Shown: positions 1-64,000 of the stretch, piece after piece
Position numbering within the stretch: the first letter of the stretch is position 1
How the letters are laid out: every line of letters starts with the position of its first letter
Assembly: GCA_034440575.1 (NCBI GenBank)
Contig: JAOTOL010001554.1
Location: 287,001 to 351,000 of the forward strand
Reading direction: 5' to 3'
DNA: 64,000 bases
Source: Imbricaverruca yamaguchii
Taxonomy: Eukaryota; Arthropoda; Thecostraca; Neoverrucidae
Made by a program: the position numbers and the translations under genes
Notes under the pieces: model-generated
Seen by the model: only the letters and a program-made list of their open reading frames with translations
The model's database searches: none
Told to the model about the DNA's origin: nothing

Positions 1-478
1 CAATTTGGTATGCTGTTTCAAAATTTTTAAGTCCGGTCATCTAGAATCTACGAATTAGTCGAGGTCAAGTGAGGTCACCTCGAAAAAAGTTCAACCAGTG
101 GTCACGCTTTAACGGATGCAGATATTTCAATGAAACTTTCAGAGTTTGCTTACCTTTATGAATGCAACAAAACGTACCAGTGGAATTTTTTTTTTTTCGT
201 TTTTGACTAATATATTTTGCTTATTTTCCAAATGGCAGTTCAAATAGAGGATTCTGGCTAAAGCACTGATTTCTTATTGGGGCAAGTTGACTTCTAACAA
301 CGTTTCTCGGTCTGCTCTACCCATTGGAAAAGGAAAATTAAAGAAAACTTGAAAGCTGAAAATTTTCAACAAAAAAAATCGGGGTCCCCAAAAAATTATA
401 GCCCTGGTCAATTTGGCTGTCCTTTTCCCATTCCAAATACATTTTGTCTTTTCATATATCCCCAAAATTAACCCCAAT
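1..478 (+). repeat. Dispersed A/T-rich element, copy 1 (cut by window edge)
   Basis: This stretch matches 17250-17780 on the same strand and 16465-16985 and 61300-61800 on the opposite strand. Shared landmarks are the GAGGTCA/AGGTCACC cluster near 60-80, the phrase around 'cacgctttaacggat' (104-119), and the run around 'gtctgctctacccattgg' (311-327). It has no coding capacity. The left end lies outside the window, and similarity stops near 478 where a tRNA-like sequence begins. The full copies at 17140 and 61070 suggest a non-autonomous DNA transposon of about 850 bp. Confidence 0.75.
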
Positions 479-483
479 CAACA

Positions 484-615
484 GCTGAGTCATATAGCTT
501 TGTTAATCTCACATTGATTGGCCGCTAGTGAAGAGTAGCAACAGCTGAGACTCGAACCTACAATCTCTTGATTGTTAGGTGAGAAACTTGACCCTAGACT
601 ACCTGTCCCCTTGTA
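484..615 (-). repeat. tRNA-derived SINE relic (tRNA-like)
   Basis: Read on the minus strand, the segment has a clear RNA polymerase III B-box (GGTTCGAGTCTC, about 547-558) and, about 40 bases upstream, a degenerate A-box-like TAGTCTAGGG. The T-arm and acceptor stem do not pair well enough for a functional tRNA, so a SINE head is more likely. It abuts the end of the dispersed element copy at 478. Confidence 0.45.
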
Positions 616-2429
616 TAACATAGCACATGGATGATCCCTTACCTGGAGTTGCACTACAGAATGTTCGTTATCACAATGCTAGATCCCACAAATGATCAAT
701 TCGGGTTGAAGCACCCTAAATCCCAAATAACTAACTGAATCCCATATCCGTTATTAAAATATTAAAATCTGATTTATTAAAACTCAGTTCTGGCACAAAA
801 TGACCCTTGATGTCGATGCTACCTTAAACTCCAATCCATTGCCACCACCATATCCATTATGGTGAGCATAAGCATGCTATTTATCAACGGGATACTGTAA
901 GAAGCAAGGGATGAATACCTCACTACCATGCCCCAAGAAGCACAATGTTGATACTTCTTTGGGAATGGTGTTGATTCAGTGCTCGGTAGGTGGTATATTC
1001 CACCCTATTTCATAAGTAATTTATCACTGCTTGGGAGAGTAATGAATTTGAAGACATGGCTGGATTCCTGCAAAAAGATCTCTTTGTTTTCATGGTCATG
1101 TTATGAGAATATCTCCTTGATTTCATGTTTTTGAAACATTAATGAGAACATGATTCAGATAAAGTGAGAGCTCAGAATGTATGCACTAAAAAGCAGTCAT
1201 ATGACTGGACTGGATTCCATGCTGACAATAATTGTAGGCGGGCAGATGTTTTGAGAATAAGTGTAGTTTGAAGCTATTCTCAACGTTACCACTGACATGT
1301 GTGCTCAGTGAGCTCACCAAGGTCATCTGAGGTCACCTGAGATCACTAGTACATTCTGCACATTATACTACACTGCATTGAGATAGAAGGCTGTAATTAC
1401 CGTCATTGTTCTGGTGTCTGCAAGATGTATTGATTGATACATTACATGACCTCCCTATGCTACATCATGACCTTGATTCAGGGTTAAAATATTGATTTTT
1501 CGTTAGGTGTGAGATGTGGAAACGAGCACAGTAGGATGTCGAAATTTGCCATGGGATTAGTGTCATTTAAAATGATTTTGATGCCTCAGACTCAAATTCG
1601 AGCTGTTGGTGTAGGTTCCAAGGAGCAGGGTGTTGATACTTCTTGGGGAAGGATGTCGATTGAGTGTTCAGAAAGTGGTATATTCCACCCTATTTCACGA
1701 ATAATTTATCACTGCCTTGACTGAGGTCAGTTTTGGAGTAAAACATATTCCTGATTGGGTACATAGTTGGCCTCGGTTGTCCGCTGTGAATCTCATGCAC
1801 TTTGAGGTTGTGCATGAATATGCGAGTCAATAATTTACTCTATGACCTCTGCGAGGTCATCATAGGTCATTGCACATCACTGAAAATTACTTCTCACGGT
1901 GTTGGACTATAGTGATGGAACCAATGCCAATCGGTTTGTCCCCTCAATGCGCCAAAAATAGGTGTGGAATGATCCTAGGTCACGTAGCTCCCTCAGTCTG
2001 ATACCGTGATCGTGCAGTGCATTGGTAACGGACAGCGAGGCTCGAGTGTACACCACCACGGTTGGTGGAATGTATATGGCAGTCAAAATCGTTTTCCATT
2101 TACCTGGCCATCACGTCCTCATCCACTTAACGATCTCTGTTCCCCAGAACCCAGGACAGCCATCGACCCCCGCCCCTTTCGCTTGGTGAAGACGAGCTGA
2201 CATCCGATCGGCAGGTCAGCGCGTGTCTGACAGGATCATCAAGCTGGATGAGTCGGTCCAGCTCACTTCATCACGCGCCACAGACAGTTCATGATAGCAA
2301 ACAGGTGCCTGAGTATCATGGCTGGACAAGTATCTGACAGGTGGACTGGTCAACCAACTCTTGGACGTCCTGCATAAGAGGACGAAGAAGTCACCTGGTG
2401 ATGGCGCGAGAGTCACCCCGCCCGGAGAA
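616..2429. other. No gene seen; internal direct repeat and dispersed fragment
   Basis: No convincing coding exon is visible. A diverged direct repeat of about 100 bp occurs at 938-1045 and 1622-1728; both copies contain 'gtggtatattccaccc'. The piece 1503-1573 matches the reverse complement of 11715-11800 and of 17085-17125. Confidence 0.6.
1503..1573 (+). repeat. Dispersed ~70-bp repeat fragment
   Basis: The sequence from 'gttaggtgtgagatg' through 'ataggatgt'-like DNA recurs inverted at 11715-11800 and 17085-17125. It carries no coding signal. It may be part of a larger, badly decayed transposon. Confidence 0.5.
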
Positions 2430-2723
2430 GACACTTCACAATGCGTGTTGTGATGGATTCAAGATTCATTTCTGTCGACGTAGGCGTAGCTGCCCTGACA
2501 TGGCGTTGAGTTTGTATGGGCAAAATGTACCTACAACAGTGTCTCGTTTCCTTGGTGTGCAGCTTGACCATCATCTAACATACAGAGATCATATCAAAAC
2601 ACTTAGAGACAAATGTTTTAAAGCAATTGCAATACTGAAGTATGTGGCTCGTACGTCATACGGTGCTGATAGAAAGACACTACACCTGTTGTATTGTAGT
2701 CTGATCCGCTCGAAGCTTGACTA

Positions 2724-2749
2724 CAGGGTGCGCGGAAAGTCCTGGCGCT
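2724..2749 (+). repeat. Left terminal inverted repeat of the mariner
   Basis: It begins CAGGGTGCGCGGAAAG and matches the reverse complement of 4032-4057 without a mismatch. The TA at 2722-2723 precedes it. Confidence 0.93.
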
Positions 2750-2850
2750 TTTCTGGTATGCTTGCCAGCGCGCGCTGTGATTGGTGGCCAGTCTGTCAAT
2801 GGCCGCAGGCGTGACCCTCGCCGACCCGGTCAGCCGGGGGGCGTGCAAAT

Positions 2851-3931
2851 ATGACCTTCGAATCGCGTTCAGTCATGGATAAACAGACGAAGTGGCACCT
2901 TGTCGCTGGCTGCCTGCGCGCGGCGGCCGGGTTCGGCTTAACCGAGGCGCAAGTTGCGGAACGATGCAGCGTTTCTCGGCGAACGGTTAAAGCGGATAAA
3001 GGCGAAGATCCGATCTGTGGAGTCCTTAGACGATGCCCCCAGGTCAGGTCGGCCGCGGTCGCTCAGAACTCCCGAGAACGTGGCCGCCGTGTCAGAAGCA
3101 ATCGAAGAAAATCCGCGGCAGTCAATCAGAAAACTGGCGAAGAAGTTCAGCTTTCCCGAGACATCAATGCGGGAATTGATCCACCAAGACTTGAACATGG
3201 AGTCCAGAGTGCTCCATAACAGGCCGCGTTTAACCGAGGCCACGCGTCTCCGCCGTCTGGAGAAGAGCAAGCTGCTGCTCAACTTCTTGAAGAGCCCGGT
3301 GACCACCGGCTTCGTTCGGATCTTCTCCGATGAGAAGCTCTTCCACGTCGACGCCCAGCTGAACCGGAGGAACTCCCGCTACCTGTCCGACCAACCTGTT
3401 GACGAAGTGGACCCCCGGATTCGGTTCAACTCCGTGAACAAGCACCCGCAGAAGGTGATGGTCCTGGGTGTCGTCGGGTCCGACGGGCAGAAATGCCCCA
3501 TCATCTTCATCGACGCCAACGAGAAAATCAACAGGCAGGTCTACGAGGGGCTCCTGGACACGCACGTCATCCCCTGGGTCAAGGCGACCTACCCGGAGGG
3601 AAATTTTGTCTTCCAACAGGACGGAGCGCCCGCCCACAACGCCACCGCCATCCAAGCCAAGCTGACAGAGGAGCTCGGCGGGCCAGATCACTTCTGGCGG
3701 AAGGAGATGTGGCCGCCTCAGTCGGCCGACCTCAACCCGCTCGATTACAGCGTGTGGAGCGTTCTGCAGGATGAGGTCTAGGCCACTTCTCATCCCAACC
3801 TGGAGTCGCTCAAGGCTCGCATCGTGGCGGCGTGGGAGGCGCTGGAGGCGGCCTACATCATCAGGACCTGCAAGGGCTTCCGCTCTCGCGTCGAGGCCGT
3901 CATCGCCGCCGAGGGCGGTTACATCGAGTGA
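2851..3931 (+). pseudogene. Mariner-type transposase, one frameshift and one internal stop
   Basis: The product would be a DDE/D transposase of about 360 residues that cuts and pastes the element. The N-terminal helix-turn-helix (LTEAQVAERCSVSRRTVK) lies in one frame. The frame changes by one base near 2990, after which KRIKAKIRSVE and the GRPR box follow. The catalytic domain is well kept: FSDEKLF carries the first Asp, FQQDGAPAH the second, WPPQSADLNPLDY the third. By my count 35 residues separate the second and third Asp, against 34 in classic mariners. A TAG at 3779-3781 interrupts the frame, yet the C-terminus stays readable to the TGA at 3929. The start at 2851 is the first ATG of the helix-turn-helix frame; ATG 2875 is an alternative. 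Confidence 0.9.
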
Positions 3932-4031
3932 GCGGTTGGTGAAAGGATGTGGCTTGTTGTTCCCAGTCACTGTTACGACCTGTTGTTGAATATATATGAG
4001 CCAGTTGCATTTGTTTGCGAAAATGTTGAAC

Positions 4032-4057
4032 AGCGCCAGGACTTTCCGCGCACCCTG
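4032..4057 (-). repeat. Right terminal inverted repeat of the mariner
   Basis: Exact inverted copy of 2724-2749, followed by TA at 4058-4059. Confidence 0.93.
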
Positions 4058-4694
4058 TACGCTTGTTTTATATACAATGGCGCGTGAGCTACTACAAAGC
4101 GTACGCTTGACCCAGTACATCATGCCGCGGTACACATAATTACGGGGGCATTTCGCGTGCTAGTAGATGCTCATCAGCCTCCACTGTCTATGCGACGAGA
4201 CATGCTAGACCTTCGATACGCCTGCAAAATGCGACAGTTCCCGACACACCCATCTTATCCGGCAGTTTTTTTCTCATGACGCGCAAGCGATTCTTCGAAA
4301 TCACATTAGGAGAGGAACGTCATACTATGTGCGAATGAAGACGCTCCTGGGACAAATGGAAATACGACTACAAGGAATTCGGCAATATGAAGAACTGTCT
4401 GTTCCTCCGTGGGAGCTGATCTCCCCGTCTATCGATGTTCCCCTTGCTGACAGGAGAAAGCGAAATGTCACAAAAGAGGAGTTGCACTTAAACTCGTTAG
4501 AACATATATCCACGATGTACCAAAATTGCCTCCACCTACACGGCCGGCTCGAAGGTAAACACCGGAGTGGGTGGTACCTTTGTGACAGGATCCGTCAAAA
4601 GATCATTTTCCCTGCCACCACATGCCACGGTCTTCACTGCCGAGTTGATTGTCATCAGCAAATCACTGGCATACATCGAGGTTGATGACGAGGT

Positions 4695-6885
4695 TTCACG
4701 TTATCGGTTACCGAGATCGGCCATGTCGGTGAGCCTAAAACTATGGTTTTCTGCGATCTCGTGACCTTTGACCTGACCCAAGGTCACGAAAGTCCAAACC
4801 GCACGCCTCCGGCACACGGCCGTTCGTTTGGTGAAGGTTTCATTGAAATCGACCCAGCGGTTACCGAGATCGGTCATGCCGGTGAGCCTAAAATTGTGTT
4901 TTTCTGCGATCTCGTGACCTTTGACCTGACCCAAGGTCACGAAAGTCCAAACCGCACGCTTCCGGCATACGGCCATTCGTTTGGTGAAGGTTTCATTGGA
5001 ATCGACCCAGCGGTTACCGAGATCGGCCATGTCGGTGAGCCTAAAACTATGGGTTTTCTGCGATTTCGTGACCTTTGACCTGACCCAGGGTCACGAAAGT
5101 CCAAACGGCACGCTTCCGGCATACGGCCGTTCGTTTGGTGAAGGTTTCATTGGAACCTACCCAGCGGTTACCGAGATCGGCCATGTCGGTGAGCCTAAAC
5201 TATGGTTTTTCTGCGATCTCGTGACCTTTGACCTGACCCAGGGTCACGAAAGTCCAAACGGCACGCCTCCGGCATACGGCCGTTCGTTTGGTGAAGGTTT
5301 CATTGGAATCGACCCAGCGGTTACCGAGATCGGTCATGCCGGTGAGCCTAAAATTGTGTTTTTCTGCGATCTCGTGACCTTTGACCTGACCCAAGGTCAC
5401 GAAAGTCCAAACCGCACGCTTCCGGCATACGGCCATTCGTTTGGTGAAGGTTTCATTGGAATCGACCCAGCGGTTACCGAGATCGGCCATGTCGGTGAGC
5501 CTAAAACTATGGTTTTTCTGCGATCTCGTGACCTTTGACCTGACCCAGGGTCACGAAAGTCTAAACGGCACGCCTCCGGCATACGGCCGTTCGTTTGGTG
5601 ACGGTTTCATTGGAATCGACCTAGCGGTTACCGAGATCGGCCATGTCGGTGAGCCTAAAACTATGGGTTTTCTGCGATTTCGTGACCTTTGACCTGACCC
5701 AGGGTCACGAAGGTCCAAACGGCACGCCTCCGGCATACGGCCGTTCGTTTGGTGAAGGTTTCATTGGAATCTACCCAGCGGTTACCGAGATCGGCCATGT
5801 CGGTGAGCCTAAACTATGGTTTTTCTGCGATCTCGTGACCTTTGACCTGACCCAGGGTCACGAAAGTCCAAACGGCACGCCTCCGGCATACGGCCGTTCG
5901 TTTGGTGAAGGTTTCATTGGAATCGACCCAGCGGTTACCGAGATCGGCCATGTCGGTGAGCCTAAAACTATGGTTTTTCTGCGATCTCGTGACCTTTGAC
6001 CTGACACAGGGTCACGAAAGTCCAAACGGCACGCCTCCGGCATATGGCCGTTCGTTTGGTGAAGGTTTCATTGGAATCGACCCAGCGGTTACCGAGATCG
6101 GCCATGTCGGTGAGCCTAAAACTATGGTTTTTCTGCGATCTCGTGACCTTTGACCTGACACAGGGTCACGAACGTCCAAACGGCACGCCTCCGGCATACG
6201 GCCGTTCGTTTGGTGATGGTTTCATTGGAATCGATCCAGCGGTTACCGAGATCGGCCATGTCGGTGAGCCTAAAACTATGGTTTTTCTGCGATTTCGTGA
6301 CCTTTGACCTGACCTAGGGTCACGAAAGTCCAAACGGCACGCCTCCGGCATACGGCCGTTCGTTTGGTGAAGGTTTCATTGGAATCGACCCAGCGGTTAC
6401 CGAGATCGGTCATGTCGGTGAGCCTAAAATTGTGTTTTTCTGCGATTTCGTGACCTTTGACCTGACCCAAGGTCACGAAAGTCCAAACCGCACGCCTCCG
6501 GCACACGGCCGTTCGTTTGGTGAATGTTTCATTGGAATCGACCCAGCGGTTACCGAGATCGGTCATGTCGGTTAGCCTAAAATTGTGTTTTTCTGCGATT
6601 TCGTGACCTTTGACTTGACCCAAGGTCACGAAAGTCCAAACCGCACCCCTCCGGCATATGGCCGTTCGTTTGGTGAAGGTTTCATTAAGATCGAACCAGC
6701 GGTTGCCGAGATCAGCCATGTCAATAATTCCAAAATTATGTTTTTCTTCAATTTGGTGACCTTTGGTGACCTTTGACCCAAGGTCACGAAAGTCCAAACG
6801 GCACGCCTCTGGCACACTGGCGATCGTTTGGTGTAGGTTTCATGAAGATCGAGCCAGCGGTTGCTGAGACGGTCCATGTCGGCGA
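4695..6885 (+). repeat. 153-154-bp satellite array, about 14 units, each with a DR1-like box
   Basis: Units start with 'ggttaccgagatcgg' at 4706 and recur every 153-154 bp to about 6870. Units are very similar in the middle, and the last two diverge. Twelve units carry the exact 13-mer TGACCTTTGACCT, followed by a palindromic half-site (TGACCCAAGGTCA or a variant); the final two units carry altered forms. The short reading frames on both strands follow from the repeat length and are not genes. The array begins where the RNase H part of the LINE relic ends. Confidence 0.95.
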
Positions 6886-7219
6886 GATGGTGTCGGTCAA
6901 ACCGTGTCGGTGAGATGGTGTCTGTTTTTTAGTCCCTCCCGAGAAATGCTATGACCAAGGGCCTTGCTATGACCAATCACAGGTCAGCTGGTTTGTCCAT
7001 GCAGGGCCAACGCACAAACGGCAAAAGTACTGCTGATTATCTGTAAGTAAAAGTGAAATAAACAGAGAATCTGATCATTTATTAAATTAATGTTACATTA
7101 TTTAGATAGAAATAGTCGGAAGCTATCATTGTATAACTCATATGATAGGTTTTATTTCTTTTGGAGCCTCTGAAGACTGCAAGAACGATGTAGTTAGGAC
7201 TATTCAAATCGCCAATTTA
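6886..7219. other. No gene seen
   Basis: This A/T-rich spacer lies between the satellite and the LINE A 3' end. No exon-like reading frame, repeat array or RNA gene was recognised. Confidence 0.5.
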
Positions 7220-7221
7220 GG

Positions 7222-8305
7222 TTTTAGACGAAGACATAAAATATTAAAGACATAAAGACATAAAAGATTAGTGCAACTATGAGCCACAAGGGCCCTTCTT
7301 GGTTTCACTCTGTACACTGAACCAGTTGCCCACCAAATCTGTCAATCAGCCCTCCCTGTAATACTGAAAAGCAAGCCCTCTATTCTTATAATGATTGTCT
7401 ATGCTGTTTTTAAAGATGTTCAATGTGCTGCTACTGACGATGTTTTCTGGCAGCTGGTTCCAGTGTTCCACTACCCTGTTGGTTAAGAAAGTTTGCCTTA
7501 ACCTTGTTCCGCCGTGGTTAACTTCAATTTTGAATTTATGACCTCTAATTGCATCATTTCTGTTAAATTCAAAGATTTTCCCAAGGTATCCCCTATCCAG
7601 ACCATTGACAAACTTAAGGACCTCGATGAGATCTCCTCTCAGCCTTCTATATCTAAGTGAAAACATTCAATTTCTTCAATCTTTCCTCATATGCCAGGTT
7701 GCTTATGCCATTAACCATTTTTGTAGCCCTCTTTTGTACTCTCTCTAAAAGCCAACAATCTTTTTCATAGCTAGGAGACCAAGCTTGGATGCAGTATTCA
7801 AAGTGTGGCCTGATGCATGCACAGTAAAGCTTCCTGATCACCTCCTCACTTCTGTATGATACATTCCTATTTATTTCCCCGAGCATTCTCAGTGCCTTCT
7901 TCCTGGCTTCCTTGGTCTGTTCTGATGCCCCCAGTTTTGTGTTTAGAATAACACCTAAATCCTTCTCCTGTTGAGTCACTGATAGCACTTGGCCACCCAT
8001 CAAGTATGGAGCCTTCATATGCTGCTTACCTACATGCATGATTTTGCACTTATCAAAATTAAATTTCATTTGCCATTCTTCTGACCACTTCACAAGTTTG
8101 TCTAAGTCTTTTTTGCAGCGAGATGTGCTCATCCTGACTCGTTAGTGCCCTAAAGACCTTCAAATCACCAGGAAATTTCAAAACTTTACTGCTTAGGCCA
8201 CTTTCAATGTTATTTACAAATATAATGAACAGTAATGGCCCTAGTACTGACCCCTGGGGGACTTCACTAAGAACATTTTGCCATGATGACTTTGTACCAT
8301 TGTAC
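7222..8305 (-). mobile_element. CR1-like LINE family A, 5'-truncated 3' end
   Basis: The minus strand encodes the C-terminal part of a CR1-like reverse transcriptase. It runs from VPQGSVLGPLLFI-like sequence near 8260, through KWSEEWQMKFNFDKCKIMHVG, LERVQKRATKMVNG and LRYRRLRGDLIEVLKFVNG, to VVEHWNQLPENIV and a stop at about 7346. The catalytic FADD box is decayed (PGD in its place) and frameshifts occur near 7655 and 8130. The 3' end carries about three copies of the octamer TCTTTATG (7237-7265), the style of tail seen in CR1-like elements. The sequence just before it recurs at 11590-11660. Confidence 0.88.
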
Positions 8306-8309
8306 TATG

Positions 8310-8700
8310 CACTATTAGTGCAACTATGAGCCACAAGGGCCCTTCTTGGTTGCACTCTGTACACTCAACCAGTTGCCCACCAAATCTGTCGATCAGCCCT
8401 CCCTGTCATACTGAAAAGCAAGCCCTCTATTCTTATAATGATTGTTTATGCTGTTTTTAAAGATGTTCAATGTGCTGCTTCTGACGATGGTTTCTGGGTG
8501 CTGGTTTCAGTGTTCTACTACCCTGTTGGTGAAGAAAAACTGTCTTAACCTTGTTCTGCTATGCTTAACTTTAATTTTGAATTGATGACCTCTAATGCAT
8601 CATTTCTGTTAAATTCAAACATTTCCCCAAGATATCCCTTCTTCAGACCATGGAAAAATTTATAGACCTTGATGAGATCTCTTCTCAGCTGAGTGGGATT
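8310..8700 (-). mobile_element. Second LINE A 3' fragment in tandem
   Basis: Sequence 8313-8690 repeats 7270-7650 at high similarity in the same orientation (minus). It includes the 3' UTR phrase 'gccacaagggcccttcttgg' and the end of the reverse transcriptase frame. It is a separate, shorter insertion or a duplication of the first fragment. Confidence 0.85.
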
Positions 8701-9480
8701 AAGGCACTTCTTAAGATATTTCACCTCTTCAAACATTTTTGCACTTGGGTTCATACTGGATAAAATGGGCTCCACATGTATTCTGAGTCAGAGTTTGTGT
8801 CAGAGTCTCTGACACAAACATGCAGAAGGAACAAAAATACCACTAAGAAAACTAGTACAAGATTGAAGTAAACATCCACCAAACATGTTACTCTACTTAG
8901 GATTGCCAAATAAATTAGCCACTTTTTGTACCATGAAGCACAGAGACAACATCCGAACACATACCACACCAAACCACAACCAACAGAAATGCTTTCAACA
9001 ACATGCCAAACCTTGTGCCTGCACACTGAACAGTGGCCTCTGGTTGCTACAAATTTGGCTGATGCATCTCCATACACCTGCTTTTGAGCCACCCTATAAC
9101 CCTATAAAGTATACTCGTAATGGGAAAAGCTGACAGTTTTAAGACACATCTTCTGGGTCCAGGTCGCCAATTGAAATTTGCTTTGTTAGCATTTTCTGTT
9201 CTGAAAACTGCCCTTTAACCAACTGATGCAAGGTATTCTTTAAATGATATCATAAACATTAGCAACTTTGAACACATGTTTAACAGTGCCATACTGCAAA
9301 CACAAGACCTTGACTGAACCTTTGCTTTGCACACTGCCATCAATTCTGACTGTTGTGTTTGAGGTAGTGGTGTTGGGTCAGTGATCCATATCAGCAGGGA
9401 ATTGTCTGTGTATGTAGGTAGGTGTGTGCCCTGAGTTGAGGGTGAAGCATGAGTTATTTGTTTGTTTTTCATTTGGCTAG
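8690..9480. repeat. Dispersed ~750-bp segment, copy 1
   Basis: This block matches 39870-40520 over most of its length in the same orientation. Shared landmarks are 'aaggcacttcttaag', 'gggctccacatgta', 'gagccaccctataa', and the phrase around 'gaggtagtggtgttggg'. It encodes no recognisable protein. Its class is unknown; it could be the 5' region of a LINE or a non-autonomous element. Confidence 0.7.
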
Positions 9481-9507
9481 CCTTGTACTGATAGTAGTAG
9501 TAAGGAG

Positions 9508-10002
9508 TCAGTGCTGGTTCTAGGAGACTCTCGTGGGCGACATTTAGAGTGGGTATTTTGTAAAGGTAGGAGGAACAGGAGGTGCATCACCAGGCCTGGT
9601 GCCAAGGTGAAGGACCTGGTACCTGTTGTGGCACAGGTCACCAGTGATCACTAGTTCAGCACAGTCATAGTGCATGTAGGGGTAAATAACATAGGTACTT
9701 CTAGGAGTGAGGAGCTTCTGCAGGAGTACAGGGCCCTTCTGGCCACCCTGAAGGGTACCAATAGAGTCATTGTAACAGCAATTTTGCCTAGGGCTAGAGC
9801 CTCCCCTGACTGGAGCTCTAGGGCACTGGCAGCTAATGCCAGGGTAGGAAAGCTCTGCCATGAGCTAGGTTTTACATTTGTAGACGAGTGGAGCAGGTTT
9901 TATGCAACATGGGACCTCTATCAGACGGATGGCCTGCACGTCTCTGAGAAGGGGGTTCATGTGTTGGGCAAAGTGTATGAGCATGTCCTTCAGGGAAGCT
10001 AG
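9508..10002 (+). pseudogene. LINE A ORF1, SGNH/GDSL-type esterase domain (5'-truncated, one stop)
   Basis: The frame encodes an SGNH-hydrolase-like domain typical of ORF1 proteins in several CR1/L2-type LINEs. Block I appears as VLGDSRGRHLE, the third block as VIVHVGVNNIG, and the C-terminal DxxH block as DGLHVSEKG. A TAG at 9652-9654 interrupts the frame between blocks I and III. The coiled-coil N-terminus present in the minus-strand copy at 20746 is missing. The stop at 10000-10002 is followed by ORF2. Confidence 0.85.
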
Positions 10003-10010
10003 GAAATGGG

Positions 10011-11051
10011 GTGGGGAGGGATGAAATTGCATTGCCAACTCAGAAATATTCCAATAGTGTCTGCCAAGGCAATAGAACCTCAAAGTATGCAACTAGGGAC
10101 AGCAGCAGTTCAAGGGGACAGAGTGATGATAGTTCATCTAGTGATAAAAGAATTCCTCAGTATGAAAAAGCCAAAGGTGGTTATGTAGCATTTGTTAAGT
10201 GTATGATGTTTAATGCTCAGAGTATCCGTTCCAAATTTGATGAGTTCAAGTGTTATGTTGCTGAGGAGGAACCAGATTTTGTTTGCATTACAGAGGCATG
10301 GGTCAGTGAAGGGTATTTTGGAGATAACTTATAGGACCATGAGATCCAGGGATACAATATGCTTTCATGCAATAGGGGTCCAGCAATGAAAGGGGTTGGT
10401 GTGATGCTCTATATGAATAGCTTATTCAGTTCTCAAAAAGTAGCAGGTGGGGATAAAAATGTGTCTGTGGAGTCCATTTGGCTTGATGTCACTGTGGGAA
10501 AAGGCAACAGCAGTACTCTTAGGATAGGAGCTTTCTACCAATCAGGAACCCTGCCACATTCTCAGCAACTGGAGCTTGACAAGGTGATTTGTGAGGAAGT
10601 GAGTAGAAACTTTAAGAGGAAGTGCCTTATTCTTGGTGACTTTAATCTAAAAGGTTATGAAAATGCTGGTGTTGGCTCCCCATCTTGCAAAATGTTTAGG
10701 AAATGCCTTGAAGAGGACCTGTTCTTACACCAGTTTTTATCGGAACCTACCGGGCATGGTTCATTCTTGGACCTTGCATTCTCGGATTTAAGTGACTTGG
10801 TTCAAGACTTGACTGTAGGTGAAACTCTGGGAAGAAGTGACCATAACATAGTTAGATTCAAGGAACATGCAGGGGAAAATATCAAGGATAATTTGGTAAA
10901 GGTTCCAAATTTCAACAGAGCAGTGGTGGTGACTGGTCTCAGAAGCCTGAAAATGGTATGTGTGAACTTCACTAACCCCATAGACAAAGAATTGGTAGAA
11001 CTATTTGATGGGACCTTCATATTTTGGGAGGTAAAGATCCATTGCTTATGA
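10011..11051 (+). pseudogene. LINE A ORF2, APE-type endonuclease part with one stop
   Basis: The frame shows an apurinic-type endonuclease in order: FNAQSIRSKFDEF, DFVCITEAWVSEG, IGAFYQSG (YRPP box altered), CLILGDFNLKG, and SDHNIVRF. A TAG at 10332-10334 breaks the frame between the second and third motif, but the frame is otherwise unchanged. Similarity to LINE B fades after VPNFNRA, and no reverse transcriptase follows. The 3' end of the family reappears at 11405, so the copy has lost its middle. Confidence 0.85.
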
Positions 11052-11169
11052 ATACTGTCATCTTTTTGTCATGGATATGCTAAACATGACAGGAAATGTC
11101 AAATGATAGGCAATGTTTACCTTTCAGCCAACACCTACTGCCAAGTCTAGTGGTTTGTAGAGAGGTGTG

Positions 11170-11344
11170 CAGTGTGGAATAATGACATCACAGGAGTCAG
11201 GGAAGTGATATCACGGGATTCAGGTGTCAATGACTGGTTTGGTTAGGTAAGGTTAGGTTACAACCTATCCTAACCTAACCTGACCTTAGCTAACCTAACC
11301 AGTCATTGACACCCGACTCATGTGATGTCACTGTTCTCCACTGT
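11170..11344. repeat. Foldback (MITE-like) element with TTAGG-rich arms
   Basis: The two halves are inverted copies. The inner arm 11223-11260 ('ggtgtcaatgactggtt' then GGTTAGG motifs) pairs with 11261-11313, and the outer arm around 'aatgacatcaca' (11180-11192) pairs with 'tgtgatgtcactg' (11321-11333). The left arm has an extra ~20 bp. There is no coding sequence. It sits inside the LINE A copy and may mark an insertion or the site of the internal deletion. Confidence 0.75.
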
Positions 11345-11404
11345 ATGCCTCTTTACTAATCACTAGCCTTTGCAGTGTATCACTGGCTTTCGCAGATGGC
11401 AGTA

Positions 11405-11660
11405 TGAAGACAGTATTCACCAACATGGTATTAGAAAACTGGAACCAGCTGCCAGAAACCATTGTCAGTAGCAGCACATTGAACACATTTAAAACAACAT
11501 AGACAATGATTATAAGAATAGTGGGCTTGCTTTTCAGTATTCCATGCAGGGCTGGTCGACAGATTTGGTTGGAAACTGGTTGAGTGTACAGAATGCAACC
11601 AAGAAGGGCCCTTGTGGCTCATAGTTGCACTAATCTTTTATGTCTTTATGTCAAAACAAT
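11405..11660 (+). mobile_element. LINE A 3' end with octamer tail
   Basis: This is the plus-strand counterpart of 7240-7490: the end of the reverse transcriptase frame ('tggaaccagctgccagaaac'), the 3' UTR with 'aagaagggcccttgtggctc', and two copies of a TCTTTATG octamer at about 11637-11652. It probably closes the element that starts at 9508. Confidence 0.85.
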
Positions 11661-11714
11661 GAATAAGGTAAAGGTGTAATTACAACATTGGCTTTAATGC
11701 AAGCTGGTGGGACA

Positions 11715-11800
11715 CAAAACATTCGAAATGACACTAATTTCATGACAAATGTTTACATCCTATTGTACTCATTTTGACATCACACACCTAACAAAAACCC
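11715..11800 (-). repeat. Dispersed ~70-bp repeat fragment, second copy
   Basis: Reverse complement of this piece matches 1503-1573. It includes 'acatcctattgtactcatt' and 'tcacacacctaac'. It has no coding signal. Confidence 0.5.
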
Positions 11801-12009
11801 AGTAGTTTAACACTACATCACCTCCTTCAAAATATACCTGGTTCACAATATACTAGGAGTGATGTCACCAACAGCTGACTAGCAGTCAACTGACATTGAC
11901 TAAGATTGTGAGAGGTAATACTTGAAGATTACCAGTAGGTACTATGCCCATTAGTTTGGAATTCAGAATTCAATATTGGAGGACCTGAAGGCCATCCAAT
12001 GTGAATAAT

Positions 12010-12043
12010 CTTCCCAAGGAGTCCTTGAGGACTCCTTGGGAAG
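12010..12043. repeat. Perfect 15-bp inverted repeat with 4-base loop
   Basis: Arms 12010-12024 and 12029-12043 are exact reverse complements around the loop TTGA. No T-run or gene border follows, so it is a structural curiosity and not a terminator. Confidence 0.8.
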
Positions 12044-12625
12044 TCCTTCTCCTGCTGATTCACTGATGGTACTTCACAAGTTCATCTAAGCCTTTCTGCA
12101 GTGAGATATGCTCATTGTGTCCGGTTTTTGCCCACCTTAACGACTCACCTTAACGAGTACCACATCACACCAGTTGTAAATTATGTGAAATAGGGTGGAA
12201 TACACCCTTAACTTAATGAACACATCTGACCCTACAACATCAACTATCCTTACTATGAGCAGGCAGGGCAACTTCCCCGGTCCTGCCCATCAGCTCTGTT
12301 TTATCGGAGTAGCCGTGGAGGTTGAAGGTAAAGGTAATTGGAGGTTGGAGGTAATCCTGGAGGTTGAGCTCCCCCCGTCGCACGGTGCCAGTTGTGACGG
12401 GGGACCAACACACCTCTTTGGTCCTGATATCCCGGAGGGACGGGCGGGCTCGTGGGGCCTCACGCCGGCCAAGTGGCTAGTCGCCTCGGGCCGGGGACCT
12501 GGGATTCTTCCCATTGTCTGCCGGCCCGGCCGGCTGTGGTCAAGGAGTGGGCGGTGCTGGACCTCGGTCGGGGTGGCGAGTCTCTCTCTCTCCCGGCCGG
12601 CCGAAGGCCGGAGGAGCCAGAAAAA

Positions 12626-14046
12626 TGAAGACAAGACGAGGTGCAGAGCTGATCGCCACAAACAATGTAATACTGACTTTCGATTCAACTGACTTGCTCT
12701 CTGAGATCCGAGTGGGTTACATCCGGGTCAAGGTGCGACTTTTTCTTCCAAACCTATTGCGTTGTTTTAAACGTCAGAAATATGGGCACACCAACCAATA
12801 CTGTAGAAATCGTCCTGTGTGTAGCAAGTGTGCCTCCCTAGACCACAGTAGCGACCAATGTACCTCAGAAGTGCCATTCTGCGTCAACTGCGGCAGAGGA
12901 CAGGATCCCCACACATCGTTCGACCACGCCTGCCCTAGCTACTCCAAAGAGAAGGAAATTATGTCGATCAACCATAATGAAAAGGTAAGGTTTCGCGAAG
13001 CTTGGGATCTTTACGATCACACACACCCGAGAATATCGTACTCAACAAAAGCTAAAAATGTCACTTCGGTTCCACGGCGAGTATAGACAGCTGAAGCAAA
13101 CTAACTCGTTGCAGCACTACGTGAGGTTCTTTGCTCCTTCGGCTTACTCGTCGCCCTGTCCACAAGGCATGGGACCGAGGTTCCACCACCCACAAGTGAC
13201 GCCGTTCGACCACCGGAGGCCCCCTTCCAACCAACACCCGAAGGTGGTGCGTGGACGCTGGTACAACGGTCAAAGAGGTCTCCTCGATCCTTTCCGCCCC
13301 ATCCTAGCCCCTATCCTATCATATCCCAATCCCAGTCCTAGTCCAGTTTGAAATCCCCACCTCCCATCCCCCATCCGCCCTCCAACCCACCCTCTCCTCC
13401 CTCACGCCCCACCACCACCTGCAAACCTAGCCTCTCTACCTCCTCCCTACCTGGCACTCCCCTTCCCTCAGTCATATCCACCGATGCCCAATCCATTTCC
13501 AACCTTTCTACACTCGCATCCGCCTCAAATCAGACATCCTCACGTACCACAGCACCATCAATTGCACAAAAATCCTTACCATCCACATCCATGCCTCCTA
13601 CCTCCAACACAGCCATTACCAACACGTCCTCTTGCCAGCCCTCAGCATCCAAGCTCACCTCCCGCTCGCTCCCCCTGATCTCCCTACACTCCATGGCAGC
13701 CGCACCCGCGACCCGACCAACCGGAGTCGCGGCACACCCTGGAGCTCCTGATCTGGGCGCACGGGGACGGACAACCCGACGTGATTCCGCTCATTCGAGT
13801 CCGGAATCCAGAAGCCCACGTCCAACCGCAACCCCTTCACTGTCACCACCAGTCTCAACCGTGATGGGGCCGCCTGTCACCCCTCCCCCACGTCGAGCTA
13901 GTCACCCCCGATCTGCCCCCAACTTCGAATCGCACGACGAAGCGAGCTCTCCCAGGGGCGGTGTCTCCTTCCGAGATCGGCAGTCCCGGTCACGGCCGCG
14001 TAGCCAAGCGCCTGAGGAAGTGAGGTCGGAAACGGAGAACACCTAA
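12626..14046 (+). pseudogene. LINE ORF1, CCHC zinc-knuckle (gag-like) protein
   Basis: ORF1 of this clade is a nucleic-acid chaperone that packages LINE RNA. The first frame shows NNVILTFDSTDLLSEI, then VKVRLFLPNLLRCF, then three consecutive zinc knuckles ending in VNCG...HTSFDHACPSYSKEKEI. In the first knuckle the second Cys is Arg (RCFKRQKYGH). A stop after PRRV (13084-13086) and a frame change break the gene. From 13348 a Pro/Ser/Thr-rich tail runs to a stop at 14044-14046. Start 12626 is the first ATG before the conserved block; an upstream start in the leader is possible. Confidence 0.82.
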
Positions 14047-14101
14047 CTCGTCCTCGTCCCCATTTTTTTAAGCTCACAACTCACTTTTATATATTTGACG
14101 T

Positions 14102-15755
14102 ATGAGTTTTATTCTGCAATGGAATTGCAGAGGTTTGAGAACCAGCCTCAACGATCTCCAAACTATTCTGCACTCACGAGTACCGCTGGCGGTTTGTTTC
14201 CACGAGACGAGGCTTTCTCCTCATGCACATTTCCACCTGAAAGACTACACTGTGTTGCGTAAGGATATTTCCTCTCGCACTGTGGCGCACGGCGGAGTCC
14301 TCATAGCCGTGCACAACTCTGATCACTCCCTTTCACGAAATATCTATCTCTTCGAATATCCAGTGTGTTGCTGCTCGTATAAAAATATCCCGCCATGCCG
14401 TTACCATACGCAGCATATATTTACCACCGGGAGAGACCTTTCCACTTGCTGAGCTGTCTCAAATGGTGGGGCATCTAACACTACCGGTGATGGTGTGCGG
14501 AGATTTTAACGCGCATCACCCTCTCTGGGGTTCAAACATGGTGACGAGCCGTGGACGTGATATGGAGCGGTTCGTACGAGACTTCCCACTCTGCGTCCTT
14601 AACACAGGAAAGCCAACACATTTTACATTGCCCACAGGACAGACCTTTGTGCTGGATCTCACCCTCTGCAGCCCAGAAGTGGCACCGTTTTTAGAATGGA
14701 CCGTGGATGGCTACCCGTGCAACAGTTACCACTTCCCTGTTTGGTCTCGTTTTGTTCACCGTGTTCTTGTAAGCCGACGACCCCCCAGATAGATATTTAA
14801 TATCCAATAGATATCCAAGCAAGTCTTGAGTGTACACTACGCGGCCACTCCGACGAATCTGCTATATCCGTGGAGACGTTCACGGCGGATATTGTGCGGA
14901 GTGCTGAACGGCACAGACCTCGATCATCGGGAACATCAGTTCGCGTGCCCGTCCCATGGTGGTCGGAAAGGTGCCGAGAGGCCTTGATAGCCAAGAAGAG
15001 GGCGCTTCGTGTCTTTAATAGAAATAGCTGTACGCCAAACTTAATAGCTTTCCGCAAAGCGCGGGCAGTCGCCAGACGTACCATCGCCGAAGCAAAACGG
15101 GACTCGTGGAAAGCGTATGTCAACACTCTAAACCGTTCCACGTCATTGACATCTGTATGGTCCCGCATAAAATGTTTCTCCGGAGGTATACGCCACATCC
15201 ACTCCCCACCCTGCATATGGCTGGCCGAGACATCGACCCGGAAGAAGTGGCCGACGAGATCGGACGAGCTCTATCAGCACGATCGAAATAAAGTAATATT
15301 GTGCGCTTCTCAAACTACAAGGCTCGTTGCGAGGCACGCACCATTGATTTTTCAACCACAAACCTCCTTGAATACAACGTTCCATTTTCTATTTCCGAAC
15401 TGACTGCAGCTATCAGTACTCTGAAGAGTGTCGCAGAGAGTCCTGATACATTGCACAATGACATCATCAAACGTTTGTCTGCAAAAGCCTTATAAACACT
15501 CCTGAAGATACTGAATGGCATGTGGACAGCCGGCACATTTCCATCTTCGTGGCGAAGGGCAGTTGTAGTGTCTATACGTAAGCCAAACAAAACAGGAACG
15601 GACCCAGTGCATTATCGCCCCATCTCGTTAACATGCTGCCTATGTAAGTTGTTTGAAAAGATGGTGAATGTCAGACTAATATGGTGTTTAGAACACAACA
15701 ATCTCCTCACTGGGATACATAGTGGGTTTCGAAAACACCGGGATCATTCGAAAAA
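14102..15755 (+). pseudogene. LINE ORF2, endonuclease and partial reverse transcriptase, several breaks
   Basis: ORF2 begins at ATG 14102 with the endonuclease: ILQWNCRGLRTSLNDL, then a His in VCFHETRLS where Gln or Glu is usual, then VMVCGDFNAHHPLWGS (from 14463) and the last motif as NSYHFPVW, where the catalytic Asp of SDHFP is Tyr. From 14870 a linker with VPWWSERCREALIAKKRA and the AKRDSWKAY helix follows, then the reverse transcriptase start with FPSSWRRAVVVSIRKPNK and HYRPISLTCCLCKLFEKMVN. At least four frame breaks and stops exist (for example after 14452 and the TAA at 15493). The polymerase catalytic box is absent because of truncation. Confidence 0.85.
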
Positions 15756-15930
15756 TCAGGGACTGCGGATAGGATTGAGTGAGTTTGGAGTGATTGTAAG
15801 TATTGCAATTATTTAGCAACTGTTCCTGACAATACAGAAATGCATTTGTTTAAAATGTATTGATGCAACTACAACGGGCGCAGCATTCGTTCTTTCAGTA
15901 AGTTCGCCTCCTGGATCCAACGTGGCAGAA
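15756..15930. other. Junction spacer between LINE and Harbinger relic
   Basis: This A/T-rich piece ('caattatttagcaac', 'aaaatgtattgatgc') has no recognisable coding sequence. One edge is the 3' truncation point of the LINE, so it probably contains the left end of the Harbinger-derived insertion or old flank. Confidence 0.4.
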
Positions 15931-15935
15931 CCGGC

Positions 15936-16208
15936 TCACGATAATGTGACGGGCCCGATAATGTTACGAATGATAGCACACGCAAACACCATGGGTGGAA
16001 TGAATATGAAGTGTTCAGATTTTTTGAGAAGGCGACGCCAGCGGGCCTTCAGGCGGCCGAATGCGTGCTTCACCACTACTCTTGCCGCTGCGAGGCGTGC
16101 GTTGTAGAACCTCTTCGTCTGGTCTATCTCCGAAGTACGATCGAATGATCCATTGTACGCCTTCACCAACCATGGGAGAAGTGGATACGCCCCATCGCCG
16201 GCGATCAC
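15936..16208 (-). pseudogene. PIF/Harbinger transposase, C-terminal fragment
   Basis: The minus-strand frame reads IAGDGAYPLLPWL, then QTKRFYNARLAAARVVVKHAFGRLKARWRRL, and ends near IIRNI. These are the conserved second catalytic Asp block (GDxxYPLxPWL) and the following block with the catalytic Glu region (VVVExAFGxLKxRW) of PIF/Harbinger (HARBI1-like) nucleases. The Glu position is Lys here (VVKHAFG), so the fragment is inactive. The N-terminal half of the nuclease was not identified; a neighbouring frame up to 16441 may hold decayed parts. No inverted repeats were recognised. Confidence 0.82.
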
Positions 16209-16464
16209 CAGGAGAACCTGCCGTCCACCGACGTGTACAGAACTGTAACAAGTGCAGTAAGCGATTCAATTGAATTATGCATCGACGGTGATATCTCCTG
16301 GCTTGAATGATTACAACTGAGGTTTTGCCAAGGACATTTGACATGATACTGCCATTTTTGAGTCAGGGTGAACATCACACAAAGCGTTCGCAAAAATATT
16401 TCGCGGTTGTTTTCAAAACGGAAACTAAAAGCTCTAGACAAATATTGATATATTCGATACCTTT

Positions 16465-16985
16465 CGATTTTTTTTATTTTTCTTCAATTTGTCTTTTTGT
16501 AATGGGTAGAGCGGACCGAAAAAAACTTTCTTTGAACTCAACTTGCTCTCGTAAAAATGCTTACTTTAGCCAGAATTTTCGACTTTAGCTCTAATGGGAA
16601 AATATGCAAACATAAAAAGTAAACAAAAACAGGGAAAATCCTCTGGTGCGGTTTGTTTCGTCCATAAAGATGAGCAAACGCTGGGAGTTGTATTGAAATG
16701 TATTTATCCATCAAAGCGTGACGATTGGTTGAACTTTTCTGGGGGTGACCCAATTTGACCTTGACTAACTCATTGAATGGGCGCTGTATAACTTCTGCAG
16801 TTGATGTCCCACAAAACCCCAATAACAACAACGACTAACTCATTGACCCTAGATGACCTGACATAATTTTTTTAAACAAAACATGTCAAATTGATGTGAG
16901 AAAATGCATGCAGTATTTTGGCGCGTTGTCGCGTGCCGTTAATTCATTATACGCTGAAACCTTAGGGGGCGGATAATCCTCCAAT
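16465..16985 (-). repeat. Dispersed A/T-rich element, copy 2 (reverse, partial)
   Basis: Reverse complement matches 17240-17640 and 1-330: 'gggtagagcggaccg', 'gagcaaacgctggga', 'agcgtgacgattggttgaac', and the GGTGACC/TTGACCTTGACTAACTC cluster. It contains a local duplication of 'gactaactcattga' (16763 and 16834) not seen in the other copies. Confidence 0.75.
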
Positions 16986-17084
16986 ACTGCGTTTAAGATG
17001 GCTAAGACGATTAAGGTTGATTATATTATGTTGAGCTGTTTTGTTGACTATGCTTAATGACATTTTTTTCCAATGCAAGCCTTG

Positions 17085-17125
17085 ACATCCTATTGCACTT
17101 GTTTCAACATCTCACACATAACAAA
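17085..17125 (-). repeat. Dispersed ~70-bp repeat fragment, third copy (short)
   Basis: 'cttgacatcctattgcac' and 'aacatctcacacataac' match the reverse complement of 1503-1560. Confidence 0.45.
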
Positions 17126-17139
17126 ACACTATGATTTGA

Positions 17140-17985
17140 ACCCGCGCCGTCTCGAAGGGGGTTCTTCAACCGCCCCCCCTCAGATTTTTCGCGAATAGTG
17201 AAAGAACGGCGCGCAGCAGCGCGCCGAAATTTTGCGTGACTCTTTCCATACCAATTTGGCATATTGTGTCAAAAGATTGACGTCAGGTCATCTATGGTCA
17301 ACGAGTTAGTCGAGGTCAAGTTAGGTCACCTCCCAAAAAATCAATATCGTCACGCTTTAACGGATACACATATTTTAATGAAACTTTCTGCGTTTGCTTA
17401 TCTTTAGGGATGCAACAAAAGTTACGATATAAATTTGTCGTTTTTTTCCGTTTTTTTATATAAATTACTTATTAGTTTTGCTTTTAGTTATTTATATACT
17501 TATTAGTTTACTTATATGTTTGCCTATTATAGTTCAAATCGAAGGTCCTGGCTAAAGTAAGCATTTTTTATTAGTGCGAGTTGACTTCAAACGTTTTTCA
17601 GTCCGCTCTATCCATCAGAAAGGGAAAATAGAAGAAGACTTGAAAACTCAAAATTTTCAATAAACAAAAAAATTGGTGGCCAAAATGGTATGGTCCTGGC
17701 CTACTTTGCCGTCCTTTTCTGCTTCCAAATATTTTGGTGTTTTTTCCTTCTCAAATATCCACCAAAATGAACTCCCCAGAGCCAAAAACATCATGTATCT
17801 CGTGAAATTATACGCCCCCCTAGCGATGTCACTTGGGGGGGGGGGGGCGGTGTCGGACCCTACTCGTCGAGCGGTTTCTTATGACACCTCGTTTTCGTAC
17901 GACGCTTAGTTTTGATACAGGAGGGCGTTCCTATCTCCCCTCCCCCCCCGAGACGGGATGTGAGGATCTGACCGGAGAGAACACT
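17140..17985 (+). repeat. Dispersed A/T-rich element, copy 3 (nearly complete, GC-rich inverted ends)
   Basis: The element starts near 'aacccgcgccgtctcg' and ends near 'cgagacgggatgtgagg'. The copy at 61070-61910 lies in the opposite orientation and has the same kind of ends, so the G-run plus CCGTCTCG parts form terminal inverted repeats. The body is A/T-rich with the AGGTCA-type cluster at 17307-17330. There is no transposase. The G-run at 17836-17847 is longer than in other copies. It behaves like a non-autonomous DNA transposon. Confidence 0.75.
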
Positions 17986-18034
17986 GGCCCATTATGATCA
18001 TTATTTATTAGTGCATATACGTATGCATACATAA

Positions 18035-18040
<6 letters not shown>

Positions 18041-18116
<76 letters not shown>
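18041..18116. repeat. (AT)38 microsatellite
   Basis: Uninterrupted AT dinucleotides over 76 bases. A second run of eight to nine AT units lies at 18134-18151. The Tyr/Ile-rich frames across it are artefacts. Confidence 0.98.
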
Positions 18117-18119
<3 letters not shown>

Positions 18120-18234
18120 TATGTACATACACACATATATATATATATATACATTGGTAGTTTACTATCCTGCATAACCTCTGGCATTGCACACAATATG
18201 CATGGTGTGTAACCACATCATTCATCTCATGGTA

Positions 18235-18305
18235 TCTTCCCTTTAACTCAGATGGACCCTTATGGCTCGTATTAATAGATCAAAATCACTTTATGACTTT
18301 TGGGC
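18235..18305 (+). mobile_element. LINE B-type 3' end relic
   Basis: 'cagatggacccttatggctc' and 'cactttatgactttt' match the 3' terminus of the LINE at 44831-44897 ('cagatgggcccttgtggccc', then ACTTTATG octamers). Only this tail remains. Confidence 0.6.
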
Positions 18306-18789
18306 TTGAAATGAAAAGAACACACACACTTGGTCAAACATGCAAGAAATATTGTCCCCTTACCTCGAAGTTTTCTATCAACTCTTCCGGCTACTAAGGA
18401 ACAATATATTCCAACCACACCGTGTTCCTTGGCCTGCTTGGTCCTCACTCGTCCATCGCCCCGGTGCGGTGGTAAACAAATTATATTTGCTCCACCAGAG
18501 ATGTTCACATCCAGGTATGCACCACTGCACCTACACGCACGTAGGTGATACACATCAAGAACAAAACAACACTTGGACCAATATTTATGGACCTCCGTAC
18601 TTCAACGGCCATATTTCACACTTCTTGTCAACTCGAAGCCAAAAACTAGCTGATGAATTGAGATCACCCACGAAATTGGGAACCTCCTACCACCCACACA
18701 AATGTGAACTATGGAAACAAAAGCACAATTGTATCACCGTCGCCATTATTGCCTTCGATCATTTTTATACTATTTCTTACATACTATAA
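18306..18789. other. No gene seen
   Basis: This is unique-looking A/C-rich DNA between the LINE B relic and the LINE A copy. No exon, repeat or RNA gene was recognised. Confidence 0.4.
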
Positions 18790-18802
18790 TAATACCATAG
18801 AA

Positions 18803-19607
18803 CTAGTACTTTTCTGGTAAGTACGAACCAGTATATCTCGGTCCCACCGGAGCCGAGATTGCGTCGTAAACAGCGTAATAGTCTGCTCTGTTGAAATTTG
18901 GAACCTTTACCAAATTATCCTGAATAATTTCCCCTACATGTGCCTTGAATCTAACTATGTTATGGTGACTTCTTCCCAGAATTTTTCCTGCAGTCAAGTC
19001 TTGAACCAAGTCACTTAAATCCGAGAATACAAGCTCCAAGAATGAACCATGCCTAGTAGGTTCCGATACAAACTGGTGTAAGAACAGGTCCTCTTCAAGG
19101 CATTTCCTAAACATTTTGCATGATGGGAGCCAATACCAGCATTTTCACATCCTTTTAGATTAAAGTCACGAAGAATAAGGCACTTCCTCTTAAAGTTTCT
19201 ACTGATTTCCTCACAAATCAACTTGTCAAGGTCCAGTTGCTGCGAATGTGGCAGTGTTCCTGATCGGTAGAAAGCTCCTATCCTCAGAGTATTGCTGTTG
19301 CCTTTTCCCACAGTGGCATCAAGCCAAATGGATTCCAAAGACACATTTTTATCCCCACCTGCTACTTTTTTAGAAATGAAGAAGCTATTCATATAGAGCA
19401 TTACACCACCCCCTTTCATTGCTGGACCCATATTGCACGAAAACATATTGCATCCCTGGATCTCATAGTCCTGTAAGTTATCTCCAAAATACCCTTAATT
19501 GACCCACGCCTCCGTAATGCAAACAAAATCTGGTTCCTCCTCAGCAACATAACACTTGAACTCATCAAATTTGGAACGGATACTCTGAGCATTAAACATC
19601 ATACATT
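18803..19607 (-). pseudogene. LINE A ORF2, endonuclease part (minus copy)
   Basis: This is the minus-strand relative of 10190-10960. It shows FNAQSIRSKFDEF, DFVCITEAWV followed by a stop at about 19495, IGAFYRSGTLPHSQQ, CLILRDFNLKG (Gly of GDFN lost), and RSHHNIVRF (Asp of SDHN changed to His). A frameshift lies near 19110. It ends at 18803 just after VPNFNRADYYAVYDAI, before any reverse transcriptase. The two ruined catalytic positions show it is dead. Confidence 0.85.
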
Positions 19608-19798
19608 TCACAAATGCTCCATAACCACCTTTGGCTTTTTCATACTGAGGAGTTCTCTTATCACTAGATGAACTATCACTCTGTCCCCTTGAACTGCTGC
19701 TATCCCTATTTGCCGACTTTGAGGTTCAATTGCCTTGGCTGACACTACTGGAATATTCCTGAGTTGGAAATGCAATTTCATCCCTCCCCACCCCATTT

Positions 19799-20746
19799 CC
19801 TAGTTTCCCTGAAGGACATGCTCGTACACTTTGCCTAACACATGGACGCCCTTCTCAGAGAAGTGCAGGCCATCCCTCTGATAGAGGTCCCACGATGCAT
19901 AAAACCTGCTCCACTCGTCTACAAATGTGAAACCTAGCTCATGGCAGAGCTTACCTACCCTGGCGTTAGTTGCCAGTGCCCTAGAGCTCCACTCAGGGGA
20001 GGCTCTAGCCCTGGGCAAAATTGCTGTTACAATGACTCTATTGTTACCCTTCAGGGTGGCCAGAAGTGCCCTGCACTCCGCAGAAGCGCCTCATTCCTAG
20101 CAGGACCTATGTTATTTACCCCTACGTGCACTATAACTGTACTAAACTGGTGATCACTGATGACCTGTGCCACCACAGGTACCAGGTCCTTCACATTGGC
20201 ACCAGGCCTGGTAATGCACGTCCTGTCCCTCCTACCTTTACAGAAAACCAGCTCTAAATGTCGCACACGAGAGTCTCCTACGGCCAGCACTGATTCCTTA
20301 CTACTACTATCCTGGGGGCAGTCATCCAATGCCTGGAACCTATTTGATGTCAATATGCCTGCCCGCTGGGCCGTTCGGCTAGGCTTCCTCCCGCTCCTAC
20401 CACCTGCCACCTGCCACTCACTGACCCTTTCCTTAGGTTCGCGGCTCCAAATCCTCCACCCCCTGACCTCATGCCACTTCCCCTCCTGTGACCTACCAGA
20501 ACTACCCCTACTCTGTTCACTATTAACACTCCCCTCTCGAGAAATCCCAGCCACCTCCACAGTAGGGGAAGCCTCAGCTACCTGGTGGCCTCCGACCACC
20601 TGGGCATATGATGTCCCTGCTACGGAATGACCCTTTGTTGCTTTATCTTGCTTACCCTGTACAAGAAGTGCAGCTTTGAGCTTGGAAAGCTCTGCCTTGA
20701 GGGTCCTAATCTCTTCCTCTAGTGCCGGCATCCTGGTCGAAACCAT
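19799..20746 (-). pseudogene. LINE A ORF1, near full length: coiled coil plus SGNH esterase
   Basis: This copy shows the whole layout of the family A ORF1. It starts at ATG 20746 with a predicted coiled coil (ALEEEIRTLKAELSKLKAAL), followed by a Ser/Gly-rich linker, and then the SGNH domain: VLAVGDSRVRHLEL, VIVHVGVNNIG, and DGLHFSEKGVHVLGKVYEHV. A frameshift near 20075-20090 separates the two halves. The ORF1 stop at 19799-19801 is 191 bp before the ORF2 similarity. Such esterase domains are known in CR1/L2-type ORF1 proteins; their substrate in retrotransposition is unclear. Confidence 0.87.
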
Positions 20747-20759
20747 CCTACACGCTGCA

Positions 20760-22009
20760 GCTTATGCCTAGATTTAGATTCAAATTAACTCGCTAAACAA
20801 CCGACAAAATAGCCAACTATCATTCACTATAAATCCCTACCTCCGATACGGTCAGTTAATTATCTGAGTACCTCAAGAAAAGTAACACGCTAAGCAGAAA
20901 CTATTAAACAATTGTTTTTTTTTTTGTTTTTGTAAAAATAAATAAATAAATAATATGTCTAATCTAATTGTCTTCTACACAAGTAGACAACTATATGAAT
21001 AACCCTTTTGATATCCCTTATGGCTAGACAGAAAAATGAACAGTCACACAGCACTTATGAATACCACCAACTTACTACCAATTAAACTCTATCTTAAGCT
21101 TAAACACCAAACACACTATGCACCACAAAAATCAATAAAGTATGTTAGGATAGCATGAATGTTGTCTAATGTACTTATGAAATCTACACACTTGTAATAT
21201 CTCCTACTACAGAAATCGAAGGGACGAGAACGCGCCTAAAGCCACGAGGCCTCGCCTAAACAAGATGGCGCACGGCAGCGTCGCTAGGTTGATATAGTAT
21301 AGTTTGCCTGCTACGAAAATGCTTATCAGATAAAAACTAATGAAATATAATCACAGAAGTAATTGCTAAACACCTATCCACAGCTTAGACTAGAGTACTG
21401 CCCTGTTCTGCAACGACTTATCTGGAAAGCTGGAGCTCCAAACGGACGTCCTTCCACCGTGTCACCTGGCGGCAAACTGATTCGTGTGATATCAATATCA
21501 ACAGGATTCGTGTGACATATGCGACACCCACCCCACAGAGGTGAATGCAGAGTGGACTGGGGGGAGATATGCCTACTCCCATGCAAATTGGTGGTGCCAT
21601 CCCGTCCTGGAAAAGCGCTCCTTCAGGAAAGCTCGATGGCACCCTTTCCCCCTTTGAGCGATTTCTCGATCAGCCGAATTCCCCTTTCACAACAAAAAGC
21701 ATGCTCAGTATACAACATTAAGTATGCTCGACCCACTCACGCTCGACGACGCCCCTTCAAAGACATGGCTCCTTCCCAATGACATTTCCTTGCTGTCTGT
21801 CGGGTCATTCTCCACCCATGTGACAGCGCTCCTTCCCAGACATGCTACATTTATAATTGCTTGACCCAAAACTCGATATTTATCACCAATCCGGGGGTGG
21901 ATATCCTTATATTTAGGATATATTTCCACATTGGAAAAAATAAAATAACCAATTATCATTAGCAGTGCGAAAACTTGGGTCATGAACCCCCCTGATTCAC
22001 CTGCGGGAC
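20760..22009. other. No gene seen; possible 5' flank of LINE A
   Basis: The part next to 20760 may be the 5' UTR of the minus-strand LINE A copy, since it lies directly upstream of its ORF1 start. It holds a T-run at 20913-20930 and short AAAT repeats at 20938-20954. The region 21374-22000 has no recognised exon. Confidence 0.4.
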
Positions 22010-22023
22010 CCCCAGACACGAGG
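22010..22023 (+). repeat. Left 14-bp target-site duplication of the SINE
   Basis: CCCCAGACACGAGG, identical to 22206-22219. Confidence 0.9.
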
Positions 22024-22205
22024 GGCGGGGATGGCCGAGTGGTTAAGGTGTCGGGCTATGGGTACCGAAGGTCCCGGGTTCGACTCTAGCGCCACTCAGG
22101 ACATTTCCAAATCCCGCGGCCCACCGGCGGAACAGTGTGGGCGGCCCCATTAGCCGTGAATGTGCATAAAGTGTGTCGTGAACCAACCAATAAACAATAA
22201 ACAAA
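22024..22205 (+). mobile_element. tRNA-derived SINE with target-site duplications
   Basis: The element of 182 bp starts with a tRNA-like head. An A-box (TGGCCGAGTGGTTAAGG, 22032-22048), as in Ser/Leu-type tRNAs, is followed about 30 bases later by a B-box (GGTTCGACTC, near 22078). The body is unrelated to tRNA and ends in an A-rich tail of AATAAACAATAAACAAA. Identical 14-bp copies of the target flank both sides, the mark of LINE-driven insertion. The acceptor stem does not pair, so it is not a tRNA gene. Confidence 0.9.
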
Positions 22206-22219
22206 CCCCAGACACGAGG
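22206..22219 (+). repeat. Right 14-bp target-site duplication of the SINE
   Basis: Exact copy of 22010-22023 directly after the A-rich tail. Confidence 0.9.
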
Positions 22220-22438
22220 CTTAAGTATTAATGGGGGAGGGGTGCTCGATAGGCTCATGGGATTTTCGCCCCAGTAGAACTGCGCTTGACAAACTCCTGG
22301 CCTGCAGGTTTGCAGAGGAACAATCTGCTGTGCATACCGACGCAACAGTTTTTTCTTTCGTTCTCGCAATTTTGCAGATACCGACATTGTGTACCATCAT
22401 GGGTTTTGCATTGCATACATTCGATGGGCATGCGCCCC

Positions 22439-22471
22439 TTCCAATAATGCAAAGGGATTGCATTATTGGAA
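22439..22471. repeat. Perfect 14-bp inverted repeat with 5-base loop
   Basis: Arms 22439-22452 and 22458-22471 are exact reverse complements around AGGGA. Confidence 0.8.
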
Positions 22472-22599
22472 TAATGGAAAGGGACCCAATAGATGCGCCC
22501 CCAATACATTCGGGCTCGTCCATTGTGTCCATGTCATGCCTCGGCTCTCCAAATAATTTCCAGTTTCAGAAAATAATGCTCCTGACGCATACGTATATG

Positions 22600-22965
22600 C
22601 ATACCTAGACGGACTGTATATATCGCCGTTGGAGTACTTTGGAGTGCGTATGTTTACACAAGGATCGAATTATATGTATATCGACCCGCGCGTATTTCAC
22701 GCCTACGTATATTTACAGGCATCGCCTTTTGTGTAAATGAACACATGTGTAGTTCACGTCCGCGTAGATATACACCAGCGCCACCGCCTGTGTATATCGA
22801 CGCATGCGTAAATTTACGTAGGCGAGCGGCTCTGTGTAAATAACGAGATCTGCGTCAATATACACTGGAATCGCCTCCTGTGTAAATCGACGTCCGCGTA
22901 GGTCTACGCAAAGGAACAGCTAAGTGTATATCGACGAGCGCGTCGATTTACACGCGTCCCTCTTA
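22600..22965. repeat. Degenerate palindrome-rich array (TGTGTAAATCGACG motif)
   Basis: Variants of TGTGTAAATCGACG, CGCGTA and ATTTACGC alternate on both strands through the block, for example at 22731, 22790, 22833, 22879 and 22923. Spacing is irregular at about 44-60 bases. Many segments are near-palindromes. No coding sequence was seen. Confidence 0.65.
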
Positions 22966-25900
22966 TTTTCCAAACGTCCGCTTCAACGTGAAGATGTGCT
23001 CCTATGGGCTACGTGCTATGTCGGTGTGTGCGGCAGCGGTAGGCACGCACTTCTACCATACCACTGTAGTTCAGATATATCATCTACATTTGTACAAACT
23101 CGGCGCGTTTCTTGTGCTGTTATATGCGAGAAACAAAGTGTTTGTGAAGATCACCTGCTCCCTAAATATCACACCGCGCCAAGATCTCTAGTTCTATCCA
23201 AGGCACTAAGTAGCCGCAGAACTAGCTGAGCCTGTTAGGCTGATTTTCCTAAAGCATCCTATGGAAGAGATGTGAGGAAGACGACGGAATTGAAGAGGCA
23301 TAGTAGCACGAGAACAACCAGGGACACGATTGGTGGGAGGATGCTGAGTAAGCCGTAGTGTGTTACAAGTCTCCAAACTTGATGGGGGTTTAAAATTGTC
23401 CTAGGTTCGTTCAGTTTCCGCGATTTTTTCCACACTCGACACAAGCAGTTATATTGTGACATTGAAGCAAAGTGGTCTGCGGCAATACACACTTAAATTG
23501 AATCGACTAGACTCCACCTTGCAAAATATCACACCATATAACATTCCATATAAACACGCAGCGCGACATCAGTGAGTGATACTCCCCGGTTTCAACATTT
23601 CTGGTAACGACTTCGCATGTTGCTGATGCTTTTGAGCTGGTGCTCGCCCATATATCAACAAAGATGCAATGCTCAATGTCCCAAATTTACATTGCGCTCA
23701 AGGCTTGGCCGATGCTCGAGCGCAACAGCTTAGCACATTTCTGTTGATAATGCGCAACTCTAAAAAAACCTATATATAGTTAGACTGTATGAGAACCGTT
23801 GCTACGCTGTATGAAAGCATCAAAACCATTGCTAAGAAAACAAACCACCCGACGTAGATTGGCGATGGGCTCGACCCCACAACCTCACAGTAAGGAGACT
23901 GACACACTACCACAACGCTACTCGCCCAGATGGCATCCTGGGCAGGCGCGCGTAGGCACCGAAGCATTGGCATCGGGCAACACCACCCTGCTGCTCGGGA
24001 ACAACACACCAAACACTTGCAATGTGCCGCATCTTAGTTTATTCACTCGGACTGTGGATATCAATGGTGACATTTACCCCCCCAAAAAAAAAAAACGCAT
24101 TGTCGATACTTCTCGCGCACGCTCTACACGATGCACACCAGCCCCCATGGCACTCACGTGTCGCTCCCCTGCCACTGCGCGCCATGGACACGATTCAGCA
24201 CACAGGGCGGCAGACAGTGGGGGTCATCGACGCACCCCCCATACTGTAGTTGCACCAGTGCACCACCGCAGAGCCACATCAATCGACTATAATATAATTG
24301 CAAAAATAACCGCCGTTACCCCACCGAGCGGCGGAGCCGTGGCCGCTATGTGGCCGACCGGCTTTCTCGGCAATAAATCAGAGCGAGCCGCGTGGACTGG
24401 GGGCGTCCGACTCGCAGCGGCGAACCGCCGCGCGACACTGGCCATCGCTCGAGGCGCGCGCGCTCAGGTCACGTCCCGGTCACGCTACTCCACTGGCAGT
24501 CGGACTCCAACTGGACCGCCGCAGCTGCGGTCTGATCGCGGTTAGCCGCTGTTTCTGAGGTCCTGTGTGGCAGTGGCTAAATTAGTTGTTCTGAGTCAAA
24601 GGATCAGAATTGACCGGGCTATTTTGGACCTGGGACCCAGGTTGGATCTAGACACTAGGTGGACCGGTAGACTGGGTCGGAGATCAGGCCGGTGCCCAGG
24701 AGACGTTGGATCGGACTCAACAGTCAGACCGCCGGACAATACACCTGACCAGATCGGAAGCAAGCCTCAGATGGGCAAGAGCATGGAGCAGGTCTGAACT
24801 TGGACAGGGGATAAAGCGTTATTTCACACCACAAGATCAGCACAACGGGGAAAGTCTGCCGCCAGGTCTGACACTTCAGACAAGGCCGAGTCGAACCGCA
24901 TCTGAGAGCCGGGACCGCTGTCGATAACTCCAGCCGACGCAGAGATCACAGGACCTTGAGCCACACTGCCAGACAGTGAAACCGACCACCAAGACTCGCG
25001 CAAGATTTCCGACCAAATCACCAGACCCAAGACATGACCTCGACATCAGCTACTTGACACTGATAAACGGCCGCCGCATGTGCCCGGTGGAGCTCACTCA
25101 GAGCTCACCAACCGTCAGTGCTCCAGGATACAGAGCGTCAGCTCCCGGAGCGCGCCCGGTCGGGCCGACCGAGCCGGATGTCGAAGTGTTTTGGTGCCGT
25201 GAACGCCACACCAGCTGCACGCCAATACAACATAAGCAGGATACCGTGAGTGTGCATCCATACATATCCACGTGATTAATTCACTGAACCATCAGAACAC
25301 CACCAGCCAGCTTAATCTATACCCAGTCGGAGCGCAGAACGCGTGGTAGTAACACCCGGAAGCGGAGCCGAAAGAATTGCACGACGGCTTGAGTTTGAAG
25401 AACATTGTGCTTCCTACAGCGCACTCGACTGTTGATGCTTGTAGCGTCGGAAACTTTCACGCCGGTTTATCGCGGATGGTCTTGGTATCCTACCAAACGT
25501 TGCATTCGAGTCCACGATTTTGTTAGCAGTTGGAGTGCCCCACCAAATGAGCCATCATCCCAGCTTGAGCTCGGCAAGCCTGGTGACATGAATACACACT
25601 CTCCCGAAATAGTCGAGGCCACATCACCGATATAAATCACTCACGCATTCGCGTGCTATCTATAAATGGGAGCCAGCTACACAACCGCTGGTTTCCCGTT
25701 CCTCAGTCAGCTGGAGAGACAGCGATGGACCGAGGGACCAGTTACGGAACACCGCCCAAGCAGAGCCGACACAACCGTCATCAAACGGCAGTCTCAACAC
25801 TACGATTTGCGATAGGGTTGGTAGATGGCAGCCATCATTCCCATTATCCGCCGGCGACTGCGGGCCACCAGCTTGGCCACAAACTTCAGGTGCCGTGCAA

Positions 25901-26689
25901 GCAGCTCGTCACCACCAGCCTCCCGTGTCGTCTGCAGTGCCGGAAGGGGGGGCGTCAGTGTTCGGCAGAATCGACGCCAGTCACTCAACTGCCCCCCGCC
26001 CCCAATGGCGACCGACACTAGTCCCACTTTTCCCAGTCGTTGCCGACGCTGCTGCTCGTATTGGTGTCGCCGTCCATGTCCTCCTTGACCCAGTCGTCAT
26101 CGTTGCTGGACGCTGAAGCAAACGGCGGTCTCAGGCGAACACGTGGCACAGCAGCATTCAAAGATACTGCGGTCAAAAGTCAGGGGGAGAAGTCCGCATA
26201 GTACGAATATGTGCCTCAATATCTGCACCAGCCGAAATATCCTATCCCCGTGGTGTCGCCAGTAGCTGCTCATGCCTTTTAAATACAGCTTCGAAACAAT
26301 CCATACATAGCAGGGATGTCACCATAATCCACAGAACAATATAGGCATACGGCACACAACAGTGTCCGAAAACTGGAGCCAATAAGAAGACAGAACATGT
26401 CATCGGACGCCATTTGAGTGCGTTGTTTTGAAGTGCTGGCCGTGCACATTCGTCCATGTCATGCTTTGGACCTGCTAATGCTGGACAAGACCTGGACTGG
26501 CCGTCAGAAGACGGCCAGACTTGGACTGGCCCAGCAAGACGATATGCAAGACACTAAAGGACTGACCCGAGCGGACATGGAGCCAAGATGGACAGTGGCA
26601 TGAAATAGGCCAGACAAGCTAGTCAGCTAGACAGTACCGGAGAGCGGTCTGGCTGGCGGACGGGACAGCCGACTTGTCTGCAGACACCC
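22966..26689. other. No confirmed gene; GC-rich stretches
   Basis: No exon could be assigned. GC-rich DNA runs from about 24170 to 24530 and 25060 to 25180. A 13-base stretch at 25190-25202 (TTGGTGCCGTGAA) resembles primer binding sites of some LTR retrotransposons, but no LTR, gag or pol was found. On the minus strand, 25830-25950 reads as a plausible exon (REAGGDELLARHLKF) after an AG acceptor-like site, without a good donor. Confidence 0.35.
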
Positions 26690-26995
26690 ACCCAGGAGTG
26701 GAGGGATCAGCCGACATACGCCCGGGAGTGGAGGGGTCAGCCGACATACGCCCAGGAGTGAAGGGGGTCAGCTGACATACGCCTAGGAGTGGAGGGGGTC
26801 AGCCGACATACGCCCAGGAGTGGAGGGGGTCAGCCGACATACGTCCGGGAGTGGAGGGGGTCAGCTGACATACGCCCAGGAGTGGAGGGGGTCAGCCGAC
26901 ATACGTCCGGGAGTGGAGGGGGTCAGCCGACATACGTCCGGGAGTGGAGGGGGTCAGCCGACACCCACCCAGGAGTGGAGGGGGTCAGCCAATCA
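26690..26995 (+). repeat. 30-31-bp minisatellite, array 1 (about 10 units)
   Basis: The unit is built from 'gtcagccgacatacgcc' and 'caggagtggaggg', with single-base changes (cccagg/cccggg, ctgac/ccgac). The same unit forms array 2 at 28350-28600. The frames across it are repeat artefacts. Confidence 0.95.
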
Positions 26996-28345
26996 CGTCT
27001 CATTCTGAATAACACAGATATGAGGGATTAGGTTTTCGTATGTCTTCAGAATTCTGTCGAAATGACGCTTTAGAAGGAGTGACTGGAATATACCACGATT
27101 CTTCTTTATAATTCCGGGAAATACTGGCAATACACCAAAAAATTTCCATTACGAAACCTCTCGTATTGCTGCCATATATTGCCACCATCGTTGGAACTCG
27201 AAATATACACAATGACGTCAAATGCTCGCATATCGGACCCGAGGTCCGTTCTCCAGCCGCATCTCAATCGGAGACTACCGGAGAACGTAATTCTGGACAT
27301 CTCAGACCGTTTTCAGTAATTCTGTTAATTTCATGAAATAGAGCATTCAATTTCGAATTGAAATGCGTAAAATAGCACCAGCTAGCGAACTTCATTGATG
27401 GCAGAAGACATATTTTTTGGAGCCATGTAAATGCTTAAAAAATGCAAAAACCTTGGGTTACTTTGGTATGAATTCCACCTCAATTCGCAAAACTACAGTA
27501 ACCCATCAAGAGAAAAGCATCTGAATAGTAATTTTATCACTTCAGCAACTGCAGTAACTGTGCATGTACGGAGTTTAAACTTTGTCCGGGCCATTTATGG
27601 TCACATTTAGACGTAATTTTAAATAGTTACGAAAATCTGTCATTTCATCATTTGACCACCCTTGGATACGTCGCCGTTAGCAAAGGACAATATCCGTACT
27701 AGAGTAGGAAAATTAACAAATTATTGGGACGGTCTCGCCCGATTCATGTTTTGATCTATGATAAAGACAACGTAATTTCATGATTAGGAACATATATCTT
27801 CAGTGTATTGATTCCCATATAACTGAAGAAAAAAGGTAACACCGTATTGACGTACGAAATCCTATTAAAGGCGACAGGAATTGGGGGTCAAGCAGCGGTC
27901 TTGAAATTGTGTAAATATTGCAGTCATGTTTACACAGGGATCACGCTTTGACCGCGCGTATCGCCTCACAGTTTTGTCCCCTTCCCTTTGTGCGAAGATC
28001 TTTGTACCGATTGGTTGTGTATACTCGGGTTGGGGCAAAGTTTTGAGAGCTTTCCGGAGAAAAACCTAATAAGTGCGAGTGAACTAAGTGGGCGTGATTG
28101 AAGTGACTTAAGGTCCAGTAAAGGGGTGTAAGTATGCTGGTAAGTAAGCGGCTTGTATGCTTTTTATCAATCATCTTTTTTGGGCTCAGACACCAGTAGG
28201 TTTCTGCTTTTTTTAGGGGGTGGGGGTCCGAGGCCAATTTTTTTTTATTCTCCGACTCCATGGGCAGGAATATCTTCTTTTTCTTGGAGGGCTCCGATAC
28301 ACATTTTTTATTCTCAGACTACAGGTCAGCGAACCACTTTTCCCA
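26996..28345. other. No gene seen between the two minisatellite arrays
   Basis: A/T-rich unique DNA. No exon of the BSDC1 gene was recognised here, although its 3' end should lie at or below this region. Confidence 0.45.
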
Positions 28346-28349
28346 CGCT

Positions 28350-28605
28350 GGCCGACATACGCCCAGGAGTGGAGGGGGTCAGCCGACATACGCCCGGGAG
28401 TGGAGGGGGTCAGCCGACATACGCCCGGGAGTGGAGGGGGTCAGCCGACATACGCCCAGGAGTGGAGGGGGTCAGCCGACATACGCCCAGGAGTGGAGTG
28501 GGTCAGCCGACATACGCCCAGGAGTGGAGGGGGTCAGCCGACATACGCCCGGGAGTGGAGTGGGTCAGCCGACACCCGCCCAGGAGGGGAGGCACATCAG
28601 CACAT
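28350..28605 (+). repeat. 30-31-bp minisatellite, array 2 (about 8 units)
   Basis: Same unit as array 1. Decayed units continue at intervals to about 28876, up to the donor site of BSDC1 exon 7. On the minus strand the unit (CTCCTGGGCG then TGTCGGC) aligns with the first intron bases after that donor (ATCCTGGGCGGGTGTCGGC). Confidence 0.95.
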
Positions 28606-28888
28606 CAGACTGGTCGGCCAACATCAACTCAGGACGGAAAGTGGTCAGCACAAACGATACCCGCCCAGGAGTGGAGTGGGAGGGGGATGGTCAGCACAGA
28701 CGACTGGTCGGCCGACACCCGCCCACGAGGTTGGTTGGTTAGTCATTTGGGCTTATGGGCGCATCGACTGCTTCGGTCATACAGCGGTCATACAGCGCCC
28801 ACCGCCCAGGAGGGGGTGGTGGGTCAGCACATCTGACTGGTCGGCCGACACCCGCCCAGGATGGGATGGGTCAGGACAGCAGGCTCAC

Positions 28889-29023
28889 CCTGAGCCGGCG
28901 AGTGGGACTCGGGCCTCTCGTCGCCGGAGCCGCTCTGCGACCGCTGCTGCACCTCGCGGTCGTACTCGTCCAGCAGCTTGTCGGCCTGCGCGTCCGTCAA
29001 CTCCACATGGTGGCTGAAGTCCT
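28889..29023 (-). CDS. BSDC1: BSDC1-like gene, exon 7 (last one found)
   Basis: The exon is 135 bp. It starts after GTGTGCGGCAG (acceptor) with AG, which completes the split codon G|AG from exon 6, and ends CAGG before the donor GTGAGC. It encodes EDFSHHVELTDAQADKLLDE followed by a charged, glutamine-rich helix (YDREVQQR) and a Ser/Glu-rich tail (SGSGDERPESHSPAQ). It follows the WEEE segment of exon 6, which fits the acidic linker after the BSD domain in BSDC1 proteins. The exon ends in phase 1 and has no stop, so at least one more exon must follow toward lower coordinates. The acidic, Trp-rich C-terminus expected in this family was not found. Confidence 0.85.
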
Positions 29024-29029
29024 CTGCCG

Positions 29030-29135
29030 CACACGTCACGTCACACGACACACATCACGTCACATGTCAGACTGTCACGACAGGTCGGCAGTCTGACTGC
29101 TCTGACGGCAGTCGGCAGTCTGACTGACTGCTCAA
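29030..29135. repeat. Short CAGTC/GTCAGAC-rich direct repeats upstream of exon 7
   Basis: 'cggcagtctgact' occurs at about 29088 and 29110 with several shorter GTCACGTCACA and GTCAGAC variants around them. It lies in intron 6 directly upstream of the exon 7 acceptor (minus-strand sense). Confidence 0.6.
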
Positions 29136-31960
29136 CAGCATGAGGGCCCCACCAGCTACATTCAGGCTACAATCACGTGCCAATGAACATAGAACATGAC
29201 GGATGTGGGTGAATGAGGCTGGAGACAGATGGGAACCCGACAATGAACGGATGGGGAAGGTGGAGGGGGCGGATACCTTCAGTCTTTGGACGAGCATAAC
29301 ATTAACTTTACGGGTATCGCATGAAAAAGACCTCAAAATGGTTCTTGTCTACTCGCACCCGCACCCGCACCCACACACACTTTAGGACAGTTCCTATGCT
29401 CTTGATAAGACATATTGAGACATGCATTGTCACATACCCCTGTCGACCTTGCACATTATTAATTAAACGTCAACTTTATATTCATTTCGGATCAATGCAG
29501 CTTGATTACAAACCACTAGTTTCTTTTCAGCACTCCTTGGTTTTGAATCCCACTAGCGTCTCCAGATATATCTGCAACCACACGAACGTTACACAACCAG
29601 TAGCCGTTGATGCGCCCATAAGCCCAAATAATCAAATAGATCTGCATCCCCATTCCCCTTAGGACGGTGCCTGCCAACAGAAGCTCTACCGGGCAACAGG
29701 CGGCACGGTGCCGACAAGCTGGACGGCCGCGGCTGAGCCGCCACCGACTACCAGCGAGAGAGCGGAGACACAAACATCGGACACGCATCCGTCGGCCATT
29801 GCAAACCACAAACAGCATCATCGCATGCAATGGCAAATCCGAAGAAAAGACGGCAGTCGTGCAAACAAAACAAGGTGTTTTTCTCTAGGTGGCCGAGTAC
29901 ACCAGCAGGAGAAACGTTCAGACTGATGCGTGTATGGCCGTGAATTTGTAATACGAGAGGAAACATGCGACACCAGCACAACAATGCCAACAAAAGACTA
30001 CATGTAGATTAAAAAGCGAAGTTAGTTATTAGGGCTTTAGGGCGTACATTAATGAGCGAAGAACTTCCACCTCAACAGCACGCCGACACAGGAAGAAGAG
30101 CTAACTATGATCAATAAAATAAAGCAGCCAATTCACCAAGCGACGATGGTGTACTTATTTCATTACAATGGCATTCTCTCATTTCCACTGCATTTATTGA
30201 GATTGCAGAAGTACCATGAAACTGTTCGGTGCTAGACTTGCTGTAATGGGGTGGATCTGTTGGTTCCACCTGTGCACTTAACATGGAAGTGGTCTCTTAA
30301 CTCAGACTGGCACATCAGAGCGATGTTACACATCGGATCTAGCTTGCTCGGGTTTTGGTACAGAAAGAGCTCCAGCGAAAGTATTTTCACCCAAGCCGGA
30401 AATTAATGGAACGTTTTGTGCAAAACCGCAGTACAATGCAATTCAAACATTGTCGATCCTTAGTTAATACCCAGCTAGACCTCGCAATCATTTTTAGCAC
30501 TTCTTTTAGACAAGAAACACATGCTACCCGGCCACTTGCACGGGGCAGCTAAATTACAATGAGATGACTTGATGTAACCAGTGTAGTGAAGCTCATTTTT
30601 TAAAAGAACATTTGGAAGGGCATGAGATCAAGGCGACAAAATCGGCTATGACGTCGAAGGAAGTCGACAATACGACAGGAACAAAATGACGCAATTGGTG
30701 ATTTTTTTGTCTGCAAAACGGTGACATCAAGAGGGAGTGTGGCCAAACTAGCATGCACTACTGGAGCTGAATGCAGCAACATTTCATGTCAATTCGAGAT
30801 CAGAACTGTGTTCCAGGAGGCTATACAAGCTTCAGTTAGGTACTGGTCACCACTTCAAATCTGAAATAGGGCAATGAATGAAAAAGCAAGAGCCTGGAGA
30901 TCTGTAGGAATGACCAATCATAAATGCAATGTCAGACTTGATTGCAACAAGTTTTGTCATAATACCAGTGGTTGGTACGTGGTAATGGCATCAAATTGCT
31001 CCGGTATGTTGCCAGTACCTTCACTTGTATCCTCCGATTTATTAAAGAAACGTGGAACCCACAGCAACTCAGCTGACCAGAAATGAGACAAACAGGCGAA
31101 ATTATACGATTAAAGCGATAATGAGGGATAACTTACTTTTGTCCTCAGAGCCTGCGTAAGACATGAAAGGAAAATATTATCACTTTATTGATTTCACACA
31201 GGGAAGCGTACGCATGGGTTTGCACCCCAGAAGAGCAAATGGAAGACACACCAAAGGAAAAGCTCACAGCACAGTCCGTATTCGTCAAATAATACCTGCG
31301 AGACACAAGGAATTTAAGCACATCAATGTATCCCCCGGCCAGCAATGCGACGTCTGCCAGTGGCTATAGATTCATTCCAATGCAGTACAGACTGACAACA
31401 TTGTTCATATTCAGGAAAGTCAGGCCACAAAAGAAACATTTACGTTTTCTAAATGAAAGCAAAGAGAAAGCACATGAGATGTTAACAACATTCACAATGT
31501 TGTCCTCGGGGAAGTGTGTTAGGCGAAAAACAGCGATCCGACCAGCTGGCTCTCCGGCCTTCGTCAGCTGCCTTGTACTTAGAAAGGCAAGGCTGGGATA
31601 TTTCTGCTGATTTTTAACAGTAGCACACCAGCTCAACAGCACATTTCGGAGTCCTTCGGATCTGGTGCTGTTTGAGCCCAGATGTTTGGATCAGATGCAA
31701 GCCATTACGAACAGCGTTATTCAGGACAAGTAATCGCATGCTAGAAGTGGATAACACTCGGATCTTCTGAGCACATAAACCCCATGATCGCGGGCCATCA
31801 CTTCTACTTTACATCCCATAATCAAAGTACACGAGACAGTTAAATGTCTGCAGCACCAAATCAAGATTACCACCACATAGGCGGAGACGGACCACTCAAA
31901 TGCGGCACAGCTACATCTTCTAATGGAACGACTTCCGAAAACGTTTTAGCTGCTTCGTGT
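29136..31960. other. Intron 6 of the BSDC1 gene, main body, no other gene seen
   Basis: Intron 6 spans 29024-32951 (3928 bp), much longer than introns 2 to 5. In this part no coding exon, RNA gene or recognisable transposon was found. Confidence 0.5.
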
Positions 31961-31969
31961 CGAATCCGA

Positions 31970-32195
31970 CGGCGTCACTAAAATTAACGTACAAGACTTC
32001 CAGCGCGATCTGATGTCTATCTCCGTGTTGTAAATACAATGAACGTACAGGACTTCCAGTGCGATCTCGTGTCCATTCCGGCGGTGTGACTAAGATTAAC
32101 GTACAGAACTCCCAGTGCGATCTCGTGTCCATTCCGGCGGTGTGACTAAGATTAACGCACAGGGCTTCCAGCGCCATCTTAGTATGGCCAGCTGC
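31970..32195. repeat. 56-bp tandem repeat, about 3.5 units (intron 6)
   Basis: 'gattaacgtacag' and 'cgatctcgtgtccattccgg' recur at about 56-60-bp steps (for example 32064-32093 and 32118-32142). Units near the edges are more diverged. Confidence 0.8.
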
Positions 32196-32425
32196 TCGGA
32201 CGTTGCGATGGCCGATACTCTCGCCTGAGCATTGGGATGCTTTCAATGCCCCCGTTTACCCGCACTCGACTCAAACGCCCCTCTATGTGACATGTGGCAT
32301 TACCGTCCATCACGGTGACTCCTCGCCGCCAGTGAGGCTGTGAAGGTCAGATGACCCCCGGTGGGGTGTACTCGCCAGCGACTATGTCACTAATCGCTAA
32401 TAAATTAACATGCCACCAGGTGGGG

Positions 32426-32468
32426 TGGCGTGTTAGTTTAGCGACTCTGTCGCTAAACTAACACGCCA
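32426..32468. repeat. Perfect 20-bp inverted repeat with 3-base loop (intron 6)
   Basis: Arms 32426-32445 and 32449-32468 are exact reverse complements around TCT. An imperfect relative of the arm ('cgactatgtcactaatcgct') lies just upstream at 32379-32398. Both flanks carry CCAGGTGG-like motifs. It may be the core of a small foldback element. Confidence 0.85.
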
Positions 32469-32951
32469 GGTGGCAGTGCCATCCGCTGTGAAACGCGCAA
32501 CATCTAGCGTAGAATCCGCCAGGAGATGCCAACTATATTCACTCCTAGCATGCAATTACGAACTTAACATACCAGGCCGGATAACGGAGGTGGCATATCA
32601 TGTCGGATCTATCACCCAAAACCCGGGCTTGAATCCCACCCGTGCCAAAATAATCAGACACACAGACACAAACCAGCCGGCAGAAGCGTTGGCCGATCCG
32701 TACCTCTTATTAGGGAAAATAACAGAGCGCGGCCGGAGAAGCAGCAGGACGGAGTGCAGTGCTCCACACAACACACTCGCAGAGCACAGCAGTCCAGATA
32801 TTGCCAGCATCGTACGCAGCTACGTGCTATCGCTCGAGTCGCGTCACGTTAGTGTTGCCTGAGAAAACTGGGCGTGAGGCGCTGGCACTTTCAGACACCC
32901 GGCACGTGCCGTTGCCGGCGCCAGCATGAACGGGCGCAGCAGGTGACATAC

Positions 32952-33070
32952 CTTCCTCCCAGGCGACCTGCTTCTCGGCAGCGCCGGGAGTGCTCATCTG
33001 ATCGGCGCGTTTCCGCAGCTCCTCGCGCTGCTTCTCCCTCTCCTCCGCCAGGTGGACCCGGAATAGGTAC
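32952..33070 (-). CDS. BSDC1: BSDC1-like gene, exon 6 (end of BSD domain, charged helix)
   Basis: The exon is 119 bp. It starts after the acceptor GCCGAGCAG with G, completing AG|G (Arg) from exon 5, and ends at GAGGAAG before the strong donor GTATGT. It encodes YLFRVHLAEEREKQREEL, then RKRADQMSTPGAAEKQVAWEE. The first residues complete the BSD domain signature FW-x-RY-x-(F). The rest is a charged helix and acidic stretch, as in BSDC1 relatives. Junction phase matches both neighbours. The acceptor plus the first exon bases are repeated upstream in intron 5. Confidence 0.92.
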
Positions 33071-33270
33071 CTGCTCGGCGTCGGTACAACACCATCATAC
33101 ACCACACCGACGCCTCCCCCAGCTACACCAGCACAGATACCTGCTCGGCACCGATACCGCACAGACCCCACCAGGTATACAGAAACAGGTACCTGCTCGG
33201 CACAGGTACCATACCATCATACACCCAACGAACCCCACCAGGTACACCGGAACAGGTCCAGCACAGGTAC
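33071..33270 (-). repeat. Tandem copies of the exon 6 acceptor and exon start (intron 5)
   Basis: On the minus strand, GCCGAGCAG followed by GTACCT or GTATCT occurs at the real border (33070), and again with the pseudo-exon starting at 33140 and 33192. A more diverged copy lies near 33255. The following bases (TTCCGG...CCACCTGG in the exon, TTTCTG...TACCTGG in the copies) also correspond. Spacing is 52-70 bp. Confidence 0.85.
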
Positions 33271-33344
33271 TGCGAATCGAGCTGTATTTGATCAGAACTG
33301 AATAATGCCGGTGGCACACATGAGCAGATCTGAACAATGACCGA

Positions 33345-33535
33345 TCTCCGAAGAAGACGTGATCGACACTGACTGATGTCCAAAGCGGACATGATCGACA
33401 TGACCGATGTCCAAAGCAGACATGATTGACATGACCGATATCCAAAGCGGACGTGATCGACATGACTGATGTCCAAAGCGGACGTGACCAACACTGAGCG
33501 ATCTCCGAAGTGTACGTTACCGACACTGGCCGAAG
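33345..33535 (-). repeat. 31-32-bp minisatellite next to the exon 5 donor (intron 5)
   Basis: About six units contain 'gatgtccaaagcggac' and 'gtgatcgacatgac' variants. The outermost unit (33340-33370, 'ccgaagaagacgtgatcgac') resembles the reverse of exon 5's end ('ccagaagaggacatggctgac', 33553-33573). Confidence 0.8.
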
Positions 33536-33547
33536 AGGACGCCTCAC

Positions 33548-33759
33548 CTGTGCCAGAAGAGGACATGGCTGACCTGGGCCGGCACCAGTGTCGTGTACTG
33601 GTCCAGGATGGCCCGGTTGGACGCCAGCAGGTCGCTGAGCTCCGGCTGGCGCGCCTCCAGGTCCAAATCGGCGCCCCACAGCTCGTAGCGCACCCGCTCG
33701 GCCTCGGCCGGTTCAGAGAGGTAGGTGTGCGGGTCGGCCGCCAGCCGGTGCAGTTCCGT
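33548..33759 (-). CDS. BSDC1: BSDC1-like gene, exon 5 (most of the BSD domain)
   Basis: The exon is 212 bp. It starts after the acceptor CCGCCGCAG with ACG GAA and ends TGGCACAG before the donor GTGAGG. It encodes the core of the BSD domain: HRLAADPHTYLSEP, YELWGADLDLEARQPELSD, LLASNRAILDQYTTL, and VPAQVSHVLFWHR. The BSD fold is a three-helix bundle with a conserved aromatic pair (here FW). The DPxTY...EP start and the VPxxVSxxxFWHRY end are typical of BSDC1 and related BSD proteins. The last codon is split AG|G with exon 6. Codon third positions are GC-rich, unlike the intron DNA around it. Confidence 0.93.
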
Positions 33760-34352
33760 CTGCGGCGGTCGTCACGGCACAGACGTCAGAGGAAACGGCA
33801 AACACCAGCCGTCGGCAGCCAGCCTATAACTGCTAACAATTCGGCAGTGAAATGTCACGCCATGCATCAGAGTACTGTCAAGGACCTTATACGACGAAAG
33901 CTGTTTTCGGGTAACGACTGGTCATACGTCACAAGGACGATTTAAAAGTGTTCATTAATTGGTGCTGTAGCCACTGAAATCGCCCCAGCTGGCTTCCATA
34001 TAAGTCCCACTCAGATACACTTGACCATGGAGTACTGAAGCATCACTGCATCAGCCATCGCTTGACATAAAATTCTCAAAAGTGGTGCGGAGAAGTCCAA
34101 AAACATCATTAACAGGCTTCCCATCATCATTGAGAATGGACCCGACCAACCCCGCACGTGTCAGTTAGTGATATGCTGAGCTCCACCAATGTTCGGCAGC
34201 GCTGTACTGCCAAGCAGTCCGGCATAATCTCCAGGCCGCAGTCGCTGATATGTAGGCCACCGACACTGGCCTTCCGGCCACCGTCACTGACATGTGGCCA
34301 CCGTCAGTGACCAACGGACTATCGTCACTGAGCCGCGGCCACAATCACTGAC

Positions 34353-34511
34353 CTGCAGTCTGTCCAGCAGCACTGGCTGTCCGTCGCGCAGTATGTAGGC
34401 CTCGGCGTCGTCGTCCTGCATGGTGTCGGGCGTGAACGCCTTGTGCACGTGCGTCAGAAAACCCGACACAGACCTCTTCACCTGCGAGGCGGCCGATGAC
34501 TCGTCTTGCAT
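34353..34511 (-). CDS. BSDC1: BSDC1-like gene, exon 4
   Basis: The exon is 159 bp (53 codons), in phase 0 at both ends. It starts after the acceptor TTCTACCGTCAG with ATG CAA GAC and ends CTGCAG before the donor GTCAGT. It encodes MQDESSAASQVKRSVSGFL, THVHKAFTPDTMQDDDAE, and AYILRDGQPVLLDRLQ. In BSDC1 relatives a comparable segment (a helix ending in a short T-F-x-P motif) lies between the N-terminal helix and the BSD domain. The acceptor is the innermost member of a tandem array of 34-bp copies of itself. Confidence 0.9.
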
Positions 34512-35056
34512 CTGACGGTAGAACAGCGTGTCAGACGTCCAGCATCTGACGGTAGGACAGCGTGTCAGACGTCCAGCATCTGACGGCAGGACAGCCCGTC
34601 AGACGTCCAGCATCTGACGGCAGGACAGCGTGTCAGACGTCCAGCATCTGACGGCAGGACAGCGTGTCAGACGTCCAGCATCTGACGGCAGGACAGCCCG
34701 TCAGACGTCCAGCATCCGACGGCAGGACAGCCCGTCAGACGTCCTGCATCTGACGGCAGGACAGCGTGTCAGACGTCCTGCATCTGACGGCAGGACAGCG
34801 TGTCAGACGACCTCCATCTGACGACAGGACAGCCCGTCAGACGTCCTGCATCTGACAGCAGGATAGCGTGTCAGACGTCCAGCATCTGACGGCAGGACAG
34901 CGTGTCAGACGACCTCCATCTGACGGCAGGACAGCCCGTCAGACGTCCTGGATCTGACGGCAGGACAGCGTGTCAGACGTCCAGCATCTGACGGCAGGAC
35001 AGCGTGTCAGACGACCTCCATCTGACGACAGGACAGCCCGTCAGACGACCTGCATC
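34512..35056 (-). repeat. 34-bp minisatellite made of exon 4 acceptor copies (16 junctions)
   Basis: The junction CCGTCAG|ATG, or a variant, recurs exactly every 34 bp from the real border near 34511 up to 35053 (16 steps). On the minus strand each unit reads GGACGTCTGAC, a short pyrimidine-biased stretch (CTGTCCTGCCGT), then CAG|ATG. One unit (near 34713) has lost the AG (CGG). The outermost one is incomplete. Fourteen internal copies keep the AG. Confidence 0.95.
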
Positions 35057-35431
35057 TGCCACAAGAAAGCAAGAAAAAGAGGAATACATGATTTTAGAAG
35101 ACTGTATTGTACTCTTGGTTGTTTTTTTTAAGCTTATGGGAGCATCGACTGCGTTGGTCATACAGCGTCCATGTACTCTAATTGTACTCTAAAAGGAATG
35201 GTGAGAAAAAACCTAAATATGCCAGGATCTCGTTTTTGGCTGCCTTTAGTTTTCATGCTGTTTTGATGATAGAGCAACATTGGGGGTGGAAAACTTGCAT
35301 GACCTTGGGGCGTATGAGTCCATAATTACTTCCAGTTCGGTGTTCCATCTCCCATCCAACCACACTTATGCTGGGACATTGACAGCAATATGTTACGATG
35401 ATAACGGTGTGAGTGTTAACATCAGTCGTAC

Positions 35432-35569
35432 CTGCAAGGAGTCTCGCAGCGAGCGTGAGGTGGAGCTGAGCATAGTTCCTGTCTCCGACAGCACACTGGA
35501 CGTCTCGGTCTGGACAGCTTCAGACAACTCGCTCAGGTCCTTCTTTACCATGTCGTACACCTCGGCAGA
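35432..35569 (-). CDS. BSDC1: BSDC1-like gene, exon 3
   Basis: The exon is 138 bp (46 codons), in phase 0 at both ends. It starts after the acceptor CTGTGTTGGCAG with TCT GCC GAG and ends TTGCAG before the donor GTACGA. It encodes SAEVYDMVKKDLSELSEAVQ and then TETSSVLSETGTMLSS. The phrase S-x-E-x(3)-VKKDL-x-E corresponds to the conserved N-terminal helix of BSDC1 proteins (a KS-x-E...-RDL-x-EF-type pattern). The rest is a Ser/Thr-rich amphipathic helix. Confidence 0.9.
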
Positions 35570-36363
35570 CTGCCAACACAGTCAGAGGTCAGACTGACTG
35601 TCAGACACCCCGGTACACTGTGGGAAGATCACAGGCCAAAGGGCTGAAGATGGATACACTACCCTGGCTATGGCTGTCCATATGTCAAGATGGAGACGAA
35701 GAAGGCTGTCTAGGTGTTTCCACTTTGTCATGCAAGAGGTGTGATAAAGCTCCAGTTTATACAAATATATAAACACCAATGAAAGCCCTATTACTTTGCG
35801 TGAATAGGACATTTTAATTCGTGAATAGGACACTAATTCGCTGAAGAACCAAAATTTCAGGAATTAATCCACTGTGAATTAAAATATAGCATGGAATTGG
35901 CGGAAATGAAATGACCCGAGGGGCAAAATGATTGATGCCCTATATACGTTTCTGATGCACAAAATCATCGACAGGTACATTGAAGTCAAGAATCCTCTGA
36001 GAACCCTGTCCGGTACACGCGAATTTTAACCTGCTATACCTGTATTTGACTAAACCAATGGTTTGTGTAAGGATGTCTTGTAAAACAAAATGTTATTGCC
36101 TCTTAGCTTCCAGTCTACAACATATTCTGAGTTGAAACACTTCACCGTCCTACTACGAATTGGCTCTTCCCACTAGTTAGTAATGTAGGGGACTGGGATC
36201 TGGAAAATATCAACATTCACAGTGATGCTGCACTTACATCTCCCAGACCGTACCAAATGTAGTCCGCAATGGAACTCCAGGACAACTATGTCCCATGGCC
36301 TGCATTGAACAGTGACAAATGCACTGACCGATCAAATAATATCGAGGTTCAAATGCCACTTAC

Positions 36364-36451
36364 CTTATACTTGGCTACTTCTAGGGATTTGGCCCAACCA
36401 GAGAGCCAGCCAGAGGCAACGTTCGCAAGTCCAGCCATCATCTCCTCCATG
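36364..36451 (-). CDS. BSDC1: BSDC1-like gene, exon 2 (Trp-rich helix)
   Basis: The exon is 88 bp. It starts after the acceptor GGTTGGCAG with C, completing AG|C (Ser) from exon 1, and ends AAGTATAAG before a consensus donor GTAAGT. It encodes SMEEMMAGLANVASGWLSGW and AKSLEVAKYK. The two Trp residues and the following AKSLEVAK fit the short N-terminal WW-x-x-W...AKxKS segment of BSDC1 relatives. The polypyrimidine tract upstream is weak, so the acceptor is less certain than the donor; the phase match with exon 1 supports it. Confidence 0.85.
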
Positions 36452-36669
36452 CTGCCAACCACATTCACATGACACTCGGTTACACAACATATGACACCTA
36501 ACACAGGCACATGGCTCTCAGCTACATGACACTGCATATCATATGATGCAGAACACCAGTCACATGGATCTCAGCTATACATGTGACACACATCACATAA
36601 ATGGCAGTCAAGAAATTATGAATAGGTGCTAATCATATGCCACAAGGTTGCGAATCATGACAAATGGCT

Positions 36670-36790
36670 GACCATCATATGTCAGATGGCTAACCATCAC
36701 ATGTCAGATGACTAACAATCACATGTCAGATGACTAACCATCACATGTCAGATGACTAACCTTCACATGTCAGATGACTAACCATCACAT
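36670..36790. repeat. 22-bp tandem repeat, about 5 units (intron 1)
   Basis: 'gtcagatgactaaccatcac' recurs from 36682 to 36789 with few changes. It runs directly into the 62-bp array. Confidence 0.9.
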
Positions 36791-37350
36791 GCCAAACCTA
36801 CACAGACTGTGGGGTGTGCAGCCGAGTGGTCAGGGCCACACCCGATGTCCGAGCCAAACCTACACAGACTGTGGGGTGTGCAGCCAGTGGTCAGGGCCCA
36901 CCCGATGTCCGAGCCAAACCTACACAGACTGTGGGGTGTGCAGCCGAGTGGTCAGGGCCACACCCGATGTCCGAGCCAAACCTACACAGACTGTGGGGTG
37001 TGCAGCCGAGTGGTCAGGGCCACACCCGATGTCCGAGCCAAACCTACACAGACTGTGGGGTGTGCAGCCGAGTGGTCAGGGCCACACCCGATGTCCGAGC
37101 CAAACCTACACAGACTGTGGGGTGTGCAGCCGAGTGGTCAGGGCCACACCCGATGTCCGAGCCAAACCTACACAGACTGTGGGGTGTGCAGCCGAGTGGT
37201 CAGGGGCACACCCAATGTCTGAGCCAAACCTACACAGACTGGAGTGTGCAGCCGAGTGGTCAGGGCCACACCCGATGTCGGAACCGAAGCTACACAGACT
37301 GCGGAATGTGTAGCACAGTGGTCAGAGCCCCACCTGATGTAGTAGCGACA
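36791..37350. repeat. 62-bp minisatellite, 9 units (intron 1)
   Basis: Units start 'gccaaacctacacagac' at 36791 and repeat every 61-62 bp, with the last two diverged. Because 62 is not a multiple of three, frames of 137-184 residues stay open in all three plus-strand frames. These are artefacts. Confidence 0.95.
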
Positions 37351-37509
37351 AACACATTTTTTTCTTAAAAAACTAATGTAGTGCTAAAATATCGAAGTGT
37401 TCCATGTGACTGGATGCAACAGACAAAACATAACGGCGCCGTGAGCAGTGACAGCAACAACAGTCATTGTTATATTTGATACCAGGTGATTACACACATA
37501 TATACACAC

Positions 37510-37700
37510 CTTTTCATATCCTCTTCTTTCTCTTCTGCTGTAGTGGCTGCTTCTGGTTCCACATTTGATGTTGAGACAGAAGCTGTGCTTTTTGACTCTG
37601 CTTGCACCTCAGAAGATTCTGGTTCTTTAATTCCAGCTTCAACCTCAGAACCTGGTCCTTCAGTTACAGCTTGTTTGGCAGTGTCTGATGATTCCATCAT
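37510..37700 (-). CDS. BSDC1: BSDC1-like gene, exon 1 (start codon, acidic N-terminus)
   Basis: The exon's coding part is 191 bp and ends AAAAG before the donor GTGTGT. The start is ATG 37700, closely followed by ATG 37697, which has A at -3 and G at +4 and may be the better context. An in-frame TGA at 37724-37722 excludes a longer protein through this exon. It encodes MMESSDTAKQAV, then a Glu/Ser/Thr/Ala-rich acidic stretch ending EEKEEDMK. The extension has no clear counterpart in the BSDC1 proteins I know, so assignment to the gene rests on the phase match (AG|C) and on the open frame. The bases before the ATG (CCAACCAG|TC) could also be an acceptor, with the 5' UTR exon further up. Confidence 0.68.
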
Positions 37701-37724
37701 GACTGGTTGGTGCACAGAAAATCA

Positions 37725-39869
37725 GGATGCATGAATATCGATGATGGATAAAACAGGCCAATAAAGCAGATCCAGCATCCATTGTTATCTCAGGTAATGC
37801 AAAATACCCTTGTGACTTTGACCTGAATACTTGAAAATGAATAAAGAGAACAAGCATCCACCAATACTGTCCACATTCTCCCAAGTGATGCTCTTATGGA
37901 AGTTCTCCATACAACCTGACAACATTAGAGTACGGTGTGCTTTGAGTTATGTAGGGGATAAATATAGACAGTTCAATGCCTGCATGAATGTCTGTCTCAC
38001 ATATTTTCACATTCAATCACAAACTGCAAAAACATTAAAGCTAAAACACAATCAAGCATGCATAACGACCTTGGTGCCTTGAAAGTCTAGTACTACATAG
38101 GAAGTTAATTTTACTTGCATATGGACCTAGTCAGACCGAGCCAAGAGGTGACCTTGCACTTAAAAGTTTTACAATGACCTCAGTGTTCTGTGTGTACCAG
38201 GGTTAAAATGAATGTTGAATTTGAATCAATGGATCACAATTCTCCCAGAAATGTTCCAAGCATGATCAAGGCCATCCAAGACCATATAAGGCTAACAACC
38301 TAGGATGACCTTGAAAATGTCAATGGGGTGCATCTATGTCAGTTTATTTTCCAAGCACCCTCAGCAATCTGGCATCAGTCATCTACTGCAAAAATACATC
38401 TAAAGTATATGAAAAGGTGTTGTCAAAATCAGGCCAAAGATAGTTTTACCCGAGACATACAGCTATGTGACCTGAGATGACCCCCAAAATATATTGCCAT
38501 GAAAAGATGCACACATGATACCCAAATGCCCACTTACAATTTGCCAGTGAACACAACCCTCTCAGACACTTTCCCCAGCAAGGGCTAAGCAATCAGAACA
38601 AGGCAATTAAAATCATAGAAGGTTAGTGATCTTGAAAATTTGGTTAACAACATGGTGAGATCCATTGCTTGTTGTCCAACAGCTACATTACCAGCATACC
38701 TATGGCACAGCCAATTGTGTGCAGAGACTGACATACAAACAAACTTGCACTGCTGATATTCTCCAGTTACTGTGGGCCCACAGTGGATTGTCAGTGAATA
38801 ATCAGCACAACGGGTACCCCCATCCCCACACCACTAGCCACTTGCCAAATTTGAACAAGATATTGTTGGAAGAGTAAATGTGCATAAAACTCTTGTTATA
38901 AGTTCTTGGGTTAGAGTCACACCAGACTGTGGTCAATTGTCTTCAATGAGCCCTGGGTTATTATAATATGCATTCAACTGCTGATTATATAACATAGCAA
39001 ATCTCTCATGTTGATTGCTCACTAGGGGTCTGCTCCTGAACCTGCACAAACAAAAGAGTAAAGTAACTTGTAGCAACTTGGATCAGTTTGGAGAAAGCTT
39101 GGTAGAAGTGAGCACTGGAATGTCTAGAGTAACTTGGAGTAAAAATCAGCAGTTTGTGATTGTATTATGGCTGCATGTATGACTCAGATGTTCAAAACTT
39201 GTTAACGCAGATGCCCAAAAGTGCTTCGCAAATGTATTGTCAGCTCTGCATTTGTGCTACTCAAAGCTGCTCCAAGCTGCCACTGCTCTCGGCCAGAGTA
39301 AGTTGGAGTAAGTTGAAGTAGATTGGAGCTACTCCATTCTGCTCTAAAAATGCATGGGGACACAGAGCAGCTACTCGAAGTTGCTTGGAGCAGCTTGGAG
39401 CAGGGTCAGGAACAGACTAGTTGACTCAGTAATACCAAAAAGGTCTAATATTTTCCTATTAGATGTGTCTTGAATGAATTGAGTATGCAACATGTGGAAC
39501 TTGTTTTGAAACAATCTAATGTTTCAAAACAAGTTGCAATGACAAAATGAAATTTGATATTGTGTAGCAATATGTCAAATTTCTGTGGAATTACAGCAGG
39601 GTCACAGTAATCATAATGTGAAGATTCCAATACTGGTACTGAATACTGGAAGGTTATGTTTATACCTAGGTTCAATACTAATGCCCTATGCCAATATTGG
39701 TCTCCTTGTACATCAATATACTGCCAACTTTCCCAACTGCCAACTGTCAGTTCCAATCAGTAAGCACAACATGGTCAAGCAAATTCAGTGAAAATTACAG
39801 GGTGCCTTGTATACTACATGGTGCAAGGGCCTGTCAGCTTCAGTAAGATAGACATAAGTGAGAGCAGGG
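37725..39869. other. Upstream region of the BSDC1 gene; no other gene seen
   Basis: The promoter of the minus-strand gene should lie here, but no core motif could be fixed. 39060-39410 is rich in short 'agtaacttggagtaa' repeats. An inverted repeat with 14-bp arms ('acttgttttgaaac', 39499-39535) lies near 39500. No RNA gene or transposon was recognised. Confidence 0.4.
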
Positions 39870-40530
39870 TGGGAATTAAGGCACTTCTTAAGAGATTTCA
39901 TCTCTTAAAGCATTTTTGCACTCCAGATTCATACTGGATAGAATGGGCTCCACATGTACTCCAACACAAAGATGCAGAAGGAACAAAAATACCACACACC
40001 ACACAAAACCACAACCAGCAGAAACTCAGACAACAACACAATGCTGACAACAACATGACAACACAATGCTGACGACAACACTCTGCACTGAATATAGTGA
40101 CCTCCAGTCACTACAAATTCAGCTGGTGCGTCTCCAGAAACCTGCCTTCCTGCTTTCGAGCCACCCTATAATGGAAAAAATTGACAGTTTTAAGAGTAGC
40201 ATCAGGAGTCCTGGAGGCCGCCAATCGGAATTTGCTGAGTTAGCATTTTCTGTTATGAAAATTGTCGTTCAGCCAATCAATGCAAGGTATTTTTTTAACT
40301 ACTTCATAACCATTAGCAACTTTGAACACATGTTTTGAACTCTTAACAGTGCTAACTCCAAACACAAGACCTTGACTGATCCTTTGCACACAGTCATCGC
40401 TTCCGACTGGGTGTGAGGTAGTGGTGTTGGGTCTGTATCGCTCTGGGAATTGGCTGCGTATGTAGGTAGGTGTGCGCTCTGAGCTGAGGGTGAAGCGTGA
40501 ACTATTTGTGTTTTTTCCCATTTTGCCTAG
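39870..40530. repeat. Dispersed ~750-bp segment, copy 2
   Basis: Matches 8690-9480 in the same order and strand: 'aaggcacttcttaagag', 'gggctccacatgtact', 'gagccaccctataatgg', 'aacacatgttttgaac', 'gaggtagtggtgttggg'. It is somewhat shorter, with several indels, and encodes nothing recognisable. Confidence 0.7.
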
Positions 40531-41274
40531 CATTGTACTGAGACCAACAGTGAAAGGAAGGTGCATTGCTCCTATGAGTTATGAGAGACAAAGCTGAGCT
40601 GATCACAACTCCCTGTCTTGCGGTACCATCCATTGCCCACTTCTTTGTTTCTATCCTTTGATGTGACCAAAAATGATGATGTGTATTACTTATGCACATT
40701 ACGTAGACACTAAGTACGTGTGATTTGCTCGTCAGTTACCAGCAAATATATTCCATGCATGAAAAATAATATGTCCATCAAAATGTACTCCAGAAGAAAT
40801 CTGTTTGCACTGTGACTCCAAACCCAGAAAGCAAGTTTCCCACCCTGAGTGAGAGTTCTTGTTCTGAAGTATGTCAAGTCAATCTGAGATACACAACACA
40901 ACTTCCTCATGAGATGAGCAAAGCTGTACAAACTGCAATCTAAGGCCTGTGTTCAGCCATCCAAAAACTAGTGACAGGGCAAACAACCCACAGCCAGGAC
41001 CATCTCATTAATGCACGTTAACTACTTGTGGAGTTAGCCAATCAATGCCTCCATGCAATGCCCATGGCATCATCACACTACTGATGTGCTTATGATGTTA
41101 CCATTCAAATTGAAAAGTAAGCATGAGCTGAGAAAAGAGTGGTCACATGTTCTACATGACATTCATAAATATCATACTTAGTGAATAGCCACTGTACATG
41201 GAGGGCATACATTATGAAATAAATAAATAAATAACACTGAAAGTGCCACTTTATGATAATGGGCACAACCATGT
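40531..41274. other. No gene seen
   Basis: Unique A/T-rich DNA between the dispersed segment and LINE B. It ends in a short AAAT repeat (41217-41233), directly next to the 5' truncation of the LINE. Confidence 0.4.
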
Positions 41275-41755
41275 CATGCAAGGATCGAACATTTTGTAGC
41301 AAGAACCCCAGCAGACGGATGCGTGTTTGCTACCCGGGAGCGCAGGTGAAAGATGTTAGGGATAGGCTGGAGGGAGTAATGAGGGGAAGTGGAGAGGGTG
41401 CAACGGTAATTGTGCAGGTTGGAGTTAACGATGTAGGAAAAAATAATACAGAGGAAACAATGAAAGCCTATAGGGCTTTGATAGGTAGTTTAGCAGGAAG
41501 TAGGAAAAGAGGAGTGGTGACATCCATCCTCCCTATGGTCCATGCAAGCATGGAGTGGTATTCGAGGGCCATTGGGCTCAATACCAGGGTGGCCAACATT
41601 TGTAAGGAGCTTGGGGTGCAGTTCTTGGATTTGTGGGGGAGTTTTGGGGGAGGACGGAGATGTTTGCTTTAGATGGATTACATCTGAGCAAGAGAGGAGT
41701 GGAATTGCTCAGCAATAGGTATGAGGAGGCTCTCAACAGGAAACAGGGAAACTAG
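41275..41755 (+). pseudogene. LINE B ORF1, SGNH/GDSL-type esterase end
   Basis: The frame shows VIVQVGVNDVGKNN (G-x-N-D block of SGNH hydrolases) and LGVQFLDLWGSF. A frame change near 41645 is followed by LDGLHLSKRGVELLSNRYEEAL, holding the D-x-x-H block. The N-terminal coiled coil and the GDS block are missing through truncation. The stop is TAG at 41753-41755. Confidence 0.82.
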
Positions 41756-41769
41756 GCAGGACATGGGGG

Positions 41770-44602
41770 GATGTAGCTGATAAAGAGAGAAGCATAGCAA
41801 GCAATGGAAGGAATAATTTATCATGTTTTTATGTCAATGCCAGAAGTGTTAGGAACAAAATTGGGGAACTGCATGCATATATGTTGTCTGAACAGCTAGA
41901 TTTGGTGTGCATAACAGAAGCATGGGTTAACGAAAGCATGTTTGGAGACAACTTGCAAGAATTTGAATTGACAGGCTACAACATGCATGCCTATCAAAGA
42001 GAGGCAAGGATAGGAGGTGGCATTCTCTTGTATGTTAGGCAAGTAATGAAATGTCATTCCATAGAGGATGGAGTACATAGTGCAGGAGTAGAATCTTTGT
42101 GGTTAGATATAATTCTGAAGAATGGAACAAAATTTAGGATTGGGGCATTCTATAGACCTCCAGACCAGAATGAAAACACTGACAGGCTGATGCAGGAAGA
42201 GATAAGTAGGAGAGTACAGGAGAGAACTATTTTGTTGGGGGATTTCAACATAGCAGGATTGGGAAACAAAACAATAGGTGTAAGCAAATCAGAAAGATGT
42301 TTCATGGCTTGTTTTGAGGACAATTTCTTCTTTCAAATGATACACGAGCCTACAAGGGAAAATAAAATATTAGATCTAGTGCTTACTAATGAGGAAAATT
42401 TTGTGCAAAATGTTAACGTAGGAGAGACCTTTGGTAATAGTGATCACAACATTATACACTTCTCATTATATGTTGGAAGGGTAGCAACCAACAGAACATT
42501 GATTCCGAATTTTACAAAAGGGAATTACAGTGAGTTCCGGAGCTTCCTAAGTGAAATTAATTGGGAAGTCATATTGAATGGCTTAGATGCTTATGAAATG
42601 TGGACAATGATAAAAGATAAGCTATTTCAGGGTCAGGATAGGTTCATTCCCAGTAGGCAAATTAGATCAAACAGGGTTAAGCACCCTTCGTGGCTGACTA
42701 GGGAAGTTAAGCAATTACTGGACTCAAAGAAACAAGCATTCAAGAAACTAAAAGATACTAACTCTGGGTTAAACCTAGAATCATATAGAATAGCTAGAAA
42801 TAAAGTTAGGAGATGTGTTAGAGCATCTAAAAGACTTGCTGAAATCAACTTTGCTCGAGAATGTTCAGCAGGTAATGCTAAGAGATTCTTTAGCTTCTAT
42901 AAATTTAAGGCTAAAAAGTGTAGTGTAGGACCACTGGAGGTAGATGGGGAAATAGTGGTTGATGATTGCGACATTGTGGAATCCCTAAGCAAGCAATTCT
43001 CATCAGTCTTCACTAAAGATAATTCTGGTACAATAGGAACATCTGTAGGCCATGCCATGGCAGGTGATATGCTGGAGGATCTTACAATAACTACAGAAGC
43101 CGTAGAGAAGCAGTTGCAGAATATAAAACCTAATAAAGCTTCCGGACCAGATGAAATATATGCTAGGATCTTAGTAGAGTGTGCTAAAGCTTTAGCAACT
43201 CCCCTAGGTATCATTTTCAGGCGATCTATGGAGTATTCAGAAGTACCTGAAGATTGGAGAAATGCAAGTGTAGTACCAATTTTCAAAAAGGGAAATAGGA
43301 AGAGTGTAGGAAACTACAGGCCAGTCAGTTTGACCTCATTAGTTTGCAAAGTACTAGAAAAGCTGGTTAAACAGAATGTTCAGATTCATCTTGATAGGCA
43401 CAACCTTTTAAGGGATACTCAACATGGATTTCGATCTCAAAGGTCTTGTTTAACTAACCTATTGGAGTTCATTGAGTATGTTACCAAAGAAGTAGACAAT
43501 GAAAGCAGGATGGATGTTGTGTACTTGGACTTTAGCAAAGCTTTTGATAAAGTTCCACATGGAAGGTTAATTCATCAATTACAACAACATGGGATTGTAG
43601 GAAAAGTTCTACATTGGATTGAAGCATGGTTGCAGGGAAGGAAACAAAGGGTAGTATTGAATGGATGTAAATCTGGTTGGAAAGATGTTCTGAGTGGAGT
43701 GCCACAGGGCTCTGTTCTAGGGCCCCTCCTCTTTATCATCTTTGTGAACAACATTGAAGTAGGGCTGAGGAATAAGTGTTCAAATTTGCTGATGACATCA
43801 AGCTGGTAGGAGTGGCTAACAGCAGAGATCAATCTAGTAATATTCAACTAGATTTTGACGACCTAAAAAAGTGGGCTGATCAATGGCAGATGACTTTCAA
43901 CTATGATAAGTGTAAGGTTATGCATATAGGGTCTGCAGGCGAGACATTCAGTTATAAAATGGGAGGGAGGGAACTGGATGTTATTGAAGAGGAAAGGGAC
44001 TTAGGTGTGTTGGTCTCAAAAGACCTTAAAGCAGAAAAACAATGTATCTCAGCTAGAAATAGGGCACTCAGAATGCTGGGACTCATTAATAGAAGTGTTA
44101 AATATAAGAGCAGGGAAGTCATGAAAAAGCTGTACTTAGCATATGTGCGGCCCGGCCCCACTTGGAGTACTCTGTACAAGCATGGAGCCCCTACCTAGAA
44201 AAGGATATAGATATGTTAGAAAGAGTCCAGCGCAAAGCCACTAGACTCGTCAGTGGATTAAGTAACTTAGAATATGGAGAAAGGCTTAATGCATTAGATA
44301 TGTACTCACTCAAGTATAGGAGATTAAGGGGAGACATGATTGAAATGTACAAAATTGTTAGAGGGCTAGATCAGGTCAATTTGAATGATGCTCTGCAGTT
44401 TAGAGTATCCCATAGGGGTCATCAATTCAGGTTAGACAAAATGAGGTGCAGGACAGTTAAACGACAACAGGTCTTCAGTCAAAGGGTTGTTGACCAATGG
44501 AATAGGCTGCCTGCTGATGCAGTGGGGAGTCCCTCATTGAATGTCTTTAAAAGTAGGGTGGATAAATTTTTTAGACAGGAAAATGTTGTTTTTGAATTCT
44601 AA
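41770..44602 (+). pseudogene. LINE B ORF2, endonuclease and reverse transcriptase, two frameshifts
   Basis: The protein would nick target DNA and copy the LINE RNA into it. The endonuclease has VNARSVRNKIGEL, DLVCITEAWVNES, IGAFYRPP, TILLGDFNIAG, LDLVLT and NSDHNIIHF, all catalytic positions intact. The reverse transcriptase follows with PNKASGPDEI, VVPIFKKGNRKSVGNYRPVS, TQHGFRSQRSC, VVYLDFSKAFDKVPH and SGVPQGSVLGPLLFI. A one-base change near 43775 shifts the frame just before the catalytic FKFADDIKLVG. A second shift near 44150 precedes EYSVQAWSPYLEKD and LERVQRKATRLVSG. The C-terminus VVDQWNRLPADAV ends at TAA 44600-44602. Without the two shifts ORF2 would exceed 900 residues, a usual length for CR1-like elements. 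Confidence 0.92.
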
Positions 44603-44897
44603 CTTGTGATGCATGGGATATTCAGTATTTTCACTAGCTATATAGGGTATAACATTATGCTAGTATTATGTTGTACTATATGGGGTGTACCTAGCAGTGG
44701 ATTTGGCAACTTCCTTTGCGATGTCATACTGATGAGATTGGCTGTGGTGGCACAGGTGGAGGGATTGCATGGGTTTGGAATTGATAGGTGTGAACATGTA
44801 CTTTCTAATATCTTCTAGACAGGCTTGACCCAGATGGGCCCTTGTGGCCCTTATTAAGCCTTAACACTTTATGACTTTATGACTTTATGACTTTAAG

Positions 44898-45125
44898 GCT
44901 GGATATTTCTCACAAGGCCAGGGAGTCCAAATTCTTATTTTCAGAACACATTTTCAGATTTAATAAATAAAATTAAAAACAAGCCTTAGCAGGTTAACAA
45001 AATAGGGGGTCCAGACCATTCAACCCATGCAAGAATGGAGTATTTCATCATACACTTTACAATTCACCAAACCTCTTGTAACCAGGGTGAGGATGAGGGC
45101 CAGAAACTAATAACCTAACCAGATA
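44898..45125. other. No gene seen
   Basis: Short A/T-rich spacer after the LINE B tail. No feature was recognised. Confidence 0.4.
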
Positions 45126-45127
45126 AG

Positions 45128-45235
45128 TATATACCTACCTACCTACCTAGGTACTTACCTACCTAGGTACCTACCAACCTTCTTACATACCTAGGCACAT
45201 GCACCTACCTTCCTACCTACCTAGACATGTATACT
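45128..45235. repeat. (CTAC)n/(TACC)n simple repeat
   Basis: Imperfect CTAC and CTAGGTAC runs, with a related inverse run (TAGG)n at 45350-45370. Confidence 0.85.
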
Positions 45236-45370
45236 ATTGGTTGGACTCTGTTATATTTATCATCTCTTGCTACCATAGGTTTGTTTTTGTAAAGGAGGGT
45301 GGAGTGAAATATGAAGAAAAACTCATTTCAATTTGGCTTCCTAAGAATACCTAGGTAGGTAGGTAGGTAC

Positions 45371-47825
45371 TACCGATTGATGAATTAAGCATCAAAACAA
45401 AGCGTCGCATTATAATAACAAGGTAATACCAACCCGACAACAATAACAACTTGAAACAACATAAGTCCCGTCTTGAGCACCTTTGTCTACAAAACTTGTT
45501 ATCATGTCCTCCTTCACAACACCTCCCAGTTATCAGCCACCAAACAACTACCCATTATCAGAGCTCCCAAGCTCAGAAAACACCTTCGTCCGAAACAGGC
45601 TGAAGGTCACTCATTGTTTTTCATTATTTTGTCTCATTTCCGCAAATGGGGCATACTTGGCGCATATGTGATGTACTACTTAGAACGTCGCAGCTAAATC
45701 AATTTGTGTAGTCGAGAAACATGGGAAACTGACATGAATAGGTTCCCGACAAAAGTTAAGCCATGGTTTCTTCCAGATCAGCAGGGCGTCCTCTAATATG
45801 CTAGCTGCGGAAGGGGACCTGGCCCTCCATTCATAGTGTAGCTTCCCAATCAGTGGCCACTTCCAAAAATATGAAGCAACATAAAAACCTTTGGGCACGC
45901 TTAGCGTACCGAAAATTTAGGATTCTGCTGGGAAAAATGTCAAAACGTATCGCTTGATCCAGTGTATTTTAGCTCTTGTGTTTTGGATCTCCGCCACCCA
46001 AATTGCTGCACCTCTCTGAATTCCCACACATATCCATGAGCAATGGCCGATACAGGGGGCCCTGGGGGCATACCGCTCTCACTCAATGGAAGGTGGCAAC
46101 ATTCGGGGCTGGAAATAGCGCCTCTACGGGAAAGTTCGAGTGCACACCCTCGAATTTTCCGCTAAAAGAGAACCTCCAGGTGCTTTCGCAGTGACGCCCA
46201 TCCATATCGCAGTGCGCACCATGCCAATTTTTGAATATGCTCCTTCTCACTGCCCACACCCACCCTTTTCAACGAATTTTTTGACGAAGGCAGGGGCTCT
46301 CGTAGCCATCGTTCCTCTTAGAAAATGACGTTCCTCCAGACGAGTGCCTCACCGAATGAAAACTTCTGAATCAGCCCGAAGGGCTACTTGCAAATTGTGA
46401 CAAAGTGTGCCCAAACGAGCGCCGTGGAAAATGTTTGTTTTTAGCTTGAATAAATAGTACCGAAAAGTAGCCACGAGATCTTCAAAAGACATCAAAATAG
46501 TATCTAAATAAACTCCATAAGGGCGCCACTCTGGACATAGGCGCACCGCTTGGACACGAGAGGGCTGGAACCAAGGGTCCGAGAGCTACGGGGTGGGAGA
46601 GGCATAGAGAGGCGTGGTCCGAAGGGCCTCTACGTACATATAAGGGCAATTGCAACGGGTCCTAACGGGCATATACGGGCCCTTGCGAACGCCTTCAGGG
46701 ACTTACTAGCGTATGTGTGTGATTGTAGACGCTTGTATGGGCTACACGAACGCCTACAGAACCTTGTAAATGCTTGATGAAAGTCTGCAAGCCCTTAGGA
46801 AAGTTTGCGGATTGCTATGAACGTCTATGGAGATCTACGAATGCTTGCGGCCTCATGAGAACGCATGATCGCCCTTGCGAACTTCTGCGGGTCTTTACAA
46901 AGGTGTATGGGTCTCGCGAATGGTTGCAAGTTTTGCTGAGCGGCTCCAGGCCATTGCGTACGCATTCGTTTGGCCTTTACCGAATACTGAATCGACACCA
47001 TTTCCAACTATCCTTTGACATCCGGCATCAGCACCTAGATGAATCTTTCGGTGGTTGCGTTCCTGATCAGTGAATGCAGTGCTTGCTTGGTCCCAATGCC
47101 AGTTGGCCCCATTTTGATTAAGGAGTGGATCCAACAATCCGGGTTCCTAACCGGGAGTATATGCTTTTTTCTAGGAAAAGCCCGGTCCTTTTGGAACTAT
47201 AGTGTCTGAAATCTGGGGAATTAAACATTTATGGATTTGTCTAGGCCCATTGCGAAAAAAATCCGCCTTGTCCTTGGACAACTCCAGAGCACGAGTTACT
47301 ACACTACATCCCTGCCGTTAACATTAATCTTTTGAGAACTGAATGGAAACAATCGACTTCAAAATGATCATTGTCCACCCTCAACCTTCAGGCAGTTCCC
47401 GCGCCGCTGGCAAGAAGGTGCATAAAGGGCTGGGCTAAGTCGTTTCTCGAACAAATTATTTTCCATCCACTGTCCGTGGGATCAGCGGTTATAAGGTTCG
47501 CCGAAATCTTGGAGTTCCAGTCCACCCTGACCCTGCGGTTTCCAGGCCCTTGACTGAATTCGCTCACAGGTAAAACTCATGGGTGGATGTAGCAGATACA
47601 TGGGGGTCACTTTGGGAGATTGACGTGGGAGGGGGCGTAATTGATGTTTTTGACGGCATTTTTACCCGGAGAAGGGCTCCATATGCTGAACAAACTCATT
47701 GACCGGTGGGGTGGGGCAGCACCCAAGCGGTCTTGGAAGGCGCCTCTAGGTCCTGAATGGGTAAGCTTGGGTCTGATTGGGGTGCCAAATAAATCATCCT
47801 GGGTGGGGGAGTTGTCCCGTCAGAG
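45371..47825. other. No gene seen; degenerate ~30-bp repeat inside
   Basis: No exon could be supported. At 46625-46975 variants of 'cccttgcgaac', 'acgaacgcctac' and 'ctatgggtct' recur irregularly at about 25-35-bp steps, as in a very old tandem repeat. Confidence 0.4.
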
Positions 47826-47942
47826 TTTATAAGGTGACACCCCTGTGTAAGGTGTATAAAGTGACACCCCTGTGCAAGGTGTATAAAATGACACCCCTGT
47901 GCAAGGTGTATAAAGTGACACCCCTGTGCAAGGTGTATAGGA
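47826..47942. repeat. 27-bp minisatellite, about 4 units
   Basis: 'ggtgtataaagtgacac' followed by 'ccctgtgcaa' repeats every 27 bp. As 27 is divisible by three, the minus frame gives a 9-residue repeat (HLAQGCHFI), an artefact. Confidence 0.95.
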
Positions 47943-49070
47943 ATAAGTGATGACCAAACCACTGTTCAAATGTGATTTTAGATTAGGCTCATGGCGTACA
48001 TCAGTTAATCTGAGTCCAGCATATATCATGAGACTTCACATCACCCATTACATACTGAGAGCTCACCTCAGAGTCAGAGCTCAGAGCTCAGCACAGAGTT
48101 AGCTCTGGCAAAAACTACCCATGTAAATAGCGTTGAGCAATATATGCCCGCGTTAATTATTAGTCAAAGCAGTCCCAGGTTAGAGGAAACATGTGTACCG
48201 TGCTGATACAGTGGATCTGGTGCCCAGCCTTGGGCACCAGAATGGCCAGGCTCGGTTCGTTATAATAACGCCGCGTGACTGTGTCCGAATATTTCCGCCT
48301 GACATGACCTTGCAAAAACAAAGGCTTGTCAGACAATATAGACGACCGAATTCCTGGCCAATAATTCCGTCATTATTGTGATTTCGTGCAGTGTAACATT
48401 GGCAGATGGTTCTGGCCATGATAAAGTGATAATCATCATTTGTATTTAGTACATTGTTCAGCTTGTTGAGGTAATGAAATCGTCCAAGGTGCAGCTAATC
48501 AGTTTCAAGTTAATTGTATCACGGTTTAATGTGCATACATATTTTGCATGCAGCGAGGAAGGCCAGGGAAGGTGAGTGGATGCAAATGCTATAGACATAC
48601 AAGCATAGCATGGCGAAGCCCGGTTCGCGAACCTTACCCATTCACCTATATCATCATTACATACAAGTAATCGGCTTAGGACTGAACTTGACTTGACCCT
48701 TTCTTTTCAAATGTTGCCACACCTGCATATCAACATCCATGGTTTGCAAGGTCACATTCTTCAGCCGCCGTTGCAGAATTTCTGAATCTGACATTTCTGA
48801 GCACATCCTTCAAACTGTGTACCGTGCGGCGATACAGTGCAGGATACATTCCAGGTGCAGGAGGGATGCAGCAAAGCAGGCGGCACTCCAGAGCGATTGT
48901 TCCCAGCCGCATTGTGGTGTGTGCAGGACGGGGCGTATTTGAGCCAGGTCAGCAGGCCGTGGCGCTCCAAGACTGCCGCCCAGGGCCGACACGTCACAGC
49001 ACCGCAACCCAGGAGTCACGGCCGGCCGCTGCCGTCTGGGCCGACCATGACCGGACCACCAGGGCTCCCT
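47943..49070. other. No gene seen
   Basis: Unique DNA before the 41-bp array. No exon, RNA gene or transposon was recognised. Confidence 0.4.
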
Positions 49071-49071
49071 G

Positions 49072-50815
49072 TCACCTGAGCCGGCCCGGACCGAACAGAC
49101 AGGGCTTCCTGTACACCTGAGCCGGCCCGGACCGGACCACCAGGGCTCCCTGTACACCTGAGCCGGCCCGGACCGAACAGACAGGGCTTCCTGTACACCT
49201 GAGCCGGCCCGGACCGGACCACCAGGGCTCCCTGTACACCTGAGCCGGCCCGGACCGAACCACCAGGGCTCCCTGTACATCTGAGCCGGCCCGGACCGAA
49301 CAGACAGGGTTCCCTGTACACCTGAGCCGGCCCGGACCGAACCACCAGGGCTCCCTGTACACCTGAGCCGGCCCGGGTCGAACAGACAGGGCTCCCTGTA
49401 CACCTGAGCCTGCCCGGACCGGACCACCAGGGCTCCCTGTACACCTGAGCCGGCCCGGACCGAACCACCAGGGCTCCCTGTACATTTGAGCCGGCCCGGA
49501 CCGAACAGACAGGGCTCCCTGTACACCTGAGCCTGCCTGGACCGGACCACCAGGGCTCCCTGTACACCTGAGCCGGCCCGGACCGAACCACCAGGGCTCC
49601 CTGTACACCTGAGCCGGCCCGGACCGAACCACCAGGGCTCCCTGTACACCTGAGTCGGCCCGGACCGGACCACCAGGGCTTCCTGTACACCTGAGCCGGA
49701 CCGGACCGAACAGACAGGGCTCCCTGTACACCTGAGCTGGCCCGGACCGAACAGACAGGGCTCCCTGTACACCTGAGCCGGCCCGGACCGAACAGACAGG
49801 GCTTCCTGTACACCTGAGCCGGCCCGGACCGAACAGACAGGGCTCCCTGTACACCTGAGCATGCCCGGACCGGACCACCAGGGCTTCCTGTACACCTGAG
49901 CCGGCCCGGGTCGAACAGACAGGGCTCCCTGTACACCTGAGCCGGCCCTGACCGGACCACCAGGGCTTCCTGTACACCTGAGCCGGCCCGGACCGAACAG
50001 ACAGGGCTCCCTGTACACCTGAGCATGCCCGGACCGGACCACCAGGGCTTCCTGCACACCTGAGCCGGCCCGGACCGAACAGACAGGGCTCCCTGTACAC
50101 CTGAGCCGGCCCGGACCGGACCACCGGGGCTCCCTGTACACCTGAACCGGCCCGGGTCGAACAGACAGGGCTCCCCGTACACCTGAGCCGGCCCTGACCG
50201 GACCACCAGGGCTTCCTGTACACCTGAGCCGGCCCGGACCGAACAGACAGGGCTCCCTGTACACCTGAGCCGGCCCGGGTCGAACAGACAGGGCTCCCTG
50301 TACACCTGAGCCTGCCCGGACCGGACCACCAGGGCTCCCTGTACAACTAAGCCAGCCCGGACCGAACAGACAGGGCTCCCTGTACACCTGAGCTGGCCCG
50401 GACCGAACAGACAGGGCTTCCTGTACATCTGAGCCGGCCCGAACTGAAAAGACAGGGCTTCCTGTACATCTGAGTCGGCCCGGACTGAACAGACAGGGCT
50501 CCCTGTACATCTGAGCCTGCCTGGACTGAACAGACAGGGCTTCCTGTACATCTGAGCCGGCCTGGACTGAACAGACAGGGCTTCCTGTACATCTGAGCCG
50601 GCCCGGACTGAACAGACAGGGCTCCCTGTACATCTGAGTCGGCCCGGACTGAACAGACAGGGCTCCCTGTACATCTGAGCCTGCCTGGACTGAACAGACA
50701 GGGTTTCCTGTACATCTGAGCCGGCCTGGACTGAACAGACAGGGCTTCCTGTACATCTGAGTCGGCCCGGACTGAACAGACAGGGCTCCGTGCACACCCC
50801 GGCCGGACGGGCAGG
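49072..50815 (-). repeat. 41-bp minisatellite, about 42 units
   Basis: The plus-strand unit contains 'agggctccctgtacacctga' and 'gccggcccggaccg', then either GAACAGAC or GACCACC. These two unit types alternate irregularly, and toward 50400-50800 units change to 'tgtacatctgag' and 'cggactgaacagac'. Because 41 is not a multiple of three and no stop occurs on the minus strand, frames of 719, 690 and 424 residues stay open in all three frames. Confidence 0.97.
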
Positions 50816-50829
50816 GCTCCATACACGTC

Positions 50830-52860
50830 CGGGCCGTCTCGGGCTGGTGACGATCCCTCGACAATTCTGCGACACGGATTTTCTTTGGTATGGATATGAC
50901 GAGATGAGTACTGCAGAGCACGAGGAAATATCCTTGGAAATAAAAAATGGATGCAAAATTATGTGGCATCGCCGCTTCGGGGTGCGATCATACTGGGAAT
51001 GATACGCTTCCTTCTTGGGATTGCGGATGCAACGCTTCGCATCATCATTCATTGCATTTTCGATTTGAACGTGCTGCTTTCGAGACATGTCGATTTTGAC
51101 GGATGGATGCCCAATGAATGCTACTGCGGTTTAACTTCCTGTTTGTCTGTCGGTGACTCGACCCTCGTGTGTCTTGCTGTTCAGTTTACAAGACTTGGCA
51201 ACCCATTGATATTGACACTCACATCATCGGCACCCACTGGCAGACACTTCATGTTCTCATTCATTTTTATGTATGTGGTAAAATAAGCAAACGGAATAAT
51301 CACCCAGCTATGGCCTACATACTTCACTTATAAGCTGACAGTTACACTCAGAGGAAGCGCCGGGTCTTTGTTAACATTCTCGCTAAAATCATTATATACA
51401 ACAATTCATTATTATTCATCCATCAACACGTTCATCTCGACTGGACTGCAGGCCATGACAAAAGTGGTGCTGATCCTCTCACCAGCGCAATGTGCGAAAA
51501 CCGTCACACGAATCAGCGTGACAAAATCGCACGATGAGGGATGCCATCGCGAACGTCCATATGTCCATATGTCCATATGTCGTCTTCTGAATATAACCGT
51601 ATTTAATGACAGGGATTTTTGTTCACAAGTACGACAATCATACCAGACAGCACCCGTGACTAAAACTTGTGTTACATTGGGAACGAATCAAGTTGCTAAG
51701 ATACAGATTCGACTCACATGACCCGGTGTTCATTTCAGTGAAGCAGACACCACTTGCAGTATTTTCCCACTCCATGTAGAAGTCAGAGACCTGGACAGCA
51801 TTGGTTAGACATCCTCTTAGATCCACAAAGAGTGCAAATATGCAGGAAATGTCGGTGACTCACATGCATGCATTACGCACCTGGCGACTTTCAGTCTTCA
51901 TCGGAGGGATTACCGAACCGAGTAAGCGAGTGTAGGATTGCGCATGATTCCTTCGGACCTTTGACAGTTATATCTGAAGCATGACGCGATATGAACAAGG
52001 TATCAATAAACGATATCAATAACAACAAAAGAAAACCACGTAGTGAGTCTCAGCCAGCCTTGCCGATTTCCGTAATGTCCGCTTTATTGCACAATGGGCT
52101 GCAGTTCCAGCATACAGGCAGATTTTCATTTTTGAAGTAGATTTTCAGCCAACGTAAAATTCGAGTCAGTTTGACGGATACACCAATGTTGATGTTGGAT
52201 CGAAACTAGAACCACATGCCTGGGTTATCACAGTCTGTCTCGTTCGGTCGTCGGTTCATGGAGTCGATATTTTGGTCGCACTAATGCTTCCAATGGAAGC
52301 AGAACATTCATAAAATTAATTTCATAGGTATATATTTCATTTGGCATGTAAGTCTAGAGCCTAAAGCAATGCACGATCAAACAACAGGAACAATATGCAT
52401 ACAAGTATCATATCAACACTGTACCCTATCAGTGCCGCCAAGGTATCAGTACTGCACCATAGCACTGCACCCTATCAGCGCCGTCAGTGTATCAGTACTG
52501 CATCATAGCACAGCATCCTATCAGTGTCGTTAGTGTATCAATACTACATCATAACACAGCACCTTATCAGTGCAACCAGTGTATCATTGCACACCACAAC
52601 ACTGCACCCCAGCAGTGCCATCAGAGTATCAGTACCACGTGATAAAACAGAACCCTACCAGTGCGAAGACCATCAATCGGCCATCCTGAGACAAATCTGC
52701 ATTCTTCCCTGTCCTCGGGTGAAGAAACTGGAGTCGTGGCCAGGATACAGGAAGCAGCCACACATTATTCATTGATCCCTGTCTTGCACACCGCTGATGT
52801 CTGCAGCCGCGCGACTCGGGTGGGGTAGGGGGGCAGAGTGTGGGGGTGGGGGGTTGCGCA
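50830..52860. other. No gene seen
   Basis: Unique DNA. Small items: three copies of an octamer CATATGTC at 51558-51580; short 'actgcaccctatcag' and 'gtatcagtactgca' direct repeats at 52420-52640 (about 45-60-bp steps). Confidence 0.45.
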
Positions 52861-52884
52861 GTGCACAGTACCACCGTTCGGCGC

Positions 52885-53395
52885 CCGTCTCGATACTCCG
52901 TGACACCCGTCTCCCGGCCCGATATTCCGTGACACCCGTCTCCCGGCCCGATACTCCGTGACACCCGTCTCCCGGCCCGATACTCCGTGACACCTGTCTC
53001 CCGGCCCGATACTCCGTGACACCTGTCTCCCGGTCCGACACTCTGTGATACCCGCCTCCCGGCCCGATACTCCGTGACACCCGTCTCCCGGCCCGATACT
53101 CCGTGACACCTGTCTCCCGGCCCGATACTCCGTGACACCTGTCTCCCGGTCCGACACTCTGTGATACCCGCCTCCCGGCCCGATACTCCGTGACACCCGT
53201 CTCCCGGCCCGATACTCCGTGACACCCGTCTCCCGGCCCGATACTCCGTGATACCCGCCTCCCAGTCCGATACTCCGTGATACCCGCCTCCTGGCCCGAT
53301 ACTCCGTGACACCCATCCCCCGGTCCGATACTCCGTGATACCCGTCTCCCGGCCCAATACTCCGTGACACCCGTCTCCCGGATACACCGCACACA
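52885..53395 (-). repeat. 29-bp minisatellite, about 17 units
   Basis: The unit is made of 'gtctcccggcccgatac' and 'tccgtgacaccc', with C/T changes. As 29 is not a multiple of three and lacks stops, minus frames of 207-326 residues stay open. They are artefacts. Confidence 0.97.
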
Positions 53396-53400
53396 ACCGG

Positions 53401-53640
53401 CCGGCGCGTGACCGGTGAAGGCGGGCGGCTACCGAGTCGCATGACGTCACCGGACCGAGAGTGGCGTGACGTCACCGTGTCGCCGGAACTGACCGTGGGA
53501 TCGGCGCCGTCGATGCTACGCGCCGACGGCGCTGACCGGAACTGCACGTGACTCGGCACGAGGTCAGTGTCAGTGTCAGCGTCGGCAGGCGGTGTGAAGG
53601 GACAGGCGGCGAGGCCGCAGGCGTGGAGCGTCACGCATCG
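53401..53640. promoter_or_regulatory. GC-rich block with two perfect CRE palindromes
   Basis: TGACGTCA occurs at 53442-53449 and 53467-53474, 25 bases apart, inside a CpG-rich stretch. This 8-mer is the consensus CREB/ATF site. Such blocks often mark promoters, but no transcribed gene was recognised on either side. Confidence 0.35.
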
Positions 53641-54919
53641 CTCCACTGCAACTGGCGATAAATGTCCAGACTTGAAGGAGAAAGGAAGCTCCGATTCGAA
53701 AGAGCAGCATACATTGTCTATTCTATGGTCTGTGTCGTCGTGCAACAGCCTTGCAAAATGTGAGGCTCAGTGAGAACTGCAGTATGTAGATGGAGAAAAA
53801 GACTCGTGGAACCATAGATGCACACTTTGTGGGTGATTCCTATATCCCGGTCACGACCCTAGCCTCTTTATCTGAGGACACGGAAGATTGCAAGTTTTTA
53901 TCAGGGTATTCACGGACACCAATTCGAACATTATTCAGAACAGCAACTCATTAACTCCTCCAGACCTGACAGCTTTGTCATATCTGCCAATATGAAGTGA
54001 GTGGAGAATGTGTCTTTTCCCATTGCTGGGGCTTCTCTGATCCTTGTCACTCTCACTTCCTCGCTGAGCAGATTATCGGCAGAGGACAGAAGGATAAGCT
54101 ATTTCGCAAAGGTCATACCTACGAGTAGTTTTCCCCTTACTTTTTCAAACATTAATTCTGCACGATTGCAGCTAGCCGTATTTGGTTTCCCATTGAAACA
54201 CGTAGAGTGGCACGGATGCACATCATGCCAGATTTTCCAAAGCGATTTCGCTGTTTTTTCTTTGTTTGTTTGTTGTTGCTGTTGTTGAAGACCTGGCAAA
54301 ATGGGTTTGAGCTATTTCAACGGCTATTTTGTGCCCACGAGTCAACAATTTTCAACGTTTCCATGACATAAATCAAGAATACACACACAGCGTTGGCATT
54401 GTCCGGCAGTGTTGGCATTTAAAGTTAGTATTACGAAGGCGGCACACACAATGCCGCACACTCCCGCATGCCTAGCTAAGCTAGACCCTCAATACCATGT
54501 TGGTACTCGGCAGAGCTGTACGGCGGCTCGCTGATCTCGACAGCGACTGCGATATACAGAACGTCACAGGTCACTGCTGCATGATACGGCTCTTACATTC
54601 ATATAGTCAGAGTAGCCCAAGGTAATCACCGTGGCTTGTGTCTCTTCCAAATGAAACGAAGAATATTGGTATTCCATTTCCACAATTAAGGCTGCGATGG
54701 GCGTGTAATGAACCGGAACAATTTTGGCAAACATTTGTCCTTCCATTGCACGCGAGTTCGGGAGGCTTGAAGTAAAGGGGCATTCCCTCGTCCCCAAAGA
54801 TCCTCCAGAGTCGCGGTCAAAATGTATACTTTGTCTCCAATAACTTTGTCTAGGTAGCATAGTCTGGGTTTCATCTGCTTTATTGCAGAACTGCGTGCTT
54901 AGCCCTCTTTAAGATGCTG
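53641..54919. other. No gene seen
   Basis: Unique DNA. A TTTG/TTG-rich simple repeat lies at 54261-54287. Confidence 0.4.
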
Positions 54920-54949
54920 TTGCATGGATGCTCGAGTGTCATCGTACAT

Positions 54950-55300
54950 AAGCCACAGCCCCATTGTTCCACCACTACAATTGCCACATAGTGCTGCCAC
55001 ACTACAATCAGACAACTGTGTCACCACTACAATCACCGCACTATGTCACCACTACAATCACCGCACTGTGTCACCACTAGAATCACCATACTGTGTCACC
55101 ACTACAATCACCGCACTGTGTCACCATTATAATCACGACACTGCGTCACCACTATAATCAGCACACTGTGCCACCACTATACAATCAGCCCACTGTGCCA
55201 CCACTATAATCACCACTATGTGTCACCACACTGTGTCACCACTACAATCACCCCAACGTGCCATCACTACAATCACCACACTGTCCCACACCACTATCAC
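54950..55300. repeat. 25-26-bp minisatellite, diverged flank type
   Basis: 'gtgtcaccactacaatcacc' recurs about every 25 bp with point changes. It borders, and shares the period of, the large array that follows. Confidence 0.9.
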
Positions 55301-57812
55301 TCCACTGTGCTCGGTACCACACCGTACCACTATACTGGGTACCACACCATACCACTGTACTGGGTACCACACCGATACCTGTACTCGATACCACACCGTA
55401 CCACTGTAGTCGGTACCACACTGCACAACTGTACTTGGTACCACACCGTATCACTGTACTTGGTACCACACCGTACCACTGTAGTCGGTACCACGCCGTA
55501 CCACTATACTCGGTACCATACTGCACCACTATACTCGGTACCACACCGTACCACTATACTCGGTAGCACACCGTACCACTATACTCGGTACCACACCGTA
55601 CCACTGTAGTGGGTACCACGCCGTACCACTATACTCGGTGCCACACTGCACCACTATACTCGGTACCACACCGTACCACTATACTCGGTACCACACTGCA
55701 CAACTGTACTTGGTACCACACCGTACCACTATACTCGGTACCACACCGCACCACTATACTCGGTACCACACCGTATCACTGTACTTGGTACCACACCGCA
55801 CCACTGTAGTCGGTACCACGCCGTACCACTGTACTTGGTACCACACCGCACCACTGTAGTCGGTACCACGCCGTACCACTATACTCGGTACCACACCGTA
55901 CCACTGTAGTCGGTACCACGCCGTACCACTATACTCGGTACCACACTGCACAACTGTACTTGGTACCACAGCGTATCACTGTACTTGGTACTCGGTACCA
56001 CACCGAACCACTGTACTCGGTACCACACCGTCCACTGTACTCGGTACCACACCGTACCACTGTACTCGGTACCACACCGTATCACTGTACTCGGTACCAC
56101 ACCGTCCACTGTACTCGGTACCACACCGAACCACTGTACTCGGTACCACACCGTCCACTGTACTCGGTACCACACCGAACCACTGTACTCGGTACCACAC
56201 CGTCCACTGTACTTGGTACCACACCGTACCACTGTAGTCGGTACCACGCCGTACCACTATACTCGGTACCACACCGTACCACTATACTCGGTAGCACACC
56301 GTACCACTATACTCGGTACCACACCGTACCACTGTAGTGGGTACCACGCCGTACCACTATACTCGGTGCCACACTGCACCACTATACTCGGTACCACACC
56401 GTACCACTATACTCGGTACCACACTGCACAACTGTACTTGGTACCACACCGTACCACTATACTCGGTACCACACCGCACCACTATACTCGGTACCACACC
56501 GTACCACTATACTCGGTACCACACTGCACAACTGTACTTGGTACCACACCGTATCACTTTGGTACCACACCGCACCACTGTAGTCGGTACCACGCCGTAC
56601 CACTGTACTTGGTACCACACCGTACCACTGTAGTCGGTACCACGCCGTACCACTATACTCGGTACCACACCGCACCACTATACTCGGTACCACACCGTAC
56701 CACTATACTCGGTACCACACTGCACAACTGTACTTGGTACCACACCGTATCACTGTACTTGGTACCACACCGCACCACTGTAGTCGGTACCACGCCGTAC
56801 CACTATACTCGGTACCACACCGTACCACTGTAGTCGGTACCACACCGTACCACTATACTCGGTACCACACCGTACCACTGTAGTGGGTACCACGCCGTAC
56901 CACTATACTCGGTGCCACACTGCACCACTATACTCGGTACCACACCGTACCACTATACTCGGTACCACACTGCACAACTGTACTTGGTACCACACCGTAC
57001 CACTATACTCGGTACCACACCGCACCACTATACTCGGTACCACACCGTACCACTATACTCGGTACCACACTGCACAACTGTACTTGGTACCACACCGTAT
57101 CACTGTACTTGGTACCACACCGCACCACTGTAGTCGGTACCACGCCGTACCACTATACTCGGTACCACACCGCACCACTGTAGTCGGTACCACGCCGTAC
57201 CACTATACTCGGTACCACACCGTACCACTGTAGTCGGTACCACGCCGTACCACTATACTCGGTACCACACTGCACAACTGTACTTGGTACCACAGCGTAT
57301 CACTGTACTTGGTACTCGGTACCACACCGAACCACTGTACTCGGTACCACACCGTCCACTGTACTCGGTACCACACCGTACCACTGTACTCGGTACCACA
57401 CCGCACCACTATACTCGGTACCACACCGTACCACTATACTCGGTAGCACACCGTACCACTGTAGTGGGTACCACGCCGTACCACTATACTCGGTACCACA
57501 CCGCACCACTATACTCGGTACCACACCGTACCACTGTAGTCGGTACCACGCCGTAGCACTATACTCGGTACAACACCGTACCACTATACTCGGTACCACA
57601 CCGCACCATTATACTCGGTACCACACCGTACCACTGTAGTCGGTACCACGCCGTACCACACCGCACAACTATACTCGGTACCACACCGTACCACTGTACT
57701 CGGTACCACACCGCACCACTATACTCGGTACCACACCGTACCACTGTAGTCGGTACCACGCCGTACCACTATACTCGGTACCACACCGTACCACTATACT
57801 CGGTTTAACACT
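55301..57812. repeat. 25-bp minisatellite, about 100 units, with higher-order pattern
   Basis: The unit is 'cggtaccacaccgtacc' plus 'actatact' or 'actgtact/agt'. Nearly every unit holds GGTACC, a palindrome. A composite block containing 'gtagtgggtaccacgccg' and then 'ctcggtgccacactgcacc' occurs at about 55604, 56332 and 56876, so multi-unit segments were duplicated. Frames up to 282 residues are artefacts. Confidence 0.97.
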
Positions 57813-58825
57813 CCACCTGCGGTACTGCCGTTCGACACCCTTGGATAGCGCCGCGACGGCGGTGTCCCGGCCGCAAACGACCGACAACGTAGGAATGGGT
57901 GTTTGGACCCGGTGGGACTTGAACCATTCCAAGTCATTATTTCCAGTCGACTCTATGGTGTGATTTACCATGGCGACATTTGTCTAAAGCAAGGAGAGCG
58001 CTCACCATAATATTCTGCAGGCTTTCACAACCATTCGAGCAATAGCACCATTTTACGTTTAAGCTGAAAGCTCAGTGGTTCGTTGCTGCGTCGAGTACTA
58101 AGGGGTTCTGGGGTTCACTGGTTTTATGAGCTCGAACTGAAACTGTCATTCTGTCTGATGCGCAGCAGAATGATGTCCGGGTGGCTGGATTATCGGGCCA
58201 GGGTTCGTATCGGACCCTCAGATCCTGGTAGAAAAGGCTCGGTCTCTCTTCCACAAGGAGGTGCGCAGATCTTCTGAAAGCTTCCACATGTCGCCGATGT
58301 CAAAGCCTCAGTAGCGTTGTACCTCTTGCATGGGATGTTTAGTTCGGCTGCTATTTATTTCGTTCACCAATAGTGCATTCTCATGGGTCCTATGCCACAT
58401 TCTGATTCCCGTTTTCACTGATGTCAGTAGCTGAGTGAGTCCTGTGTTCATGGGTAGGTGCGGGATACCGTTTTGGACCCTGGGCCCGTGATCAATCCAT
58501 ACCATGCATGACAACCACACCGGACAGGATCAGCTGATCGAATTACATCGAGCCCATCGCTAGTTAATTCCACACGCATTGCAACCAAGGCCGTCCCTGT
58601 CTGCACTGAGCGATAGGAAAGTGCCAATGCTGCAGCAACTCTTCCTGGATGATCCATATTCGGAACCCCGCCAACCAAATAAAAAGCATTGTCCATTCAG
58701 CGGTGGCCGGGTGGTTGCGCTGAGCACCGCAGCACGTGCCCAGTGAAAAGTCCAGCTGTATCTGGATTGGCGGTAAAGTTCCGATAAGCATGGCGGGGGA
58801 GTGTCATTAACATAAGATCCGATGC

Positions 58826-58970
58826 GTGACACAAGCAGCCATAGAAGTCGGCAGCAGGAACACCTGACACCGCGGAAGCAACAGGTGAGCATGTAGAGTC
58901 GTGGCCAAAGGCTTACAAGCAGCCATGGAAGTCGGCAGCAGGGAACCTGACACCGGCGGAAACGGCAGGC
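58826..58970. repeat. Two-copy direct repeat
   Basis: 'agcagccat.gaagtcggcag' followed by 'acctgacacc' occurs at about 58827 and 58918, with one mismatch in the core. Confidence 0.75.
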
Positions 58971-60430
58971 TGTGTGAGTGCTCAAACAGTCGCTTACGAG
59001 ACACTAATGTGATAAACATACGGTGTGTAACAATCGCACAGTAAAAAGACGCATAGCTTTCACCTGCACGTGCCGGAGCATTCATGCGCTCCAAAGAGGT
59101 TCATTTAGACTGGGACGTTGTAAAGGTTCCACCATAACCATTGCTCATTGGTTGTGTTATTGTGCGCAGAAGCGCCACGCGACAAGGAGGACTGTGCCAT
59201 GATTGTCTGACAAATTGCACGTCCGATCGACATGGGCGAGCACACACGTGTCGACACTATCTCTCAGGTCTGTTGACAGAGTTGGGAAGCCGACCGGTGG
59301 CAGGGCTATGCAAATACGGCTAGCAGATGACTTGGTCGTTCCGGCCGCCGTCAGCAACGAGAGCAGCATTTGGCGGCTTGTAGTCCGGCCTCTGTGATGA
59401 CGAGGTTCACTGCATGGGATTCAACAGGTGTACTGCGTGCAAGGCAATCTAGGGTGCATGACGGATACTTAGGTGTGTGCGCTTTCGGGACGCATAATTT
59501 GCAGCGGCAATGAAACATTTTGCTACTGTAGGATGCTTAGTGATGCCCCAGAACATGATCAGAGCTTGAACTTATTAAATGTGAATACGTTTAATAAGTT
59601 TTGCCTCACACGAACTGGGAGAATCAGGGCATTAACTCCAAAATGACACAAAGCTCAGAAAACGACAAATGGTTTCTTTTTACATGGAGCGTATCTTGAT
59701 GCCAACTCAAAATTTGAAGTGATTAAATTTGAATAATAACATATAATTTTACTAAATAATGTTTTGAAGTAATACAATGAAGTAAAAAATAATCAGAAAG
59801 GAAGTAATAATCCTAATTTCCAGAAATAACAGGAAGAAAGTTGAAATATTTCCTGTTAAGTGGTCCTCTGCCCTCTCAGAAGACCCCGTAGAGTGACGAC
59901 GGAACCCGAGGGCAGTCAACGACTGCCTGAGCCTCTCGGACAAGCTGCTCCGCCTGGTAGAGCTAGAGCCTTGTTTGTTCTCACCTCTACCTGCGAACCG
60001 CAGATTGACTTTTGGTCAGCTGGTCACCATTGTCTCTCCCGGTAAAAAGTGCATTGGGCTGCGTGATTTGAAATTGTTGTCTGAGCTTGCAGAATACCCT
60101 TCATATATTGCATGCAGTTTCCAGACAAACACCAAGGATTAAGTTTTCATCAAACAACTTTGGATAATGTTGGGTCATTGTTGGTGACGTTCGGAAATGG
60201 CTATTGCACGGTAAATAGTCTTCCATAGCTGTATGAACTGGTATACATTGCCGTATTTTTCATACAACGATATTAGCTTATACAATTAAGCAAATATACA
60301 CCAAGACTTCCCGAATTTCGAGCTTATTAAACATCGGGAAACAGAATATCATGGAAAAAATAATGTGGTGCTGGCTTTCCTTTTGTTTTCTATTTACCTG
60401 ATATTATATTTTCCACGATTCCTGATTGAT

Positions 60431-60470
60431 AGTGGGGTTGCATGCATACAAATCAGCATGCAACCCCACT
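60431..60470. repeat. Perfect 15-bp inverted repeat with 10-base loop
   Basis: Arms 60431-60445 and 60456-60470 are exact reverse complements. It is followed by a direct repeat of 'gcttcgtcactagttt' (60471 and 60500). Confidence 0.85.
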
Positions 60471-61069
60471 GCTTCGTCACTAGTTTCAAAACCTTCAAAA
60501 GCTTCGTCACTAGTTTGCTTTGCCTTGGTTTTGGTTTGTAGTAGCAGCCGACTAGCTTACGATTGGCTAATTATATATTGCATCAGACACAATGCGGAGG
60601 CCATATTTAACTATTCCGAACCCAAGTAGACGATGGGGAGGCCATATTTAAATGTTCTGTACTGATGTGGACGGTGACATAGATGTAGTGGTGTTCCATT
60701 GATCAAAGATAATTTGTGACAAATCGGCTTTCTGCATACATGCAAGATATATGAAGGACCAGTATCATTATCACTTGCTCATTGGGGATGATGCACCGAT
60801 ATTTCTGAGATTAGTGATGCACACCGATCCCTTTTGCTGCAAGCCGTATGTGATGCAAAAGGCAAGGAGACCATACCAAAGATGTCTTGCTGAGTAAGGG
60901 AAATGCAGGTGGAACCAGTGTCCTCTGGATTTTGCTGAAATCTGCTTCAGCTGTCCAACAAGCAGTTACATACAATTCTGCTTTGCTTTTTGCTAGGCAT
61001 GAAGACAAACTTGTGCTCAAAATATGCTTCCTCGTTCTGAGGCATTTTAAAGAGCACAACTACCCATTA

Positions 61070-61912
61070 ACCCGCGCCGTCTTTCCGGTCAGATCCTCAC
61101 ACCCCGTTTCGGGGGGGGCGGTTAGTAACCCCCTCTAAAATCCAAACTAAGCATCGCACGAGAACGAAAGAGGTGTCATCGGAAAGCGCTCGACGAGTAG
61201 GGTTCGGATCCACCCCAAAACAATTTTTATCCAAAACTGACGTCACCAGGGGATATATTTTCACGACTTTTCAAGACTTAAATTATGTTTTTGACTCTGG
61301 GGAGTTCATTTTGTAGGATATATGAAAAAAACAAAATTTATTTGGCATGAGAATGGGACAGGGAAATCGACCAGGGCTATATCATTTTTTGCCCCCCTCC
61401 ACTTTTTTTTCAAATGAAATATTTTGAGTTTTCACATTTTATTTAATTTTCCTTTTCCAATTGATAGAGCAGACCGAGAAACGTTGTTAGAAGTCAATTT
61501 TCCCTAATATAAAAATGCTTGCTTTAGCCAGAATCTTCGATTTGAACTGCAATTTGGCAAATTCGCAAAATATATATGTAGTCAAAAACGGAAAAAAGAA
61601 ACATTCCACACATACGTTTTGTTGCATCCCTAAAGATAAGCAAACGCTGAAAGTTTCATTAACATATCTGTATCCGTTAAGGCGTGACGACTGGCTAAAC
61701 TTTTTTTTGGGGGTGACCTCACTTGACCTTGACCAACTCGTTGACTCTAGATGACCTGACTTAAAATTTTTGAATCAGCATGCCAAATTGATGTGGGAAA
61801 AGGTATGCCAAATTTGGGCGCGCTGCTGCGTGCCGTTCGTCCACTATCTGCGAAAAACCTGAGGGGGGTTGCGGTTGAAGACCCCCCCCCGAGACGGGAC
61901 GGATCAAATACC
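61070..61912 (-). repeat. Dispersed A/T-rich element, copy 4 (reverse, nearly complete)
   Basis: Reverse complement aligns with 17140-17985 over its whole length. The plus-strand left end 'aacccgcgccgtct' is also the left end of copy 3, which is in the opposite orientation, so the termini are inverted repeats. The right end is 'ccccccgagacggg' at about 61888-61901. Internal phrases 'agcaaacgctgaaag' and 'aggcgtgacgactgg' match the other copies. Confidence 0.8.
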
Positions 61913-62520
61913 ACACATGATTATTCTTTTCATGGCGCCAGAGACGTGAAGGCAGCCCAGCCAAAAAATGGTCGAGCCCAGTGGTTTGTGTGACCGCACC
62001 AATAGAGTGAATTCCATTGCATTACAAATACACATCGCAAAGAAGATGAACTGTGGCAGAGCGGACGGTTGGGATACGACAGTCCTCTAGCTCACCTGAG
62101 ATCTGTGTGGCAGGATGTTCAATCTGTGTGGTCGCCACGAAATACAGCCAATACAGTGGGGTGATGCAAGCGTCCAGGCTGATGAAACCCGATCTCAGTG
62201 TGTGGCGTTTCGAGAATCCCACCAAGACCAGAAGTAACGAATGACTATGTGTGTCCACTGCGTTCAACAACTTACACGATACAGCCCAGTGCCCCGCGAG
62301 GGTACATGAAGAGCTTCGAGGCGGCATCCTGTCATGGTTTGTAAGGATAACTCGCCCTTTATTCTGGCTACTAATCTCCGAAGAGATGATAACCCAGCTT
62401 GGCAGTCTAGCGCGCCGACGGTGCTGACACTGACAAGCAGAGCGGTCTATTTTCATCCGGATGCCAGACAGCCGACATTCAAGGCAAGAAGTCCAACCAC
62501 GGCGTTGGAATAGCGCGATT
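61913..62520. other. No gene seen
   Basis: Unique DNA. A minus frame of 241 residues (62747-62022) crosses this region and the 33-bp repeat, but shows no known domain and no codon pattern that I can support. Confidence 0.4.
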
Positions 62521-62524
62521 ACAA

Positions 62525-62660
62525 GACTTTGGATGCCGACTGCCCACCATCTTACGTAGCTTTGGATGCCGGCTGCCAACCATCCTACGTGGCTTTGGAT
62601 GCCGGCTGCCCACCATCTTACATGGCTTCGGATGCCGGCTGCCCACCATCCTACTTGGTC
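62525..62660. repeat. 33-bp minisatellite, 4 units
   Basis: 'tttggatgccggctgcc' followed by 'caccatcctacgtggc' repeats every 33 bp, with 1-3 changes per unit. Confidence 0.95.
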
Positions 62661-64000
62661 CAAATGTCCGGACGTAAGATTGTTTCTGGTCCTCAGATCA
62701 CCACGGACTCCAGCATCGCACGGTCGGGAAAATGGGCAATTCAGCACAACACAGCTAGAAATTGGTTATTTTTTTAAATTCGCCAATGAAATGAGTGTCA
62801 TAGTGCAAGCCGTCAGTGGGCCTCTCAATATGCTCCTGTTTTGTAGCATCCTTCATTAATTTGTTAAGGTAGCGCAAACATGAACTTTGGTTCCTATATG
62901 AATATGCCGCATGACGGTACTGAGGAAGCAAACTTTGCAATGTAATAGTAAATAATCGGAATAAAGCAAATTTTACAATGATTTTCCAAAGAAGTTGAAC
63001 ACATGCCAAATGTTCACGCTCGTATTTCACACTTAGTAAGGTATCACATTATTTATCAAATTAACTACAGGTAGCGTGCCCGAAAAAAAAAAACAGGCAG
63101 TAGAGCAAGCATACAGTTCAATCTGTTCTCTTCTCAAAAGACTATATTACTTGCGATTCTCAAATTTTATCTCATTTGCTTTCCAGATGAAGTTACTCCT
63201 CAAATGTTGAGGATACGCCTCAGTCAGGAGCCCGTGCATGAGACAGCTCGAGCAATAGGGATAGCGCCTGAGTAAAGGATGTCGGGCTCACAGGAATCTG
63301 ATTACCAATCAGATATTGACACATTACATTACAACACATTACATTTATGCAGCTTCCACTTAACAATTCATTTCAAATTTTGCTAAAGGAAAACGGACTT
63401 GATTCGCCTTCGAATTGCCTTTACATATTCGTCCAACTCTCTTCAAACACAGCCTTATTATGCATGATTTTTACACTAGATTTTCTTCAGCGGATCTTTA
63501 ATTCTTTGCTTCAGCACAACTTTTGTAGCGGTAGGAAACTACCAGAACAGAGACATGACGTCATGTTGTCCGAAAACACCCGGGCTAATTTCTCTGAACT
63601 CGTGCAACAGCATCTGATATTAGGCGACTAGGCTATTCCCCCCAACTCAGAAAATATTTCTCAAATATGAAATATAATTCTAAGGGGACTTCATTCAATA
63701 CATCTTTTGAAAAATAACATATTTTGCAATATTCCACATAGTACTCTAATGCGCGAGGTTATTCAAGAGAAAATATCGTATTATTATGGCTGAATTTTTG
63801 GATGCAGCCACCCCTCCTCAATTTGTGATTCCTGGAATCATTTCTGCGCGTTTGTAGGCTCTACATATGCAAAGTAAGTGCATTATGTGCACCTTTACAA
63901 ATTTTTAATTTGCATGTGCCGGCATGTTGTTCATATAATTTCTTCTTTTTATCATTGTCAACTGATATTCACATGGATTTCGAATGACCTTGAACTTGTA
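62661..64000. other. No gene seen
   Basis: A/T-rich unique DNA to the end of the window. No exon, RNA gene or transposon was recognised. Confidence 0.4.

Follow-up and report, generated by a model that had tools for sequence, protein, structure and literature searches.

Minisatellite-like tandem copies of intron–exon borders, many of them with AG/GT, have been described as mirages in the amphioxus globin genes BflGb6 and BflGb9 (PMC3087553, in excerpt). In BflGb6 the copies comprise an intron's 3′ end together with the beginning of the exon, with six units in one haplotype and three in another, and according to the same excerpt RT-PCR found regular splicing of the globin mirages undisturbed (PMC3087553). 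A later paper, as far as its excerpted text goes, adds a mirage in PGBD5 and cites Adh (Adh3) and TnC (PMC3902484). The array that we describe here, in the gene BSDC1 of a barnacle, has in common with these excerpted cases that it is a tandem, minisatellite-like array at an intron–exon border and that its unit contains an exonic part. Its unit measures 34 bp, compared with 150–160 bp in BflGb6 and a reported 10–72 bp in Adh3. It is unlike the amphioxus mirages, as the excerpts present them, in that it occurs in a barnacle, has 16 copies, leaves a strong acceptor upstream, carries an in-phase stop in every copy and is known from DNA alone. On this comparison the array fits among the known but rare mirage-type border repeats and would be new outside the chordates.

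A further relative is human. The CBS variant 844ins68 is a 68-bp duplicate of an intron–exon junction in which, according to excerpts of two papers, the distal of the two sites is strongly favoured and the upstream copy is removed (PMC2630376, PMC1334203); the excerpt of PMC2630376 calls the duplicated sites “splice donor sites”. In the descriptions available, 844ins68 is a single duplicate whose behaviour was shown in people, whereas BSDC1 carries an array. The title of a 2002 report by Romano on 844ins68 is said to speak of a 3′ splice site. CBS also has a 31-bp VNTR, which the title of Lievers 2001 reportedly links to reduced enzyme activity and which is said to lie at an exon–intron border and to repeat a donor. 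Its unit is similar in size to that of the BSDC1 array, but the repeated site would be a donor there and is an acceptor in BSDC1.

In the literature searched, not all of which was aimed at this question, we met no comparable border array in barnacles or other arthropods. The nearest arthropod case is a family of prawn lectins whose 30/33-bp repeats lie within exon 2, the alternative acceptor described being in exon 5 (excerpt of PMC7536079). The word “minisatellite” is absent from the main texts, in the form available, of the barnacle genome papers PMC8917513 and PMC8416341.

The window, that is, the whole stretch of 64,000 nucleotides that was analysed, carries the gene on its minus strand. 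A sequence-only reading had identified this gene as BSDC1 and had placed the acceptor of exon 4 and its phase; protein matches, the domain PF03909 and the open frame support all of these. Exons 3–6, when joined, encode a BSD-domain protein (PF03909), and exons 2–7 are open in one frame without a stop. The protein of exons 3–6 shares 82% identity with Logan protein P0001 (320 aa) and 80% with the BSDC1-like protein of Pollicipes pollicipes over 87% of the query. These two are among the 10 of 446 candidate proteins that passed; the remaining eight are proteins of shrimps, crabs and a mantis shrimp at 44–47% identity. GC3 is 0.73–0.91 across exons 3–7, and the gene is apparently intact. Exon 2 lies at 36451-36364, exon 3 at 35432..35569 (donor TTGCAG|GTACGA, ending in phase 0), exon 6 at 32952..33070 and exon 8 at 26131-26021 (73% to the Logan protein), all on the minus strand; a candidate first exon at ~37.7–37.5 kb on the same strand is a weak match (29%, E 0.18). 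Exon 4 occupies 34353..34511 (minus strand, 34353 being its last base), is 159 nt long, starts in phase 0, encodes MQDESSAAS...LLDRLQ and ends at the donor CAG|GTCAGTG.

Across the exon 3/4 junction, SLQ|MQDESSAA aligns without a gap to TLQLQDESSAA of Pollicipes, and the proteins of malacostracans are as long here as that of the window. This equal length in Pollicipes and the malacostracans argues that CAG|ATG is the right place for the exon 4 acceptor. Logan protein P0001 is two residues shorter exactly at this junction, which suggests that the acceptor may have moved by 6 nt in the lineage of P0001. Two protein searches found no protein with near full identity to this BSDC1; use of the last acceptor is therefore deduced from the open frame alone. 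The sole candidate for a truncated isoform among public proteins, P0011 (87 aa), was rejected, as it is apparently exon 3 of another sequence read past its end.

The array consists of 16 full 34-bp units in tandem (35055-34512, minus strand) and ends exactly at the first base of exon 4, 34511. Tandem Repeats Finder (TRF) gives it as 34508-35058 with period 34, 16.2 copies, 90% matches and 0% indels. This row agrees with our cutting of the units in register with exon 4, in which the count of 16 comes from one haplotype/assembly, and both bear out the proposal that 34-bp units resembling 3′ splice sites are fused to BSDC1 exon 4. The consensus unit is ATGCAGGACGTCTGACACGCTGTCCTGCCGTCAG, from which each unit departs at 0–4 positions: unit 16 has the most differences (four), unit 1 has three, and the remaining units, by count, have 0–3. 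Units three apart are the most alike (94.3% vs 90.8% for neighbours; permutation p 0.0004), which argues that the array grew partly in 102-bp steps. A 102-bp higher-order period can be seen by eye in 34512-35055 (minus strand), with one slip near units 6–8.

Junctions in the 34-bp register number 17, namely exon 4's own, the 15 between units and 35056. The spacing of 34 bp had thus been read correctly, but the number given for it, 16, was too low. AG is kept at 16 of the 17 junctions (within 34512..35055, 15 of the 16 units have their final CAG); the exception, after unit 7 (34716..34749), reads CGG at 34716 and is the upstream copy that had been said to lack its AG. All 17 junctions read AG|AT or GG|AT, and one unit begins ATC rather than ATG. 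CTGAC, which had been called branch-like and placed shortly before CAG|ATG, is indeed found 5′ of all 16 unit acceptors, its A lying 20 nt before the first base after the AG. Competing AG junctions upstream of the exon's own number 15: the 14 within the array that had been claimed, and 35056, which that claim left out of the total.

In all 16 units CTGAC contains a TGA, and it stands in the phase of exon 3. Read in this phase, each of the 16 upstream junctions gives four residues and then TGA at codon 5, exactly as had been predicted for upstream copies (ATG, three codons, TGA and a truncated protein). The stop of a decoy lies at least 178 nt before the donor of exon 4 (34 + 159 − 15), and hence NMD would be expected under the exon-junction rule. 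Since every other acceptor truncates the protein, the predicted acceptor of productive mRNA is that of the terminal unit (34512..34545, minus strand; CTGACACGCTGTTCTACCGTCAG|ATG).

What precedes the array is not an incomplete outermost copy, as had been supposed. It differs from the unit at 21 of 34 positions and is unrelated sequence with a classical acceptor of its own: TTCTAAAATC, a possible branch region, is followed by a long pyrimidine tract and by TTCCTCTTTTTCTTGCTTTCTTGTGGCAG at 35056 (35056..35099, minus strand, ending TGTGGCAG). Thirteen of 16 positions before this AG are pyrimidines, compared with 9 or 10 at the unit acceptors and 7–10 at other BSDC1 acceptors. The window has 3,755 AGs on its minus strand; counting 35056 itself, 58 of them reach its number of pyrimidines, and two reach both that number and its length of run. 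A strict yUnAy branch motif is absent within 50 nt of 35056; CTGAC occurs at every unit acceptor. With the best pyrimidine tract among the acceptors of the gene, 35056 is probably the ancestral acceptor of intron 3. The array hence sits between a strong, probably ancestral acceptor and the exon.

The unit begins much like the exon it adjoins. Nine of the first 10 bases are common to the two (CAG|ATGCAGGACG in the unit, CAG|ATGCAAGACG at exon 4). When the comparison is anchored at the AG, the exon flank of only 1 of 7,406 other AG sites in the window is as good a match to the unit, and 2 of 7,406 are as good when both flanks are summed. For the intron flank alone 677 of 7,406 sites do as well, which is the chance level, AG and CTGAC being present in the unit. 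Without anchoring, the likeness of the unit to the empty site is equalled by 18 of 4,211 windows under one scoring and by an unremarkable 230 of 4,211 under a softer one. From the likeness of the exon flank, the unit probably took its exon part from the start of exon 4. The sequence-only reading had the array seeded on an exon border; this is supported for the exon-side start, and for the intron-side part the likeness is no better than chance. That the unit is a copy of the old pyrimidine tract is likewise unsupported. At the border of intron 5 and exon 6 (33071..33270, minus strand) there is a degenerate tandem of copies reading GCCGAGCAG|GTACCTgtt-like (GCCGAGCAG|GTACCTGTT-like), spaced 70, 52 and 61 nt, with a score of 42, where the best of 300 shuffles scores 27. 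The exon 6 acceptor would thus be a second, weaker border repeat in BSDC1.

We consider it fairly probable, without regarding it as settled, that the array is a mirage-type border minisatellite, in which an exon-4-like 34-bp unit was amplified to 16 copies between the old acceptor at 35056 and the exon. A unit beginning like exon 4 and ending in CAG would have been multiplied in tandem at this place. The array would be removed as part of intron 3, and productive mRNA would use the AG of the last unit. Use of any of the 15 upstream AGs would lead to a premature stop and, if the exon-junction rule holds, to an NMD substrate. The array would then probably be a tolerated passenger, kept uniform through unequal exchange partly in three-unit (102-bp) blocks, and not a regulator. 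Several observations speak against this reading. First, no unit comes near 35056 in the strength of its pyrimidine tract, and a scan that proceeds linearly to the first AG would end at 35056. Second, the Logan protein lacks its two residues exactly at this junction. Third, the overlap with a border is not significant on its own in a gene so rich in repeats. Fourth, no derivation from the old border can be recognised on the intron side of the unit, and the softer unanchored test gave an unremarkable result.

One could also argue that the array masks itself, the RNA folding through GTCAG and CTGAC so that the decoy AGs are hidden and the exon's own AG stays open. We hold this idea only tentatively, as a possibility. 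The GTCAG of an inner acceptor would pair with the CTGAC of its own or a later unit, which would hide most decoy AGs. The first AG to be exposed would be the one at the exon, and it could serve as partner to the old branch region and tract. The last GTCAG would remain open for two reasons: no unit follows that could offer it a partner, and the CTGAC of its own unit is already occupied, in most cases by the GTCAG two junctions upstream. It is rather doubtful that the array in this way structurally selects its own last copy, with the old branch region and tract brought to it; if it did, this could explain the tolerance of border minisatellites that have reached a few units.

Predicted folds partly agree with self-masking. 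For 601 nt of the array ViennaRNA gives −289.4 kcal/mol (z −8.4 against 20 shuffles, which do not preserve the repeats). Averaged over 84 contexts differing in flanks and in the span allowed for pairing, the terminal AG comes out unpaired at 0.79 and the other AG junctions at 0.07, and in 71 of the 84 the terminal AG is more open than every other AG junction. When the old site is folded along (48 contexts), the old branch region is unpaired at 0.88, the old AG at 0.23, the decoys at 0.08 and the terminal AG at 0.84; in 43 of 48 the terminal AG exceeds the old one, and the mean shortest path from the old branch region to the terminal AG is 91 steps, compared with ~580 nt along the strand. Units shuffled by column reach the terminal-minus-inner difference in 2 of 120 runs, and only 8% of 243 AGs in the region are more than 0.85 unpaired. 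Exon 6 points in the same direction more weakly, its real AG being unpaired at 0.52 against 0.25, 0.01 and 0.15 and the highest in 41 of 48 contexts. In the 18 contexts in which partners were traced, GTCAG pairs with the CTGAC of its own unit (for example at 0.79–0.84 at the junctions after units 2, 4 and 6) or of the next unit (0.52–0.78 after units 10, 13 and 16), and other GTCAGs have other partners. The terminal CTGAC finds its partner mostly in the GTCAG that lies two junctions upstream, which leaves the terminal AG open at 0.86. A scheme in which each acceptor pairs with the CTGAC of the next unit throughout was rejected, the partners lying mostly in the same unit or in one further on.

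Much also speaks against self-masking, which is a post hoc idea built on thermodynamics only, in a model that contains no proteins. The terminal AG is not the most open in 13 of the 84 contexts, chiefly those that combine a 15-nt exon flank with wide pairing spans; an exon flank of 40 nt with a span of 1000 brings its unpaired value down to 0.00–0.01, and one 200-nt context gives 0.11. The real array is equalled by three of 40 exon shuffles and by 35% of 40 runs in which the order of the units was shuffled. In a single-unit array the terminal AG is closed (0.00), and in one of two units it is at 0.55, so that masking cannot have been of help when the array began. An eight-unit array has one inner AG open at 0.92. 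In the real array some inner AGs leak (after unit 8, for example, 0.25–0.72), the terminal unit's own CTGAC is predicted to be paired, and the path from the old branch region is much shorter to the old AG (mean 33) than to the terminal AG (91).

It is unlikely that we are looking at an ordinary intronic minisatellite that ends at the exon by chance, even though the surroundings would suit it. Each of the seven BSDC1 introns (26113-37509, minus strand) has at least one TRF row, with periods of 20–62 bp. The rows in intron 2 (2.3 copies) and intron 4 (3.5 copies at 69%) are weak, and intron 7 has two arrays of one 31-bp unit. We compared the 14 borders of BSDC1 with 300 shuffles, and only the acceptors of exons 4 and 6 have border-spanning copies above all shuffles. 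Copies at acceptor 7 also exceed all 300 but are intronic only; the match at donor 4 is partial (score 28, equalled by 1 of 300 shuffles) and falls short of spanning the border under our rule; and the other ten borders stay within the shuffles, at least 35 of 300 being as good. With two borders qualifying among 14, border copies as a rule throughout the gene were rejected. Among pseudo-borders outside array interiors, 3–6% of 1,334 positions score as well, and two of 14 borders correspond to a binomial p of 0.06 (score 40), 0.11 (score 35) or 0.22 (score 28). In a region rich in minisatellites, two straddled borders of 14 are hence not improbable in themselves. What an ordinary minisatellite does not account for is that both edges of the array lie at an acceptor in exact 34-bp register, that one of these edges is among the two best tracts of 3,755 AGs and that unit and exon begin alike. 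What speaks for an origin at the border is accordingly the register, together with the old acceptor and the likeness to the exon; the count of borders does not carry this case.

The donor of exon 4, GTCAGTGATTGTGGCC, is followed by degenerate ~20-bp copies, GTCAGTGACGGTGGCC (34241-34352, minus strand), possibly a border repeat on the donor side. Elsewhere in the window there are a 25-bp array of ~100 copies (55302-57804) and a 41-bp array of 42 copies (49060-50798). A non-LTR retrotransposon frame lies at 41725-44602 on the plus strand, with Exo_endo_phos and RVT_1 in 41725-43806 and a continuation in other frames to ~44602, and by eye there are similar retrotransposon frames elsewhere in the window. 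Outside 22–46 kb and the arrays there are 92 open frames of at least 80 aa; the longest 45 look by eye like transposon pieces or chance, and no comparison gene was seen among them by eye.

A regulatory array of poison acceptors seems improbable to us. Upstream acceptors would then be used at a measurable rate, and the number of copies would set the fraction of productive BSDC1 mRNA. The 15 upstream AG junctions, each leading to TGA at codon 5, would lend themselves to this, and with 9–10 pyrimidines of 16 the unit acceptors are similar to other BSDC1 acceptors (7–10). Yet homogenisation alone would keep both the AG and the stop, and published mirages are reported, in the excerpted texts, not to disturb splicing (PMC3087553, PMC3902484). 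Copy-number tuning of BSDC1 expression is thus unsupported.

We give just as little credence to another reading, that 35056 is the acceptor mainly used. The main product of this allele would then be a truncated BSDC1, or else a protein lacking its N-terminus, with translation restarted at the ATG of exon 4. It is true that 35056 has the strongest tract and that an in-frame ATG opens exon 4. However, the coding sequence downstream is open and conserved, with its GC3 of 0.73–0.91, as one would expect of a gene that makes the full-length protein. Three further candidates were rejected: recursive (ratchet) splice sites, a class with AG|GT at the junction, since AG|GT occurs at 0 of 17 junctions; an exon with a distant branch point and an AG-exclusion zone, a class with no AG between branch point and acceptor, since 15 upstream AG junctions (35056 included) precede the exon; and the array as an intron of its own, since no good donor was seen at its start, the GTCGTC of unit 16 being poor by eye.

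As a mirage-type border minisatellite, the array in BSDC1 would extend such arrays from amphioxus to a crustacean. It also offers a natural test of how the spliceosome chooses one acceptor among ~16 that are nearly identical. If the structural idea of a self-masking array were true, it would help to explain how a gene survives when one of its splice sites is amplified, and arrays of this type could point to a way in which intron borders are shifted.
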